A DNA stretch of 64,000 bases from Cristatella mucedo (Eukaryota; Bryozoa; Phylactolaemata; Cristatellidae). The DNA lies in assembly GCA_009760855.2 (NCBI GenBank), contig WPIO01000007.1, forward strand, positions 3,910,001 to 3,974,000, read 5' to 3'. The notes beneath the pieces were generated by a model. That model was not told where the DNA came from. It was given only the letters and a program-made list of their open reading frames with translations, and searched no databases. Shown in pieces: positions 1-64,000 of the stretch. Position 1 is the first letter of the stretch. The number at the start of each line of letters is the position of its first letter. The position numbers and the translations under genes were made by a program.

Positions 1-450
1 TTACTCCCCCACCAGGCTAGGCATTGTACCACCTGCTTTTCCAAATCTAATCCTTTAGCTACACCTTGTAGAAATCTCGAATCCTTTGGACACTGCCTTT
101 AGTTCTTCTGCTCCTAAAGCCTGGAACTCACTACCGACTGGCATCACGACATCCCCTAACCTAACAGCATTTAAAAAGAAGCTAGAAAGCACATCTATTT
201 ATCCCAGCATTTAGTGGGTCCATGTAATTTATCCTTTGTGTGCTGATACGAGCTGACACTGTGCATGCTGCCAATAATCATGTTTGCATGCTGACCCTGT
301 GAATATCACCTCTAAGCATATCATGCTTGTTGACATTGAGCACGCTACTTTAACAGGCCTATCATGCTTCCTTTAGAGCAAGTGTAAAATGCCTAGAAAG
401 AAATTAAATTCTCTGAGTGTGCTATAAAAATATATTATCCTTATTGCTAT
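1..450 (+). mobile_element. L2 family 1 LINE, 3' fragment (cut by window edge)
   Basis: The window opens inside the decayed C-terminal coding part of an L2-type LINE, with stop codons and frameshifts relative to better copies. It runs through the 3' UTR to a degenerate tail hairpin (GCCTAGAAAG ... TTCTCTGAG) near 390-425. Confidence 0.75.
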
Positions 451-597
451 TACCTTGATTTGGCAATTTTGATGATAACTTGACAAATGCATGCATATGC
501 CTACAAGCCAGTTCTTACAGTTCCGAGCGTACAGTGTTTCCGTGTGACGTTCCTGTGTGTGGGCAATACTATTTTCATCCAAAGATTCTCTGAAATA

Positions 598-1853
598 TGG
601 TAAACCTTAGGGATCTGTGCTTGGTCCTGTTCTTTTCACGGTTTATCCTCACCTACTCGCCGCAAGCGCCTAGAGAGAGATTAAGTTCTCTGAGGGTGCT
701 TTATCAAGTGAATTATCAAGTAAATTATTATTATTATGTGATTGCCAAGCACAATCTAGGATTTCACTTCAATGCAGATGGCACTAAGTTGTACCTTTGT
801 TTTGATCCCTCCCAGCCCTCCAGCACGTCGAATTCTCTCAACTCCCTTGCTGCATGTATTGATGACACCCATATACGGATGGCAGCAAGCTTTCTTAAAT
901 TTGAATGCTGATAAAACCAACTAACTAGTTATGGGCAAATCAAGTGTGATTCGGATACTGAAAACTTCATGCTCAAAATCGGCTCTGCCAGCATATCTCC
1001 AGTTGAATCTACACGAAATATAGGTGTCATGTTCCATAGTGACCTTTCATTCGACAACCATATCAGCTCTACAGTCGAGTCTACCTATTTTCAGCTACAC
1101 AACATTGCTAAAATTCGGGCTTGCTTAAGCAGGGATTCCGAGTCTTAATTGGTCCATGCATTTGTGATATCCCGTCTCGACTTCTGTAACTCACTGCTTG
1201 CTGGCCTACCGGCCTGATCACTCAGGTGCTTACAGCTGGTGCAAAACTCTGCAGCTAGGCCTGTCTGTCGTGAGCGTCACAGTTGCCACACCACACCACT
1301 TCTTGCAGACCTGCACTGGCTCCCAGTCAAGCAACGGATCGGCTTCAAAGTTGTGTCACTCACTTTTAGGTCACTTTATTCTTTGGCGAGCCTACCTCTC
1401 AAATCTACTCCCCCACATTGTGCCACCTGCTTTTTCGAAATCTAACTGTTTAATCATGCCTTGCACAAATCTCTAATCCTTTGGAGAATGTGCCTTTAGT
1501 TTGTATGCTCCCAAAGTCTGGAACTCATTCTCGACTTGAGTCACAATATCTCCCGACTACTCTACATTTAAAAAGAAACTAAAAACGCATCTATCTATTA
1601 CAGCATTTAGTGGGTCCCTGCGATTCGTTCTTTGTGTACTTATGCATGCAGACACTGTGCAAGCTGCCACTAAACCAACTGGCATGCCGATCCTGTGCAT
1701 GTCACCTCTAACCATGTTATTCTTTTTGTTATCTAGCATGATACTACTAACCATTTGATCGTAGTTTCTTTGCAGCAAATGTAAGTGCCTAGAAAGAGAT
1801 TGAGTTCTCTGAGGGTGCTATATCAGGTGCATTATTATTATTATTATTTTAGT
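598..1853 (+). mobile_element. L2 family 1 LINE, RT palm to tail, decayed
   Basis: This is one of the longest family 1 copies in the window. It starts at the reverse-transcriptase GSVLGPVLFTVY motif and continues to a mutated catalytic box (NADG in place of YADD), the C-terminal [12 protein letters not shown] and LHWLPV region, the 3' UTR and the tail hairpin plus (ATT)n. Many frameshifts and stops mean it is dead. It is interrupted at 663-735 by a tail-only insertion. Confidence 0.85.
663..735 (+). mobile_element. tail-only retro-insertion inside LINE
   Basis: These 73 bases are just the L2 family 1 tail: GCGCCTAGAGAGAG, the loop, CTCTGAGGGTGC, then (ATT)n. Removing them joins CTCGCCG to ATGTGATTGCC and restores the continuous reading frame LLADVIAKH of the host LINE, so they are an insertion. 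No clear target duplication is visible. Confidence 0.7.
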
Positions 1854-2145
1854 TGCAGACACAAGCAGCCGCCTATTTAAAACGGCACCAGTAGAACCAT
1901 ATCTGTAATAGGCCAGGTATTGGTTAAGAATCTCCAAAAGACTCTTGGCTGCTAAGTGCTGTTGACAATAAACCGCTGTTGACCAGTTCCGGAAGAGTCA
2001 TTGCTAGAGCTGGGAATAGCAAGAACACAACATTCTGAATTACCCAAAAGGGTGGCAAGGGTCCAAAACTCTTGTGAGTCAGGGCTGAAAGTCTTTTGAA
2101 GCTCGATTATGGTGATTTCGTACTTATCCAACATTCCTTAGGATT

Positions 2146-2626
2146 ACCGACTGGCATTTCCTCATCTGTCGATTTATAACCATTAAAAATAAGTTGAAAA
2201 ACTACCTGCTTCACACAGCCATCGTTAAGTTCCAGTCAGCTTTCCTTCTATGTGGTTAAGCATAAGGAGAATGTGCACAGCGTGACCACAAAAACAAAAT
2301 CATGTGCAAAAGCAAAATGATTGTGTGTTTAATGTACCCTCATGGACCTGTATTTTTTCCTGTGTGCTTGCGGAGCTGCACATTATCGAGTGGTACTACC
2401 AACCAAGGTCCGAGGGGTCCTCACAACCAGCTTCTGTGAGTTTTGCTTATTTGTCTTGGCATGGTAATTATGTGCTTTTGCATGCTTGCTTGTCAGGCTA
2501 CTTTGCATAATATTACTTATTTATTTATTACTTTATTTTATTGGTTACTGCTACTTTTGCAGTGAATTGTGAAGCACCTTAATAGAGATTTAGCTTTCTT
2601 AGGGTGCTATGCAACATTATCATTAA
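2146..2626 (+). mobile_element. old L2-like LINE 3' fragment
   Basis: Weak similarity to the family 1 C-terminal end (ACCGACTGGCAT, then a lysine-rich stretch) is followed by a diverged tail hairpin GAAGCACCTTAATAGAG ... TTCTTAGGGTGC at about 2572-2612. The middle is too decayed to align by eye. Confidence 0.5.
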
Positions 2627-2749
2627 TCCTCGATCTGCCTACCTAATGATTGTACCTAAAGAGATATTCCTAGAACGGACTGAAGCATTCCATAAATTAC
2701 ACAGCTGATGTAGGGTTATTCATGTGGGAGTCAGGCATGAACTTAATGA

Positions 2750-3657
2750 TCTGTGAGTGGCCTGTGCTATTGCGAAACTGGTAGAATTAAGTCCTCAGCT
2801 CGAAATCTAGGTGTCATATTCCAAAGCGACCTCTCGTTTGACGACCATATCAGCTCCACAGTCAAATCCGCCTATTTTCAGCTTCATAACATTGCTAAAA
2901 TTCGGGCTTGTTTAGATAAAGATACCACGTCCAAGTTGGTCCATGCATTCGTGACATCCCGTCTCGACTTCTGCAACTCACTGCTTGCTGGCCTACCAGC
3001 ATGTGCGATCAGGCGATTGCAGCTGGTGCAAAACTCTGCAGCTAGGCTTGTCTGTCGTAAGCGTCGCAGTTGCCATGTCACACAACTTCTCGCCGACCTG
3101 CACTGGCTACCAGTCAAGCAACGGATTGACTTCAAGGTTTTGTCGCTCACTTTTAGGTCCCTTCATTCTATGGCTCCAGCCTATCTCTCAGATATACTAC
3201 CCCATCAGGCCAAGCATCGTACCACCCGCTTTTCGGAATCCAACAGTCTCGAAATACCTCATACAAACCTTAAATCCTTTGGAGACCGTGCATTTAGTTC
3301 ATATGCTCCCAAAGCCTGGAACTCCCTCCCGACCTGCGTCAGAACATCCCCTGACCTGACCACATTTAAAAGGAACCTAAAAACACACTTATTTAGGACA
3401 GCATTTAGTGGGTCCCTGTGATTCGTCCTTCACGTGCTTATGCGTGCTGACACTGTGCATGCTGCCACTAACCACATTTACATGCTGACCCTGTGCATAT
3501 CACCCCTAACCATGTTATTCATTTTGTTTGTTTTTCAAGCATGATTTTACTTACCATTCAATTGCATTTCCCTTTGCAGCAAATGTAAAGCGCCTAGAGA
3601 GAGATTACGGTCTCTGAGGGCGCTTTATCAAGTGAATTATTATTATTATAATTATTA
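2750..3657 (+). mobile_element. L2 family 1 LINE, best-preserved 3' end
   Basis: A 222-codon open frame (2753-3421) carries the C-terminal part of the LINE polyprotein: [76 protein letters not shown] and a basic end. All of this lies downstream of the RT palm. After the TGA comes a 3' UTR with a two-unit tandem motif (3446-3483 and 3484-3522), then the tail hairpin (about 3584-3630) and (ATT)n. The copy is 5'-truncated and lacks endonuclease and the RT palm. The undamaged frame suggests it is among the youngest copies. Confidence 0.92.
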
Positions 3658-3894
3658 CTTTGAGGCCAGGGTAGCAGCAAGCAACCCAATTGATGTGGTC
3701 ACATGGGCAGGGAAGCAGGTGTAAGCCATCTCTTCGGAACAAAGGCAGAGTAGGCAGACCAGAAAAAGGGTACAACACATGACTTGTGGCTAAAATCAAC
3801 AGTGGCAGAGCTGTCGCAGTGCTCCTCCGTAGGACATACGACCACTCCAAAGGTCGAAGGGAGTTTGACAGAAAGAGCCAAAGCTAATACTCAC

Positions 3895-4046
3895 TTGCAT
3901 GGCACTTGTTTGACCTGAGCAGAAGAAGAGAAGCGGCCTCCTTCTCTCCTGCCAAAATGGCTCCGGCTATTGATGCCAATCCATGGTCTGCTGTGATTGT
4001 TTTCTCTTCTGCTGAGATCTTAAAGCGATCACTCGCTACGTTTATG
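3895..4046 (-). CDS. candidate internal exon, unrecognised protein
   Basis: On the minus strand a 152-bp open segment is bounded by a strong acceptor (GTCCTTGGTTTGCAG, AG at plus 4048-4047) and a good donor (GTGAGT, plus 3894-3889). Read in phase with one leading and one trailing base it gives 50 residues containing DRFKISAEEKT, then a hydrophobic and Ala-rich stretch, then RSNKCHA. I do not recognise the protein. Other frames over the same bases are also open, so coding status rests mainly on the paired splice signals. The candidate exon at 5311-5356 is upstream on the same strand and is phase-compatible in one of its frames. Confidence 0.35.
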
Positions 4047-4267
4047 CTGCAAACCAAGGACGCAGAGACTGCATTGCATTGCTGCAGCATATCTGCCTCT
4101 CAAGCCGAGTTGGAACTCCAGCCTGAACACTAGCCAGCCTGCTTTCGATGCAAATGAAAACAGTGCCCAGCCCACCATATCTTACTGTTGGCACTCAACA
4201 CTGTCGATACCGTCAAACAATTTACTGCCCAAGTGAATATAATGTCTGAATGCATACAGGTATGCAG

Positions 4268-4475
4268 TAATAGCTTTCATACTACTGTCGTCCTCGACTG
4301 CCCTCCTGACTCTGCTAGGCTTCTCACATTCTCTTTGTTGTGTGAGATGAAGTCTGCTGGCTATCTATCGAATGCACACCGAAAGCTGCTTAAGCTTCGT
4401 GTGTAACAACCACTTAGTTCTTTTGGCTTTGTGGAGTTGCAGATGGAGACCCATTACATCACATGATTGCATTTC
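4268..4475 (+). mobile_element. L2 family 2 LINE, 3' end
   Basis: The segment matches the 3' end of the family 2 copies at 7442 and 12032 (minus strand): a CTCCTGACTCTGCTA stretch, a TGAGATGAAGTCTG stretch, then GTAACAACCACTTAGT and a CATTACATCACATG end that resembles the family's TACAT tail. Confidence 0.6.
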
Positions 4476-4491
4476 CTGCATATACAAATGT

Positions 4492-4683
4492 TTCATGTCT
4501 ATTACAGCATTTGGTGGGTCTTGCTCGATCACCGTGTGCATGTACCTGTTCACAGTATGCCTGCTGCTTGAGGAAGTTGCCACCTATCATTCGGTAATTC
4601 TTTCAATACGTCATCTATAAAGTGCCTAGAAGGAGATTCAGTGCTGATGGCGCTATACAAATGTATTATTATTCTTTTTTTAT
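4492..4683 (+). mobile_element. L2 family 1-like LINE tail
   Basis: It begins at the ATTACAGCATTTGGTGGGTC motif typical of the end of the family 1 reading frame and ends in AAAGTGCCTAGAAGGAGATT ... GGCGCTATACAAATG plus ATT repeats. The GCTATACAAATG ending is closer to that of SINE family A than to most family 1 copies. Confidence 0.65.
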
Positions 4684-5310
4684 TAACAGGACTCAACCAC
4701 GCACGATAATGTTCATTCGCCGAGTAGTAATCTATTCTTCTATAAGGCTAGCTAAATCTTTCGGCCTTTGTTCTGTCGTAGGCTAGAAACAGGTTTCTCC
4801 ATTGGCACAGTACTGCCAAGGTGTGAGGATTGCCAGATCAAGTCAAGATGGAACTGTTAACTCTTGGCCTGATGATTTTCAGATTAGACCATAGCAGCTG
4901 ACTTTGCACTTGACTAATGAGGCTTCATCAAATCGTTTAGACAGAGTGTTCCTCGGTTCTTCCCAAATTGTCTTCTTGGCACATTTGCAGTTGGCAACAT
5001 CTATTTGTTTTAATTTTTGTTCAAATTGTTAAGTATTATTCACGCCCGTCTGCCTTCCGTGCCTTTTCAAGTGCAGTGACATGTGACTTTGCTGTTAATC
5101 AGCTTAATTGCTGTTAAATTACCCTGGCAGATGCATGTCTTATGCTGCTATGTAAAATTAATTAGTTTTTTATTTGTTGAAAACTTTCCTTCAATGCAAA
5201 AAACATCCACTAATATAAACGGTTAATGCTTTTGTCGAAGCAATATGTATTAGCGTCAAATTTAACGAAATATTACGAGATCATTCACTGAATTGGAACT
5301 AAACTCTTAC

Positions 5311-5356
5311 TTTGAGTATACCCAATAGTGTATGACTCTGCTCCTACAGTGACAGC
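5311..5356 (-). CDS. candidate 46-bp exon, unrecognised protein
   Basis: A very good acceptor with a long pyrimidine tract (TTTTTTGTCTGTTTGTCTC, then ATTTACCAG) ends at plus 5358-5357. It is followed by 46 bases and a GTAAGAG donor (plus 5310-5304). Frame 1 reads AVTVGAESYTIGYTQ; frame 3 is also open and is the one whose phase fits the candidate exon at 3895-4046. Product unknown. The splice signals are the evidence; the coding claim is inference. Confidence 0.3.
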
Positions 5357-6785
5357 CTGGTAAATAATGAGACAAACAGACAAAAAACATGTACAATAGG
5401 TGTTCTGAAATGGTTTATAAATCAGTCTGTCATTTAAACAACCATAATTATTATATTTAGTAGTATACAGCAAATTTATCTCCAGTCGGCTACTTTACGG
5501 TCAAGGCCTGTTTGAGTCATGCAGCTGTCAAGACAAGAGAATAATCTAGGCCAACTCTCACTTTAACTAAACAGAAATCGGCTATTAATCTATGCTAGTT
5601 CATCCTTATTTATGGATGTGCAATATTCTTAGTGTTACCAGGGCAGTATCATTACTAATAGGTATGCTGCACACTTAGTTCTATACAGAAAAAAATTGTA
5701 GATGTTCAAACTAAAGGCATATTGAAATAACAAACTTGCTTGTGAGGAATTGTTTATGCATTTGACTCCTCTGGTTACTTTTTTAGGAAGGCTTTTCTTT
5801 GTGCTGCTCGCAGCTTCCAGATCATGTCTTAAACGATATGGCTACTGGTTGACCATCACGGTAGCTCTAGTGATAACCAAAGATGCAAAAATGTGGTCTC
5901 TCCGTCAGATGGCTGCTTATTCCAAGCATTTTGCTCCAAATATCTCAGCTCATGATGTCTTGGCCACACGAGTTATTAAGGCCACCATAATTTGGCACAT
6001 TTATGTCGAATTGTTATAGTGATATTCTGGATCATCTTTAGTAGATGTTAAGTCCATCACTTAAGCCTTAAGTTGCAAAACCTAGACACTGTCGGTGTAA
6101 GCCCTCTGTCACCGGAGCATGGTTTCACACAAGTAAGAGCTTGAGCTTACTCCCTTACCGAGTATTGTCGTAAAAAATTCCTGAGATCCGAGCTGTAAGC
6201 AGTCAAGTATGTGAGCACGAGCTGCTCTTTAGGGAATCAAAGCTTGCCGCCAAAAGGATAGGTGTATTTAGCACCGTTGTGAGTGTCGAAATGTCATCAC
6301 ACTGCCAGCTGCCATGCTGTGATCGCTTGCTGTAGATTGCACAGACTGCAACCGGAAGCTTTCTTGGGCCCTAGCTCTAGCTTGCCCTAGTGATTACAGG
6401 CTTATTCCCAGTCTCATACCGTGAATGTCTACTGTACTCTTCCTTGGCTTGTTGTTGTGTGACTTTTAGTGACTTTATCTGCTAAAAACCATCTGTGCTG
6501 TTGTACCTTCGCTTGTGGATTGATGCATCGGACTAGTCACTCCCGAATGACTCAATAGCCACACATTTATTCTGCTTGGCCGGATCATTGTTTTTCACCC
6601 AACTCACGATGCTTTTTAGTTGCTAGGCTCAGCTATGGAAACATATGCTGCCAATAAGTCATCCGTCTGCCAAATGACTCACTCCCACACTGTCAGTATT
6701 TTACATATGAAAGTGCTTTGTGTGTGAAAGCCCCCGGTAGAAAAGCTTTACTTGGCTGCTCAAGGTACCCTGTGTGCTTTTACAG

Positions 6786-6896
6786 CTTACTACAGAAGCT
6801 TTGTTACTGATGTGTCAGCTTTGGCAGGCAGGCACCAACAAGCCATCAGGACACTAGACATCAGCATAGCTGCTGTGGCCGAAGACCACAGAGCAG
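6786..6896 (+). CDS. candidate internal exon, unrecognised protein
   Basis: An acceptor (CCTGTGTGCTTTTACAG) is followed by 111 bases and a GTGAAG donor. Only one frame is open: it starts YYRSFVTDVSALAG and continues RHQQAIRTLDISIAAVAEDH, which looks like ordinary helical protein. I cannot assign a family. It could be a chance open segment. Confidence 0.28.
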
Positions 6897-7441
6897 GTGA
6901 AGCCCACTGATTACCGAGGCTGTCAGTAATGAAGTTGGCCACTGTCGAGGATCTTCGCAGCTGACAAGCAGCTGACGATTCATCAGGATCAAGGATCAAG
7001 ACTCTCCCTGGCGTCCATCTAAATCCACGGTATATGCTAAGAAATACCATCGATTATACACTTTGCATTTCATTCCATGAGATCTATGGCAAATGCCGTT
7101 TCAAACTCAAGTACAAGAGGTTAATCTTTGCAGTTATAGTAGCTGCTGTCCTGTTGGGTAGTTGGACAAAGGCAAGACTTTTGGTCTGCTTGCATACAGG
7201 CAGGAATATTCGATTGGCTGTAATGAAGCTGACATTAGGATAACACTTATCTTTTCAATGTACCCTGCCTCGATGAGTGCCGGGCTATCAGTATCAAAGA
7301 TAGAGAGCCACTGCTGGGAAATATTGTTTAAACTGGATCCCCCCTGTAGAGCTAATCGCACGAGGCTTTGATAAAGTCTAGGACGGCACCAGGCAATCGA
7401 TGGCAATCAATCAACGACAAACAAATCAATCAAAAGCCAAT

Positions 7442-8060
7442 GACAATTGTTGTATCTCCGTCAGTATCTCCACAAAGTCATAAAGACCATGTGGGTGTTA
7501 CGCAGACGAGTTTTGTATAGCGCACTCACAGCCTAAGTGGCTTTCGGTACGCATTCGGTACCCAACAGACTTCGTCTCACGAAACAAAGAGAAAGTGGGA
7601 AGCATAGCAGAGTTAGGAGAGCAGTTGAGGTAGTGCGTAGCATAGAAGTAGCAGTTCAGGACTGCTGAAAAAGATGTGCCATAGTCGACAGTTGGAGAGT
7701 AGATGTCGTTGCGTAAGAATTGTGGAAGCGAGTTCCACAGTCTAGGACCTGCAGAGCTAAAGCTTCTGTCGCCAGCAGTCTTTAAGCGGAGGAATGGGAC
7801 AGCTAATTTATTGTCCACACGGGACCTGAGGGTGCAAACAGGCTGAAACTGATGCAGCAGTTCAGCTAGGTACGAAGGAGCCAAGCCGTGGCTGGCCTTG
7901 TGGGTCAGCGTAAGAACTTTGCTCTGTATCCTTTGCTCAACCGGCAACCATCCTAGCTCTTTCAGCAAAGGTGACACGTGCTCAAACCGCTGGGACTTGA
8001 ATACCAGCCTTGCAGCCATATTCATAATCCGCTCTAGTGGCATAATCAGTTTCGGCAGAG
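7442..8060 (-). mobile_element. L2 family 2 LINE, C-terminal ORF and 3' end
   Basis: A 181-codon open frame (8043-7498) encodes another L2/CR1-type C-terminus: LERIMNMAARLVF, LGWLPVEQRIQSKVL, SYLAELLHQFQP, GPRLWNSLPQFLRND. It is related to but clearly distinct from family 1 and has an extra Cys/Tyr-rich extension at the end. The 3' end reads ACACCCACATGGTCTTTATG ... GGAGATACA, without the family 1 hairpin or ATT tail. It is 5'-truncated near 8045-8090. Confidence 0.85.
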
Positions 8061-9324
8061 GCTAGCAAGTTACAAAGAGGCCGGATCTGGGGTGGTTAAT
8101 TATAAAGTTACAGTCAAAGAAGCAGCTGTGGCTTGTATGTCCATGGCTGGAGAAAACTCCGCATAGAACGATGCTCCGAAAAGTCTCCTGACTTTCAGGC
8201 CAGCTATTCAGAGAGGTCTGCCAAAAAAACCTATCTTCTACTACTGTCCATGTAGAATTATAAGACAAGGCAGCTGCCGGCCATTTCATTGCTCAACTCA
8301 GACTGATTGAGGAATGCCGAAAAGCTGATAGATTGATTATCTCCTTTTTATTGAATAGAACTGTCACTTGAATCTTTGGAAGTAAAACCCAAGGTGACAG
8401 CCGTATTGCAAGAATCCCTAAGCCTGAGCCCTGGAACTAACCACGACCCATTGACTGGATATCGATGTGCCGACCCATTGCTGTGTTGCCTAATCGCACG
8501 TGCGGCCGGTCACAAATTAAGAATTTTTTAAATGGAAGAAAGCTAGCTTGACTAATCCAGAAATAAAATATGCTTAGAATGTCACTGTGACGTGGTGCAA
8601 TGATAATTGCATAATGCAGCAAACCAATAACTTCGTATTTTACTTCGTTGTACATGCAGTTTTTGGTATATTTCAGCTTCGAAGCATGTAACCCCATGTG
8701 TACCTAACTACACTGTGCGAAATTCACTTTGCCAAGTGTTTTCTACAATGTCCTGATACAGGGTTTTTAAGCGTCGAAAAGGCCTTTAGACCTTATTTTA
8801 TCACCAATGGGGCAGAGAGCATGCACAGGGTTTTAACTTCATAGCATGCCTATGCAGAGGCTGCATCTGTGTGAAACGGAAGCTGCCTGATGCTGAGCTT
8901 GCTAGAGGCGATGCAACCAATTGCACACAATTAAGTGAGTATAATGCGACTAGGACCGTTTGTGAATTGTGCAGGACTGTGTTCAGAAATCACCATTTTG
9001 ATCTCATTCGGACACTGAAGATTGAAGGCATTCGCACTTGGGTTATATCTTCTGCTTGGATGTTTTTCTCTGTATACAAGCCTTACTCCTTAACAGCAGC
9101 TTTCGGCATAGCAGAGCCTTAAGCATGGGATAGTCTCGTTGCCCAAAGTGCTGTGTGCGACGGCCATACCACCAATCATGCTGAACGCTGCATGCCATTT
9201 AAGCCAGGTAAGTAATGCATATGTTTTTTAAGGACCAGACTTCCGCAAGCTGTTTTTGCACATAAAAGGTTCCTATGAACTCCACTGGATCCAAAGCACG
9301 CAAAAGGGTTCGTGTGGCACCTGC
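8061..9324. other. unassigned DNA
   Basis: No repeat or gene is recognised. An open stretch 8871-9206, broken by one TAA at 9120, ends at a GTAAGT at 9207 and contains a CELCRTVF..HH zinc-finger-like pattern. I could not turn this into a supported call. Confidence 0.25.
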
Positions 9325-9470
9325 AGCTCTTGCTGCTTCTGCTGCTGCCTGCTTCTGCTGATGCCTGCTTCTGTTCCTGCTGCTGCTGCCTGCTTCTGCT
9401 GCTGCCTGCTTCTGCTGATGCTGCTTCTGTTCCTACTGGTGCTGCTGCTGCCTGCTTCTGCTTGCTTTAG
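9325..9470 (+). repeat. imperfect CTGCTT/CTGCTG minisatellite
   Basis: An array of imperfect units such as TGCCTGCTTCTGCTGC repeats over about 145 bases, giving Cys/Leu-rich or Gln/Ala-rich readings depending on frame. It shows no splice-linked coding context. Confidence 0.8.
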
Positions 9471-10349
9471 TAATCGGTGCCGGTGGATGCAGCTAGGCTG
9501 CTACTGATGCTGCTACTGTTGTAAAATGGGCAGACCAAAGTGAAGTGAAGAAACAAAAAGTGAAACAGAGAAACAATGGGCAAATTGCTCTAAACAAGCA
9601 GAGCTTCTCAAGCGGTACTGAGAGAGAACTAGCCGAATGTAAGCGATCACGTCGGTAGAAGTCTAGCTTTAGCCAAGTCCTGTGGCCACCATTCCTCCCC
9701 CCTAGAGACAAGTAGATGGACACATGATAAGGTCGTGTATATTCAAACGCACCCACCGGCTGCTACCCTTACCCGGATATGGATTAAACAGCTGCATAGC
9801 AACCGGTCATGAATAAGCATGATGACCTGCTGAATAGCTATCCTGACAGTTGCAAGGGCTGATTGACACACAATGACTGATAGTCAGGGCCGAGCAACTG
9901 CAAGCCTGCTGACCACGTCAGCCACTGGCTTTAAGTCACTGTAGGAGTTCCAGGATCCGGTGATCCTAGGTAATGGGACCGACGGGAGACAATTACTTGC
10001 TTTCGAGTTGCATATAAGGCGGCTAAGTAAAAGTGTCTACTGAGCAAATGAATATTCAATTAGTCGCACCGATCTTCTCCGTGGTGGATGGGGTGCGAAG
10101 GCGAAGATAATAGAAAGACACACCCCTTATGAAGCCTACTTTGTCAATCCTACGGAGAGTATTAAGCTCGAAGTGAACAGCTGAATATTGCCACCACGTG
10201 TCTACACCGGGCCATAGCAGCCTGCATCTGCATTTAATCTGAGCTCTGCAGTACTCCCAAAGGTAAATTTGGAAGCCACAGGTGCTGCTTGCCAACGTTA
10301 CAAGCCTACACCAACCCAAACCTCCTCTTAACTTTACACAGCAGGCCAT
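9471..10349. other. unassigned DNA
   Basis: Nothing recognisable was seen on either strand in this stretch. Confidence 0.3.
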
Positions 10350-10946
10350 CCTCAATGATAATAATAGGGATGATAATAAATGAATTGTGTGTAGTTACCT
10401 CAGAGAACTTAATTTCTTTCTGGGCACTTTACATATACTGTAAAGGAAGGATGACAATATCGCTAGTGGTAACATGCGCACTGTCAGCAAGAATAAGCAC
10501 ATAGAAGACAAATCACGTGGACCTAGAAATTGCTGTGACACACGAGCGCGTTTTAGCTTCTTTTTAAATGTCGAGTCAGGGGATGTCTTGACTAGAATGA
10601 AATCCAAGCACTGGAAGTACACAAACTAAAGGCACAGTCTCCAAAGGATTTGAAGATAGCTCAAGGCATAGCTAACCAATTCGAGTAAGAAAAGCTGGTG
10701 GTGCAATGCCAACCCAGGTTGGAGAATAGTTACGATAGAAGGCTAGAGCCACAGAATGAAGGGACCTAAAAGTGAGCGACAGAAACTTGAAGTCGACACA
10801 CTGCTTGATTGGGACAAGTGCATGTCGGCGAGAAGTGTGATGCTCACTACAGACAGGCCTAGTTCAAGAATTTTGCACAAACTGTTAGCTCCTGATTGCA
10901 CAGGCAGCAAGACCTGCAAGCAGTGAGTTACAGAAGTCGAGATGGA
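10350..10946 (-). mobile_element. L2 family 1 LINE, decayed 3' part
   Basis: On the minus strand the copy runs from the CNSLLAGL region through [10 protein letters not shown]-like sequence and the 3' UTR to a diverged tail hairpin (plus 10398-10436, CTCAGAGAACTTAATTTC) and ATT-rich tail near 10360. Frameshifts break the reading frame. Confidence 0.75.
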
Positions 10947-11883
10947 ATTTGACGTAGGCATTCCTTCTATTAATCTAGAAAATCTTAAGAGAGGTAAGAG
11001 GGTTAGTGCAGTGCAGGTGCTGACCACGGTTGAAGCTCCGTGGGTAGAAATCGGGAAATCCGATACAACGCCGAAGAAACCAGAGTTTAAGATTTTACAT
11101 TGGAATATGGAAATTGCTGCTAGTAACTTGCAAGTGTTCGGCACTTGGGCCTTGAGAGGGAAGTTTAGATGGTCGTTCTTCTTGTGCTGACTCGTGTTAC
11201 CATAGAGCCAGTGTCTGTTGTCTGTGCTGCAAGTCTGGCTGATGCCAATCCTCACAGCCTAACGAACCATGTTCTGGCAATTTCAGTAAGGTGATAAAGC
11301 TAAATGCCACCTGCCAATGCTGTATGATGAAGACTGCTTATCGATTTCATGCTCTCTTGTGTTTCAACATCTTTGCATTTTGAGACTTGCGAAGGTTCCT
11401 TCTATTGCCTTCGGTATTGTCACTCAAGTTCAACTTTGAGGATAAAATGCGGGAGTCTCTGTGCCCATGCAGGTCGATCAGCTGCATGCGGCTATGACAA
11501 CACTGCGGCTGCTGAATTTCAAGTGTCGCAAAAGCAGGCGGATTGAACTTCCTGTTCCGATTCGCAGTAACATAATTGCTCACTGCTGTCAAAAGTCGGT
11601 CAGTGAGTTGGTAATCAGCTAAGAGATCTGCTGGATGCTGTCCAGCATACTGCTGCCTCAGACAGTCTCGCTGTAAATAAGACAGAAGGAGAGAGAGGCT
11701 GAATGGGCCGCCGATACTACGGACGGATGAAAAGGATTAGTTGCCGTTGCAATAGCTTGTCAAGCTTCATATGGAGGATGGCTCCTCGTTGTGTTGAGTG
11801 CACCTTCCTTGTTCAAACATCACGATTGTTTCAAGTGTCTACTGAGATAGAGCTGAAGCTAAAAAGAAAAAAGGAAAAAATAC
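10947..11883. other. unassigned DNA
   Basis: No gene or repeat is recognised between the LINE at 10350-10946 and the SINE at 11884. Confidence 0.3.
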
Positions 11884-12533
11884 TAACTGATTGAACGGCA
11901 TCTTTTGTATAGCGACCGATAAGCCTCTATGGCTTCCACCACCGCTTGCAGCGGCAATAAAGGATCGCTCACCGCAGGATTCGAACCCACGACCTCGGGA
12001 CCGAGATCGTGAAAACTAACCGCTTTACCTATGTAATGTAATGTATCTCCGTCAGTATCTCCACAAAGTCATAAAGACCATGTGGGTGTTAGTTACACAG
12101 GCGAGTTTTGTATAGCGCACTCACAGCCTAAGCGGCTTTCGGTAAGCATTCGGTAGCCAACAGACTTCGTCTCACGAAACAAAGAGAAAGTGGGAAGCAT
12201 AGCAGAGTCAGGAGAGCAGTTGAGGTAGTGCGTAGCATAGAAGTAGCAGTTCAGGACCGCTGAAAAAGATGTGCCATAGTCGGCAGTTGGAGAGTAGATG
12301 TCGTTGCGTAAGAATTGTGGAAGCGAGTTCCACAGTCTAGGACCTGCAGAGCTAAAGCTTCTGTCGCCAACTGTCTTTAAGCGGAGGAATGGGACAGCTA
12401 ATTTATTGTCCACACGGGACCTGAGGGTGCAAACAGGCTGAAACTGATGCAGCAGTTCAGCTAGGTACGAAGGAGCCAAGCCGTGGCTGGCCTTGTGGGT
12501 CAGCGTACCTAGTGCGCCATCACGGCATTAGCA
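11884..12533 (-). mobile_element. SINE family B, split by a LINE insertion
   Basis: Read on the minus strand, a tRNA-like head starts GCCGTGATGGCGCACTAGGTA at 12533. It is interrupted at 12511-12026, then resumes to a perfect pol III B box (GGTTCGAATCC) and ends in GCTATACAAAAGATGCCGTT. The interruption is the family 2 LINE 12032-12505. The 6-bp TACCTA occurs on both sides (12026-12031 and 12506-12511), and removing the LINE plus one TACCTA restores a continuous SINE like the copies at 38118 and 60643. Confidence 0.8.
12032..12505 (-). mobile_element. L2 family 2 LINE inserted in a SINE
   Basis: A 128-codon open frame (12479-12093) is almost identical in protein to the C-terminus of the copy at 7442-8060 (LAELLHQFQP, GPRLWNSLPQFLRND). 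The 3' end is GGAGATACATTACATTACA, showing that this family ends in TACAT-type repeats instead of (ATT)n. It is flanked by TACCTA target duplications. Confidence 0.88.
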
Positions 12534-14231
12534 GGTCTCCAGCCACGTGAATTGCTGACTGTCCGAAGGTTCTGAAGACTCATTGAATGCCAACTTGTAG
12601 CTGTCATGGCTATCTGTGACAGTCACGGCTGTCGGTGACAAGAGAGCTACAACAACAATGCCAAAAGAGCACCTAAAATACTCAATACTCAATACTCAAT
12701 AATAATAATAATAGAATTAATAAATGAAATATTCGGTAGTAATTTATGTTCGAGTCTCACGAGGCACAGACGTTAGTCGTTGAAATCAACCCAGGCATGT
12801 TGGCTGTGCTAGATTGTCTTTATAATTCCGGCAGTGGGCGAACTTAATTTAAGGTGGTGGAGTGAAACAGTGGCTCACTAGATCAGCCAGATTATGGCTG
12901 CTTAAATATTTTTCTCAGTTCCTATGTTATAATATTTATGAACCTGCTACGTCATAATCCATGTTCAGGTGGCATACAAGGGTCTACTCATGCAGTAGCC
13001 AGTCAGTTTCACTTTTCGCTTCGAGCCAGTGAGCTGTAGGCTACGGCTGGTGCTGGGCAATCGTAGCCCTTCGTAGCTAGCTGCCAAAGAGGCTAGTCTA
13101 CGTTACGTCAACGATACGTGCTTGTTATATCAAGGTACAGGCGCTATTGATTGCAGCCGTATTCCGCTGCAGTTGGCATATCTGGATGCATCGATGTAGC
13201 GACCGCGACTCGTTAACCAATGTGCTTCGAGGAGCAAGCTTCGCCGATATGTGTCACATGTAGGCAAGGACTACCACCATTACGAGCGCTGTTTGTGGCA
13301 AAAGACTAAAGTCCAAATGTTTGTTATACTGGGAAAAAATACTAATGTTGCCTCCTAGAGGTCCACACACAGACGAAATGAGTTACTTGAAACTCTTCCG
13401 ACGATCCAAAACTCATCCGAAGAGTCGAAACTTGATCTCGGCGAAAAATTCAAATCAAGAGACCTGCGCTGTCGCTGTCGCCGCGTCATTTAACCAAGAC
13501 CGCTGCCTAGTGCCATTAAAACCCCCAACGATGTCGAGCCGACAACAAGCGTGCTCCTCACCACTCTAGGACACGTTCATAACTAACAAATGAGACTTAC
13601 CGCCCTGAGACCTGTACTTCCGATTCCAGCTACGTGACGCAAATTCTTATCGCGGCAGACTCAGCGAGGAGAAGGCGGACCGCCGCACGAAACCACCGTG
13701 CCGAACAAGCCTTCTCCACTCCGACGCCCTTTTGCCATCAATACCGCTGTTTACGCACAGCTTCTCTTTGAGCTGAATGTTCAACTCATTTTTATTATTT
13801 GAATTATCCCAAGTCCCATCTTTTTGGAGTAGATAACTACTGAACACTGATCGGCTCCGCCTTCGGTACGATCGACTCAAAATTGGCGTCGCCTACGGTC
13901 TGGCTTTGTAACCCATTTCCGGTGACACATTTCTGCGTTGGTTTGCAGCAATCTAGTTCGGGTGAATTTCGACTTACACGGAAACTGCTCGGGGTTAAAA
14001 CATACCTGTAAGCATAGCCGTAGACAGGAGGCTTTAATCCCCACCCATCCGGAAGGCAAACCTGAAGCGGTGGGCCCTAGCCACGCCGCTGAGAACATCT
14101 AGCCTCTGGTATTCAAAAATTTTCCGGAAAAAAAATGCTTCCGGAGAGACCAGCCTTCGGCGCGAACATCCGGGCTTGGTTTTTAATGGCGGCTACATCA
14201 TTTGTAAAGGTGCAAATGAGGTGAGTTTTGC
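12534..14231. other. unassigned DNA
   Basis: It contains a short AATACTC/(AAT)n microsatellite at about 12676-12710. A segment at about 13225-13290 (AAGCTTCGCCGAT ... TTACGAGCGCT) recurs in related form at 26490-26550. No gene recognised. Confidence 0.35.
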
Positions 14232-14370
14232 ATATATATTTTTATATAGCGCATATGATAACTTAATGTCTATTCAGGCTCTTCGCATATAGAACGGGGC
14301 TCGAGCCCATGTACTCGGCCAGACCTTGGTCGTAGCGAGCACCTTAACCAATAGGCCAAACCAACGCAGA
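14232..14370 (-). mobile_element. SINE family A, decayed
   Basis: On the minus strand it has the GTTTGGCCTATTGGTTAAGG head (A-box region), GGGCTCGAGCCCC (B-box region) and a damaged tail hairpin ending GCGCTATATAAAAAT. Confidence 0.75.
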
Positions 14371-16324
14371 GGTCCTGAGGCCGGTCGAGCTACAGGCTCA
14401 AGTGGGATGCTGGTTTCTTTTTAGAAAAGGGCGAAAGATTCTTCTAAGAAGAGCTCTAAAGGCACGGAGCTTCAAGCTCAAAAGTCGATATTAATTATTC
14501 TTATAGTATCCATAGTACAGAAAACGTAAGGAATCTACCTCTGCAAGCAAGTTCTCTGACACCCAGCGACTGTTATTTCGAGTAAGCCGAAGGCTTTTGG
14601 AAGGAAATTTATCTTCTTGGCCAGTTGCGATGCGAGGATGAGGAAAAGGCAATGCGATGTCATGAGATCTAGGATCTCGGTTAAATTAAAATAAAAGTCG
14701 AGGTTCAAGACCGTTTATAAGAATTCCGAGCTACCAGCCGGCTAGTCCGCGGTGAGCAGCTAAAACTCTTGCTGAAGACTTGACGGATTTGAAGTGAAAG
14801 CCGCGCTGACAGCAGAATAATGCCACAGGCAAGAACAAATGCTTAATGTTACAACTTACGAGTGGCGAACGTTGTGTAAACGCCGCTACTAGAGCACTAA
14901 GCCTGTGAGGGCTCGAACGGCAATATTTCGTGCACTGGTTTGGATCTTGGTCTGCACTCCCCCCTCATTGTGCGATTCCAAATCTCGCTAAATCGCTGTC
15001 CGCATGAGTTTGGCTTGTTTGCTTCAGATGCCTCCCGAAGTTCCAGCCTCGCATTTTTTGGCCTCCAACGTCCCTACATGTAAGCGTCGTTTATGCATAA
15101 GCTGCATCTATACGGTCCAGTTTTTGTATTTCTGCCAACGGCCTCTGACTCTCATGATGCTGTGCGATGCTCTTAGCTTTCACCTTCCTCCAATGCTGAT
15201 CTAGCTAGTTTGAGTGTAAGGTCATACACAAGTTTAATTCGTGTGAATACAGTTAAAGCCGTTTGAAATGCAAGTGGGAAAATGCTAATTTTTGTATTAG
15301 AGCTTGTGCCTTTGATTCCATAACAATCCACGTCGTGGATGAATGAACAATGGTGTACTTGTAAAGCGCCACACCATTCAGTGGGAGATAGGAGCGTTTT
15401 GCAACCGCTGCAGTATAAGGCCATTTGTAAAACTAAAACAACCGTCATAGTTTCTACACGTGCTCGAGTATAGAAAGCTCTTAAAAATATGCGCAGCGTA
15501 AGACGAAAGAGACTGTCGCATACAGCTAAGCTTGTCTAGGGCTGCAGTGGCAGACGGGTATAGCGCTGTGTACAGCACCACTACAGCCCTAGACGGGCAT
15601 ATATAGCACTGGTTAACAACGAAACATGTCATTTTCAGCATGCGAAGCCTCGAAATCCGACGTGCAAGGCACGCGACCACGACAGGCCGGCCACAGCTAC
15701 CTCCAGTGAATTACGCAGAGTATGAGGATAAAGGCACTGAGTGTGGTTAAAAAAATTGCTAGAGCCTGAAAGAACACTAAACAACAGAAGACGAAATGCC
15801 CAGGCAGTGCGCCGGTATGAGAGGTATGGCAACCAAGACGTCCAGAGTCCGGAACGGCGTGATTTAAACATAGGCACTATTGTTTGTGTGATTTGGCTTA
15901 AAATCAAACGTCTTGTCTCAAAAGGGTTCGCGAGCTACAAGAGCTACAAGATGTACTGCTGATAACCCGAGGAGCGGCTGCCGGCATCTGTCTTTCTTAG
16001 CTCCTTTCTGCAGGCTAGTCAGCTGGCCATCGCGTCATGCTACGGATCGTGGATGAATGCTAGAATAGCTCATCTAAAGGTCGTCAAAGATTTTTCAGCC
16101 TCGGTCCTTTAAGTTTCGTCTACCTGCCTGCCGCTTAAAGCTTTATTGCTTCAAACCGTTCCTCTTGGTTTCAGTGCAAGATTCCAAGAACTAATCCAAA
16201 TCCAAAAATTTATTTTAGAATCATCGAATCGGTGGAGATGTAACTTACGGCAACTGTTCACAGAGCGTTATATTTCTGCAGCAAACCCGGGGCGCAAGGT
16301 CGTGCAGTCAATCGCGACTCAGGT
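14371..16324. other. unassigned DNA with one stem-loop
   Basis: No gene recognised. At 15534-15550 and 15578-15594 two 17-base arms (GTCTAGGGCTGCAGTGG and its near-complement) can pair around a 27-base loop. Its meaning is unknown. Confidence 0.3.
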
Positions 16325-16400
16325 CGCTACCCATTTAGTCTTTGTGGCTTTTCAGAGTTGCAGCCGGAGAGACATTACACATTCATTAGCATGTGGTTAC
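16325..16400 (+). mobile_element. possible L2 family 2 terminal fragment
   Basis: About 70 bases resemble the last part of family 2: CATTTAGTCTTTGTGGC, then GAGTTGCAGCCGGAGAGACATTACACATT. Short and decayed. Confidence 0.4.
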
Positions 16401-17217
16401 CACAGCTAGAATCCTTTGTCTGCTCTATACTGATCCATTGTCCGCTAATAAAGTCAATCACGGATGCATCGTAGTGCCATGTAATTAATTATCAGGGTGT
16501 GTGATCTTCACATCTTCTAATTTTTTGTACGCTATTACGCTTTAATTTATGCTGATCGTATAGAAAGTAAAACGGTAATGCAAGCAACCAGCAAACGAAG
16601 CTTGAGTCTCAATCTGGAGACTGAGAGCCCAACCTCAAGAATTTGCCGAGTGGAAAGTAATTTGACAACTTGCTGGTTCAGCCTTGTTCAGCCGCACTAC
16701 GCATGCCTACAGCTTATAATAAATGTGGAACTTTAATATTCCGTATGGATGATTGGCGCTCTCACTTTTCTAAGCACATCTACGCCAGAGCGATCGAATA
16801 GTAGCTCGCTATTATTACTGTACTAGGCGGAGAACCATAAGCACTAGTGACCCGCTACGCTAGGGCGATTGGAATACCGAAGCCCTATGAGGTCTCCAAA
16901 ATGAGTGAACCTACTCTTACCATTTGACACTGACCCCACGCAAAAACTCACGACGCAAACTGTAATGAGATTCGATAATAATAAGTCCTAAATTAATTAA
17001 GAATCTGCGATCTCAAAAGAAGATTGCCTGAAGGCATGCTTGAACTTTTTACTATATCGAACGGCTCGGTCGACAGCCGTTTAAGCAAGCTTCAGTAAAA
17101 AAAAATCCATCAAAACGTGATTACGAAAGCAATCCAATGAATTATTCTCTTCCTGGGCTACACCCAGTTAGGGACGCTGACAAGCCCTTAAATTTGAGCA
17201 TAAAACCAAAGGCCGAC
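16401..17217. other. unassigned DNA
   Basis: AT-rich sequence with no recognisable gene or repeat. Confidence 0.3.
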
Positions 17218-17555
17218 GGTAATAATACTAGTGAATTTGTATAGCGCCGTCAGAGAACTCAAGCACTTTAAAGATGCTGTATAAAATGCATAACCAAATG
17301 ATTGGTTGTAACATCCGCAAGCAACAGGTATATAGTAAGCAGGTATATGCAAGCAAAAAACGAATCACAGAGACCCACCGAATGCTGTAATAAACAAGTG
17401 CGTTTAAAGCTTCTTTTTAAATGTCTTCAAGTCAGGGGTTGTCGGGACGTCAGTCGGGAGTGAGTCCCAGGCTTTGGGAACATAGGAACTAAAGGCGCAG
17501 TCTCCAAAGGATTTGAGATTTGTAAGAGGTAGGGGTAAACAGTTAGATTCCGAAA
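17218..17555 (-). mobile_element. L2 family 1 LINE 3' fragment
   Basis: Minus-strand copy from the NLKSFGD/AWNSLP region to the tail (plus 17238-17283, diverged hairpin). It stops abruptly at 17555 where the (ATT)n tail of the next copy begins, so the two copies are arranged head to tail. Confidence 0.8.
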
Positions 17556-18578
17556 TTAATAATAATAATAATAATGCACTTGATAAAGCGCCCTCAGGGA
17601 ACTCAATCTCTTTCTAGGCGCTTTAAATTTGCTGCAAAGGGAAACGCGATTGAATGGTAAGTAATAGTATGCTTGATAAACAACATGAATAACATGGTTA
17701 GGGTGACGTGCACAGGGTCAGCATGCAAATGTGGTTAGTGGCAGCATGCACAGTGTCAGCACGCATAAGCACATCAAGGACGAATCACAGGGACCCACTA
17801 AATGCTGTCCTAAATAGGTGTTTTTAAGTTCTTTTTAAATGTGGTCAAGTCAGGGGATGTTCTGACGCAAGTCGGGAGTGAGTTCCTGGCTTTGGGAGCA
17901 TACGAGCTAAATGCACGGTCTCCAAGGGATTTGAGGTTTGTACGAGGTATTTGTAAACTGTTGGATTCCGAAAAGCGGGAGGTACGATGCTTGGCCTGGT
18001 GGGGTAGTAGATCTGGTACGTAGGCTCGAGCCAAAGAATGGAGGGACCTAAAAGTGAGTGACAAAACCTTGAATTAAAGTGTTGCTTGACTGGGAGCGAG
18101 TGAAGTTTAGGAGACGTGGGTGTGGGAACTGCGACGCCCACAACAGACAAGCCTAGCTGCAGAGTTTTGCACCAGCTGTAAGCGCCTGAGTGCACAGGCA
18201 GGCCGGTAGACCAGCAAGCAGTGAGTTACAGAAGTCATGACGAGATGTCACAAATGCATGGACCAATTTAGCTGTGGTATCCCTGTCTAAACAAGCCCGA
18301 GTTTTGGCAATGATATGTAGCTGACAGTAGGCAGACTTGACTTTGGAGCTGATGCGGTCGTCCAACGAAAGGTTAGTGTGGAAGAGGACACCTAGACTAC
18401 GTGCATATTTAACAAGAGATATACTGGCGGGGCCGATTTTGAGCGTTAGTTTTTCCAATTTCTGAATCACACTTGGTTTTCCTATAGCTAGTAAGTTGGT
18501 TTTATCATTATTCAGTTTGCTGCCATCCATGTGCGGATGTCATCAGTTCATGCAGCAAGGGTGTGTAGAGAATTCGAT
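17556..18578 (-). mobile_element. L2 family 1 LINE, 1-kb copy
   Basis: On the minus strand it carries a 125-codon open piece (18530-18153: [52 protein letters not shown]), then frameshifted C-terminal coding, the 3' UTR, a good tail hairpin (plus 17588-17630) and (ATT)n at 17557-17575. Similarity to other copies ends near 18578, just downstream of where the RT YADD box would be, so it is 5'-truncated. Confidence 0.9.
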
Positions 18579-20057
18579 CGAGTGCTCGATGGTGAATATT
18601 CACGTTCTTTTCTTCCCCTAAAATTTACAAATGAAAACCATATTCATACGTACCGTGCCAGATAACGATTGAGACAGGATTTTTTACGCACACGTGCCCC
18701 TTGTATATCGCATTCGAAGCGAACATCCGTAGCTAGCACGAATCCTTTTCGAATTGATGATCCTTAAGCGTCGAAGCGGAAATGCAGAAACTATAAAAGC
18801 AACCAGTCTTAGCAAACACGTTGGCAGGAAGTACTGAAACCCTGTGAATACTTTGCTTGGGGTAGTTAGTAAATCAACAAGAGTCAAAGTTCATAAGCTA
18901 TGCGTCCTTAAAAAGGGCACCTTTGGAAAAAGTTCACGGGAAGCCATACCTAAACACTCCCTACCGGTAATTTGAAAATGAGACGACGCTATGAAGACGC
19001 AGCCGATTTTGTCAGTCATTTTTAGTCTATTTTTAAATCGGTTTACTTTTGCATGCTCGATATCATGCACGTCCCTAATCCCGTGGGTATTGATTCTCTT
19101 GCAGAGAGTTGTCAAGCTCGTGGATAGAGATTCTTTTTTCATAGGGCTCTATTCAAATGACCCATAATAATGATTATAATACTTATTATTATCTCCTCTC
19201 CCAGTCTCTACGGTGGCATTTAAGAACTTAGCTTTGAGAGTCTGTCGAAAGAATCAGACTTGCTCAATGAAGTGTCGGCTTTCAGTCAGTGGAAGTGCGT
19301 TCACTAAGTCTATCGAGTATAAATCGTCGTATTATGGCTAAAGCAGAATGTCAGAATTTTCGGGAGAAATAATAGGGTGTTGATCATATCATGTACAGCT
19401 GAAGATAGCTTGGGCAAGCGTACTACCTTGACTTACTCGAACTCTGCTGCCGAGCAACCGCAAGGACTAAGGTTCGCTCTCATCGGAGAACTAAAGTCTG
19501 GCCAGCTCCGAGTGACAAGCGATGACAACTTAGGATTTCCTTGGGGGCCGACTATTCATTGTCAGCCGACTTGTGTGGCCTGTCACGTACGTGGCATTGT
19601 CCTGGCTACTTGAAGATTCTTCCAGGGCTTAGCTCACTCGAATATGGTCTCCTTCTTGCTCTTCCCGATAGCTGGGAGCAACGTAAAAGTGCTTTTGCTA
19701 TGTTCAATGGACGGCTACTCACCTGATTCACCGAAGGTTTGGCGATCTATTGCATTCGTAAAGAGCAACGCCTGGTTTATTTGTATTTGGACTCTCTTCT
19801 GTTTGAGTGGGAAAGGCTTGGGTAATTGAAGGCAAGACTATACCATCTGCTGCTCCCAGGCACGACCTCTTGGGAGACTAGGCAGAGTTTTTTCGAGGCA
19901 CTTCCCCACGATGGTGCTTTCTGAATTGTTAGGTGGCTGAAATGGGAGCCCATGTAGGAAACACCTGTGACTTGGCCCATGACGCAGGAACAGCGATCGG
20001 TCGGTCCTAGCTGCTCGTGTTGCTCCTGCTGCCATCTGCCTGTAGATTCATTTCTGT
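18579..20057. other. unassigned DNA
   Basis: No gene, repeat or RNA recognised on either strand. Confidence 0.3.
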
Positions 20058-20949
<892 letters not shown>

Positions 20950-21055
20950 CTAATTCATGAATTTGATTGTTTCCTTTGCAGTAAATGTGAAGTGCCTAGA
21001 GAGCGATTGAGTTCTCTGAGGGCGCTTTATCAAGTGTATTATTATTATTATGAAT
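20950..21055 (+). mobile_element. L2 family 1 LINE, terminal 100 bases
   Basis: It starts at ATTTGATTGTTTCCTTTGC and contains a well-kept hairpin (GTGCCTAGAGAGCGATTG ... TCTCTGAGGGCGC) and (ATT)n. It is an extreme 5' truncation. Confidence 0.85.
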
Positions 21056-21105
21056 TATAATTTGTCTCCAGAACGTAAGTTGAAATTTAGAGCCGTGTCT
21101 TTAAG

Positions 21106-21175
21106 CCCGCTCGATAGCTTAATCGGTTGAGCACTGGACCAGTAGGTAGCAGGATCGCTCTCAGCTTGAATATTT
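21106..21175 (+). mobile_element. tRNA-like SINE head, third type (tentative)
   Basis: GCTCGATAGCTTAATCGGTTGAGC has the shape of a tRNA D-arm/A box, and GGATCGCTCTC about 45 bases on could be a decayed B box. No acceptor stem can be closed, so it is not a tRNA gene; a SINE remnant is more likely. Confidence 0.35.
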
Positions 21176-23059
21176 CCATCCCTTCATTCCCAAGTCAGAC
21201 TGCAGTCGGCGATTCTCTATTTTGAAATTCCTCACACCCAATCCGAAAAGACGCTAGGTACCTTCATTAACAATTGTCTCTTGCTGTGTAAACCAGCAGC
21301 TAATGGTCACTACAAAGACTCACTATCGCCTTCTTTATTCTGATTGTTGGGTGGTAATACTTTGAAGTCAGCAGGCAGGCAAGGAACACATTTTAGAGTG
21401 AGCTAGCCGCGATGGATAGAATTGGGAGTGGCTCACTCAATTGCCTTGCTTCTTTTGAAACATGTCGCAGAGCAGCGATTCTGTCATGCCTCGAAAATTT
21501 GACCACAGGCAACCAAAACACGGGAAGCACCGAGAGGGCAAGCAGCCAGCCTACTCGTGAATGCTGAGTCATCTGTGTCCGTATGAAAGAGCGAGGATCG
21601 TTGCGATGACCCGGTAATTCCGGCCCAGAGTTCATTGCAAGTTCGTTTGCCAGCATACTGGCACGTGCAGCTTCCCTAAGAGGACTCCCTCAGCGGAATC
21701 GATTGCATGAAAAGTAGACAGCTGCCAAAGCACGGGATTATCGTTGGCTGCTGGCTCCAAATCGTCGGCACGACGAGTCCAAATTGCATCGACACGACAC
21801 GAGAGACAAGTTGATGAAACGTATAGAGACAAGTTGATGAAAAGCATTATTAAAAGAGATAGTAGCTCCGGTGCGTTTTGGAAGACACAAGGCAGCTAGC
21901 AAGGAGAGTTGCAAAAGAGCCTAGCGCAAGGGGCAGCTGGCCACGGCCACGCTGGTGTCGTCCAGCATCGGCAGCGTACTACACTGCCGCAGTTCAAGCA
22001 ATGTTCTTCCCGAAAAGATGAGCTGCTGAGGCCTCTACCAGCCTGGCCGGACGGCAGGCGGGTAAAGAAGCCGTTCACCCGGAACTGGACGACCGAATAC
22101 TTGCTTCAGTGCAACCAGACTGATGTTAGGGCCGCAACCCAGGCGAAATCCAAGTTTTGAGCAGAGGAAAGCGAGCGACGAGATTATAGAATTAATTTTC
22201 GTGAGCAAACTATGCAGACCGTCAGAATTAAGAGTGCATCTGAGTCGATTTCGGAGCTGGTCACGAGAGTGGCCGTGCTGCTGCTTTAGTTGCTGCAGCT
22301 CCTGCTTGCTACTTGGAATGGCATGTGGTTGTCGCCGAAAAGAGCTGTGAGGATGCAGCAAGAAAGAGCTGACAGCTGATAAATGGCTTAGCATGCAGGC
22401 TCCTTAAAAAAACTCGGCCACTGCTATAGGCTCCTAGAATCCAAACGTTGCCGAGTCGTAGACGTTTCGGCAAGTTGTAATTTCAGCAGAGCCGAGAAGC
22501 AGATTGCAAGAACTGGAGGAGCGGTTTTCAGATGACGGACAAGATGGAGGAAAAACAGGAAATAGTCATGGACTCCAATCTCTGGTAAGTTGTGGTTGTT
22601 CATGTCGCCCAGCCTGAGGGGTAAATAAGAGCCTCGGGAGCCGGGACCGAACAAAAGAGAGGGCCATTAACAGAGCACAGGCGGAGACAGGAGTAAGACG
22701 TCGATAGCAGGCCGACACTTAGGCGTCAATACTTAGCATCCTTTTAAAGATCGCTACTTCCAGAACTCAGAGTCCAATATCAAAGAGTGCTTGTATTTCC
22801 GAGCTTTGTGAACAAGGCTGTGAACGACCGTTTGAAGGACTGCCGTTGGGCGCTTAAATTTAACGAATTGACGAACCAACATGCATAGCTATACGATACA
22901 AGACGTATAGATAATATTATGTGTGTATCGAATGGCTAAAGAGCAACATGGAAAACTCCTCCGGTATCGTGCTCTCTAGATGGTGAATTCTCGAAGTTAG
23001 TGTTTCTGACATGCTGCCACCATATTTACGTTACGATTGCGGCCTTCACAGAAGCATAT
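21176..23059. other. unassigned DNA
   Basis: No gene recognised. A GTAAGT at 22576 follows an open stretch with a coiled-coil-like reading (LQELEERFSDDGQD), but no family could be assigned. Confidence 0.25.
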
Positions 23060-23760
23060 GGCAGGCTGTGCTGTGATTAGCTGTGGTTAGAAGCTAGTGC
23101 CACTGAGTACAGCCTTGCAATCGATGTATGAAGTACCTCAGGGCTCTATGCTTAGTCAGCTTCTCTTCACAGTTTGTACTCTCCCTCTTGCTGATGTGAT
23201 CGTCAAGCACAATCAAGGCTTTTACTTCTATGCAGATAGCACTCAGTTGTACCTTAGCTTTGATCCCTCTAAGCCCTCCATCTCGACAAACTCTCTAAAC
23301 TCCCTTCAATTAAAAGAATATAATTCATTTGTATAGCGCCCTAAGCGAACTTAATCTCTATTCAGGCGCGTTGCGAATGACCATGGGGCTCGAGCCCACG
23401 ACCTCGGCTAGACCTTGGTCGCGGCGAGCACCTTAACCACTGGGCCAAACCAGCTCGGCTTTCTCTCAACTCCCTTACTGCATGATTCCCGCACAGGGAT
23501 GGCAGCAAACTTTTTTAAATTAAAAGACAATAAAACCAACTTACTAGTTAAGGGTAAACCAAGTGTGACTCCGAAATTAGAAAGCTTCAGGCTCAAAATT
23601 GGCTCTGCCAGTATATCCTCTGTTGCATCTGCACAAAATGCGGTGTCCAAGGTGACCTTGCATTAGACGACCACAATAGCTCGGCAGTCAAGTCTGCCTA
23701 CTTTTAGCTACATAGCGTTGGTACAATTCGGGCTTGCTCAGCTTAAGGCGCACTTGTTGT
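23060..23760 (+). mobile_element. L2 family 1 LINE, RT palm region, interrupted by a SINE
   Basis: From about 23100 the copy encodes the RT palm: VPQGSMLSQLLFTV, then FYADSTQLYLSFDPSKPS (catalytic box YADS in place of YADD). After the SINE at 23307-23461 it resumes with MAANFFKLKDNKTNLLVKGKPSV and fades near 23760. It is inactivated by substitutions and frameshifts. Flanks of the SINE carry a 15-bp duplication of this LINE. Confidence 0.88.
23307..23461 (-). mobile_element. SINE family A with 15-bp target duplication
   Basis: On the minus strand the head reads GCCGAGCTGGTTTGGCCCAG, with a canonical A box TGGCCCAGTGG. A B-box-like GGGCTCGAGCCCC follows, then the tail GCGCCTGAATAGAGATTAAG ... 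AGGGCGCTATACAAATG. It is flanked by TCTCTAAACTCCCTT (23292-23306) and TCTCTCAACTCCCTT (23462-23476), a 15-bp duplication with one mismatch. Confidence 0.92.
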
Positions 23761-24730
23761 GCTCAACTTTCACTTCCCAGCTGTGCACGTGCCCTTTTCC
23801 GGTGTTCTGTGCGTGCTTACCCGTGTATTACTCATTGCACTTACTAACCAGAGGTTCTACTAACCAGCGGCCATGAGTGCCTTCTTGTATGCTTTGTATG
23901 CTTTGTGGACGAGAGTGCTAATAGTGCATCCAAGTGGTCGATGAGATAACCTCGTGGCGGCAGGTTCAGCAAACCTGGCTGCTTATTGCTCAATCGTACT
24001 CTATTGGTACATCGCTATTGCCTGAAGGCGATCGCTGATTCGGATAGACTATCAAGCTCGGCAAAATAAGGTACTTGTTCAACCTACGTTCCAGATCGCG
24101 GAAAAGTGATTGTGCTGGGAGCCTGGAACGCGAGGCAAGAGTTGAGATGCTAGACTGAAGTGATTTTCACACTTTCCTGCTGTCGGTGAGCACCAGGAAA
24201 ATACAGAACCTAGGCCGTCTACTTACTGCAAGGCTTCGGCGTATTTGCACCCACACGCCAGCCTTGACATCAGCCTTGACATCGCTCAAACTTGCTCGGT
24301 TGGAGTTCCGCCCTATCGAATCGAATGCCCGGCTTTCACCTAGCATTATCGTCAATCTTTGCCCCGGACGAACGATGAGGGGTCAGGTTCCCAAGCAGCG
24401 AGTTCTGCGAATCAGCTTTTTTCCAGTTCGGGTTTCAGCCAGTTTCGGCCGGCCGGGTCACGAACGATGTGAAGTTTATTGCCAGCCGCGGCAGCTAGCA
24501 TGAACAGGCGCCCTCTATTGACAGGTGCCTTTCCCTTAAGTAGGAAACGTTGCTACCGGTCTTCTATCGGGCAGAAATGCCGATGCCCTAGCTGCAGCAA
24601 GAAACAATCAGCTCTGCAATGTGCGAACTGCTGCAGCATGAGAGTGGCTCGAGTGCTGTACTAGACATCGCTCGAGCACGAATTCAGGCCGTCTGATTTC
24701 TTAAGTATCCATTTGACCACTGACCAAATA

Positions 24731-24731
<1 letters not shown>
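23761..24731. other. unassigned DNA
   Basis: Nothing recognisable was seen. Confidence 0.3.

Positions 24732-24761
<30 letters not shown>
24732..24761 (+). repeat. (AG)15 microsatellite
   Basis: A pure AG dinucleotide run of about 30 bases. Confidence 0.97.
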
Positions 24762-24763
<2 letters not shown>

Positions 24764-26639
24764 AGCTGCCCAAGCCTTCCAAATACTTTTGCGTTTGATC
24801 GAAATAATAATACAGTGAATACAATTACAGTGGGAGATACGTCCAAAGTGCCAGTTCATATCTCTATATGTCTCATGTAGTTGATACTCGTGTACAGTTA
24901 TGATGGATAGCACTAGCAAAAAAAAGCAGCATTAGCATTTCTGATTTGGAAGCACCAGCTACTTCTCAGCATGACACTGCATGACCTATTTTAGATATGT
25001 GATAGCGTATTTATATCTGAGCGTGAGCGTCTCTGAGTATGAATACAGCACGGGTGAGTGAAACGGGCAACCGAATGCTGCCTGATATGCAGCAGCCCCA
25101 TCGGCAAACAGACATTTCAAGGCACACATAAATGCGCTGTTAGCAGGCATCTTTAGTGAACCAAGAACCTGACAACCAAGTACGAAAGTTAGATAATGCT
25201 CATTTCATGCGGTCATACTCTCTTTACATCTCTCTTTGTGTGAAAAACCTCAGCTGCAGCTTTCCTTTTCACGAATGTCGCTGCTAATACTTCATATCCG
25301 GTAGGATGAATGTCCTGTGCAACTATTCGAAAAGGCGTCCTCCTTTTGGACGAAAGCTGTCCGGATCGCTAAGTGACCGACATAATTGATCGTGGCCATG
25401 ACAGAGACGTCTTGATTTTATATTTACCAACAGCCAGGTGAGACTTTGATACCCGAATTATTATCTTACCGACTGGCCGAAGCCAGCATAGAAAATTGCT
25501 CATAGTCTTATGACGTTATACGAGCTTGCAACACTTACCGTGTAGTTCGGGACCATAAGCTTAGGTAAGCGTGACCGAATTGGACGGACCGTAAGGGACG
25601 CCTCGGGGTCCAAGCTGCCCAACACACCCCTTTAGACTTTCCATGAATGGCTGCCCCCTGGCAAAGTCAACGTCTGGCCTTGCCTGGGCTTTATACAGAC
25701 TACGTCTACGATCCAAGACTACAAGGCTTTGGCACGCCAGCTAAGTCGGTAGGTAGGCTCTCACCTACCGTAAGTCGACGACGGTATGCACGTATACTCC
25801 AAATAAATCAAGCCCTTTTTAATGCAAATCCTGCGGTCGGCAGTCCAGCCGCAAATGCCGACCGGGGCTTGAGATAACGGCCCGGCCGGCGGTAAATAGG
25901 AGGGGAGCGTGCTGGTGCTTTTGAAATAAGAGCTATTCGATGTCAATCATATATACGACTGCCATTCTGACGATGTCAAACCAACTGCGACAATAGGCAA
26001 AACATTTAACTGCTGCGGCTCCAGTCAGGATAAGCAACAATTGCGGCGATAAATCTGCCTGACCGTGACAGTAGGGCTCTGCAAGTCCCTGAGTCCCTCC
26101 AACCCACCTCTCATGCTACTCCCCGCCGTCTGTTACAGCGAATGTCGGCAGCCATCAGGCAGATTATGACTTTCCAGATATGATTATCGGTACCTGAATT
26201 TTAATGATTTGGAGCCGGTAATGTTGTAAGGTATGGTTAGGCAGCCTAAAAAGCCAAAGTCGTGTGATAGTCAAGTCAGTTGTGCTCTGGGCGTCAGGCA
26301 GGAGGTCGGTATGGCGCGGCTGGTGTTACACCTCTCTGCGTCCGTGAAATAGACCGGCCTACGAAAAAATGTCGAGACTTCGAGCTACACTAAGCTAGGG
26401 GCGCTCTTTATACATGCCGCGTTCTGTTGCTGCCAGTATGATTGCGTGTGCCATGCAACATCAACACATGCAACATCAGCGACTGCTAGCCATGCTTCAA
26501 GGGGCGAGCTTCGCCGGTGTTTGTCGAGCATCAGCAAGCACCGTTACGAGCGCTAAGTATGTTACGCAGCGACATCTACACACTTGTTGCCGACTGCAGC
26601 ACATCCTTTCCAGCCGTCCTGAGCTACTACTTCCGTGTT
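24762..26639. other. unassigned DNA
   Basis: Contains the segment 26490-26550 that resembles 13225-13290. No gene, RNA or known element recognised. Confidence 0.3.
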
Positions 26640-26890
26640 GCTCACTAGCTGAACTGCCCTTCTGACTCAGCTATGCTTCTCACTTTACCTTCGTTGTGTA
26701 AGATAAAGTCTGTTGGATATTGTTGGATATTGATGAAGTCTGTTGAAGATGTTGTCTGGCCACCGAATGCATTCCGAAAGCCGCCCAGGCTTTGACTGAA
26801 AACTCTCCCTTGTAAAACTCTCCCTTGAAAACTCTCCCTTGTAACACCCACGTGGTCTTTGTGGAGTTACATGTGCAGATACATTAAATA
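26640..26890 (+). mobile_element. L2 family 2 LINE 3' end with internal repeats
   Basis: It matches the family 2 ending (CTGACTCAGCTATGCTTCTC, then GTAACACCCACGTGGTCTTT and GCAGATACATTAAATATG). Two internal slippage repeats are present: TGTTGGATAT units near 26711-26735, and AAAACTCTCCCTTG repeated three times at about 26799-26841. Confidence 0.75.
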
Positions 26891-27003
26891 TGTGCCTGCG
26901 GTCTTTAGTAAGGAGCTTCTACAGCAAGCTTGTAACAATAGACAAAGTTATTCTCCAAATAGTAACCCCCATTTGTACAAGTGTTGATGAAAGAGCTATA
27001 GGA

Positions 27004-27005
<2 letters not shown>

Positions 27006-27099
<94 letters not shown>
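27006..27099 (+). repeat. (GA)n microsatellite, about 94 bp
   Basis: A pure GA dinucleotide run. Confidence 0.98.
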
Positions 27100-27101
<2 letters not shown>

Positions 27102-27337
27102 GAGAACTGCCAGCGCCAATATCATACACGGCCATTTTCACATAAGTTATACCTCAAAACTGAAGATCAATACTATATGTCGGCTGGTGCCGGAAATACC
27201 TACGCATTTCAGAATTGAGTGAGCCAATCATATTACGAATGCAAATTGCATTATTAGTTTTAAGCTTGTGCAGCTACCAGCCACGAAGGTTTAGTCATTT
27301 ATCCTTTCGAATCGTTGATCCATTGAAACTTCTGCCA

Positions 27338-27470
27338 CCCTGGTTTGGCCAGGCAGGGTATAGCACGCCTAATCTTTACGACCTAGATCGTGGATTCAAG
27401 CGCCGTGGCATATGTAAAGCGCCTGGATAGAGATTAAGCTCTGTCGGGACGTTATATAAGCAGAGTATTT
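27338..27470 (+). mobile_element. SINE family A, decayed
   Basis: CTGGTTTGGCCAGGCAGG head, CGACCTAGATCGTGGATTCAAG (B-box region), then CATATGTAAAGCGCCTGG ... TCTGTCGGGACGTTATATAA tail. Confidence 0.75.
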
Positions 27471-27574
27471 TTTCAAATTATTATAGATAATTAATACAGC
27501 CAGCAATGCAGCCAACTGGGATGACGATGTCTTGTCCCGAACTTATGTGAGCGTTATTGTAGAGCGATGTTGAT

Positions 27575-27650
27575 AGTATTATTAAGAATTTGTATAGCAC
27601 CCTAAGAGAACTAGATCTCTTTTTGGGCACTTCACATTTGATGAAGAGGA
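27575..27650 (-). mobile_element. L2/SINE-A tail hairpin fragment
   Basis: On the minus strand GTGCCCAAAAAGAGATCTAG ... CTTAGGGTGCTATACAAATT and an ATT-rich end form the shared tail only; no head or coding part is visible. Confidence 0.65.
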
Positions 27651-28117
27651 AGAATTTGCCTTTACAAGAGCGATAATGCCACGTTTCTAAAGCAAGTGCT
27701 TGTCCCTGAGGATGAAGATTGTGGCGCTTATTTAAGTCAGCTACATATCTTAGATTAGCTGCTCAGCTATAGAAGTGGTCGTACTCAGTGTTCGAATTCG
27801 ACAGGCACTGCACTGCTGAGCTGAGACCTCTTTCTCAACATCAAACTCATCGAATGTGAAGCTAAAAGTTGCATGCATCCAACTGGTTACCAGCCGACCA
27901 AATGGCCGATGGAGCTTCTATCGATTTAATCGAAAGGGTAACTTCTTCTGCACCATGCTGCTTCAGCAATCCAAAAAGTTATGTGCTGCGTAAAATCAAG
28001 ATGTGGCAAATAGGAATGGCTGGCATGGGAACCAATAAATCTGGGCGACAAGGGGTGGAGCTGTCATCGAAACTGCAGTAACAACAATGAGACATTTGCA
28101 TAGCACAGGAGAAGAAC

Positions 28118-28273
28118 TGTGATAGCCCAGGATGTAAGGTGCTCGCTCTTTACGACCGAGGTCGTGGGTTCGAGTCCTACAGTAAGCAATCCTTTGTTGC
28201 CAACTGCAGGGTGTGGTGATAGCCCATAAAGCTCTTCTGCCGCTATACAAATGAGGCTGTTAAATCAGCTAAT
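28118..28273 (+). mobile_element. SINE family B
   Basis: The body has GACCGAGGTCGTGGGTTCGA with a clear B box (GGGTTCGAGTCC), then a GGTGTGGTGATAGCCCATAA stretch and the family B tail GCTATACAAATGAGGCTGTT ... ATCAGCTAATC. Confidence 0.85.
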
Positions 28274-28907
28274 CAAATTTCGCTCAAGGCACTTCACACG
28301 TGCTGCAAACAGTAGACGGTTACGAGACAACGACTCATTCAACATAAATTAGATGCTTTCAGCTCAATACGTTATATTTACCTGCATTGATAGACAATGA
28401 AGTTGTTCCCTCCCTCTCACAGCTTATAAGGTAACCGGTACTGAATGTTGATTTGCTGCTTTACTTGGGTAGCTCAAAATAGTAAATACAATTGATGAGT
28501 TATGGAGTGTTTACAAATTTCGACGAAAGGACGAGTCAGTGAAAGTACAGGAATGGATGGCTCATTTTTACATGAGGATCATCACATCGGTTAGTGGTGT
28601 GCGAATGCAGATGCTAATCCAAACAGCACTGCTGCTAACTCACTATAATTCCGGCGAGAAGTTGATGATAGAGCCATAGTCAGATACCAACGAGATCACA
28701 CCAACAGGATGTGTACGTCCGCCTACACTTCCTTACCAGCAATTGTCAAGTACCTAGAACAAATTTAGTTCGGTTTGGGTGCCACACAATGTGCTTATTG
28801 GGGGTATTATTATTAACGCTAGGAACGCCAGCCGCCCACACATGCGTTGCCTAGATCCGAATTCCTCGTCATTGAGAACCCGAACCGTATAGCCGGAACT
28901 AGTGACT
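28274..28907. other. unassigned DNA
   Basis: A very decayed tail-like piece may lie at 28745-28800. Nothing else recognised. Confidence 0.25.
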
Positions 28908-29428
28908 GCTCTTGTCGCTCACTTTTAGGTCTCTTCATTCTATGGCTCCAGCCTATCTTTCAGATATACTACCCCATCAGGCAAAGCATCGTACCACTCG
29001 CTTTTCGGAATCCAACAGTCTAGAAATACCTCGTACAAACCTTAAATCCTTTGGAGACCATGCATTTAGCTCGTATGCTCCCACAGCCTGGAACTCCCTC
29101 CCGACCTGCATCAGAACATCCCCTGACCTGACCACATTTAAAAGAAACTTAAAAACATACCTATTTAGGACAGCATTTAGTGGGTCCTTGTGATTCGTCC
29201 TCGATGTGCTTATGCGTGCTGACACTGTTCATGCTGCCACTAACCACATTTGCATGCTGACCCAGTGCATGTAACCCCTAACCATGTTATTCATTTTGTT
29301 TGTTTTTCAAGCACGATTTTACTTACTATTCTATTGCGTATCACTTTGCAGCAAATGTAAAGCGCCTAGAAAGAGATTAAGTTCTCTGAGGGCGCTTTAT
29401 CAAGTGCAATATTATTATTATTATTATG
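28908..29428 (+). mobile_element. L2 family 1 LINE 3' end
   Basis: A 93-codon open frame (28912-29193: [20 protein letters not shown] ... [19 protein letters not shown]) is followed by the standard 3' UTR, hairpin (AAAGCGCCTAGAAAGAGATT ... GGGCGCTTT) and (ATT)n. The frame is intact to its stop, suggesting a fairly recent insertion. Confidence 0.92.
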
Positions 29429-29579
29429 CTCTGTAAGTGACCATTATCTAGAGCAGTCTCTTTGACAGTTGCTTGACGTTTACTAGTTTTGTCAGACGAA
29501 ACCGCAGCTAGTCATTATATTCCTTCCTGTCAAGGACTAAGGACTGGTTTCCGAAGTCGCTGTCGAAAGATCGCCCTCC

Positions 29580-29660
29580 CAGAAGATTAAGGGGTCTAGA
29601 AAGAGATTGAGCTCTCAAGGACGTCATAGAGATATGTAATGGAGTATTAGTATTACTACG
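29580..29660 (+). mobile_element. degenerate LINE/SINE tail
   Basis: GGTCTAGAAAGAGATTGAGC ... followed by a TATTAGTATTACTA end resembles the shared tail in decayed form. Confidence 0.5.
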
Positions 29661-30697
29661 TTAAAGAAAACGGCTACACAATTTGCTTCTGGGTCAGTCG
29701 TTTTTTGGCTAGGAAGTAGAATTATGCTCAGCTTCGTCGATCTTCCATCCATCTTGGGCTACCTCCCCAGTCACAGCGACATATAAACCGATTATGTAAG
29801 CAAGACCAAAGGAGAACTAAAAAACCCACTGGGTAAACCCGGCTTTAGGCGTAGAAACGGTGAAGCTGAAGTCAGAGAAGGCATGTCTAAAGGGCAGGTG
29901 GCAAAGAAATTTGTGACCAGTCGAATAAAGCTAGTCAAGAAGATGGCACAGCCGTGCACGTCATTGGCTGTGGATATGGCAACCGACATTGCCTGAGCAG
30001 CAGCAGCAGTGCAGCCGTAAGTTTCTAAAGGGATTATGGGAGTAGCTTTGCCCTTGCATGCCACCAGGCTTCGAGAGGGTGGCTGTAGCCGCTCAGGGGT
30101 CATCTTGTGCCAGCGTTGCTATCGAGCAGCACCGTCGGGAAACATAATGCCCATAACAGCCGGAAGATAATAGTCAGGACAGGATATATCGTTGACAGAG
30201 TTGCCGACGTCACTGATGACTGCACGACAGCTTGCTTTGCGGGTAGACACAAAATAGTAGCACTCCAATCAGACGCCTGTTTGATAAAGTAACAAAAAAT
30301 ATATATATATATAAATCATCTCAATAAATAAATTATTTAACGTGGCACCGAAGTCCAGCTAAGCACACTACGAATGAGAAAGCATGCCTACGGTGCTCGA
30401 TATCGGCATCCTGACCCCATCCGCCACGAACCGGAAGGCCAGGATGCTATTGCATGAGGCTACTACAAGTAGCACCAACTTGGGTTGCCAATGTGGCATG
30501 CTTACCGAAAATTACGACAGCCGCAGTCTTCGGCTGCCACGCCCACAGGCTGCTGCCGCCTGCTTAACCAGCTCGCGCGCTCTCGTGCTTTGGCAGTCGA
30601 GTAAGGAGGAGGAGTTCCCAGGTAGAGGGGGGGGGGAGGTAAGGCAAGATCGACTGTTTCGTGTCGTAGCACCTAGTGTTGGCACGCCGGCTGCGAC
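29661..30697. other. DNA downstream of PSKH1
   Basis: It may contain part of the PSKH1 3' UTR, but no polyadenylation signal on the minus strand could be identified. A short (AT)n run is at about 30300-30313. Confidence 0.3.

Positions 30698-30742
<45 letters not shown>
30698..30742 (+). repeat. (CCAG)n tetranucleotide repeat
   Basis: About eleven CCAG/GCCA units, located about 160 bases past the PSKH1 stop and therefore probably within its 3' UTR as (TGGC)n. Confidence 0.95.
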
Positions 30743-30743
<1 letters not shown>

Positions 30744-30903
30744 GTGGCTGTAGGCAGGCATGGAGGTCCAGCAGGCAGAACGAGAGTTGGCCAATGGCTC
30801 CCGGCTGCTGCACCTCTGGGTGGCCATGCATGGCTCCCGCAGGTAGACGATCGTCTGCCCGAGTAGCGGCAGCGGTGCCGGGCTGCGGCTGGCGGCTGGC
30901 GGC

Positions 30904-31254
30904 TCATCGCGCGCCGCCGCCGCGATCCAGCTCGGCCGCGAAGTCCGGGTCGCGGTGCAGCTCGTCGATCTCGTCGCGGTGCACGCGCCTGCGCTCGGAG
31001 CGCAGAGAGCGCACGCTACGCTCCGAGCGGCTGCTCCGCTCCGAGCGCACGCTGTTCGTCTTGGCAGAGCTGCACTGCCTCTGCACGCCGAGCCTCTGTG
31101 GGCCGTCGTGACTGCCGCCAGGGGGCGGTGCGATCAGTGCAGTGACGAGCCACTCGTGCTGCAGGGCCTCGCCGGCGCTCGGGCGCTCGGCGGGCTCCAG
31201 AGCCAGCAGGCGGTCGATGAAGTCTCTGGCGCTCACACTGACCTCGGTCCAGCG
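30904..31254 (-). CDS. PSKH1: PSKH1 protein serine kinase, coding exon 2 (C-terminus)
   Basis: This exon encodes residues 313-428 and the TGA stop. It begins right after a pyrimidine-rich acceptor ending TTGCAG (AG at 31256-31255), phase 0, and continues the kinase fold as RWTEVSVSARDFIDRLL, which lines up residue for residue with human PSKH1 across the junction. The invariant arginine of kinase subdomain XI lies in ERPSAGEAL (about 336). After the kinase comes a Ser/Arg/Glu-rich tail (about 375-402) with repeated RSER and RSLR units, then an acidic DEIDEL segment; vertebrate PSKH1 has the same kind of Ser/Arg tail. Total length is 428 residues against 424 in human, so the coding sequence looks complete. 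No canonical AATAAA or ATTAAA on this strand was seen in roughly the next 1 kb, so the mRNA 3' end is not located. Confidence 0.93.
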   Translation of the reverse strand, partial: RWTEVSVSARDFIDRLLALEPAERPSAGEALQHEWLVTALIAPPPGGSHDGPQRLGVQRQCSSAKTNSVRSERSSRSERSVRSLRSERRRVHRDEIDELHRDPDFAAELDRGGGAR

Positions 31255-31609
31255 CTGCAACGAGGGAGCGAGGCAGCGGCTCAGTCAGCGAGTGAGCAAG
31301 CAAGCCTCGAGGAGTCGAGACGACTCGAGAAACGCAGCTTCGGGCACGGCTGAGCGGTGGCGCCTCAGAGCAGAGGTGCCCAACGTATCCAACAGATTGG
31401 ATACGTTGTTGGATACGCATCTTGTAGCATGCAAGTCTCGACGAACCGGCACCAAGGCATGAATTGCCCAACTCGGCCTATTTATTCACTGGCCTTTGCT
31501 CGCACGAGCAGGCCATTCAGACGGGTCTTGTGGCTTTGGGAAGGCAGAGTTGAGTAGCAAACAGATCCTCTGCTTGCTGCCCCTTTCTCCCTTTCTCAGC
31601 ACACACCGT

Positions 31610-31683
<74 letters not shown>
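31610..31683 (+). repeat. (CA)n microsatellite in PSKH1 intron
   Basis: About 36 CA units. Confidence 0.98.
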
Positions 31684-31687
<4 letters not shown>

Positions 31688-32004
31688 GATCCTGCACGTG
31701 GTGCACCAAAATAGCAACACAGGCAAGATAGATGGATAGATGCAGGTCGTTAATGAGATCGACGACACAGGAGTAAAAGATTACGAGTGCCCTTTTGAAG
31801 GGCTTGCAACCGACATGAATTTCTAACCCCCCTCACTAAGAGGCAGAATATAGGCCATCGAATATCAAGCAAATGTGCAACAGCATTGAGGAGAACAGAT
31901 CTAGTTCTAATAGACATTTCAGCACAATCGGGCACAATTTAGCTTAGCTCAGCATCTGACTCACTCACTTCCTTTGCAGCCTGCACCGGCGGTATTTGCA
32001 CTTG

Positions 32005-32700
32005 AATGGTCATTGACTTCCTGAAGCTTAATGACGATATGATCAACCTAATACTAATAGGCAAGCCTTGTGTCAGCATAGAGACGGAAGACCTCACCAA
32101 AAAGATTGGTTCATCTAGCATCACTCTACTGACGTCTGCCCATAATCTGGACGGTGGGAGAGTTTTTAAAAGACTCGTAATTAGATGAGCACATTGCGAA
32201 TACTGCCAAAAAAGTTGGCTCACTTTCAGCAGAGGAAATAAGCCAAAATTGGGAAGCTTAAACAAGTGTACGTCAGTCAAACTAGTTCAGGCGTTTGTGA
32301 TATCGAGTCTATATTATTGCATTTCTCTTTATTTAGGACTGTTGGCCAGCGTCCTTACTCGTCTGCAACTAGTGCACAACTCAGCAGCTCGTCATGTCAA
32401 TCGTCGACGGCCTAGCTGCCACGTCACACCACTTCTATCAGTGTTTCACAGGCTCCCTATCAAGTATCGTATTAATTTCAGGATTCTCTCTCAGGCCTAC
32501 AGATCGCCTCACTTGCCTACATTTCAGAACTACTTCCCTACCAAGCGAAGAATCGTACAACCTGCTGTTCTGACTCGAATCGTATAGCCAGCCATTCCTC
32601 GTACGAACCTAAAAACCGTTGGAGTCTGTGTCTTTAATTCCTATGCTCCCAAAGCTTGGAACTCACTACCGGTGCATGTCACAACAACCCCTGTAATTTC
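32005..32700 (+). mobile_element. diverged L2-type LINE fragment in PSKH1 intron
   Basis: Antisense to PSKH1. Readable pieces are FLKLNDDMINLILIGKPCVS, then KLVQAFVISSLYYC, RLQLVHNSAARHV, HRLPIKYRINFRIL and [13 protein letters not shown]-like sequence. It differs from families 1 and 2 at many positions, so it is a third, older L2-type lineage or a very old copy. No tail hairpin is evident. Confidence 0.8.
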
Positions 32701-35052
32701 AGAACTACAAGTTTTCCCCATCCTGGTTACGAAGAGCCATTGCTGAGCAGGTCCATGCACATAAACAGAAACAGACACAGACTTGGCCGTGGTGGTTCTG
32801 TTACATCCCATTCTAGAAAAAATTCTAATAGACACAAGAACGACCCGACTCGTTCCTACGTGCCTCACATCTATCTACACTGCAGAAGAGAGGAAACTCT
32901 TACACTCAGTCCATATGCAGGTCGTCAACAAGATTGACACAGGCACAAGACATGATTGTCCATTTGAACGGCTTGCAGACGTCAGTCCTGCCCTGCCCAC
33001 CAAATATGGCAAGCATTTTCGTGCCCCCCCCACCTGATAGTAAGACGCTAGGTCTGCCAACCCTATATGCATACAGGCCAGAGTGACAGATCTGGCTGGC
33101 AGCACGGTAGCAGTCTGACTGGTAGATAGGCCTGCTTGCTGCCCGAAAAAGCACGGCTGGGATCAGCAAGCAACAAGCAAACTATGTTACCTATAAACTA
33201 TTGCAAGTTCAATGCAATATTGGCTCAGCAACCGCAGTGTTGAGATGCGCCAGCTGATCGACTAGCTGCAGCTGAGGAAGGAAGGCCGAAAAAGAGTGAG
33301 CCACCCTCAGCAGGCCACCCTCATCGGTGCAGCTCAAGTGAATCCAGTATCACCAGTTGCAACGTCGAGGCGAGGTACTGTCACTAGTACTCCCAAGCAG
33401 ACAACCAAGCTTGATTGTGCACAGGATCGATGGGGTGTGTCGGCATACGGTGTTCAGTGCCAAGAGTAGGAACGAGTGGCAGCAGGCCGTACCACCCCCC
33501 CCCCCCCCCCGATCAAACCCTGGATTGCCGAGTGAGTTGTCCCATATTGCCCATGCATTCAGCATTCCACAGGCTGGCTTTGGCAAGGTAATAATCCTCC
33601 TGAGCTTAATCTTAGCCAAGTCTCAGGATTAACCGAATCTAGACCTTGCCTGGAAGAGTTGAGAGGAAGGACCAAACACCGAAGGGTATAACCTCTTCCG
33701 CGAGGTCCAAGGGGAGAGCTACTTCTCTCGTACTGGATGGAGGTGGCTCTCCCCAGCCACTAGGCACGACCTCCTCCATCAATTGGCAAAACGTAACCAC
33801 CCCCCCCCCAACCACAATGTACCGGTTGTCGCCAGCTAGATAATGGATAATAATAATAATAGATAATGGCAGTATGAACATAAACCGGTGCATTCAGCCT
33901 CGGAATGCCAGCGAAAACAAACCAAGCAGGCAAGCCACCTGTTGGGGCTGAGCTTCAGCTCACAGGATTCGCTCGTGCCGAGTTGGCCTCGCAGGCTAGG
34001 CCTGCTAGGCCAGGCTGGGCCGGCCGGGCTGAACAACCACCCGGGCAGGAATCGAGAGGGAATCAGCTTCGGCTGCTCTCGACACTACCCCCCTCGCCGG
34101 CTTCAAGCTAACACTGCGGGGGGGGGGGGGGGGGGGAAGGCAGGACGAACCTATACACAGACATCAGGCCCAAGGCAATGGGAAAACAAGACAGCAGCAT
34201 CGCTCGACCTCAGCAGCCCTTCCCCTATTAGCCAGTTGGTAGGATGGTGACCCTCGATTGGCCCATGAAAGGTCGAAGCAGGGTTAGTCTCTAGAGGGTA
34301 AGGAACTAAACTAGAATGGGTCTGCTGTCTTTCCCATTGGGCGTCGGCAGCAGGAATTATGCTCGTTCCCCTCTCCCCTGCAATGAATCATTTGTTGGTT
34401 CAGCTAATCATCTACATCAGGTGCAGACTGGGCATAGGCACAGCTGCCACAGCAGGCACCAGTTGCAGCCCAGCAAGGCCGAACTGAGGCTGAAGGTTGC
34501 CGCAGGCATGGGCAGACCCAAGTCAGTCGCAGTCAAGTGGCCGCTTGAGACAATAGCTGCACTTCACATGCAACAACAGCGAAAAGCCATCAAGTGCTCA
34601 TCCAGGACTGAGCACAACAGGCAGGCATCCTGTTCCAGTCGAACGTCGATGACCTGCTTGTAGACCCACCCACGTGAGAACATTCAGCCAGCATCCTAAA
34701 AGGATTTCGGACCGTCAGCTCTTGGTAGTCTTCATCAAACCGTTCAAGGTGACAGCCGCAAAGGCACAACCTTGTCTGAAATAACTAGCTACTTCAGCCT
34801 AGGTAGAGGTAGCAGGGGCTAAGCTTAATGGCTGGCTGGGGGGGGGGGGGTAAACAGGGCAGGCCAGAAAACAAGCCACGAAGCCCTCGGTGACACGACA
34901 GTCTAGCTGTTGTTCGTCTGCTGTCATTCGACACTCAAGCATGCGCTCAGACGATAGCACTCCTGGGTTGGCGCATCGATGCAAGCAATGCTAGCCAGCC
35001 AGCCGATTGCCCTTGGCTCTGCGGCTACTCGTCTACTGAGTCTCCCCTCTCG

Positions 35053-35171
<119 letters not shown>

Positions 35172-35825
35172 CCTTTTCTGGTCCCCTACTGCCTCACATC
35201 CCCCACGTCTAATTATCGTCTCCATTCACTCGACCGTCGGCATCTCTCGGACCAACTCGGCTGGAGACAGCATAAGCAGTTAGTAATCACATGAATGTCA
35301 TCTCTATTATGAACAGCAGCCTCTTTGTCAGGGTCCTTGTCAGGGAAAGCCGCTCGACCGAAATAAGACTGGACGGTCATTCATTTAATAATTAAAAAGT
35401 AATGGTCGGCTGATTCAACTGCTTCATTTACATAGCCACTGAGGACCCATGGCGGCTGCTGCAGGCTTGCAGCAGGCAATCGTTTATTGCCAGATGTGGG
35501 ACTCAGAACCTACGAGCTCGGCCGAGTGGAGATGAGAGCACTTTAGTCTTGCATTAATTCTGCGACTCCCTCACCGAATTGTGATAATTACCTTCAATAC
35601 AGTCAAGCCACCTGTGAATACAGCCAACGTCCTCGATCCGGCAAGGACACACTGTATTTTTACCACAACCCGTCGGTGAGCTTAATTCTCCATCAATCTT
35701 AAAAACAGGAAGCACTCGGGCAGCAACACAGTCGGTCTTTTGGTGGTACATGAATTATCATCACACTTGGCAATCTCATTGTCAGGCCACCAGGATCTAG
35801 GCTGTGTGACTGTTCCTTATTTGAA

Positions 35826-35859
35826 CAGAGAGAGAGACAGATAGAGAGAGAGAGACACA

Positions 35860-35947
<88 letters not shown>
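35826..35947 (+). repeat. (GA)n microsatellite in PSKH1 intron
   Basis: A compound array (AGAGAGAGACAGATAGAG, then ACACACACG) passes into a pure GA run to 35947. Confidence 0.98.
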
Positions 35948-35949
<2 letters not shown>

Positions 35950-36465
35950 CAACACCCCAAGCTAACTGAGCGCTCGCCCTAAACCGACGTTTGAACTTAC
36001 TTCTAGTGTGTTCCATGCCATTAGCCTCAGCTGTTGGCCAGGAGCATCGGTCCCTAGTCTTCAAGCTGCATTCGCAACCACAAGGTGCAATCATTAAGGG
36101 AATGCCAGTTATTTCTGTGATTGTCACCGTCTCTATCCAGCCGGCCAACGAGCTCGGCAGCCAGCAAGGTGGGGCAGCCAGCTCTCTACCCGAGAGCCAG
36201 GTGAGGATGGCTCGCACGACAAAACCAGCTCTCTCGAGCGTCGAACACAACACAACTTGCCGACCGAGACACATCTCTCACCGGCGGGCGTCAAACGCGA
36301 CGGACACTAGCAGGGCACAGAGGCGAGCGAAGTGCGACCGCAGAAGACGGCTCAGCGACGAGCGATGGCAAGAAGGCGATGCGGCCTGGCTGAGGAGTAC
36401 TGGGCAGCTGGGGGGGGGAGGGGAGGAGAACGCGACGCTGGCTAATGGTGCGGCGGCTGGGCTAC

Positions 36466-37401
36466 CTCTCCTGCGTAGCTGTACTTGGCTTTCAAAATCT
36501 GCCGATAGAGGCGAGTTCGGTCGTCGTCGTAGAACGGCATGGCGCCGCTCAGCAGAATGTACGCGATCACGCCGACGGCCCACAGGTCGACCGGGCTGCT
36601 GTAGGGCTTTCGCGCCAGAATCTCGGGCGCTATGTACTCCGGCGTGCCGCACGTTGTTTGCATGAACTCGTCCGACGTCCTCTTGGCGGCGCTCAGGCCA
36701 AAGTCCGTTATCATGATCCTCGAGTCGTGGCCGGGATGGTAGTAGAGCAGATTCTCTGGCTTCACGTCCCGGTGCGTTATGCCCAGGCCGTGCAGGTACC
36801 GGAGGCCGGACAGCACCATCCGGACGACGCTGGCCGCGTCCTTTTCGGCGAAGAAGCCCTTGCTGATGATTCGGTCTAGCACGTCGCCGCCGGTGGCCAG
36901 CTCCATGACCATGTACACCTTGTCCTTGCTCTCGAACACCTCCACGAGCAGGATGACGTTCGGATGCTTGACGCGCCGCAGCACTCTCAGCTCCGCCTCG
37001 ATCACGTCCCTGCCGAGCGTGCGCTCGATCATCTTTATGGCGTACGGCTGCTTCGTGACTTTGTTCTCCACGCGGACGACGCGACTGAAACTGCCGCGAC
37101 CGATTAGCGCCTTGATGTCGTACTTGGCAGTCACGCGGTGGTCGAAGCGAAATCGGCACGACTTGGCCTTCTCCTGCTGCGGCTGCGGCGGCTGCTGCTG
37201 CGGCTGCCCGTTCTTGCGGACGGCGTCTCCCGATTTGCCGCTGCTGACGCCATCCGAGTTCTCGACGACGCCCTCGCCATCGCCGTTGCCCCGATCATCC
37301 GCCGAACCGGGAAGGACGTCGGTCGCCGGAGCGAACACCGGTTGCACGCCCGGTCCGTCGTCGTAATCGTCAACTGCTAGCTTGCTGTTTAAGCAGCCCA
37401 T
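36466..37401 (-). CDS. PSKH1: PSKH1 protein serine kinase, coding exon 1
   Basis: Exon 1 encodes residues 1-312 of a PSKH1 orthologue, a CaMK-group Ser/Thr kinase; the human protein is linked to Golgi, centrosome and nuclear speckle. I chose the ATG at 37401 because it gives MGCLNSK, matching the myristoylated and palmitoylated MGC..S start of vertebrate PSKH1, with G at -3 and +4. Residues 20-80 are a variable, Gln/Pro-rich linker. The kinase domain starts near residue 94: glycine loop GRGSFS (101-106), VAIK-type lysine K123, alpha-C glutamate E137, catalytic HRDVKPEN with D212 (V replaces the usual L), DFG at 233-235, CGTPEYIAPE with APE at 258-260, and DLWAVGV near 272. The exon ends after GAG (Glu312) at a GTAGCC donor (36465-36464), phase 0. 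Codons are GC-rich against AT-rich surroundings. All catalytic residues are present, so an active kinase is expected. Identity is very secure; function is by family. Confidence 0.95.
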
Positions 37402-38117
37402 GTCACGGCTCCTCCGGCGAACGAAGCGCAAGCAGTCATCGCGGAATGGCACTCCCCATAGGATAGGTCGGGGGCAGCGGTACTCGAAAGCTCGCAGTCA
37501 ACATCAGCTACTCGCTAAAGCCAGGCAACTAATCCCACAGTTGTAGGGGAGGGGACACCTGAGCTGCCTACCGTAGAGGCTGAGTTCGTGCGCCGAGCGA
37601 AATAGTTCTCGACGCTGCACTACTTCGCTGCACTGCTTTCGAGTAAATTCTTGCAAGGCGAACCACCGCGTGGTGGTGAAGACCTCGTCTACTACTGCGC
37701 GTACAATTTGCGATTTTAGTTTTCCGTCGATTCCCCGTTGCGACTCGAGTCACGCGCCTCCGTCAGCCGGGTGGGAGGAGGGCACTCAGTTATTGTTGCG
37801 CTGACCCCGTGATTGTTCGCAGCGGGACAATGGCGGGTATCTTAAGTTAGTGCATCCGTTATCCGGGTCGGCAGGGCTGTGACCCCCAGCTGTGCGGAGG
37901 TACTGTTACATCAGGGGTGTAGAGGTTTCCACGATCCGACAGAACTAGGCTGCAAACAATTCGCTCGAAACGGAGCTAATCCTTGCTGACGTGAGACAAA
38001 TACAGGCGAAGCCTTGAATCTTTGGACCTAGGCTGGCGACATGTAGGGGGCCTGCACAAATCAAGCGGATGTGCCGACAGTAGTGCAACTCGGCAGCAAC
38101 GAAGAAAAAAATGCGAG
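37402..38117 (-). other. PSKH1 5' flank and upstream DNA
   Basis: The first 350 bases or so upstream of the PSKH1 start are richer in CpG than the surroundings, which fits a 5' UTR and promoter, and the sequence GCCGTGACATGG gives a fair start context. I see no TATA box at a convincing distance and cannot place the transcription start or any 5' UTR intron. Beyond about 37800 nothing recognisable is present before the SINE at 38118. Confidence 0.4.
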
Positions 38118-38272
38118 TTGATTTAACAGCCTCTATTTGTATAGCGACAGAAGAGCCTCTATTGCTATCACCACCCCTTGCAGCGGTGAATCGCCCACCG
38201 CAGGATCGAAGCCACGACCTCGGGACCGTGGTCGTGAAAAGCAACCATCTTACTTAGTGTGCCATTGCGGCT
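38118..38272 (-). mobile_element. SINE family B, full length
   Basis: On the minus strand: head GCCGCAATGGCACACTAAGT, palindromic GACCACGGTCCCGAGGTCGT, B-box region GGCTTCGATCCTG, then GGTGGTGATAGCAATAGAGG and the tail GCTATACAAATAGAGGCTGT. This copy shows the undivided form of the SINE split at 11884-12533. Confidence 0.87.
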
Positions 38273-40000
38273 CACTAAATCGCACACCTAAAGATAGCAG
38301 GTCCATTTCCGAGGCATTGAGCAGCATATTAGGCAGCTACGGAGGGTTACATGTGTCCAGCGTCAGCCATAGAGTACAGCGACTGTCGTACAGCACTCTG
38401 AGCACCACTGCACTGCCGACCACTGCTAAGCCTCTGGCGCATCAGAGTTCCTATTAAACGACTAGGGCTTAATAACGACTAACCGTAGATTATGACACAC
38501 CAGGTTCGTAGCCCTAATGGCTAAGGAACCGCGGAATCAATGGTGGAGCCACGGCCCGGTAGCTGCCCAACCGTGCGGGGCGGGGCATTTACCGCCCCCC
38601 TCCCCCCCCCCCGTGGGGTACCGACCTGGACAGTCCCTATTTTTAAGCGCCGTCCGAGCGTCATTACCCCAACCGCGGCTAGACCTCGTTGTGAGCCAGA
38701 TCTCGGCCTAATGGAGGCCGATTGTTGGAAACACTAGTACTGGCGTGGACAACAACCGGCTGCACCACTTTGGCTTCCAGATCGCTAACGCACAAGCCAG
38801 CCGCTTCGGCACCGCCACCGAGTCCACCTTTATTAGCCTATACCCGCGAATGATCTCGGCAAGCTTCCTTCATCTCTGATTTGTAAGTGCACCTTAGCGT
38901 CTGGTGAGCTAGCAGGTGTAACAAGACTTTATTTTTAGGGTGAAAAAATAAAAAAAAACTCGAAAGCACGAGGCTCCTCTGCTTCTTCTGCAGTCCATCG
39001 GTGTTTATGAATGAGCTCTACTGAAATATAGTTTTTCTTAAGTCTCGGCAGAGTAAATGGGGAGGATTTCTCTCGCGGTTGTTTTTCTGTGAGTTGTCTA
39101 CGATAGCTACGTATATACTAATCTATCTTTGCTCTCTTTTATTCCTTTTGCTCTCTCCTCATTTCTATCCAAATTTAGCGCTTCATCAGTTTTGGTAACT
39201 TCTTATTTTTGGTCGTTCCCAAATGAAATTGACTTTTAAGCATACAATGAATTTTGCCATTAGTATTTATATTCATGAGTTGCTTTCTTACCACTGGGCA
39301 CGGACTAGTGGGAAGAATCGAATACGAAATTGGATCGATTAGCAAGCACATTCAAAATTATGTTGGTAGATATGCACGGCTGACGCAATAATCAGTCAGT
39401 TACATCTCGAACCTTCCTCTGGAGTAGTTGATCTCGCGAGGTGGGATATAAAGTCAGTCAATATCATGGAAGAATGCGGGCCTAAATCTGAGGCATGGAC
39501 AATTGCTGTTGCACCCTGCTATTGTCTGCGTGAGTTGCAGCGACTTTCTAATTCACTAGCCTCGCTTCGAAGTAATAGCTCCACCAGTATCAGTCGATGT
39601 GAATGCATTTAGCTGTGAGGTATAGCACCATTTACTAGCAAATTTTTTGTGCGAAGGTTATCAATCCGGTGCCATTAAACGCAATCGTTGCCGTGCACCA
39701 TTAGCTGCAGTAAAGGTCACAAGTAAGTTTTGACCTGTGACGATTTCGGCTACATACGACACTATCGACCCTCGTCTGTATATCGCAATTCGCAACATAG
39801 TTCCGTGCGTTGAACCAAACCTATTTGTATTTCTCGCCATCTCCGCAAACCTTAGAAATTACAAAGAAGAAGTTAGCTTGAAATTGAAATATTACAGTGA
39901 CCTCCACATGCCTATTAAAAAACTTAAAACTCAAGCTAGTTTGAATACACGGACGCACGCACGTACGCGCACACACACGAATATAGATATAGTGTCACAC

Positions 40001-40002
<2 letters not shown>
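38273..40002. other. unassigned DNA
   Basis: It includes a C-rich run near 38588-38612. No gene or element recognised. Confidence 0.3.

Positions 40003-40040
<38 letters not shown>
40003..40040 (+). repeat. (AT)n microsatellite
   Basis: About 19 AT units, directly abutting the palindromic element at 40041. Confidence 0.95.
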
Positions 40041-40044
<4 letters not shown>

Positions 40045-40170
40045 TTTGTGAAATAATACCAACTAATTTTACATGTTTTCAGTATAATCTATAAAACCAT
40101 ATATATATTTATAGTTTTATAGAGTATATTGAGAAAACGTAAAATTGATTGGTATTATTTCCCGAACACT
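40041..40170. mobile_element. palindromic MITE-like element
   Basis: Two arms of about 57 bases, AGTGTTTGTGAAATAATACC ... at the left and the near-complement ending GGTATTATTTCCCGAACACT at the right, are separated by a short AT-rich loop. The left end abuts TA-rich DNA as a Tc1/mariner-type MITE would, but no clean right-hand TA is seen. No coding capacity. Confidence 0.7.
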
Positions 40171-41118
40171 CCGATAAGGCAGTGAACAAAATCCTATACC
40201 CCATGACAAAACCACACCGAAATGTATTGTTCGGGTTAATCTCCAGTCTCGTTTCGAGAACGATAATATAATATATAATATATATTATAATGTAATAAAA
40301 ATCACGACCACCCCGGTCGTTCTTTAAACACCATTGCGTGACTGCAAGGGGAGAGTTGAACACCTATTCCAGGGCAAAAATTAAGCGGCGAGCAAGCTAT
40401 GGAAGTGACGGCACGCAGTGACGTCTGAGCTCGTATCAGTATCAGATATCGTATCGTATCGTATCAGTATCAGTATCAGTATCAGTATCGTATCAGAGCG
40501 AGCGGAAGCGTAGCAACTCCGGACGCTGTCAGCGCTGTCGAACGGCTCCACCGCCGCTTCGGCTTCCGCATTCAATGGCCTTTCCAAAATGAGGACGCTC
40601 GGTAAATTATTGCTCTCGTCATTCGGTTGTGAGTCACTACACTCGCTGCTCTTTCTGCGTACACAAGTCCCGGCCCGATGCTGAGCGGTGGGCCGACGGC
40701 GACTCACCCTACATAGAGCTGACGTGGCCTGCGCTCCGGTCGCTGCGTGCCTCCTTCAATGCAGCTTCACGGTCGATCCTATGAGGGACTCAATCGTGGC
40801 GGCGGAGACCTACCCCCCCCCCATTTGGCTATAGAGTTTAGGCTGACTGGAAAGTTCGCAGCCGTTCGCTCGTCGCTCTGTGGCCGTTGCTCACAATGTG
40901 GCTTTAGTCGGCAGATTAAAATAAGAAGAGTTTTGCGGAATGAATCAGCTGTTTGGCTGCCATCGCTTTAGTTGACGTAGGCTGGGTCCACTACAGAAGT
41001 TGCGAGTTCGGCATGGCGAGTTTCCCTTGCCGAGGAAATGTACCAAGCAATCAAAATGGCATGCGCACGATACCTCAGTCGCGCCGACAGCGTATTCGCC
41101 TCTAAGTTTAACATGCTA
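40171..41118. other. unassigned DNA with a short satellite
   Basis: At about 40435-40495 there are repeated ATCAGT and ATCGT units. An open minus-strand frame 40707-40381 runs through them and ends at a GGTGAGT-like site, but no product is recognised. Confidence 0.3.
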
Positions 41119-41119
41119 A

Positions 41120-41201
<82 letters not shown>
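41119..41201 (+). repeat. (TA)n(TG)n microsatellite
   Basis: A short TA run leads into about 35 TG units. Confidence 0.97.
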
Positions 41202-41203
<2 letters not shown>

Positions 41204-41691
41204 AATTCGTTTGTCTATCCAGGTGTTTCACATATGCCGCTGGGGTCGCCCCCACGGCCCGGTCATCAAGAATGCATTTACCTTGACCTCAGTCATCAAA
41301 GGCCATTTGTTATCGGCCTCCTTAAAAGAGCTGTTCGGCGCCAAATGACCGAGTAGGGACACGAGTCTCACCAAGTTATGTAGGTGCACCAACCGTTTCA
41401 GCATTTTTCGTATACGAGACAGAGCATTCGCAATGACTCTGATAGCTGTGTTTTTTGTATTTCCATCAAAGACATCAAAGACGATGCAATAAACATGCTG
41501 AAAGCTGCGTGTGAGGAGAAAGTGGACGTCGCGAGTCTGCATATTGTTGCTAGTCTAGCAAAATTACATCTTAAGTGTGAGGCCGGGTTTCAGATTGCAA
41601 CGGTAGCTAGCTAGGCAAATCCTCACCGACACTCACTAATGATATATATCAGTTAGTAACGTGACCTGCCAGTAACTCACAACGCAAGCTT
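41202..41691. other. unassigned DNA
   Basis: An acceptor-like TTTTTTGTATTTCCATCAAAG at about 41452-41472 precedes an open stretch reading AACEEKVDVASLHIVASLAK; not recognised and not called. Confidence 0.25.
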
Positions 41692-41922
41692 GTAATAATA
41701 ATAATAATAATAGTAGTAATAATAATACATTTGCATCGCGCCCTCAGATAACTTCATCTCTTTCTAGATATTTCCAAAATATTATAAAGCTAGCATAATC
41801 AAACGAGTAGTGGTAACATGCACAGTGTGAGCATCCGTAAAATGGCTAGTGGTAGCATGCGTTGTGTCAGCACGCATAAGCACTTTAAAGACAAATCACA
41901 AGGACTCAGAAAATGCTGTGAG
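41692..41922 (-). mobile_element. L2 family 1 LINE 3' UTR fragment
   Basis: Minus-strand tail with (ATT)n at plus 41693-41730, a damaged hairpin, and the GCTGACAC ... GCATGCTACCACTA 3' UTR repeat motif. It is 5'-truncated at about the stop codon. Confidence 0.8.
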
Positions 41923-42282
41923 GATAATGTAGATTTCGTGAGCGATCTCTTTGTCTGGTATAAGTGCATGGGCAGTTCTGATGCATTATGGCAGTAGACC
42001 CATTCTCTTATTCTTACATCACTAAGGACGTTCGTGTTGCTACGAATCTGTTGTACTTATCCGAAAAATTGTCAGGATATGAATGAAAATGTTTCACCCA
42101 GAACCGGTGGCTTATATTACCATACCGGTGGCTGTGAGTTTCTTATTTACACATTTTAGCGGTCAGTGCATTTGTAGAATTAGGAAAGTCTACTCTCCTA
42201 CAGCATTCAAATTTTCCTCAATAATGCTGGATAAAAAGTTTCGGCAGCTGTGAAAAAATTCACAGACAAGAAAAGTCCTAAG
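41923..42282. other. unassigned DNA
   Basis: Nothing recognised. Confidence 0.3.
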
Positions 42283-42434
42283 ACAGCCGACCGAGGTCAA
42301 GGTGCTCACCTTTCACCATCGAGGTCGAGGTGCTCTCCTTTGAAGATTGAGGACGTGGCACGAGCTCTGCAGTATATGTAAAACGCCTGGATAGAGCTTC
42401 AGTTCTCTTAGGGTGCTATACAAATGAATGATAG
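42283..42434 (+). mobile_element. SINE family A, rearranged head
   Basis: The tail (AAACGCCTGGATAGAGC ... TTCTCTTAGGGTGCTATACA) is clear. The head is partly duplicated: the GAGGTCaAGGTGCTCaCCTTT stretch occurs twice in a row. Confidence 0.7.
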
Positions 42435-44040
42435 CACTTGGCTCTATTCTAAATAAGCGCCGAACGAAGACCGCCACTCTTGACAAATGCATGGCGTTCA
42501 ATAAGAAATACCTGCTAACCAACATTCAGGAGCTACCAATAAACTCTCGAGGCCGAAAAAGTCTGGGCTGAGAAAAGCTGCCAACATTATTTCACTTTGT
42601 TTGACCTATTTAATGAGGTTGTTAAGTCCTTTAATGGGGAGTTAACCTATTGTCCACATGGAAATGATAACGAGGCTGCTCTCGCCGCCGCTCTTGCGCT
42701 ATTGTTGGTCAAATTTGTAAGAATTGCATACCTTTCTATAACGTACTCAAACTTTAATATGCGAATCTATGCTGCGCCACCAGGAATAACTTCGAGTCAA
42801 AGCCTCAGTGGCGTGCAGCAAGAGCGCCACTGGACACTGGTCTCTCACGCTGCTTGTTTTTGCCGCCGTCCATTCTCGAAGCGTGTCTTGCGATGTGGGC
42901 TCTCATTGGAACGACGATTTCCTTCCCGCGTGCCAGGAAGGAGTGCTTCTCCTGTGCTTCACGACAAACGCAGCGAGACGCAGCCGACGTCAATGTCCAC
43001 TGGCAGCAGTTCCTGCGGTGCGGGCTGCCGCTGGGACGACAGTCGTGCCCTGTGAGCCGGGAAGGAGTTTGCTGCGCTACACAAAGGCAGCAGGACGCTG
43101 AAAAATAATCTCCCCTAGCTCGTATGCAGGGGATTTAATTTTATTTCCCAACCCCTCCAAGAAGGGACTCGGAGAGACCTGCACAGTGGGAGCGCACTGT
43201 GCCGCTTGTGCTCAATGAAGAATATAGAGTTAACACTTCCATTCGGAAGACATCTAGATGTTTGCTCACGTATGCTCACGCTAAGTCATTATCTCGGCCT
43301 TACGTAGGCACCACGTATTGGGAGCCTAAAAGCGACACTCAGCACTCAGCTTTTCGTACCTTCTCTCTCGAATGCTTGCAGTTGATTTTCAAACACAATA
43401 GATAGTGGCGGAGCCAGCGTTAAATTTTAATGTGTCGGAGCACGAGCGGAAAGATTTTCATGTAGGCTGTGCTAGACTCGCAATTAAGAAAGCATTACAG
43501 CACGAAATCACAACTTTTACTCGACACGAGCTCGACGGGTGCTGATCGAGTGGAATTAAAAAATAATTTCGTCGTTGATGACGGTCAAGGGGGCGTAGGA
43601 CCAGGGAATGGCCCAGGTCGCTGCCCCGCTGTGGCGGACTAATGCCCACGTGCCCCCTGGCTCCGCCTCCGGCTAAGGACTATTCTAAGTTTGGAGTGGT
43701 CGTACCCGCAGGTTTAAATTTTCATGAGTTATTAAATCTACACTTTTAGCCTAATAAGCTTTTAATCAAATAAGAATGCGTATATAGTAAGGCCGATCTC
43801 CTATAATTACATCACGAGTACAACTGCTGTAAATCAGAGGTGCACAGTGAAATCGGAAAGTTATAATCTATTACAAGACTTAGATAAAGGATGGTTCTCC
43901 CAACGGTATCTTGCAAGACAGCAATCTGCATCAAATAATCAGTCGCTCCCCAGAATCACCACGCACTTTACTCGGATGACCGTTTCAAAGTTGATAAACT
44001 AACTTGCAGAGCCTGTTGACAAGAAACGGATGCCAATTTA
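42435..44040. other. unassigned DNA with a cysteine-rich ORF
   Basis: A segment at about 42850-43110 is open in several frames. One frame (from the ATG at 42890) has a CFSC ... C ... C ... CC pattern before its stop at 43108. No other gene or repeat recognised. Confidence 0.3.
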
Positions 44041-45256
44041 ACAGTCTCGAGAGAATATCCCTAGGCCGGGGTATACTTGGGGTTAAAATGGCCTTCGCCA
44101 CCTTATAAACCAGATGAATTTTTTTGGGCTAGGGCACTTTACATCCCTCTAGACCAAATCATACTCAACATACTACTAGTTTTGAGCGATACAGACATGA
44201 ATCTTTAGTGACGGCTCACAAATCTGGGCTTCGCCGACCTTGGCACCTCATTCTCTGCTCTCCCCGTTCTTATCTTAAGGCAATCATTACTCCGATCTCT
44301 CACCTGCCTCGTCTTTTATAAAAACTGTTTCTTAAGTCGGAATGTTGGCTACCGTATGTGCACTGAAAGCCCTCGGGCTATGTGTATGCTTTAGAAAACT
44401 CTCCAGTGTAACAATGCATCCCTCGATTTAAAAAGGAATCTTGCACACCCAGGATTCACTTTCCGGTTCTAAGGGCGGCCGCCCGTGTCGCCCTGCAGTT
44501 GCGGGATTTTCACTATTTGGCTCTCAATCCACAAAACCGCAAGTTGTCTCTGGCTCCAGATCGTATTTGTCTGCTCAATTTGAGTTGTATGTGTCCCGTA
44601 TTTTAAATTACAGAGCGTCGGCGATCGATCCTTCCGTTCAGTAGGACCAAGGCACCGAACTCGCTCCCACACTCTCTTCTTGCTTGAACCCTAGCATATA
44701 ACAAACGCTGCTCCAGGCACTGTTAATGATGACTGTAAGATCACCCTTTGGGACAGCAGCAGGCGTATAGGTTAGCATAGCAGTTATAGTTATAGTTATA
44801 GTTATAGCATAGCAGTTAGGTATAGCAGTAGAGGTTAGCAGGAGGAAGAGCGAGGAGTTAGGCTGCAGTCCAAGGAGAAGATAAGCGAGGAGGACGACCT
44901 CTGGTTGTCTGCTGTCATGACCTCAGTGTCCATCACTGATACGAGTGCTGTGTCGCAGAACCTCTCCTCGCCGATGCATTCTTAATTGTGTCAATTTTAA
45001 ATTGCCATGGGCCAAGGGAGCGCCACTTGCCTACAAAGCTAGAGATCGTTACCATGCTTAACGGTCAAAAACAATTAAAAGAGTTAGTTAACAATACAAG
45101 AATGTCATTCTCCGCGTCATCTTTCAGACAGGGTATATTCTGGTCTGGGAGGGTGTAGTTTGACCTAGCCTGTTGTACACCCCGGGTATAAAGTGGTTAA
45201 GGCCGTTTTAACTTCGTTTTAACCTCTGGGCGGGGTGTACTCTGGCATGTCACATC
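44041..45256 (+). mobile_element. element E, copy 1 (TIR element)
   Basis: This copy and the one at 47763-48798 are inverted homologues along their length. The left end (44041-44165) and right end (about 45125-45256) are inverted repeats of each other, containing GGGTTAAAATGG-type and GGCACTTTACATCCCTC-type motifs. Shared internal landmarks are TAGTTTTGA..GA.ACA, AATCTTTA.GTGACGGCT, GACAGCAGCAGGCGTA, GGTTAGCAGGAGGAAG and GCGCCACTTGCC. About 385 extra bases (about 44300-44690) with a family 2 LINE piece are absent from copy 2. A (TTATAG)n run lies at 44783-44808. No transposase seen. Confidence 0.7.
44310..44420 (+). mobile_element. L2 family 2 fragment inside element E copy 1
   Basis: GAATGTTGGCTACCGTATGT, then a GAAAACTCTCCAGTGTAACA end, matches the family 2 region just before its terminal ACACCCAC segment. 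It lies in the part of E copy 1 that copy 2 lacks. Confidence 0.5.
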
Positions 45257-45354
45257 GTTATAAATCTTTCTTCCGTTATGGTTGCCGGGCTTGGGGGGTT
45301 CCTGAATTGTGACGACCACGAACCCCAAGTATCATAAACTTGGTTGCTAAGCTC

Positions 45355-45820
45355 ATTTGCCGTCATGCCATCAGGCCAAGCATCGTGCCACCCGCTTTTC
45401 AGAATCCAACAGTCTACAAATACCCCGTAAAAATCTCAAATCCTTTGGAGACCGTGAATTTAGCTCGTATGCTCCCAAAGCCTGGAACTCCCTCCCGACC
45501 TGCGTCAGAACATCCCCCGACCTGACCACATTTAAAAGGAACCTAAAAACACACCTATTTAGGACAGCATTTACTGGGTCCCTGTGATTCGTTTTTTCAC
45601 GTGCTTATGCGTGCTGACACTGTGCATGCTGCCACTAACCACATTTGCATGCTGACCCTGTGCATGTCACCCCTAACCATGTTATTCATTTTGTTTGTTT
45701 ATCAAGCATGATATTACTCACCATTCAATTACATTTCCCTTTGCAGAAAATGTAAAGCGCCTAGAGAGATTGAGTTCTCTGAGGGCGCTTTATCAAGTGC
45801 ATTATTATTATTATTATTTT
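45355..45820 (+). mobile_element. L2 family 1 LINE 3' end
   Basis: A 76-codon open frame (45357-45587: ending in [20 protein letters not shown]) is followed by the 3' UTR, hairpin and (ATT)n. The reading frame is intact to the stop. Confidence 0.9.
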
Positions 45821-46197
45821 TATATGCGATCCTGGGCACGAACAACCTTCCAGCTCGACTTTTTCCACACGTCACCCAATTCGACAAAAATGGCCCACTC
45901 TACTAAAACTGGCGAAACCAATTTGTTAATTGTACGCTGCTTCTGCTACGAGCAGGGGTGCCGCAGTCTCAATGTCCGGGTTGCAAACACAGCCACTAAC
46001 GGTGCTAGCCCAGCCGACGCATGACAAATACTGGTAAAACCCCGAGGTATTGCGGTTAGTAACTTGTAAATGCAGCACTAATGCAGCTAGGAACGCCGAC
46101 AATAGCTTAACACGGCAGCAACGAAGCACATCCTTACCTTACGATAGCAAGTCCAAATCAATAGCTCAGAGACGTCTATTCGACGACGACGGAGGTT

Positions 46198-47608
46198 TGC
46201 AGGGTTCTAGTGCCAGCCATAGGGCACAACAACTCGACATGGCGCCCGGAGGGCCACAGAACTACTTAACGGCGCCGAAAAGCCACGACATCCGCCTGGC
46301 TCGAAGCCTCGAGCTCAACTCTTCGAGCTCAAGTGACTGACTATTGCACGACTTCGTTTTATGTGCTGCCAAAACTGCAGCGGAGCCAGAATGTTCAGGT
46401 GGAGTAAGTCCTGCCCACGATGACAAACACTTTGGAAATCGCAAGTCCTTCAGTCGCGACGGCTCGGTATAGATTTATACTTATGCGACTACCTCGTCAT
46501 TCCCTGTGATTCGTCCTTGATGTGCTTATGCGTGCTGACACTGTGCATGCTGCCACTAACCACATTTGCATGTTGACGCTGTGCATGTCACCCCTAACCA
46601 TGTTATTCATTTTGTTTGTTTGTCAAGCACGATTTTACTCACCATTCAATTGCATTTCTCTTTGCAGCAAATGTAAAGCGCCTAGAGAGAGATTTCGTTC
46701 TCTGAGGGCGCTTTATCAAGTGCATTATTATTATTATTATTATTCACCGTCGCGGCCATTTCTTTCTAAGCATACAGCAACGTTGCATCGTTGACGTGGT
46801 CCGAAACCATCGTGATTTGAAGGCGTGTCTTGATTAGTTCACCGAATTAGTGCACTAAATACATTTGAGCCTTGGCTGGTGACATCGGCTGATGTCGAAT
46901 AAATAAGCGGCACGAGCTTGTACAGTGTAAGTCAAAGTATCGCCTCGGCATTTCCTGACTCTTCGAGAATGACTAACGATCGAGACGTTCTTCAGCACCG
47001 AGTATATTTTCTTAAGAAAGCTTTGCAGGGTTCTAGTGCCAGCCATAGGGCACAACAACTCGACATGGCGCCCGGAGGGCCACAGAACTACTTAACGGCG
47101 CCGAAAAGCCACTGGTGCAACATCCGCCTGGCTCGAAGCCTCGAGCTCAACTCTTCGAGCTCAAGTGACTGACTATTGCACGACTTCGTTTTATGTGCTG
47201 CCAAAACTGCAGCGGAGCCAGAATGTTCAGGTGGAGTAAGTCCTGCCCACGATGACAAACACTTTAGAAATCGCAAGTCCTTCAGTCGCGACGGCTCGGT
47301 ATAGATTTATACTTATGTGACTACCTCGTCATTCGTCACCGTGGCGGCCATTTCTTTCTAAGCATACAGCAACGTGGAATCGTTGAGGTGGTCCGAAACC
47401 ACTGTGATTTGAAGGCGTGTCTTGATTAGCATTAATGCACCGAATACATTTGAGCCTTGGCTGGTGACATCGGCTGATGTCGAATAAATAAGCGGCAGGA
47501 GCTTGTACAGTGTAAGTCAAAGTATCGCCTCGGCATTTCCTGACTCTTCGAGAATGACTGACGATCGAGACGTTCTTCAGCGCAGTGTATATTTTCTTAA
47601 GAAAGCTT
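46198..47608. repeat. 585-bp tandem duplication
   Basis: Unit 1 is 46198-47023 and unit 2 is 47024-47608. Both start TGCAGGGTTCTAGTGCCAGC and end CTTAAGAAAGCTT, with only scattered differences, such as CACGACATC against CACTGGTGCAACATC. Unit 1 is 241 bases longer, exactly accounted for by a LINE 3' UTR insertion at 46503-46743. The unit has no recognised coding function. Confidence 0.92.
46503..46743 (+). mobile_element. L2 family 1 LINE 3' UTR, with empty-site reference
   Basis: It starts CCTGTGATTCGTCCTTGATG just past the LINE stop codon and runs through the 3' UTR to the hairpin and (ATT)n. The same position in the second unit of the tandem duplication (about 47332-47336) lacks it. Confidence 0.92.
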
Positions 47609-47762
47609 CGAAGCTGCAGTCTCAAGAAGATACAACTATCGTACGTTGGCTTAATCTAGGCGGCTCCCTTGGGATTAGCGGTTGACGAATGATATTACAT
47701 GGTGGAGCCCGGCGGCCCGACAAGACTTGTGATGGGGCAAGCGTCGGTCCCGCGCTCCTCTG

Positions 47763-48798
47763 CCGGTGTAACGGGCCAGAGTTCATCCGGGCTTAAAATG
47801 GCCTAGGCCACTTTATATCCAGCGTGAACAGTCGGCTATGCCCAACTAGACCCCTCCAGGCCTGAAGATACCACATCTGAAAGATGACTCGGAGCACGAC
47901 ATTTTTTTAACTCTAACTCTTTTAATTGTTGTTTATTGTTCAGAATTGGCCCGATCGTCTAGCTTTGTGGGCAAGTGGCGCTACCTTGTTCATGGCAACT
48001 TGAAATTGAGGCAATCAAGAATGCATCCGCGCGAGGAGGTTGTGCGACACAGCAATCATATCAGTGATCAACACTGAGGTCATTACAGCAGACAGCCCGA
48101 GGCCGTCCTCGCTTACCTGCTCCCTAGACCATACATATGTATATAATTCATTTATATAGCGCCCTAAGAGAAAATAATCGCTACTCGGGCTGTTCACATA
48201 TGCCACGGGGCTCGAGCACACGACCTCGGTCATCAAAAAGAAATTACTCTCCCCTCGACTTCGGTCGAGGTGAGAACCTTAACCCAAGTGCCAAACCAGC
48301 CGGCGTGCTGCAGATGCCCATAATCCTGTTCAACTAGACAGCACACTACACTTTAGGTAGCCGGGTACGTTTCAAGCTTGCAGCAAAGAGTATGACCAAG
48401 ATATGCATCAGAGCAGCCTACATTCCTCGCCCTTCCTCCTGCTAACCTATACTCTACGCCTGCTGCTGCCAAAAAGCGTGAGCTTACTGTCATCTTTAGC
48501 AGCGCCAGAAGCGGCGTCGTTACAGGCTAGGGCGCCGAGTAGTGCGAGCCTTAAGGTAAGAGCGGTGGGGGGGGGAGCAGGGAATAAGGTGCCAGGGTCG
48601 GTGCCGGCTCGGATATTAAAGCCGTCACGTAAAGATTCGCGTGTGTGCGTCGGTCAAAACTATATATATATGATAGGGTATAATTTGGGAGTAAAAAGTG
48701 CCCTAGACCATAATATACCTCCGGGGTATAAAGTGGCATAGGCTGTTTTAACCCGGGTGTACGCCGGCCTGGGTGTATACCCTAGCTCGTTACGCAGA
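47763..48798 (-). mobile_element. element E, copy 2 (inverted)
   Basis: Reverse-complement homologue of 44041-45256. Its left end starts CCGGTGTAACGGGCCAGAG and its right end, read inward on the minus strand, starts TGCGTAACGAGCTAGGGTAT, so the terminus consensus is near (C)CGGTGTAAC..GC(C/T)AG(A/G)GTATAC. The two ends carry TIRs of about 110-125 bases. About 280 bases at 48130-48412, including a SINE A, are absent from copy 1. A frame of about 26 codons ending ...MHS-stop (stop at 48015) is shared with copy 1 (stop at 44983). Confidence 0.7.
48140..48305 (-). mobile_element. SINE family A inside element E copy 2
   Basis: Minus-strand head GCCGGCTGGTTTGGCACTTG, GGTTAAGGTTCTCACCTCGA, B-box region GTGCTCGAGCCCC and the shared tail ending GGGCGCTATATAAATG. 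The head contains about 25 extra bases (TTGATGACC side) relative to other copies. Confidence 0.8.
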
Positions 48799-49149
48799 AG
48801 CGCAGCTACGCCGTTCAAGTTACAAGTAGCTGTTTGTCACCATACGTTCGATCTCTCGTTTTCCAGACACCCGGTCTCTTGTTTGAGCTACTGAAACTGC
48901 GAGTCAAACTCTTCAAGAGGCCTTACTTTCATTCCGTCTTTCCACTGAACCGTAAAACTCTGACGTGGTACTCATTCTCTCGGACCCAACTTCCGACAGT
49001 CATTCACAGGCTCAGCCGCCTCTTTAATTCGCTTAAAAGTAGTGGAGTAGCCACATTTCAACTAGAAGATCCCAGTGGATCTTCCCGGCGGCTATGTTCG
49101 CGTCCCAGATTGCCCCAGAGGGCGCCCTAGTTAAAACTCGCCGAGGCAA
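48799..49149. other. unassigned DNA between E ends
   Basis: No gene recognised between the right end of E copy 2 and the palindrome. Confidence 0.3.
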
Positions 49150-49257
49150 GCGCTCCTCCGTAGATGCCACCTACTCCAGCGAGCGGCTCCAATACAGACT
49201 AGACTCTAGTCTGTACAGGAGCCGCTCGCTGGGGTAGGTAGCATCTACGGGGAGCGC
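49150..49257. repeat. 108-bp near-perfect palindrome
   Basis: The left arm 49150-49203 and right arm 49205-49257 are inverted copies with four substitutions and one indel, around a single-base centre (GACTAGA C TCTAGTC). It would form a long hairpin in RNA or a cruciform in DNA. It sits just outside the E end at 49269. Confidence 0.93.
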
Positions 49258-49268
49258 GTCTCTGAGTT

Positions 49269-49382
49269 CCGGTGTAACAAGCTAGAGTATACCCCCAAGC
49301 CAGTGTTAATACAGCCTGTGCCAGTTTATATATCCCGGAGGTATATTATGGTCAAGGGCACTCACTTTATACCTCTCTGGGC
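49269..49382. mobile_element. element E, solitary end
   Basis: It starts CCGGTGTAACAAGCTAGAG like the left end of E copy 2 and runs inward through CCCGGAGGTATATTATGGTC and GGGCACTCACTTTATACCTC. The similarity stops where the hAT-like sequence begins. Confidence 0.65.
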
Positions 49383-49550
49383 GCGCGACCCTTTAATACA
49401 GTTCCTCATGTTGTGGCGACCCCCCCCCCGACCATACAATTGCTGTATGCAAAATGCGGAAATGCGTGCTTTCCGATAATCTTAGGCAAACCCCCGTGAA
49501 AGGGTCGTTCGACCCCCAAGGGGGTCGCCACCGCAGGCCGAGAGCCGCTG
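49383..49550. mobile_element. SPIN/URR1-like hAT MITE
   Basis: From memory of vertebrate hAT-Charlie/SPIN-type MITEs, this matches in order: GACCCTTTAATACAGTTCCT, CATGTTGTGGCGACCCCC, TTTCCGATAATCTTAGGC, GTGAAAGGGTCGTTCGACCC, GGGGGTCGCCACCGCAGG and a terminal GAGAGCCGCTG (end of TIR, normally CAG(C/T)GG... on the other strand). The right terminus is intact at 49550; the left terminal 25 or so bases are lost or replaced where it abuts element E. It has no coding capacity. Confidence 0.8.
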
Positions 49551-50250
49551 GACCAGAGGGTGAGGAACTGCCTGCCGTTTGGCTTCGCCAGTGCATCTTA
49601 CCTTAGATTACAACATAAAAGAGTCCTACCTGTTAGTCGGAGACTTGGAATACAAAATATCTCGGTGGTGATAATCTGGCTGATCTAGCGTACAGCCGCT
49701 TCATAACTCTCACCACCGTCTGCTCCAGAGGAGCACGCACTAGTCCAGGTGAAGAGCTGAGGCGAGACAGCCCTACGACTTACAATTCCCTGCGCTGGTC
49801 AAAGCGAAGAATATCCATCGAACTTTTTTCGTATCAAACAAACATATGCAACTGAAGTCGGGCTGTGTGCGACGAATAAGCAGCAGCATAATAGGCCGTG
49901 TCCAGGCGGCCTTAATCGGATACGGATTTATCCTTCCCTACACGAATTAGAGTGCTTTGTTACAGGAGGCTAAAAAACGGACACCGGTCGGGGTTGTTGT
50001 GCTTTCTTTCGCCGACATCGTCGCGGTATCGCCGTGAGCGACGTATTATCGCTTGCTTGGCCTGACCTAAGCGGCAGGAACCAGTAAGGTCTGCCACCGG
50101 ACAGTTCATGGCTACCAACGAGAGCAGCGTTGATAAGAGCAGAAAATACGACAGACAGCTGCGGTAGGTCGGATTAAGCGTGGCTGCTTATTTCGTTTCC
50201 GAAGAAACGAAGCCGCAACATTCTATGTGCATCGAACGGAATATGTAAAT
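49551..50250. other. unassigned DNA
   Basis: Nothing recognised. Confidence 0.3.
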
Positions 50251-50388
50251 GCAAATCACTTGTATAGCGCCCAGAGAGAACTTAATCTTTATTTAGGTGG
50301 CTAACATATGCCACGGGGCTCGAGCCCACGACCTCAGCCAAACCTTGGTCGGGGCGAGCACCTTAACCACTGGGCCAAAACAGCGCAG
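50251..50388 (-). mobile_element. SINE family A
   Basis: Minus-strand head TTTTGGCCCAGTGGTTAAGG (A box TGGCCCAGTGG), GGTGCTCGCCCCGACCAAGG, GGGCTCGAGCCCCGTGGCAT, and tail ending GGGCGCTATACAAGTG. Confidence 0.88.
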
Positions 50389-51339
50389 CAACATGCCTTT
50401 CGCTTTCTGCTCTCCACAAGGTGGAGCCCTGTGCATTGCCTACGGCTAAGAAAACGCCGCCACTTGCCGTATATATTGCGCAAGCTCACGCAATGCTTGC
50501 CTCGTTAAAAACTTCCGAATGCAGCCAGAGTGCGAACGCTTTGGCGAAGCTGCACTGGCCCAGCCCTTTGCTCACCGTCCAAAGATGCTTCCGACGGCAT
50601 CTTATGCACACCGTTCGAGGTATCTGCTGGTGTGAACTAGCAGCTGCCTATGGCGAACGATCCGCGGACTACCAGTCGCACTTGTCGTGAGGAAAGTGCG
50701 GTTATGCTGCAAGCTGCACGATACACTCTGTAAAGTTACTGGAGTTAACGACCGTTCGTTCAGGCCAAACCCAGTTCGCATGTCTTCAATCATTTGGCAA
50801 GTGAGGCCGGACTTTTGTATGGCCTCATTCGACTTTCTATTTTCCTATTGTTGTACAGGTCTCCCTTTGTCGTACTTCTTAGAAGCGCTCGCTTGGACTT
50901 GCAGTTTGAGTGAGGCATACTTACTCAGAATCTGCCTAGCAGTAAGCTGTATAATTGCACGTTGACTCGCGAGCTGATGCAGTTAAAGTGGCTAATTCTT
51001 GTGGTAGCAATTGCTTGCGGTGTCATAGCAACACAAAGCAACTGCCCTGGCTTCATCACAGGAGAGGGGGTCCGTAGTCACGAAATGCAATTTTACTCTG
51101 AAGATATTATGCATCTTGTTTGTCTGCTGGTGGTGCATGATCAAAATTGTATATGAATTTAGGTTTTGCTAATAATCACTTACTGGGGTTTGCCCAGTTT
51201 CCTGAGTGAAGGCTAAACTAGGGATCTGACTTTTCCTTTTTTCAAATCGACCGATCCCCAGATGTGCTGAGAGGAATTCACCTATGCAATGATCAAGAAT
51301 GTTCAAAGATGACCTTAAGTGGAGCACACATGTGAACGT
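50389..51339. other. unassigned DNA
   Basis: A 59-codon frame at 50977-51156 starts with a signal-peptide-like hydrophobic stretch (MQLKWLILVVAIACGVIA). A 51-base segment 50859-50909 has a good acceptor and a GTGAGG donor. Neither could be assigned to a family. Confidence 0.25.
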
Positions 51340-51640
51340 TAATAATAGTAATAATAATAATAATTAATCCATACCAGCTAATACGGCAGCGTTTGTTCGT
51401 TTGCTAATGATATCATCCACTGTCAGCATGCATAAGAACACAGAAGACAAGTCACGAGGACCTTGAAAAGGCTATCAATAAGTAGCATGTGCGTTTTTAG
51501 CCACTTTTTAAATGTCAAGTCAAGAGATGTCATGCCATCAGTCGGAAGTAAGTTCCAGGCTTTGGAAGAATACAAACTAAAGGCACGGCTCCATAGGACT
51601 TGAGGTTGTTTCAAGGCATAGCTAAACGATTCAAGTCTGA
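51340..51640 (-). mobile_element. L2 family 1 LINE 3' fragment lacking the hairpin
   Basis: It has an (ATT)n-like end at plus 51340-51363 and decayed AWNLLP-like coding, but the tail hairpin between them is missing or unrecognisable. Confidence 0.65.
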
Positions 51641-51904
51641 AGAGCAGCTGAAACACAGCCTTTGGTGGCTTGGCAGCACCACAGTGTCTTTTCTCGAGGA
51701 CTTTTAAAACAATACCACGAGTGATCAGTTTTGTCCATACTTATTATGCAATGGTTTTGGCTTGGCTAGCAAAAAACCGCAGGGTTACGAGTTTGATTTG
51801 GATTCAAATTCTGCAGCATTTCTGCAGTGCCCAAGAGAAGTAAATCTCTTTCTAGTTACTTTGTGTGCTCTGAAGGGAGTGTAAACCAATTAATGGTAGC
51901 AAAT

Positions 51905-53866
51905 TAGGGTCTTTTTTATACTAAGAGAACACATTTTTTATTCATGGGCTTTACAATTCGCTGCAAGAGTTAAATTAATCAGTAGTTCATGAAAGGCAAA
52001 GTATCCTGCTTAGGCTAGCATGCAAAACCACGCATTCATCATGCCCAGACAAGCATGCAAAACGACACAATAGACTCAAGGTTAGTTCGACCCGTTAGTA
52101 ACAATCACTGAATTGTGCACAGGGAAACAAAGCACACTGGAAAAAAGACAGGTCCAGTGGGGCCCTGTACAAAAGCTGTTGCTGTTGCCTCTGGTCGCAG
52201 CGTGCACGATTTTATAACCCACGACTACATAGAAGGACTATTCACTCGGACAGAGCAAAGGCTGTGTGGTACAGGTAAGTTTTCAGTGTCTATTGGAATG
52301 TCGTCAAATCAGAAGATGGCGTGACGTTGGTCGTTAGTGAGTTCTAAGCTTTGGTATCATAGTAACTGTAGTCATGGTCGCCAACCGATTTCAAGTTAAT
52401 TCTTGGCACAAGTGCGCTGGGAGACCTGAATGAAATTAATTCAGATATGCTGGCAGGAGCAAGATAATGGAGGGATCGAAAGGTGAGTGACAGGGTTTTG
52501 AAGTCTGTTTGCTGCTCGATAGTTAGCTAGTGCAGACTTGTCACTTCTGGTATAATGTGGCAGTTGCGATGTTTACGACAGATAATCTACAAGTAGTGAG
52601 TGACCAAAGTCTGGTCGGAATGTCACAAAAACATGGGACTGTGGTGTCCTCACTTAAGTAAGCCAGAATTTTTGCAATGTTACATGGATGAAAGTAGGCT
52701 GATTTGACTCTGGTGCTGATGTGCTCATCTGTTGACAAGTCATTTTGGAAGAGGAAATCCAGATTATTGGCGGATACTACAGGAGATTCGCTGGTAGAGG
52801 CGATTTAGAGAATTAGGCTTTCCAGTTACGGAGTAAAACTTGGTTTGAATTGGTTTTATTGGCATTCAATTGCAGAAAGTTTGCTGTCATCCAAGTACAA
52901 ATGCTAGCAAGGGAGCCCCGAGTGTTTGAGATGCTATGAGGCAGAAAAGGATCAAAGCAAAAGTAAACCTTGTCATCTGCATAAAAATGAATGGCTAGTT
53001 TTCACTTGATAGATAAGGATACCACGTCTAAGTTGGTCCATGCATTCGTGACATCTCGTCTCGACTTCTGCAACTCACTGCTTACTGGCCTCCCAGCATG
53101 TGCGATCAGGCGATTGCAGCTGGTACAAAACTCCGCAGCTAGGCTTGTCTGTCGTGAGCTTCGCAGTTGCCACATTACTCCACTTCTCGCCGACCTGCAC
53201 TGGCTACCAGTCAAGCAACGGATTGACTTCAAGGTTTTGTCGCTCACTTTTAGGTCCCTTCATTCTATGGCTCCAGCCTATCTCTCAGATGTACTACCCC
53301 ATCAGGCCAAGCATCGTACCACCCGCTTTTCGGAATCCAACAGTCTAGAAATACCTCGTACAAAACTCAAATCCTTTGGAGACCGTGCATTTAGTTCGTA
53401 TGTTCCCAAAGCCTGGAACTCCCTCCCGACCTGCGTCAGAACATCCCCTGACCTGACCACATTTAAGAGGAACTTAAAAACACACCTATTTAGGATAGAA
53501 TTTAGTGAGTCCCCGTGATTCGTCCTTGATGTGCTTATGCGTGCTGACACTGTGCATGCTGCCACTAACCACATTTGCATGCTGACCCTGTGCATGTCAC
53601 CCCTAACCATGTTATTCATTTTGTTTGTTTTTCAAGCATGATTTTACTTACCATTTAATTGCATTTCCCTTTGCATTAAATGTAAAGCGCCTAGAAAGAG
53701 ATTAAGTTTTCTGAGGGCGCTTTATCAAGTGCATTGTTATTATTATTATTATTATGGTTACATCTGCAAACGGTAGAGAATAAGCTGTGAAAAGGAGTAG
53801 ACCTAGACCGGTACTGAATAATTGCTTTCCATTGACACCTATTCTATAGATTTCAGTATCCACTAG
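51905..53866 (-). mobile_element. older L2-type LINE with YADD box, split by another LINE
   Basis: On the minus strand the 5' part (53866-53754) reads STGLGLLLFTAYSLPFADV and the 3' part (52997-51905) continues HFYADDKVYFCFDPFLPHS, WMTANFLQLN and a decayed C-terminus and tail. The catalytic YADD box is preserved, the only intact one in the window, though frameshifts follow. The plus-strand LINE 52998-53753 interrupts it between ADV and IHFYADD, flanked by ATGGCTA and ATGGTTA. Confidence 0.85.
52998..53753 (+). mobile_element. L2 family 1 LINE nested in an older LINE
   Basis: A 175-codon open frame (52991-53518) carries [49 protein letters not shown] and [10 protein letters not shown], then the 3' UTR, hairpin and (ATT)n. 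It is 5'-truncated. It sits in the opposite orientation inside the LINE 51905-53866 with a 7-bp target duplication ATGG(C/T)TA (52991-52997, 53754-53760). Confidence 0.93.
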
Positions 53867-54015
53867 CAATTAGCCGAGCTGGTTTGGTCTAGCGGTTAAG
53901 GTGCTCGCCCCGACCAAGGTCTGACTGAGGTCTTGGGATCGAGCCCCGAGGCATATGTGAAGCGCCTCAATAGAGATTAAGTTCTCTTGGGGTGCTATAT
54001 TAATAAATTATATTT
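53866..54015 (+). mobile_element. SINE family A
   Basis: GCCGAGCTGGTTTGGTCTAG head (A box), GGTGCTCGCCCCGACCAAGG, GGGATCGAGCCCC, CATATGTGAAGCGCCTCAAT and the hairpin tail. The 9-bp TATCCACTA occurs at 53857-53865 and again at 54016-54024. Confidence 0.9.
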
Positions 54016-54018
54016 TAT

Positions 54019-54188
54019 CCACTAACCACATTTGCATGCTGACCTTGTGCCTGTCACCCCTAACCTTGTTATTTATTTTGTTTGTTTATCAAGCATGATA
54101 TTACTCACCATTCAATTGCATTTCCCTTTGCAGCAAATGTAAAGCACCTAGAGAGAGATTGAGTTCTTGGAGGGTGCTTTAGCAAGTG

Positions 54189-54221
<33 letters not shown>

Positions 54222-54226
54222 GGGCA
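54019..54226 (+). mobile_element. L2 family 1 LINE 3' UTR fragment
   Basis: It begins CCACTAACCACATTTGCATG in the middle of the 3' UTR repeat and runs to the hairpin and (ATT)n. Its 5' junction overlaps the CCACTA of the repeat flanking the adjacent SINE, so the two insertions share a border. Confidence 0.88.
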
Positions 54227-54234
54227 ATTTAATG

Positions 54235-55170
54235 ACAAAGTTAGAGCTGTGAGGAACAGGTGTGTTTTAGCTCTCTTAAAAATACATTCGAATCACGGTA
54301 TATCATGTTCGTTGATGAGTTCGTGGCTTTGGGAGCATATTAGCAGAAGGCACAGCCTCCAAAGAATTCGAGATTGGTTAGAAGCACAGCTAAAAGACAT
54401 AAGTAAGGAAATGGATGATACGGTGTAAGCCTGATTCCTGACTGGAATGCTAGATCAAGTGAATGAATGGATCTGAAAGTCTGATTCCTGACTGGAATGC
54501 TAGAATAAAGTGAATGAATGGATCTGAAAGTAAGTGATGTGACCTTGACAAGACCTTATGTGCTTGTTGATTGAAACCAGCTAATTCAGTGAGAACTGGT
54601 GTAATGTAGGGTGGTGCTGACCTTCACGACCGGCAAGCTGAGCTGGAGTATTTTGCTCCGAATGTAGTGTTTTATTGCACAGGCACAAAAAACCTAAAAC
54701 CATTGGATTACAGAAGTATAGCAGGATGTTACAAATGCATAGATCGTCGTGGCTGTCGTGATCGTCGTGTGCTCGCTTTTTATCTAAGCAAGCCCAAATT
54801 TCTGCAATTCTACTTATAGATATGTAACCAGTTAGACTTGACTGTGGAGCTGATGAGGTCATCTAGTGAGTCATTTTCGAATAGGATATCCTGATTTCAT
54901 GAAGAGGCTACAAAAGATGAGCTGGACGAGCCTATTTTAAGGGTTAAGCTTTCCTTTTTTTTACTCATTGCTGAGTATCACTAGGTTTGCCCATATCGAT
55001 TAAGTTTGTTTTATATTCATTCAATTTGAGAAACTTTGCTCCATCCAACTGCAAATGTCAGCAATACATGCAGCAAGGGAGTTAAGAGAGTTTGCTGCGC
55101 CAAGAGGCAGTGAGGGATCAAAACACAGGTACAGAGCTATGTGTCATTTGCTTAAAAATGGAGTCTTGAT
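54235..55170 (-). mobile_element. old L2-type LINE, heavily decayed
   Basis: Minus-strand pieces match the LINE coding order: NEYKTNLIDMGKPSD-like (near 54990), TSSAPQSSLTGYISISRIAEIWACL, then AWNSLP-like traces near 54330. Many stops. A 50-bp tandem duplication lies within it at 54431-54531. Confidence 0.65.
54431..54531 (+). repeat. two-copy 50-bp tandem repeat
   Basis: CTGATTCCTGACTGGAATGC ... GATCTGAAAGT occurs at 54431-54480 and 54481-54531 with a small indel. Confidence 0.93.
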
Positions 55171-56089
55171 TGTGCTTGGTCATTTAATCAGCAAGTGGCA
55201 GAGTATTATTTCTGAAAAGAAGTGGACCCGAATAGATCCCCATACTTTAAAGGTATGCTGGATGGCGATTGGCTTTATTGATCTAGGCTGAGAACTCCCA
55301 CCCAGATAGTACATAAACCTAATTCAGCATTTCTGAGCAGATCATTATACATTTAGAGTAGTTCCTACTCTATAGAGTAATTTGCTCTAAAATATTACCA
55401 TAACTTTAGTGCAATGTTTTGTTATCAGTACGAGTTTAGCTGCTCTGCAACTATTCTTTCCAGCATCATTGATAGGAATAGCTGTTAGAAGACTGGGTCG
55501 AAGTTGCATATTTACTCCTGGCCTAGTGCTGACTTTTTAATGAGTTCTGAAACAGCCTCGTGAATAATGCTGGACCAAAACCTTGAGACCAAGGACACAT
55601 TAATTATATTTGGTATGCAGGCCAGCAACAAATTTAAAAATCTCGGAAGGAACACAAGAGACTTGGAGTTTAGTAGTTCGTATTCTTCTTAACGACGAAA
55701 TTAACTCAGAGATTAAGTCAGCAATTGCAGGCGTACAGGTGGATATGAGGTTGAACATGGAGTGGATCGTGAAGAGTCCATTGGGAAAAAGTTACGCTAG
55801 AGTTGGACTCCGATCTTGTCGATCTTGCTTGCAATGGAACTGCAAAAAGAATCTGCTAGGTCGCTGTAAGTGTTGCTACTTATGATGCTGACCTAGGGAG
55901 AGGTTAAAGAGATGTTTGAAGGTCTGCATCCACATTTTTGTATTGTGCATTTATGATTTAACTTAGTTCTTAGAGATACTAGATTTGGCCTTAGCTGGGA
56001 TTTATTAGTATGCACTACAATAGTTCTTGTGTGCCAGTAGATCGACAATCAATCCTGATCTATTGTCTGCCTTTTCAAGCTTGTGCTTA
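55171..56089. other. unassigned DNA
   Basis: An open frame at 55610-55885 has no recognisable product. Nothing else seen. Confidence 0.3.
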
Positions 56090-56538
56090 AGAATAATAAT
56101 AATATACTTGATAAAGCATCCTCAGAGAAATCAATCTCTTTCTAGGTGCTTTACATTCGTTCCTAAGGAAACACGATCGGATGGTTAGTGGTAGCATGCT
56201 CGATAAACAACAAGAATAACATGGTTAGGGGTAACATGCATAGGGTCAACATGCAAGTGTGGTTAGTGGTAGCATGCAAAAATGTCAGCACGCATAAACA
56301 CATAAAGGACAAGTCACAGGGACCCACAAAATACTGTCATAAATAGGTGTGTTTTTAATTTCTTTTTAAATGTGGTCAAGTCAGGGATGTCGTGACGAAA
56401 GTCGGGAGTGAGTTCCAGGCTTTGGGAGCATACGAACTAAATGCATGGTCTCCAAAGGATTTGAGGTTTGTACGAGGTATTAGTAAACTGTTGGATTCCG
56501 AAAAGTGGGTAGTACGATGCTTGGCCTGGTGGATAGTT
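56090..56538 (-). mobile_element. L2 family 1 LINE 3' end
   Basis: (ATT)n at plus 56092-56104, hairpin (TCCTCAGAGAAATCAATCTC ... GGTGCTTTA), 3' UTR repeat and C-terminal coding up to the RTTHFSESN region. Confidence 0.85.
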
Positions 56539-56704
56539 TAACGTTTGCAGTAAACTTCAGGACATCAGAGCCAGGGTAGACATACATTATGCTTAGGCAG
56601 AGGTGCAAACTCATCCATAATGTTATCCACAAAAGAAACTAAATCACCCAAAGTAAAAAATTTGGCTCATATGGTCATCACTTGGGTTATCAAAAGGATT
56701 GTTG

Positions 56705-57060
56705 AAGTAGTAATTATAATAGGTCGTTTGTACATGCCTTAAGAGAAATTAATCCTGATGCTTTACAACTTGCTGAAAGAGAATCGGTAGGGTTAGTGTA
56801 ATGCACGGTATCAAGCAAAAGCAAGCAAGTATCACACTTATGCTAGCATGCTAAAACAAACATGAAGACACTCATGACCTACGGTTTGTAAAACTCACGG
56901 CTGGTAACATACACTGAATCATAGCTAGGTACACATGCAAAGCAAGCCGAAATAAAAAAAAGGTCAAGTTCACTGATGCCAAGGGAAAGCTGAGCTTGAC
57001 TGGTGTGTCATGAGCTGAGACTTAAATGATGCAAGGTCATTGCAGCGTAAGATCGTGCCT
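56705..57060 (-). mobile_element. possible old L2 tail and 3' UTR
   Basis: A degenerate tail (TGCCTTAAGAGAAATTAATC) with ATT-rich flank, followed by weak matches to 3' UTR words (TAGCATGC, GGTCAAGTTCACTGATG). Low certainty. Confidence 0.4.
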
Positions 57061-57244
57061 TTGCTTATTCGACACTCTGTTAATGTCCTAACACACTTGA
57101 TAGTCGCACACTATAGAAAGTTACATGACGACATATCTGTTAGGATTACCTTCGGTAGGCACAGCAATAATCCCCAGTACAGAAATAATGCTAAATATCG
57201 TGTTGCAGTCCAAAAAGGCACTTTTTAGTGCAGTAAACTAAAGA

Positions 57245-57415
57245 TAGATGATTCAGCAGCCTCATTCAAATGGTGGCTGAAGAGCCAGGCAAGTTTTCAT
57301 CTAGCTTGCATCAGCAGTATAGCATGGCCTGCTACATGACTCAAACCCACGACCTGGGTCGTGAAAGCACCAGCTCTTGACCCTTGCACCAAGATGCAGC
57401 TCCAAGCCACCCATC
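57245..57415 (-). mobile_element. decayed SINE family B
   Basis: Minus-strand GGTGCTTTCACGACCCAGGT, CGTGGGTTTGAGTC (B-box region) and a GGCTGCTGAATC end match family B in order. Confidence 0.6.
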
Positions 57416-57514
57416 TCCTTGAAACTGTCCCACTTGATCGACTGAGTCTTTTTATGCATGCCCTTTTTTGTGATTGCTGACTCTCCTTACTAATAAAGCA
57501 TAGCTACTCTTGTT

Positions 57515-57635
57515 TGGTGGAGGGGATATGTGCTCATCTTAAACGACTTGAGGTCGAGCCCTGTGGTATATGCAAAGTGCCTAGATAATCATTAAGTTTT
57601 CTTCGGGTGCTATGTCAATGAATTGTATTTTTTTA
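57515..57635 (+). mobile_element. decayed SINE family A
   Basis: TGTGCTCATCTTAAACGACT, GAGGTCGAGCCCTGTGGTAT, then AAAGTGCCTAGATAATCATT ... CGGGTGCTATGTCAATGAAT. It lies about 100 bases upstream of the NAE1 exon, within its intron. Confidence 0.65.
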
Positions 57636-57732
57636 GTACCCCATGGGAACTAAATCTTTTTCTAGATTTTTTACATGTGTTGGAAATTAAGCATGTCAGC
57701 TGATCAGCTTGTGGTGTTGCTATTTGTTGCAG

Positions 57733-57897
57733 ATTATGGGGAGATCATGGTCAGGCAGCTCTCGAGTCAGCGAAAGTGTGTGTCATTAACGCTGGTGCCC
57801 TAGGTACAGAAATACTTAAAAACCTCATTTTACCGGGTGTTGGCTCTTATACCATAGTAGACAGTCACAGAACGTCAGGAGAAGACGTGGGATGCAA
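57733..57897 (+). CDS. NAE1: NAE1 (APPBP1), internal exon
   Basis: This 165-bp exon encodes a 54-residue stretch of NAE1, the regulatory subunit that pairs with UBA3 to form the E1 enzyme activating NEDD8 for cullin modification. Read in phase it gives [15 protein letters not shown], then [20 protein letters not shown] and SGEDVG. These are the hallmark N-terminal ThiF-like adenylation-fold segments of NAE1/APPBP1 and match the human protein at most positions. It starts after a pyrimidine-rich acceptor TTTGTTGCAG (AG 57731-57732) with one base completing an Arg codon, and ends at a perfect GTAAGT donor (57898-57903) with two bases left over, so both flanking introns are phase 2. No frame damage is seen, which argues against a processed pseudogene. 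Neither the short first exon (encoding a KYDRQLR-like end) nor the next exon was found in the window. Confidence 0.88.
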
Positions 57898-59959
57898 GTA
57901 AGTACAACCTTGATACCAAAATGTGCTTGTCTCAAGGCTTTTTTTGATCCGTGTTTTGTTCCTAGTTCGGTGGTGCAGCACGAGCACAGATAAATCATTG
58001 TGCACACTGTCTATCGATTGCACCAAAAACTTCTTTCCTCTTGTATGTGCTTATTGGTAAATGCCAGCATGCCCCTTAATGCTAAAACCGACACTGTAGC
58101 TGGTGTAGACTGACGAGACTGAAGCTAACCAGAATGGCTTGGCTGGAGAATCGGGTTCTGGAGTCCAGTGATTGTCTGGTCCAGGCTGCATAGTCGATAC
58201 AGCATATATGTTTATTGCAAACAAAATTCCACCTTTTTCAGGCATGAGAAGCTAAGTGGCCATTAGCTGAATTAGCCTTGCTTGCAGCGGTTTGTATACT
58301 CGTTCTCACAAGTGTTATTCCACCGCTGCAAATGCACGAGTGGGTCAAGTGGAGCCAGAGATCCTAGAGCAGACTTGGGATTCAGTAAACCATGACATAT
58401 GCAGTCAAAGTGGTATAGCTGTCACTCATAGTTAATGCATTTTGTGGTAATACCCCAAAATCCCATGTGGTTGCTATGGAGTTTGAATATTTAGATGTCA
58501 TTTAAAGGACTGGCTAGTTTGCAGTTTTCTAGAACTTTGCTCCGTGCCCTTGTCCATGAGCTTTGTGGGGATAATGTAACATTGTCCCTTGTGCATTTTT
58601 GTCTGCTACATTTCGATAAGCTGGGTGGCATTGCTATCCTTGGGCTTTCAGCTGTCAGTTTTGGAAGTAGATACACATTGTGCTGCCGTGTACCTTCTGG
58701 CTTCTTCCTCCACCCCACTAAGACATCTGTTTATATGCTGCTGCTCTCTCAGCTTACACATTCTGACTCATTCAGCATGCAGAGTTGAGTTAACTTGCGA
58801 TGGAAATAGCTTGCTGCAATGAAAATAGCTTGAGAATGGGCTCACTACTATTACTCCCAGTCTTTTTTATGACATCCACTTGCAATATCGAATAGCTATC
58901 TCAGTCTTTCCGGAATACAACTGGGTTGTAGATTGAAAGTTTTTTCTTTGGTCCCGGCTCAGTACTTTTGTGCCTTGGTCGCTTAGATTGCCTTGTAGAA
59001 GGCCCACTATTTACATTCGGTTTGCATCTTGATTCTACTGGCTTTGAATGTATGGGCTTGTGTGTTCCTACCATAATTGTCAGCCCCCCTTAACCACTGC
59101 TATGACGTCACACAGTGGGCCTGTTTGCTAGGTTTCCTCCTCTTGTTGCAACCGTTTTTTGTCGGATGTTATTCAGTCAGCTCTTTTCAAGCATGCAGTT
59201 TTCTGCCGGTTCAGATCTGCTTGCCGATGAATGAATAATAGGCCTCTTTGCGACCCCACTAAATAACAAACCGTGTTTTGTGTTATGGCACAGACCAGAT
59301 TGGCCCTTGTGTTCGATGTGGTGCCAAGTGATTGGAGACTGCTAACTATCTGGTTTACTCTGTGTAGTCCTGGCACACAGGCAAGCACACACACACACAA
59401 GCTGATGTGCCTGGCGACTGGCCATGAGCAGTGAGGGGGAGGGTTGGTAAGTCATGTCTGTAGTTGCAATGGCAGATAGAAAACTCACTTTTTGTTATTG
59501 CTCTGTGAAATCAGTTGGGTGTCAATGTAATTATAAATTATGACAATTGTCTATATGGGCTACCCATTGAGCAAAAGCACCGTGTGCTCACCAACTCGAA
59601 TGTCGTCAAACAAATCCACACGTTATCATGCCCAGCCCTATCCACGAAAAAATTGTGTTCCTGGGCATGTCATTTTAAACTACACCTCCTGGTCCGATTT
59701 TTTTCGTGTGGCGTGTGAATGATTTGCACATTCCGAGGTCTCCTTTAACATTGTTAGGGAGGCACTTCCAGGAATGAAAGCTTGAACAGGCACTCATTTT
59801 TTATCATTAGCTGCTTTTTTGATAGTAACAAGCAACACTGGTCTTATGAGCTGTAACCTTAACATCTATTCGATCATGGAGATTACAATTTCAAATTTTC
59901 ATCTACGGCCAATTCGGGTCTTAGCCTTAGTATTGCCTCTAGAAGTCAAAGACTCTGTT
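57898..59959. other. NAE1 intron (by inference), otherwise unassigned
   Basis: The GTAAGT donor at 57898 opens an intron whose acceptor was not found. No further NAE1 exon, repeat or RNA gene is recognised in this stretch. Confidence 0.35.
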
Positions 59960-60170
59960 GTCGCAAATGTCAGCCAACTTTCAGAAGTTAACCGATGATA
60001 CAACCGACCTTCCATCTCATTGGCAATGCTAAACATTTAGCCAGCATAATTGATTTTGAACTTTCAATTTGAAGTGCAGATGTGAGTCAGTCATCTAATG
60101 CTTGCAATCTTGGTGTTCTATCTGAGATCTCCTGACTTGATACACCAAATTTATATGTAAGTATATTTCT
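59960..60170 (+). mobile_element. old L2-type LINE fragment
   Basis: MSANFQKLTDDTTDL matches MAANFLKLNDDKTNL of family 1, and about 100 bases on NACNLGVLSEIS matches the ARNLGVMFHSDLS segment. Stops throughout. Confidence 0.6.
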
Positions 60171-60404
60171 AAAGCCAGTCTTCATGTTCTCCATCTTCAG
60201 GGATAGTCACTAAAAACTGCAACAGCTACCCAAAGTTCTTATTACTTGGCTGTTCTTTCCACACTCGGCTACTACGGTATGCCCTTGTAGGGCTCTCACA
60301 AACTTCTTACAAGCCGCTCCACGTAAGAATTACGACGGTTGGTCTTTTCAAGTCAAAAGCTTGAGCCTCACGTGGCTGGAAAGGATGTGCTACCTTTGGT
60401 AGCA

Positions 60405-60467
60405 AGAGATAAGATGCCATTGCATAAGAAATGTGAAAGTGAGTTCCCGAGTCTTGGACTTGCAGAG
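60405..60467 (-). mobile_element. L2 family 2 fragment
   Basis: Sixty bases match the minus-strand LWNSLPQFLRN region of family 2 (plus TGCATAAGAAATGTG, GAGTTCCCGAGTCTTGGACT). It is cut at 60467 by the (ATT)n tail of the next LINE. Confidence 0.6.
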
Positions 60468-61075
60468 TAATAATAATAATAATAAATACTGATAATAACA
60501 CACTTGATAAAGCACCCTCAGAGAACTCAATCTTTTTCTAGGCACTTTCCATTTGCCACAAAGGAAACACGATAGGATGGTTAGTGGTAGCTTGCTCGAT
60601 AAACAACAGAATAACATGTTTAGGAGTGACATGCACAGGGTCGCCGTGATGGGGCACTAGGCAAGGCGATTGCTTTCACGACCTCGGTCCCGAGGTCGTG
60701 GTTTCGATTCCTGCGGTGGGCGATCCTTTATCGAATCTGTAAGTGGTGGTGATAGCCATAAAAGCTCTTTTGTCGCTATACAAAAAGAGGCTGTTTAATC
60801 AGCTAGGATCTTTTTTTATTTATTTACGGTCAGCATGCAAGTGTGGTTAGTGACAACATGCAACAGTGTCAGCATGCATAAGCACGTAAAGGACGAATCT
60901 CGGGGACCCATTAAATGCTGTAGTAAATAGGTGTTTTTAGTTTCTCTTTAAATGTGGTCAAGTCAGGAGATGCCGTGACGCAGGTCGGGTGTGAGTTACA
61001 GGCTTTGGGAGCATACGAACTAAAGACACGGTCTCCAAAGGATTTGAGGTTCGTACGAGGTATAGGTAAACAGTG
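60468..61075 (-). mobile_element. L2 family 1 LINE 3' end, interrupted by a SINE B
   Basis: (ATT)n and hairpin at plus 60468-60545, 3' UTR to 60642, then after the SINE the 3' UTR resumes with CAGCATGCAAGTGTGGTTAG and the C-terminal coding (NLKSFGDRVFSSYAPKA) to about 61075. Confidence 0.88.
60643..60827 (+). mobile_element. SINE family B inserted in LINE 3' UTR
   Basis: Full-length: head GCCGTGATGGGGCACTAGGC, palindrome GACCTCGGTCCCGAGGTCGT, B-box region GGTTTCGATTCC, GGTGGTGATAGCCATAAAAG, tail GCTATACAAAAAGAGGCTGT and a T-rich end. GGTC flanks both sides (60639-60642, 60828-60831). Confidence 0.9.
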
Positions 61076-61512
61076 ACTCCAGCACAAATTTGCTGCACAC
61101 ATTTAAATTTCACCTATTTGCTAAGTTTTGGTGCACCCTAGCATGCCCATGGCCAAATCGTCCTTATGTGAGTTTGTCGAGATCCTGTTTGGGAAGAGCT
61201 AATCCTCCCCCCCCCCGGGGGCACATTGCCAGCTTTGCCTTTACTGCTACCTTAAACTTGTACGTACATTTTTAAAAGTACAGAGCGACAGGAAGCCGTT
61301 GGCCATTGGACCGAGCTCCAAAAAAGAATTGTGCCTCGAGCGGGTTACGATCCCAAAACCATAATTTTTTAACTGACTTGAAAAATGCCCTGAAAATGAC
61401 CAAAATTCCTGAGCTAGACACGTAGTGGATATTCTGGATAAGTGATTACCATATCTGTGGGTGCTCGTGTATGAGAAATGAGACACGTAGTCCTCTTATA
61501 GAGACTAAGGTC
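61076..61512. other. unassigned DNA
   Basis: It contains a C-run and G-run near 61208-61221. Nothing else recognised. Confidence 0.3.
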
Positions 61513-61580
61513 GTTTTGCTGCCTAGAAAGAGATTGTCTTCTCTAAGGGCGCTTTATCAAGGGTGCTATTATTATTGTTA
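61513..61580 (+). mobile_element. tail-only L2 family 1 piece
   Basis: TGCCTAGAAAGAGATTGTCT, TCTCTAAGGGCGCTTTATCA and an (ATT)-rich end, with no LINE body before it. It is similar in extent to the tail-only insertion at 663-735. Confidence 0.75.
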
Positions 61581-62909
61581 TAAGTAGAAACATCTGGACG
61601 TTCTTTTTCTTTAACTAGTTACCATAATTTCACTAGTTGCTACACCAAGTTGAACTAACTTTCTAATTTCGAAGCTGTGCAGACTGAGTTTGTCAAGGTT
61701 CCTATGCCACATCCACGAGAATGTGGTATAGAATACGGGATCATAGCCGAAAATGCTCGTCAGTGCTCCTTTCAATCTTCCTGTGCAATACTGATTTAGA
61801 TGCTGTTAGTAAATGTCATATGTACTTCTAGCGTATCTCCTAATTCCTGTGCTCAGCCGATGGCTATCCATCCATGTGCTTACTTTTGTAGCTGCAGTGA
61901 GTACTCGTGGGATGCTTGACGCAACTGCATGATGCGTTGTAGCTTCTTCTTGGATCGTGGCTCAATTGGATCGGTGAGTTGACCCTTGGATTATTGCTTA
62001 CGGGGGATATAGCGAGGCGGAGCTCGTGGTCTGAAACCCACCTTGGAGATCTAGAATCACTCAATTGACGTCTTTCCATAATCAGGGCATGCTATTTCGT
62101 AACACGCTGTAGTTGGATGGTGTAGTTGGATGAGCGCATTGCCTCAACTGTCAAATCAGTCAAATGCTCCGCCTTTGCTGTTGTTTTACAGGCACTACTC
62201 TCTTGAGAGCCCACACTTCTTAAGTGTTGACACAGGCTTTGCATCTGATGTTGAACCCCGTGCCTGGCTTTCTGGCTACTCGGCCGTGTCTTTTCCTCAC
62301 GGGTGTTTAAACTGGGCTTAGCTTAAGGCCGATTGCTTTCTCCTGCTTCGTTGCTTGCTGTGCACTGTGCAGTACAGGGATTTGCACACGGGCGATCACG
62401 GAGTGCACACTGGAGATCTGCTTGCACTCTTGCTGAGGTTTTTCACTGGCTGCTCTTCTCGACCAATCTAATTGTCCACAATTGCCATTCATTCCAAGCT
62501 GTCCCGATCCTTCGGAGTCTCTCTCTCTCCCTCTCACGCTCTCACGAGCATTGGTGTGGTGCTCGCAGCCTTGCTCAGTTATTGGCTGGAAATATCTGTT
62601 TACGAGAATTGCCGCGTTGGTATCAAGTATCCCTTGCTAAAGTCCGATAGAGGCTGTTTATAGCAAGATGGTTTTACTTGGTTACAGATGCTTAGGAACA
62701 AAGTGCTCCAACGTGACGTTACTCGTTGTTAGAGCTGGTCTGCTAAATCTCCTAATCCACCTATCTGCATACTAATCAGCGTACCGACTTCGAGATGACG
62801 TGTTTGGTGCTATGTTCAAGCTACAAAGCTGACTCAAACAGTGTATCCCTGACCTCAAAGTTACTACGATCAATGTCCGATTGGACCGTCCTAGGCAGAT
62901 GGCAAGCTT
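61581..62909. other. unassigned DNA
   Basis: An acceptor-like GCTGTTGTTTTACAG at about 62177-62191 precedes a 43-codon open stretch ending at 62321. Product not recognised, so not called. Confidence 0.25.
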
Positions 62910-63552
62910 AATAATAATAATGCACTTGATAAAGCGCCCTCAGAGAACTCAGTCTCTTTCTAGGCGCTTTACATTTGCTGCAAAGGGAAACGCGATTGAA
63001 TGGTGAGTAATATCGTACTTGATGAACAACATGAATAACATGGTTAGGGGTGACATGCACAGGGTCAGCATGCAAATGTGGTCAGTGGCAGCATGCACAG
63101 TGTCAGCACGCATAAGCACATCAAGGACGAATCACGGGGACTCACTAAATTCTATCCTAAATAGGTGTGTTTTTAAGTTCTTTTTAAATGTGGTCAGGTC
63201 AGAGGATGTTCTGACGCAAGTCGGGAGGGAGTTCCAGGCTTTGGGAGCACACGAAGTAAATGCACGGTCTCCAAAGGATTTGAGGTTTGTACGAGGTATT
63301 GGTAAACTGTTGGATTCCGAAAAGTGCGTGGTACTATGCTTGGCCTGGTGGGGGAGTAGATCTGAGAGATAGGCTGGAGCCCAAGAATGAAGTGACCTAA
63401 AAGTGAGCGACAAAACCTTGAAGTCGCTGGTAGCCAGTGCAGGTCGGCGAGAAGTGGTGTGATGTATCAACTGCGCCGCTCACGACAGACAAGCCTAGCT
63501 GCAGAGTTTTGCACTAGCTGTAATGGCACATACTGGTAGGTCAGCAAGCTTG
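62910..63552 (-). mobile_element. L2 family 1 LINE 3' end
   Basis: (ATT)n, hairpin (plus 62930-62972), 3' UTR, then a 112-codon open piece (63470-63132: [20 protein letters not shown] ... [20 protein letters not shown]). A short internal deletion lies where LPVKQRI should be (near 63430). It ends near 63552. Confidence 0.9.
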
Positions 63553-64000
63553 TGGCCGGCCGGCATTTCTGGGATTTCTATAGCAGCTGCACATTTTGCT
63601 GCTGCCCATACCGTGTTCTGAACACCGTGTGGCAGTTTCTTACTTATTACCGTTACATCTCTAATCATGTCCACGAGACTAAATGCTCGTAGGAACTGCA
63701 CTTGTACTGGTCGCAAAAATAGTCCCGCTTTCCTTTCAGAGTGGCTACGGGCAGCTAGGGGGATGCTTCTCCTTTGAGTGTAGCCTCTTTTCCTGTGCCT
63801 TTTCCTCTCGACATTGCCTGTTGGTCACATTAGTTCGTGTGCTACAACTCTTCTTTTGCTTCGCCCTTGTGTTATCTAGCAAACAGATCAGTTAGCCAGC
63901 ATCAATAAGTGTCCTCTTGCATGGCTTTTGGATATTTGAATTTGTTTCCACGGTCATGATGCCATTTCACATTCTTTATATGTCTACCCGCCAAAATCTT
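63553..64000. other. unassigned DNA
   Basis: Nothing recognised up to the window edge. Confidence 0.3.

What the first reader, a model, noticed from the sequence alone, without database searches (positions are those of the whole stretch)
49383..49550. SPIN/URR1-like hAT MITE in an invertebrate-looking genome
Several blocks of 15-30 bases are, as far as I can recall, the same as vertebrate hAT MITEs of the SPIN/URR1 kind, in the same order, with an intact right terminus. SPIN elements are a published case of horizontal transfer among vertebrates and a few invertebrates. Such conservation in a non-coding MITE is hard to explain by vertical descent.
Basis: partly seen in the sequence, partly recalled or inferred. 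Interest (0 to 1): 0.75.

Follow-up and report, generated by a model that had tools for sequence, protein, structure and literature searches.

The report
SPIN-like jumping gene, likely invertebrate host
The window holds one old copy of a short cut-and-paste transposon that is almost the same as one found in mice, and the animal it sits in has many more copies plus broken full-length relatives, which fits a jump between distant animal lineages.

Summary
The finding holds up. Window 49384-49550 is a decayed copy of a 187-bp non-autonomous hAT element. Its own unnamed 572-Mb genome gave 1,879 first-look candidates, of which 40 were scored and matched. In 46 distinct aligned copies, 32 have 8-bp TSDs matching at 7 or 8 positions; the family consensus has both TIRs. 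It matches a rodent URR1-type consensus that I recalled: 177 of 187 ungapped columns, first 58 of 58 identical, 38 further gap columns. A printed mouse copy matches 65 of 78 columns, or 50 of 63 outside the word used to find it. Four elements carry both ends of the short element. Three are 2.96-3.29 kb with broken pieces resembling a Buster-like transposase, so the short element is best read as an internal-deletion derivative. The window copy is the most diverged of the 46 (K2P 0.143; mean of all 0.058) and lacks its left TIR and TSD. Horizontal transfer is the best explanation but is inferred: no second eukaryote genome and no host name were available. SPIN-like elements are already reported in Rhodnius and Biomphalaria, so this is a new member of a known kind.

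The parts
49384..49550 (+). Recognisable body of the SPIN/URR1-like hAT MITE copy (family consensus 187 bp)
   Evidence: Alignment to recalled rodent consensus, score 133 vs shuffle maximum 30; 40 scored copies in own genome, this one included; family alignment
49535..49550 (-). Right terminal inverted repeat, read inwards CAGCGGCTCTCGGCCT; family consensus CAGCGGTTCTCAACCT
49363..49383 (.). Place where the left TIR should lie in the family alignment; eroded or replaced, no recognisable CAGTGGTTCTCAACCT
   Evidence: left 16 bases CACTTTATACCTCTCT, TSD match 0 of 8
49384..49424 (+). Left subterminal block, 40 of 41 identical to the recalled rodent consensus; 49387-49424 matches a printed mouse copy at 31 of 38
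49466..49550 (+). Right subterminal block, 72 of 84 ungapped positions identical to the recalled rodent consensus (2 gap columns)
49413..49424 (+). Subterminal motif GTGGCGACCCCC, exact inverted partner of 49520-49531
   Evidence: I4, 12 of 12
49520..49531 (-). Inverted partner of the subterminal motif (GGGGGTCGCCAC on +)

Best explanation
49384-49550 is an old copy of a 187-bp non-autonomous hAT element (MITE) of the SPIN/URR1 kind, from the Buster-like branch. It spread because a roughly 3-kb relative with the same ends once made a transposase that recognised the TIRs and subterminal motifs, cut the element out and pasted it into nnnTAnnn targets, duplicating 8 bp. The short element arose from the long one by internal deletion. 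The family is probably no longer moving in this genome: the three long relatives read have broken frames, and the 40 copies scored closest to the consensus are 94-96% identical to it, not more. The near-identity of its non-coding consensus to the mouse element is best explained by horizontal transfer of one transposon lineage between distant animals. Shown here: copies, ends, TSDs, longer elements with the same ends, similarity to printed mouse DNA. Inferred: transposase action, the deletion event, loss of activity, and the horizontal transfer with its direction and date.
For: With the window copy as query: 1,879 first-look candidates, 40 scored and matched; with the consensus as query: 2,336 candidates, 40 scored at 94-96% plus one more row at 85%. 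Unscored candidates are not confirmed copies. Consensus with both TIRs. TSD match at least 7 of 8 in 32 of 46 distinct copies, against 597 of 23,000 shuffled pairings; TA at flank positions 4-5 in 39 (right) and 36 (left) of 46. Consensus vs recalled rodent consensus 177 of 187 ungapped. The recalled left TIR and the bases after it, written down before any genome copy was seen and absent from the window copy, agree with the genome consensus over its first 58 bases. Printed mouse FDH-locus copy 65 of 78 columns, 0 of 1,000 letter shuffles as good; Ate1 R2 18 of 20, 0 of 1,000. 4 of 10 Buster-like peptide matches carry the MITE left end; those four (three re-fetched with longer flanks) show both ends, spans 3,110, 2,956, 3,288 and 1,123 bp, TSD 8/8 in L087 and L049, 7/8 in L089. 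35 of 58 flanks of the 29 other loci match the window, 33 of them by repeats other than this element.
Against: The URR1 consensus and the Buster peptide are from memory. Part of the mouse support is circular: the FDH-locus copy and Ate1 R1 were found with a recalled 15-base TIR word, and Pqbp1 site 83 with a 15-base word that is in the window; outside these words the FDH copy matches 50 of 63. Pqbp1 site 84, from the middle of the mouse element, does not match the family beyond chance (84 of 1,000 shuffles as good), and site 83 is matched or beaten by 1 of 1,000. The middle differs (38 gap columns). Pieces of L087 gave no Pfam or NCBIfam match and the one compared with the PDB gave none. The window copy has no left TIR and no supported TSD; L088 has no TSD; 10 of 46 copies match at fewer than 6 TSD positions. 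Scored copies are the best matches, so divergence and copy number are biased.
Confidence: 0.85

Rival explanations
1. Vertical descent: the element was inherited from the common ancestor of this animal and mammals, and its ends stayed alike because they are transposase binding sites.
For: hAT ends are functionally constrained (established knowledge); the middle of the element differs between this family and the mouse one.
Against: The copies examined are on average about 6% from their consensus (best matches only), so the family was active fairly recently, yet that consensus is nearly the same as the rodent one over about 160 bp of non-coding DNA (recalled reference). The URR1B insertions studied in PMC13061629 are stated to occur only in mice and rats (passage), and SPIN is patchy in mammals (PMC5857283, passage).
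Confidence: 0.08
2. Contamination: a piece of vertebrate DNA was assembled into the host contig.
For: None found.
Against: Matches on 27 contigs, with TSDs in most copies tested, among repeats shared with the window; the window copy lies inside a 12.8-Mb contig.
Confidence: 0.01
3. Another Buster-like hAT family that shares mainly its ends with SPIN/URR1 and should bear its own name.
For: Internal 38-column difference; transposase not compared with the SPIN transposase; subterminal TGGGTCGCG repeats are also described in Buster1 elements (PMC4298943, passages).
Against: Similarity covers most of the 187 bp, well beyond TIR motifs.
Confidence: 0.2
4. The host is a lamprey or other vertebrate, so the case is not vertebrate-to-invertebrate.
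For: High GC3 (0.84) in the kinase exon and GC near 46% reminded me of lamprey (recalled).
Against: Only one globin-domain candidate and match in the genome search, most like a cytoglobin but weakly (E 8.2e-6). Not decisive: genes split by introns can be missed. The vertebrate fibrinogen search did not complete.
Confidence: 0.15

Closest known systems
URR1A/URR1B of mouse and rat (hAT MITE)
   Same: TIRs and subterminal blocks nearly identical (recalled consensus: first 58 of 58; printed mouse copy, taken to be of this family, 65 of 78)
   Different: A stretch of the rodent element covered by 38 gap columns is absent or different here; one middle string from mouse does not match
SPIN (SPACE INVADERS), including forms in Rhodnius prolixus and the Biomphalaria glabrata hAT reported to resemble SPIN
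   Same: hAT superfamily, short derivatives, presence in far-apart animals (passages of PMC11614815 and PMC5440852)
   Different: No SPIN sequence was available to align; the host here is unnamed and could not be compared with those hosts
Buster1 elements (planarian, Mengenilla, Rhodnius; PMC4298943, passages)
   Same: Buster group of hAT, MITEs by internal deletion, GGGTCGCG-like subterminal motifs
   Different: TIR CAGGGCTTCTTAAAC, not CAGTGGTTCTCAACC

Membership tests
hAT superfamily (non-autonomous MITE) | Short TIRs starting CAG | tested here: met
   Family consensus ends CAGTGGTTCTCAACC / CAGCGGTTCTCAACC; the window copy keeps only the right one
hAT superfamily (non-autonomous MITE) | 8-bp target site duplication | tested here: met
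   32 of 46 distinct copies match at 7 or 8 positions vs 597 of 23,000 shuffled; not met for the window copy itself
hAT superfamily (non-autonomous MITE) | Autonomous relative with the same ends and a hAT transposase | tested here: inconclusive
   L087, L088, L089 and L049 have both ends and pieces matching a recalled Buster-like peptide; no Pfam hit for three L087 pieces; frames broken
Buster group | TSD with central TA (nnnTAnnn) (recalled) | tested here: met
   TA in 39 right and 36 left flanks of 46
SPIN/URR1 | High nucleotide identity to the reference consensus | tested here: inconclusive
   Met against a recalled rodent consensus (177 of 187 ungapped) and part of the printed mouse strings; no database reference available
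SPIN/URR1 | Transposase groups with SPIN transposase | not tested
   I had no SPIN transposase sequence to compare with; Pfam and solved structures gave nothing for the pieces tried
Horizontal transfer | Element divergence well below host neutral divergence | not testable with these tools
   No second eukaryote genome and no host name

The most novel reading that the evidence does not exclude
This animal belongs to a lineage in which SPIN has not been reported and once carried complete 3-kb SPIN-like elements, so it or its relatives were a link in the chain that spread SPIN between vertebrates and invertebrates.
Probability: 0.35. Interest if true: 0.6.

Novelty: new member of a known kind. 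Interest (0 to 1): 0.45.

Why it matters
SPIN is a well-known case of horizontal transfer of a transposon across animal phyla. Another host with many short copies and several long though broken relatives would help trace the route and date of the spread. It does not reveal a new kind of element.

Tried and rejected
No match to the element in phages, plasmids or E. coli genomes, nor by exact 20-22-base patterns in viral contigs or by a 21-base pattern in GTDB genomes. An 18-base near-palindromic pattern gave 5 bacterial loci, taken as chance and not studied further. No second copy in the window by blastn. Rfam: no match at gathering; below threshold, mir-3130 and MIR1432 at 49151-49255, which I put down to the long near-palindrome there. 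TSD of the window copy: not supported. Recent hAT burst as the MITE's partner: set aside, since only chance-length matches to the MITE were seen in the 10 loci fetched of 63 high-scoring matches; their far ends may lie outside the fetched stretches. Host identity: mollusc haemocyanin (PF14830), arthropod hemocyanin (PF03723) and annelid linker (PF16915) domains gave no match, each with the warning that nothing rang in the controls either, so these are weak; vertebrate fibrinogen (PF08702) was asked eight times and never answered, 18S (RF01960) once and not answered. Literature: DNA words searched in paper texts gave papers in two searches and none in two; one of the four papers found (PMC2837401) I did not open. 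SPIN in lamprey: I saw no such statement in the listings, which is not a claim that it is unpublished. Gilbert 2012 (PMC3350315) is not held. Lamprey GC3 listing was not read further.

Full report
What is there. Within it, 49384-49550 aligns to a rodent URR1-type consensus that I wrote from memory, with 140 of 160 ungapped positions identical, 47 gap columns (140 of 207 if all are counted) and score 133. In 2,000 dinucleotide shuffles the best score was 30, and in 1,150 other window comparisons (575 tiles, both strands) it was 30. The longest exact runs are 33 bases from 49384 and 24 bases from 49496.

Check of the recalled reference. Because that consensus was recalled after seeing the window, I looked for real mouse DNA in paper texts. 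A recalled TIR word, not present in the window copy, led to a mouse FDH-locus sequence printed in PMC8376875 (called Adh5 in my scripts, a recalled gene name) and mouse Ate1 primers in PMC2767504. A word that does occur in the window led to a Pqbp1 site list in PMC3713010, which I take to be mouse from its abstract. I saw passages only. The FDH piece matches window 49387-49424, outside the search word, at 31 of 38 positions; 0 of 968 other window comparisons are as good. On the window itself Ate1 R2 is equalled in 2 of 968, Pqbp1 site 83 in 0, Ate1 R1 in 42 and Pqbp1 site 84 in 759. Against the recalled consensus the five strings match at 66 of 78, 19 of 19, 18 of 20, 17 of 17 and 27 of 29 columns. 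The last covers a middle stretch that the window lacks, so the recall is not a copy of the window. The recalled left TIR was also written down before any genome copy had been seen, is absent from the window copy, and agrees with the genome copies found later.

The family in its own genome. The genome search first answered. The window lies in an unnamed 572-Mb assembly of 688 contigs. With the window segment as query, 1,879 first-look candidates were found and 40 scored: the window copy and 39 others at 81-86% identity (plus one 26-base secondary row), on 27 contigs. The 30 fetched loci, put in one orientation, give a 187-bp consensus with both TIRs. With that consensus as query there were 2,336 candidates and 40 scored, at 94-96% identity, plus a further 85% match beside one of them. 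The remaining candidates are unscored, so a copy number near two thousand is only suggested. Merging the 60 loci fetched in the two searches leaves 46 distinct copies: mean K2P to consensus 0.058, median 0.053, range 0.033-0.143, the window copy being the most diverged. All are best matches, so this is biased to copies near the consensus or near the window copy. TSDs match at 8 of 8 positions in 15, at 7 or more in 32 and at 6 or more in 36 of 46; random pairing of the same flanks gives 7 or more in 597 of 23,000. TA is at positions 4-5 in 39 right and 36 left flanks. The window copy has neither left TIR nor a supported TSD. Of 58 flanks of the 29 other loci, 35 match the window, two of these (L012, L022) through further copies of the element itself and 33 through other repeats. 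That argues against contamination.

Relation to the rodent element. Family consensus vs recalled rodent consensus: 177 of 187 ungapped columns identical, 38 gap columns in the middle, first 58 of 58 identical. Printed strings vs family consensus: FDH-locus copy 65 of 78 (0 of 1,000 letter shuffles as good; 50 of 63 outside the 15-base search word), Ate1 R1 18 of 19 (0; mostly the search word), Ate1 R2 18 of 20 (0), Pqbp1 site 83 17 of 17 (1 of 1,000; 15 bases are the search word), Pqbp1 site 84 16 of 22 (84 of 1,000, no support).

Long relatives and mechanism. A recalled Buster-like C-terminal peptide found 10 matches in the genome (119 candidates, all scored). In four of ten (L048-L051) the MITE left end lies in the same 3.1-kb stretch. 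With longer stretches fetched for three of them (L087, L088, L089 for L048, L050, L051), all four show both ends: L087 3,110 bp (TSD 8 of 8), L088 2,956 bp (no TSD), L089 3,288 bp (7 of 8), L049 1,123 bp (8 of 8). MITE positions 1-77/81 and 95/97-187 match their termini at 86-94%. In L087-L089 the reading frames are broken into pieces; three L087 pieces gave no Pfam match, two no NCBIfam match, and one no PDB match. The simplest mechanism is the ordinary hAT one: a transposase from such long elements mobilised the short internal-deletion derivative, making 8-bp duplications. The single strand of the window copy folds better than shuffles (z -2.9, 1 of 200 as good), as expected from its inverted subterminal motifs.

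A different hAT looks like the recently active one here. The Dimer_Tnp_hAT search gave 138 matches (766 candidates, 150 scored); 63 score 69-78 bits, 55 of them an identical 76.8, several in open frames of about 640 codons. L042 is 99.2-99.9% identical to the nine other fetched loci over 2.0-2.2 kb. In these ten loci only chance-length (10-13 base) matches to the MITE were seen, and the border seen on one side reads ...TACAGCCCTA. The other ends may lie outside the fetched stretches. It is probably not the partner of this MITE.

Horizontal transfer. A non-coding sequence active fairly recently in this genome, with a consensus almost equal to that of a murine element, is hard to get by vertical descent. 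SPIN transfers into several mammals are dated to 15-46 million years ago (PMC5857283, passage). Four transposon families of Rhodnius, SPIN among them, share up to about 98.1% identity with vertebrate ones (PMC11614815, passages). [quoted passage not shown] I did not measure host divergence; direction and date stay open.

The host. GC is 42-54% along the window, CpG observed/expected 0.77, and a protein kinase exon has GC3 0.84. I considered lamprey from memory. A single globin match in the genome, closest to a cytoglobin at E 8.2e-6, speaks against a vertebrate without settling it. Three invertebrate marker domains also gave nothing, with uninformative controls.

Verdict. It is a new member of a known kind, of moderate interest.

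Noticed in passing
L037-L046 and further places: A different hAT element in what looks like a recent burst: 63 of 138 transposase-domain matches score 69-78 bits, the ten fetched copies are 99.2-99.9% like L042 over about 2 kb, and several matches have open frames near 640 codons.
   Followed up: partly
window 48697-49362: A unit bounded by imperfect inverted repeats (48697-48752 and 49305-49362) with a 108-bp palindrome of about 90% at 49150-49257 inside; its right arm abuts the eroded left end of the MITE.
   Followed up: partly
window 36442-37497 (-) and 30904-31284 (-): Two pieces of a CaMK-like protein kinase gene, which I take from memory to be PSKH1; the first has GC3 0.84.
   Followed up: partly
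window 2750-3421, 17557-18577, 28912-29427, 45368-45823, 53010-53754, 62909-63549: Many copies (best pair 94% alike) of what looks like the 3' end of a LINE; two of its frames gave no Pfam match and the family was not identified.
   Followed up: no
L012 and L022 flanks; G000:C676:2828045-2828224: Further copies of the MITE close to other copies.
   Followed up: no
window 49151-49255: Sub-threshold Rfam hits to mir-3130 and MIR1432 on the near-palindrome; put down to the long hairpin.
   Followed up: partly
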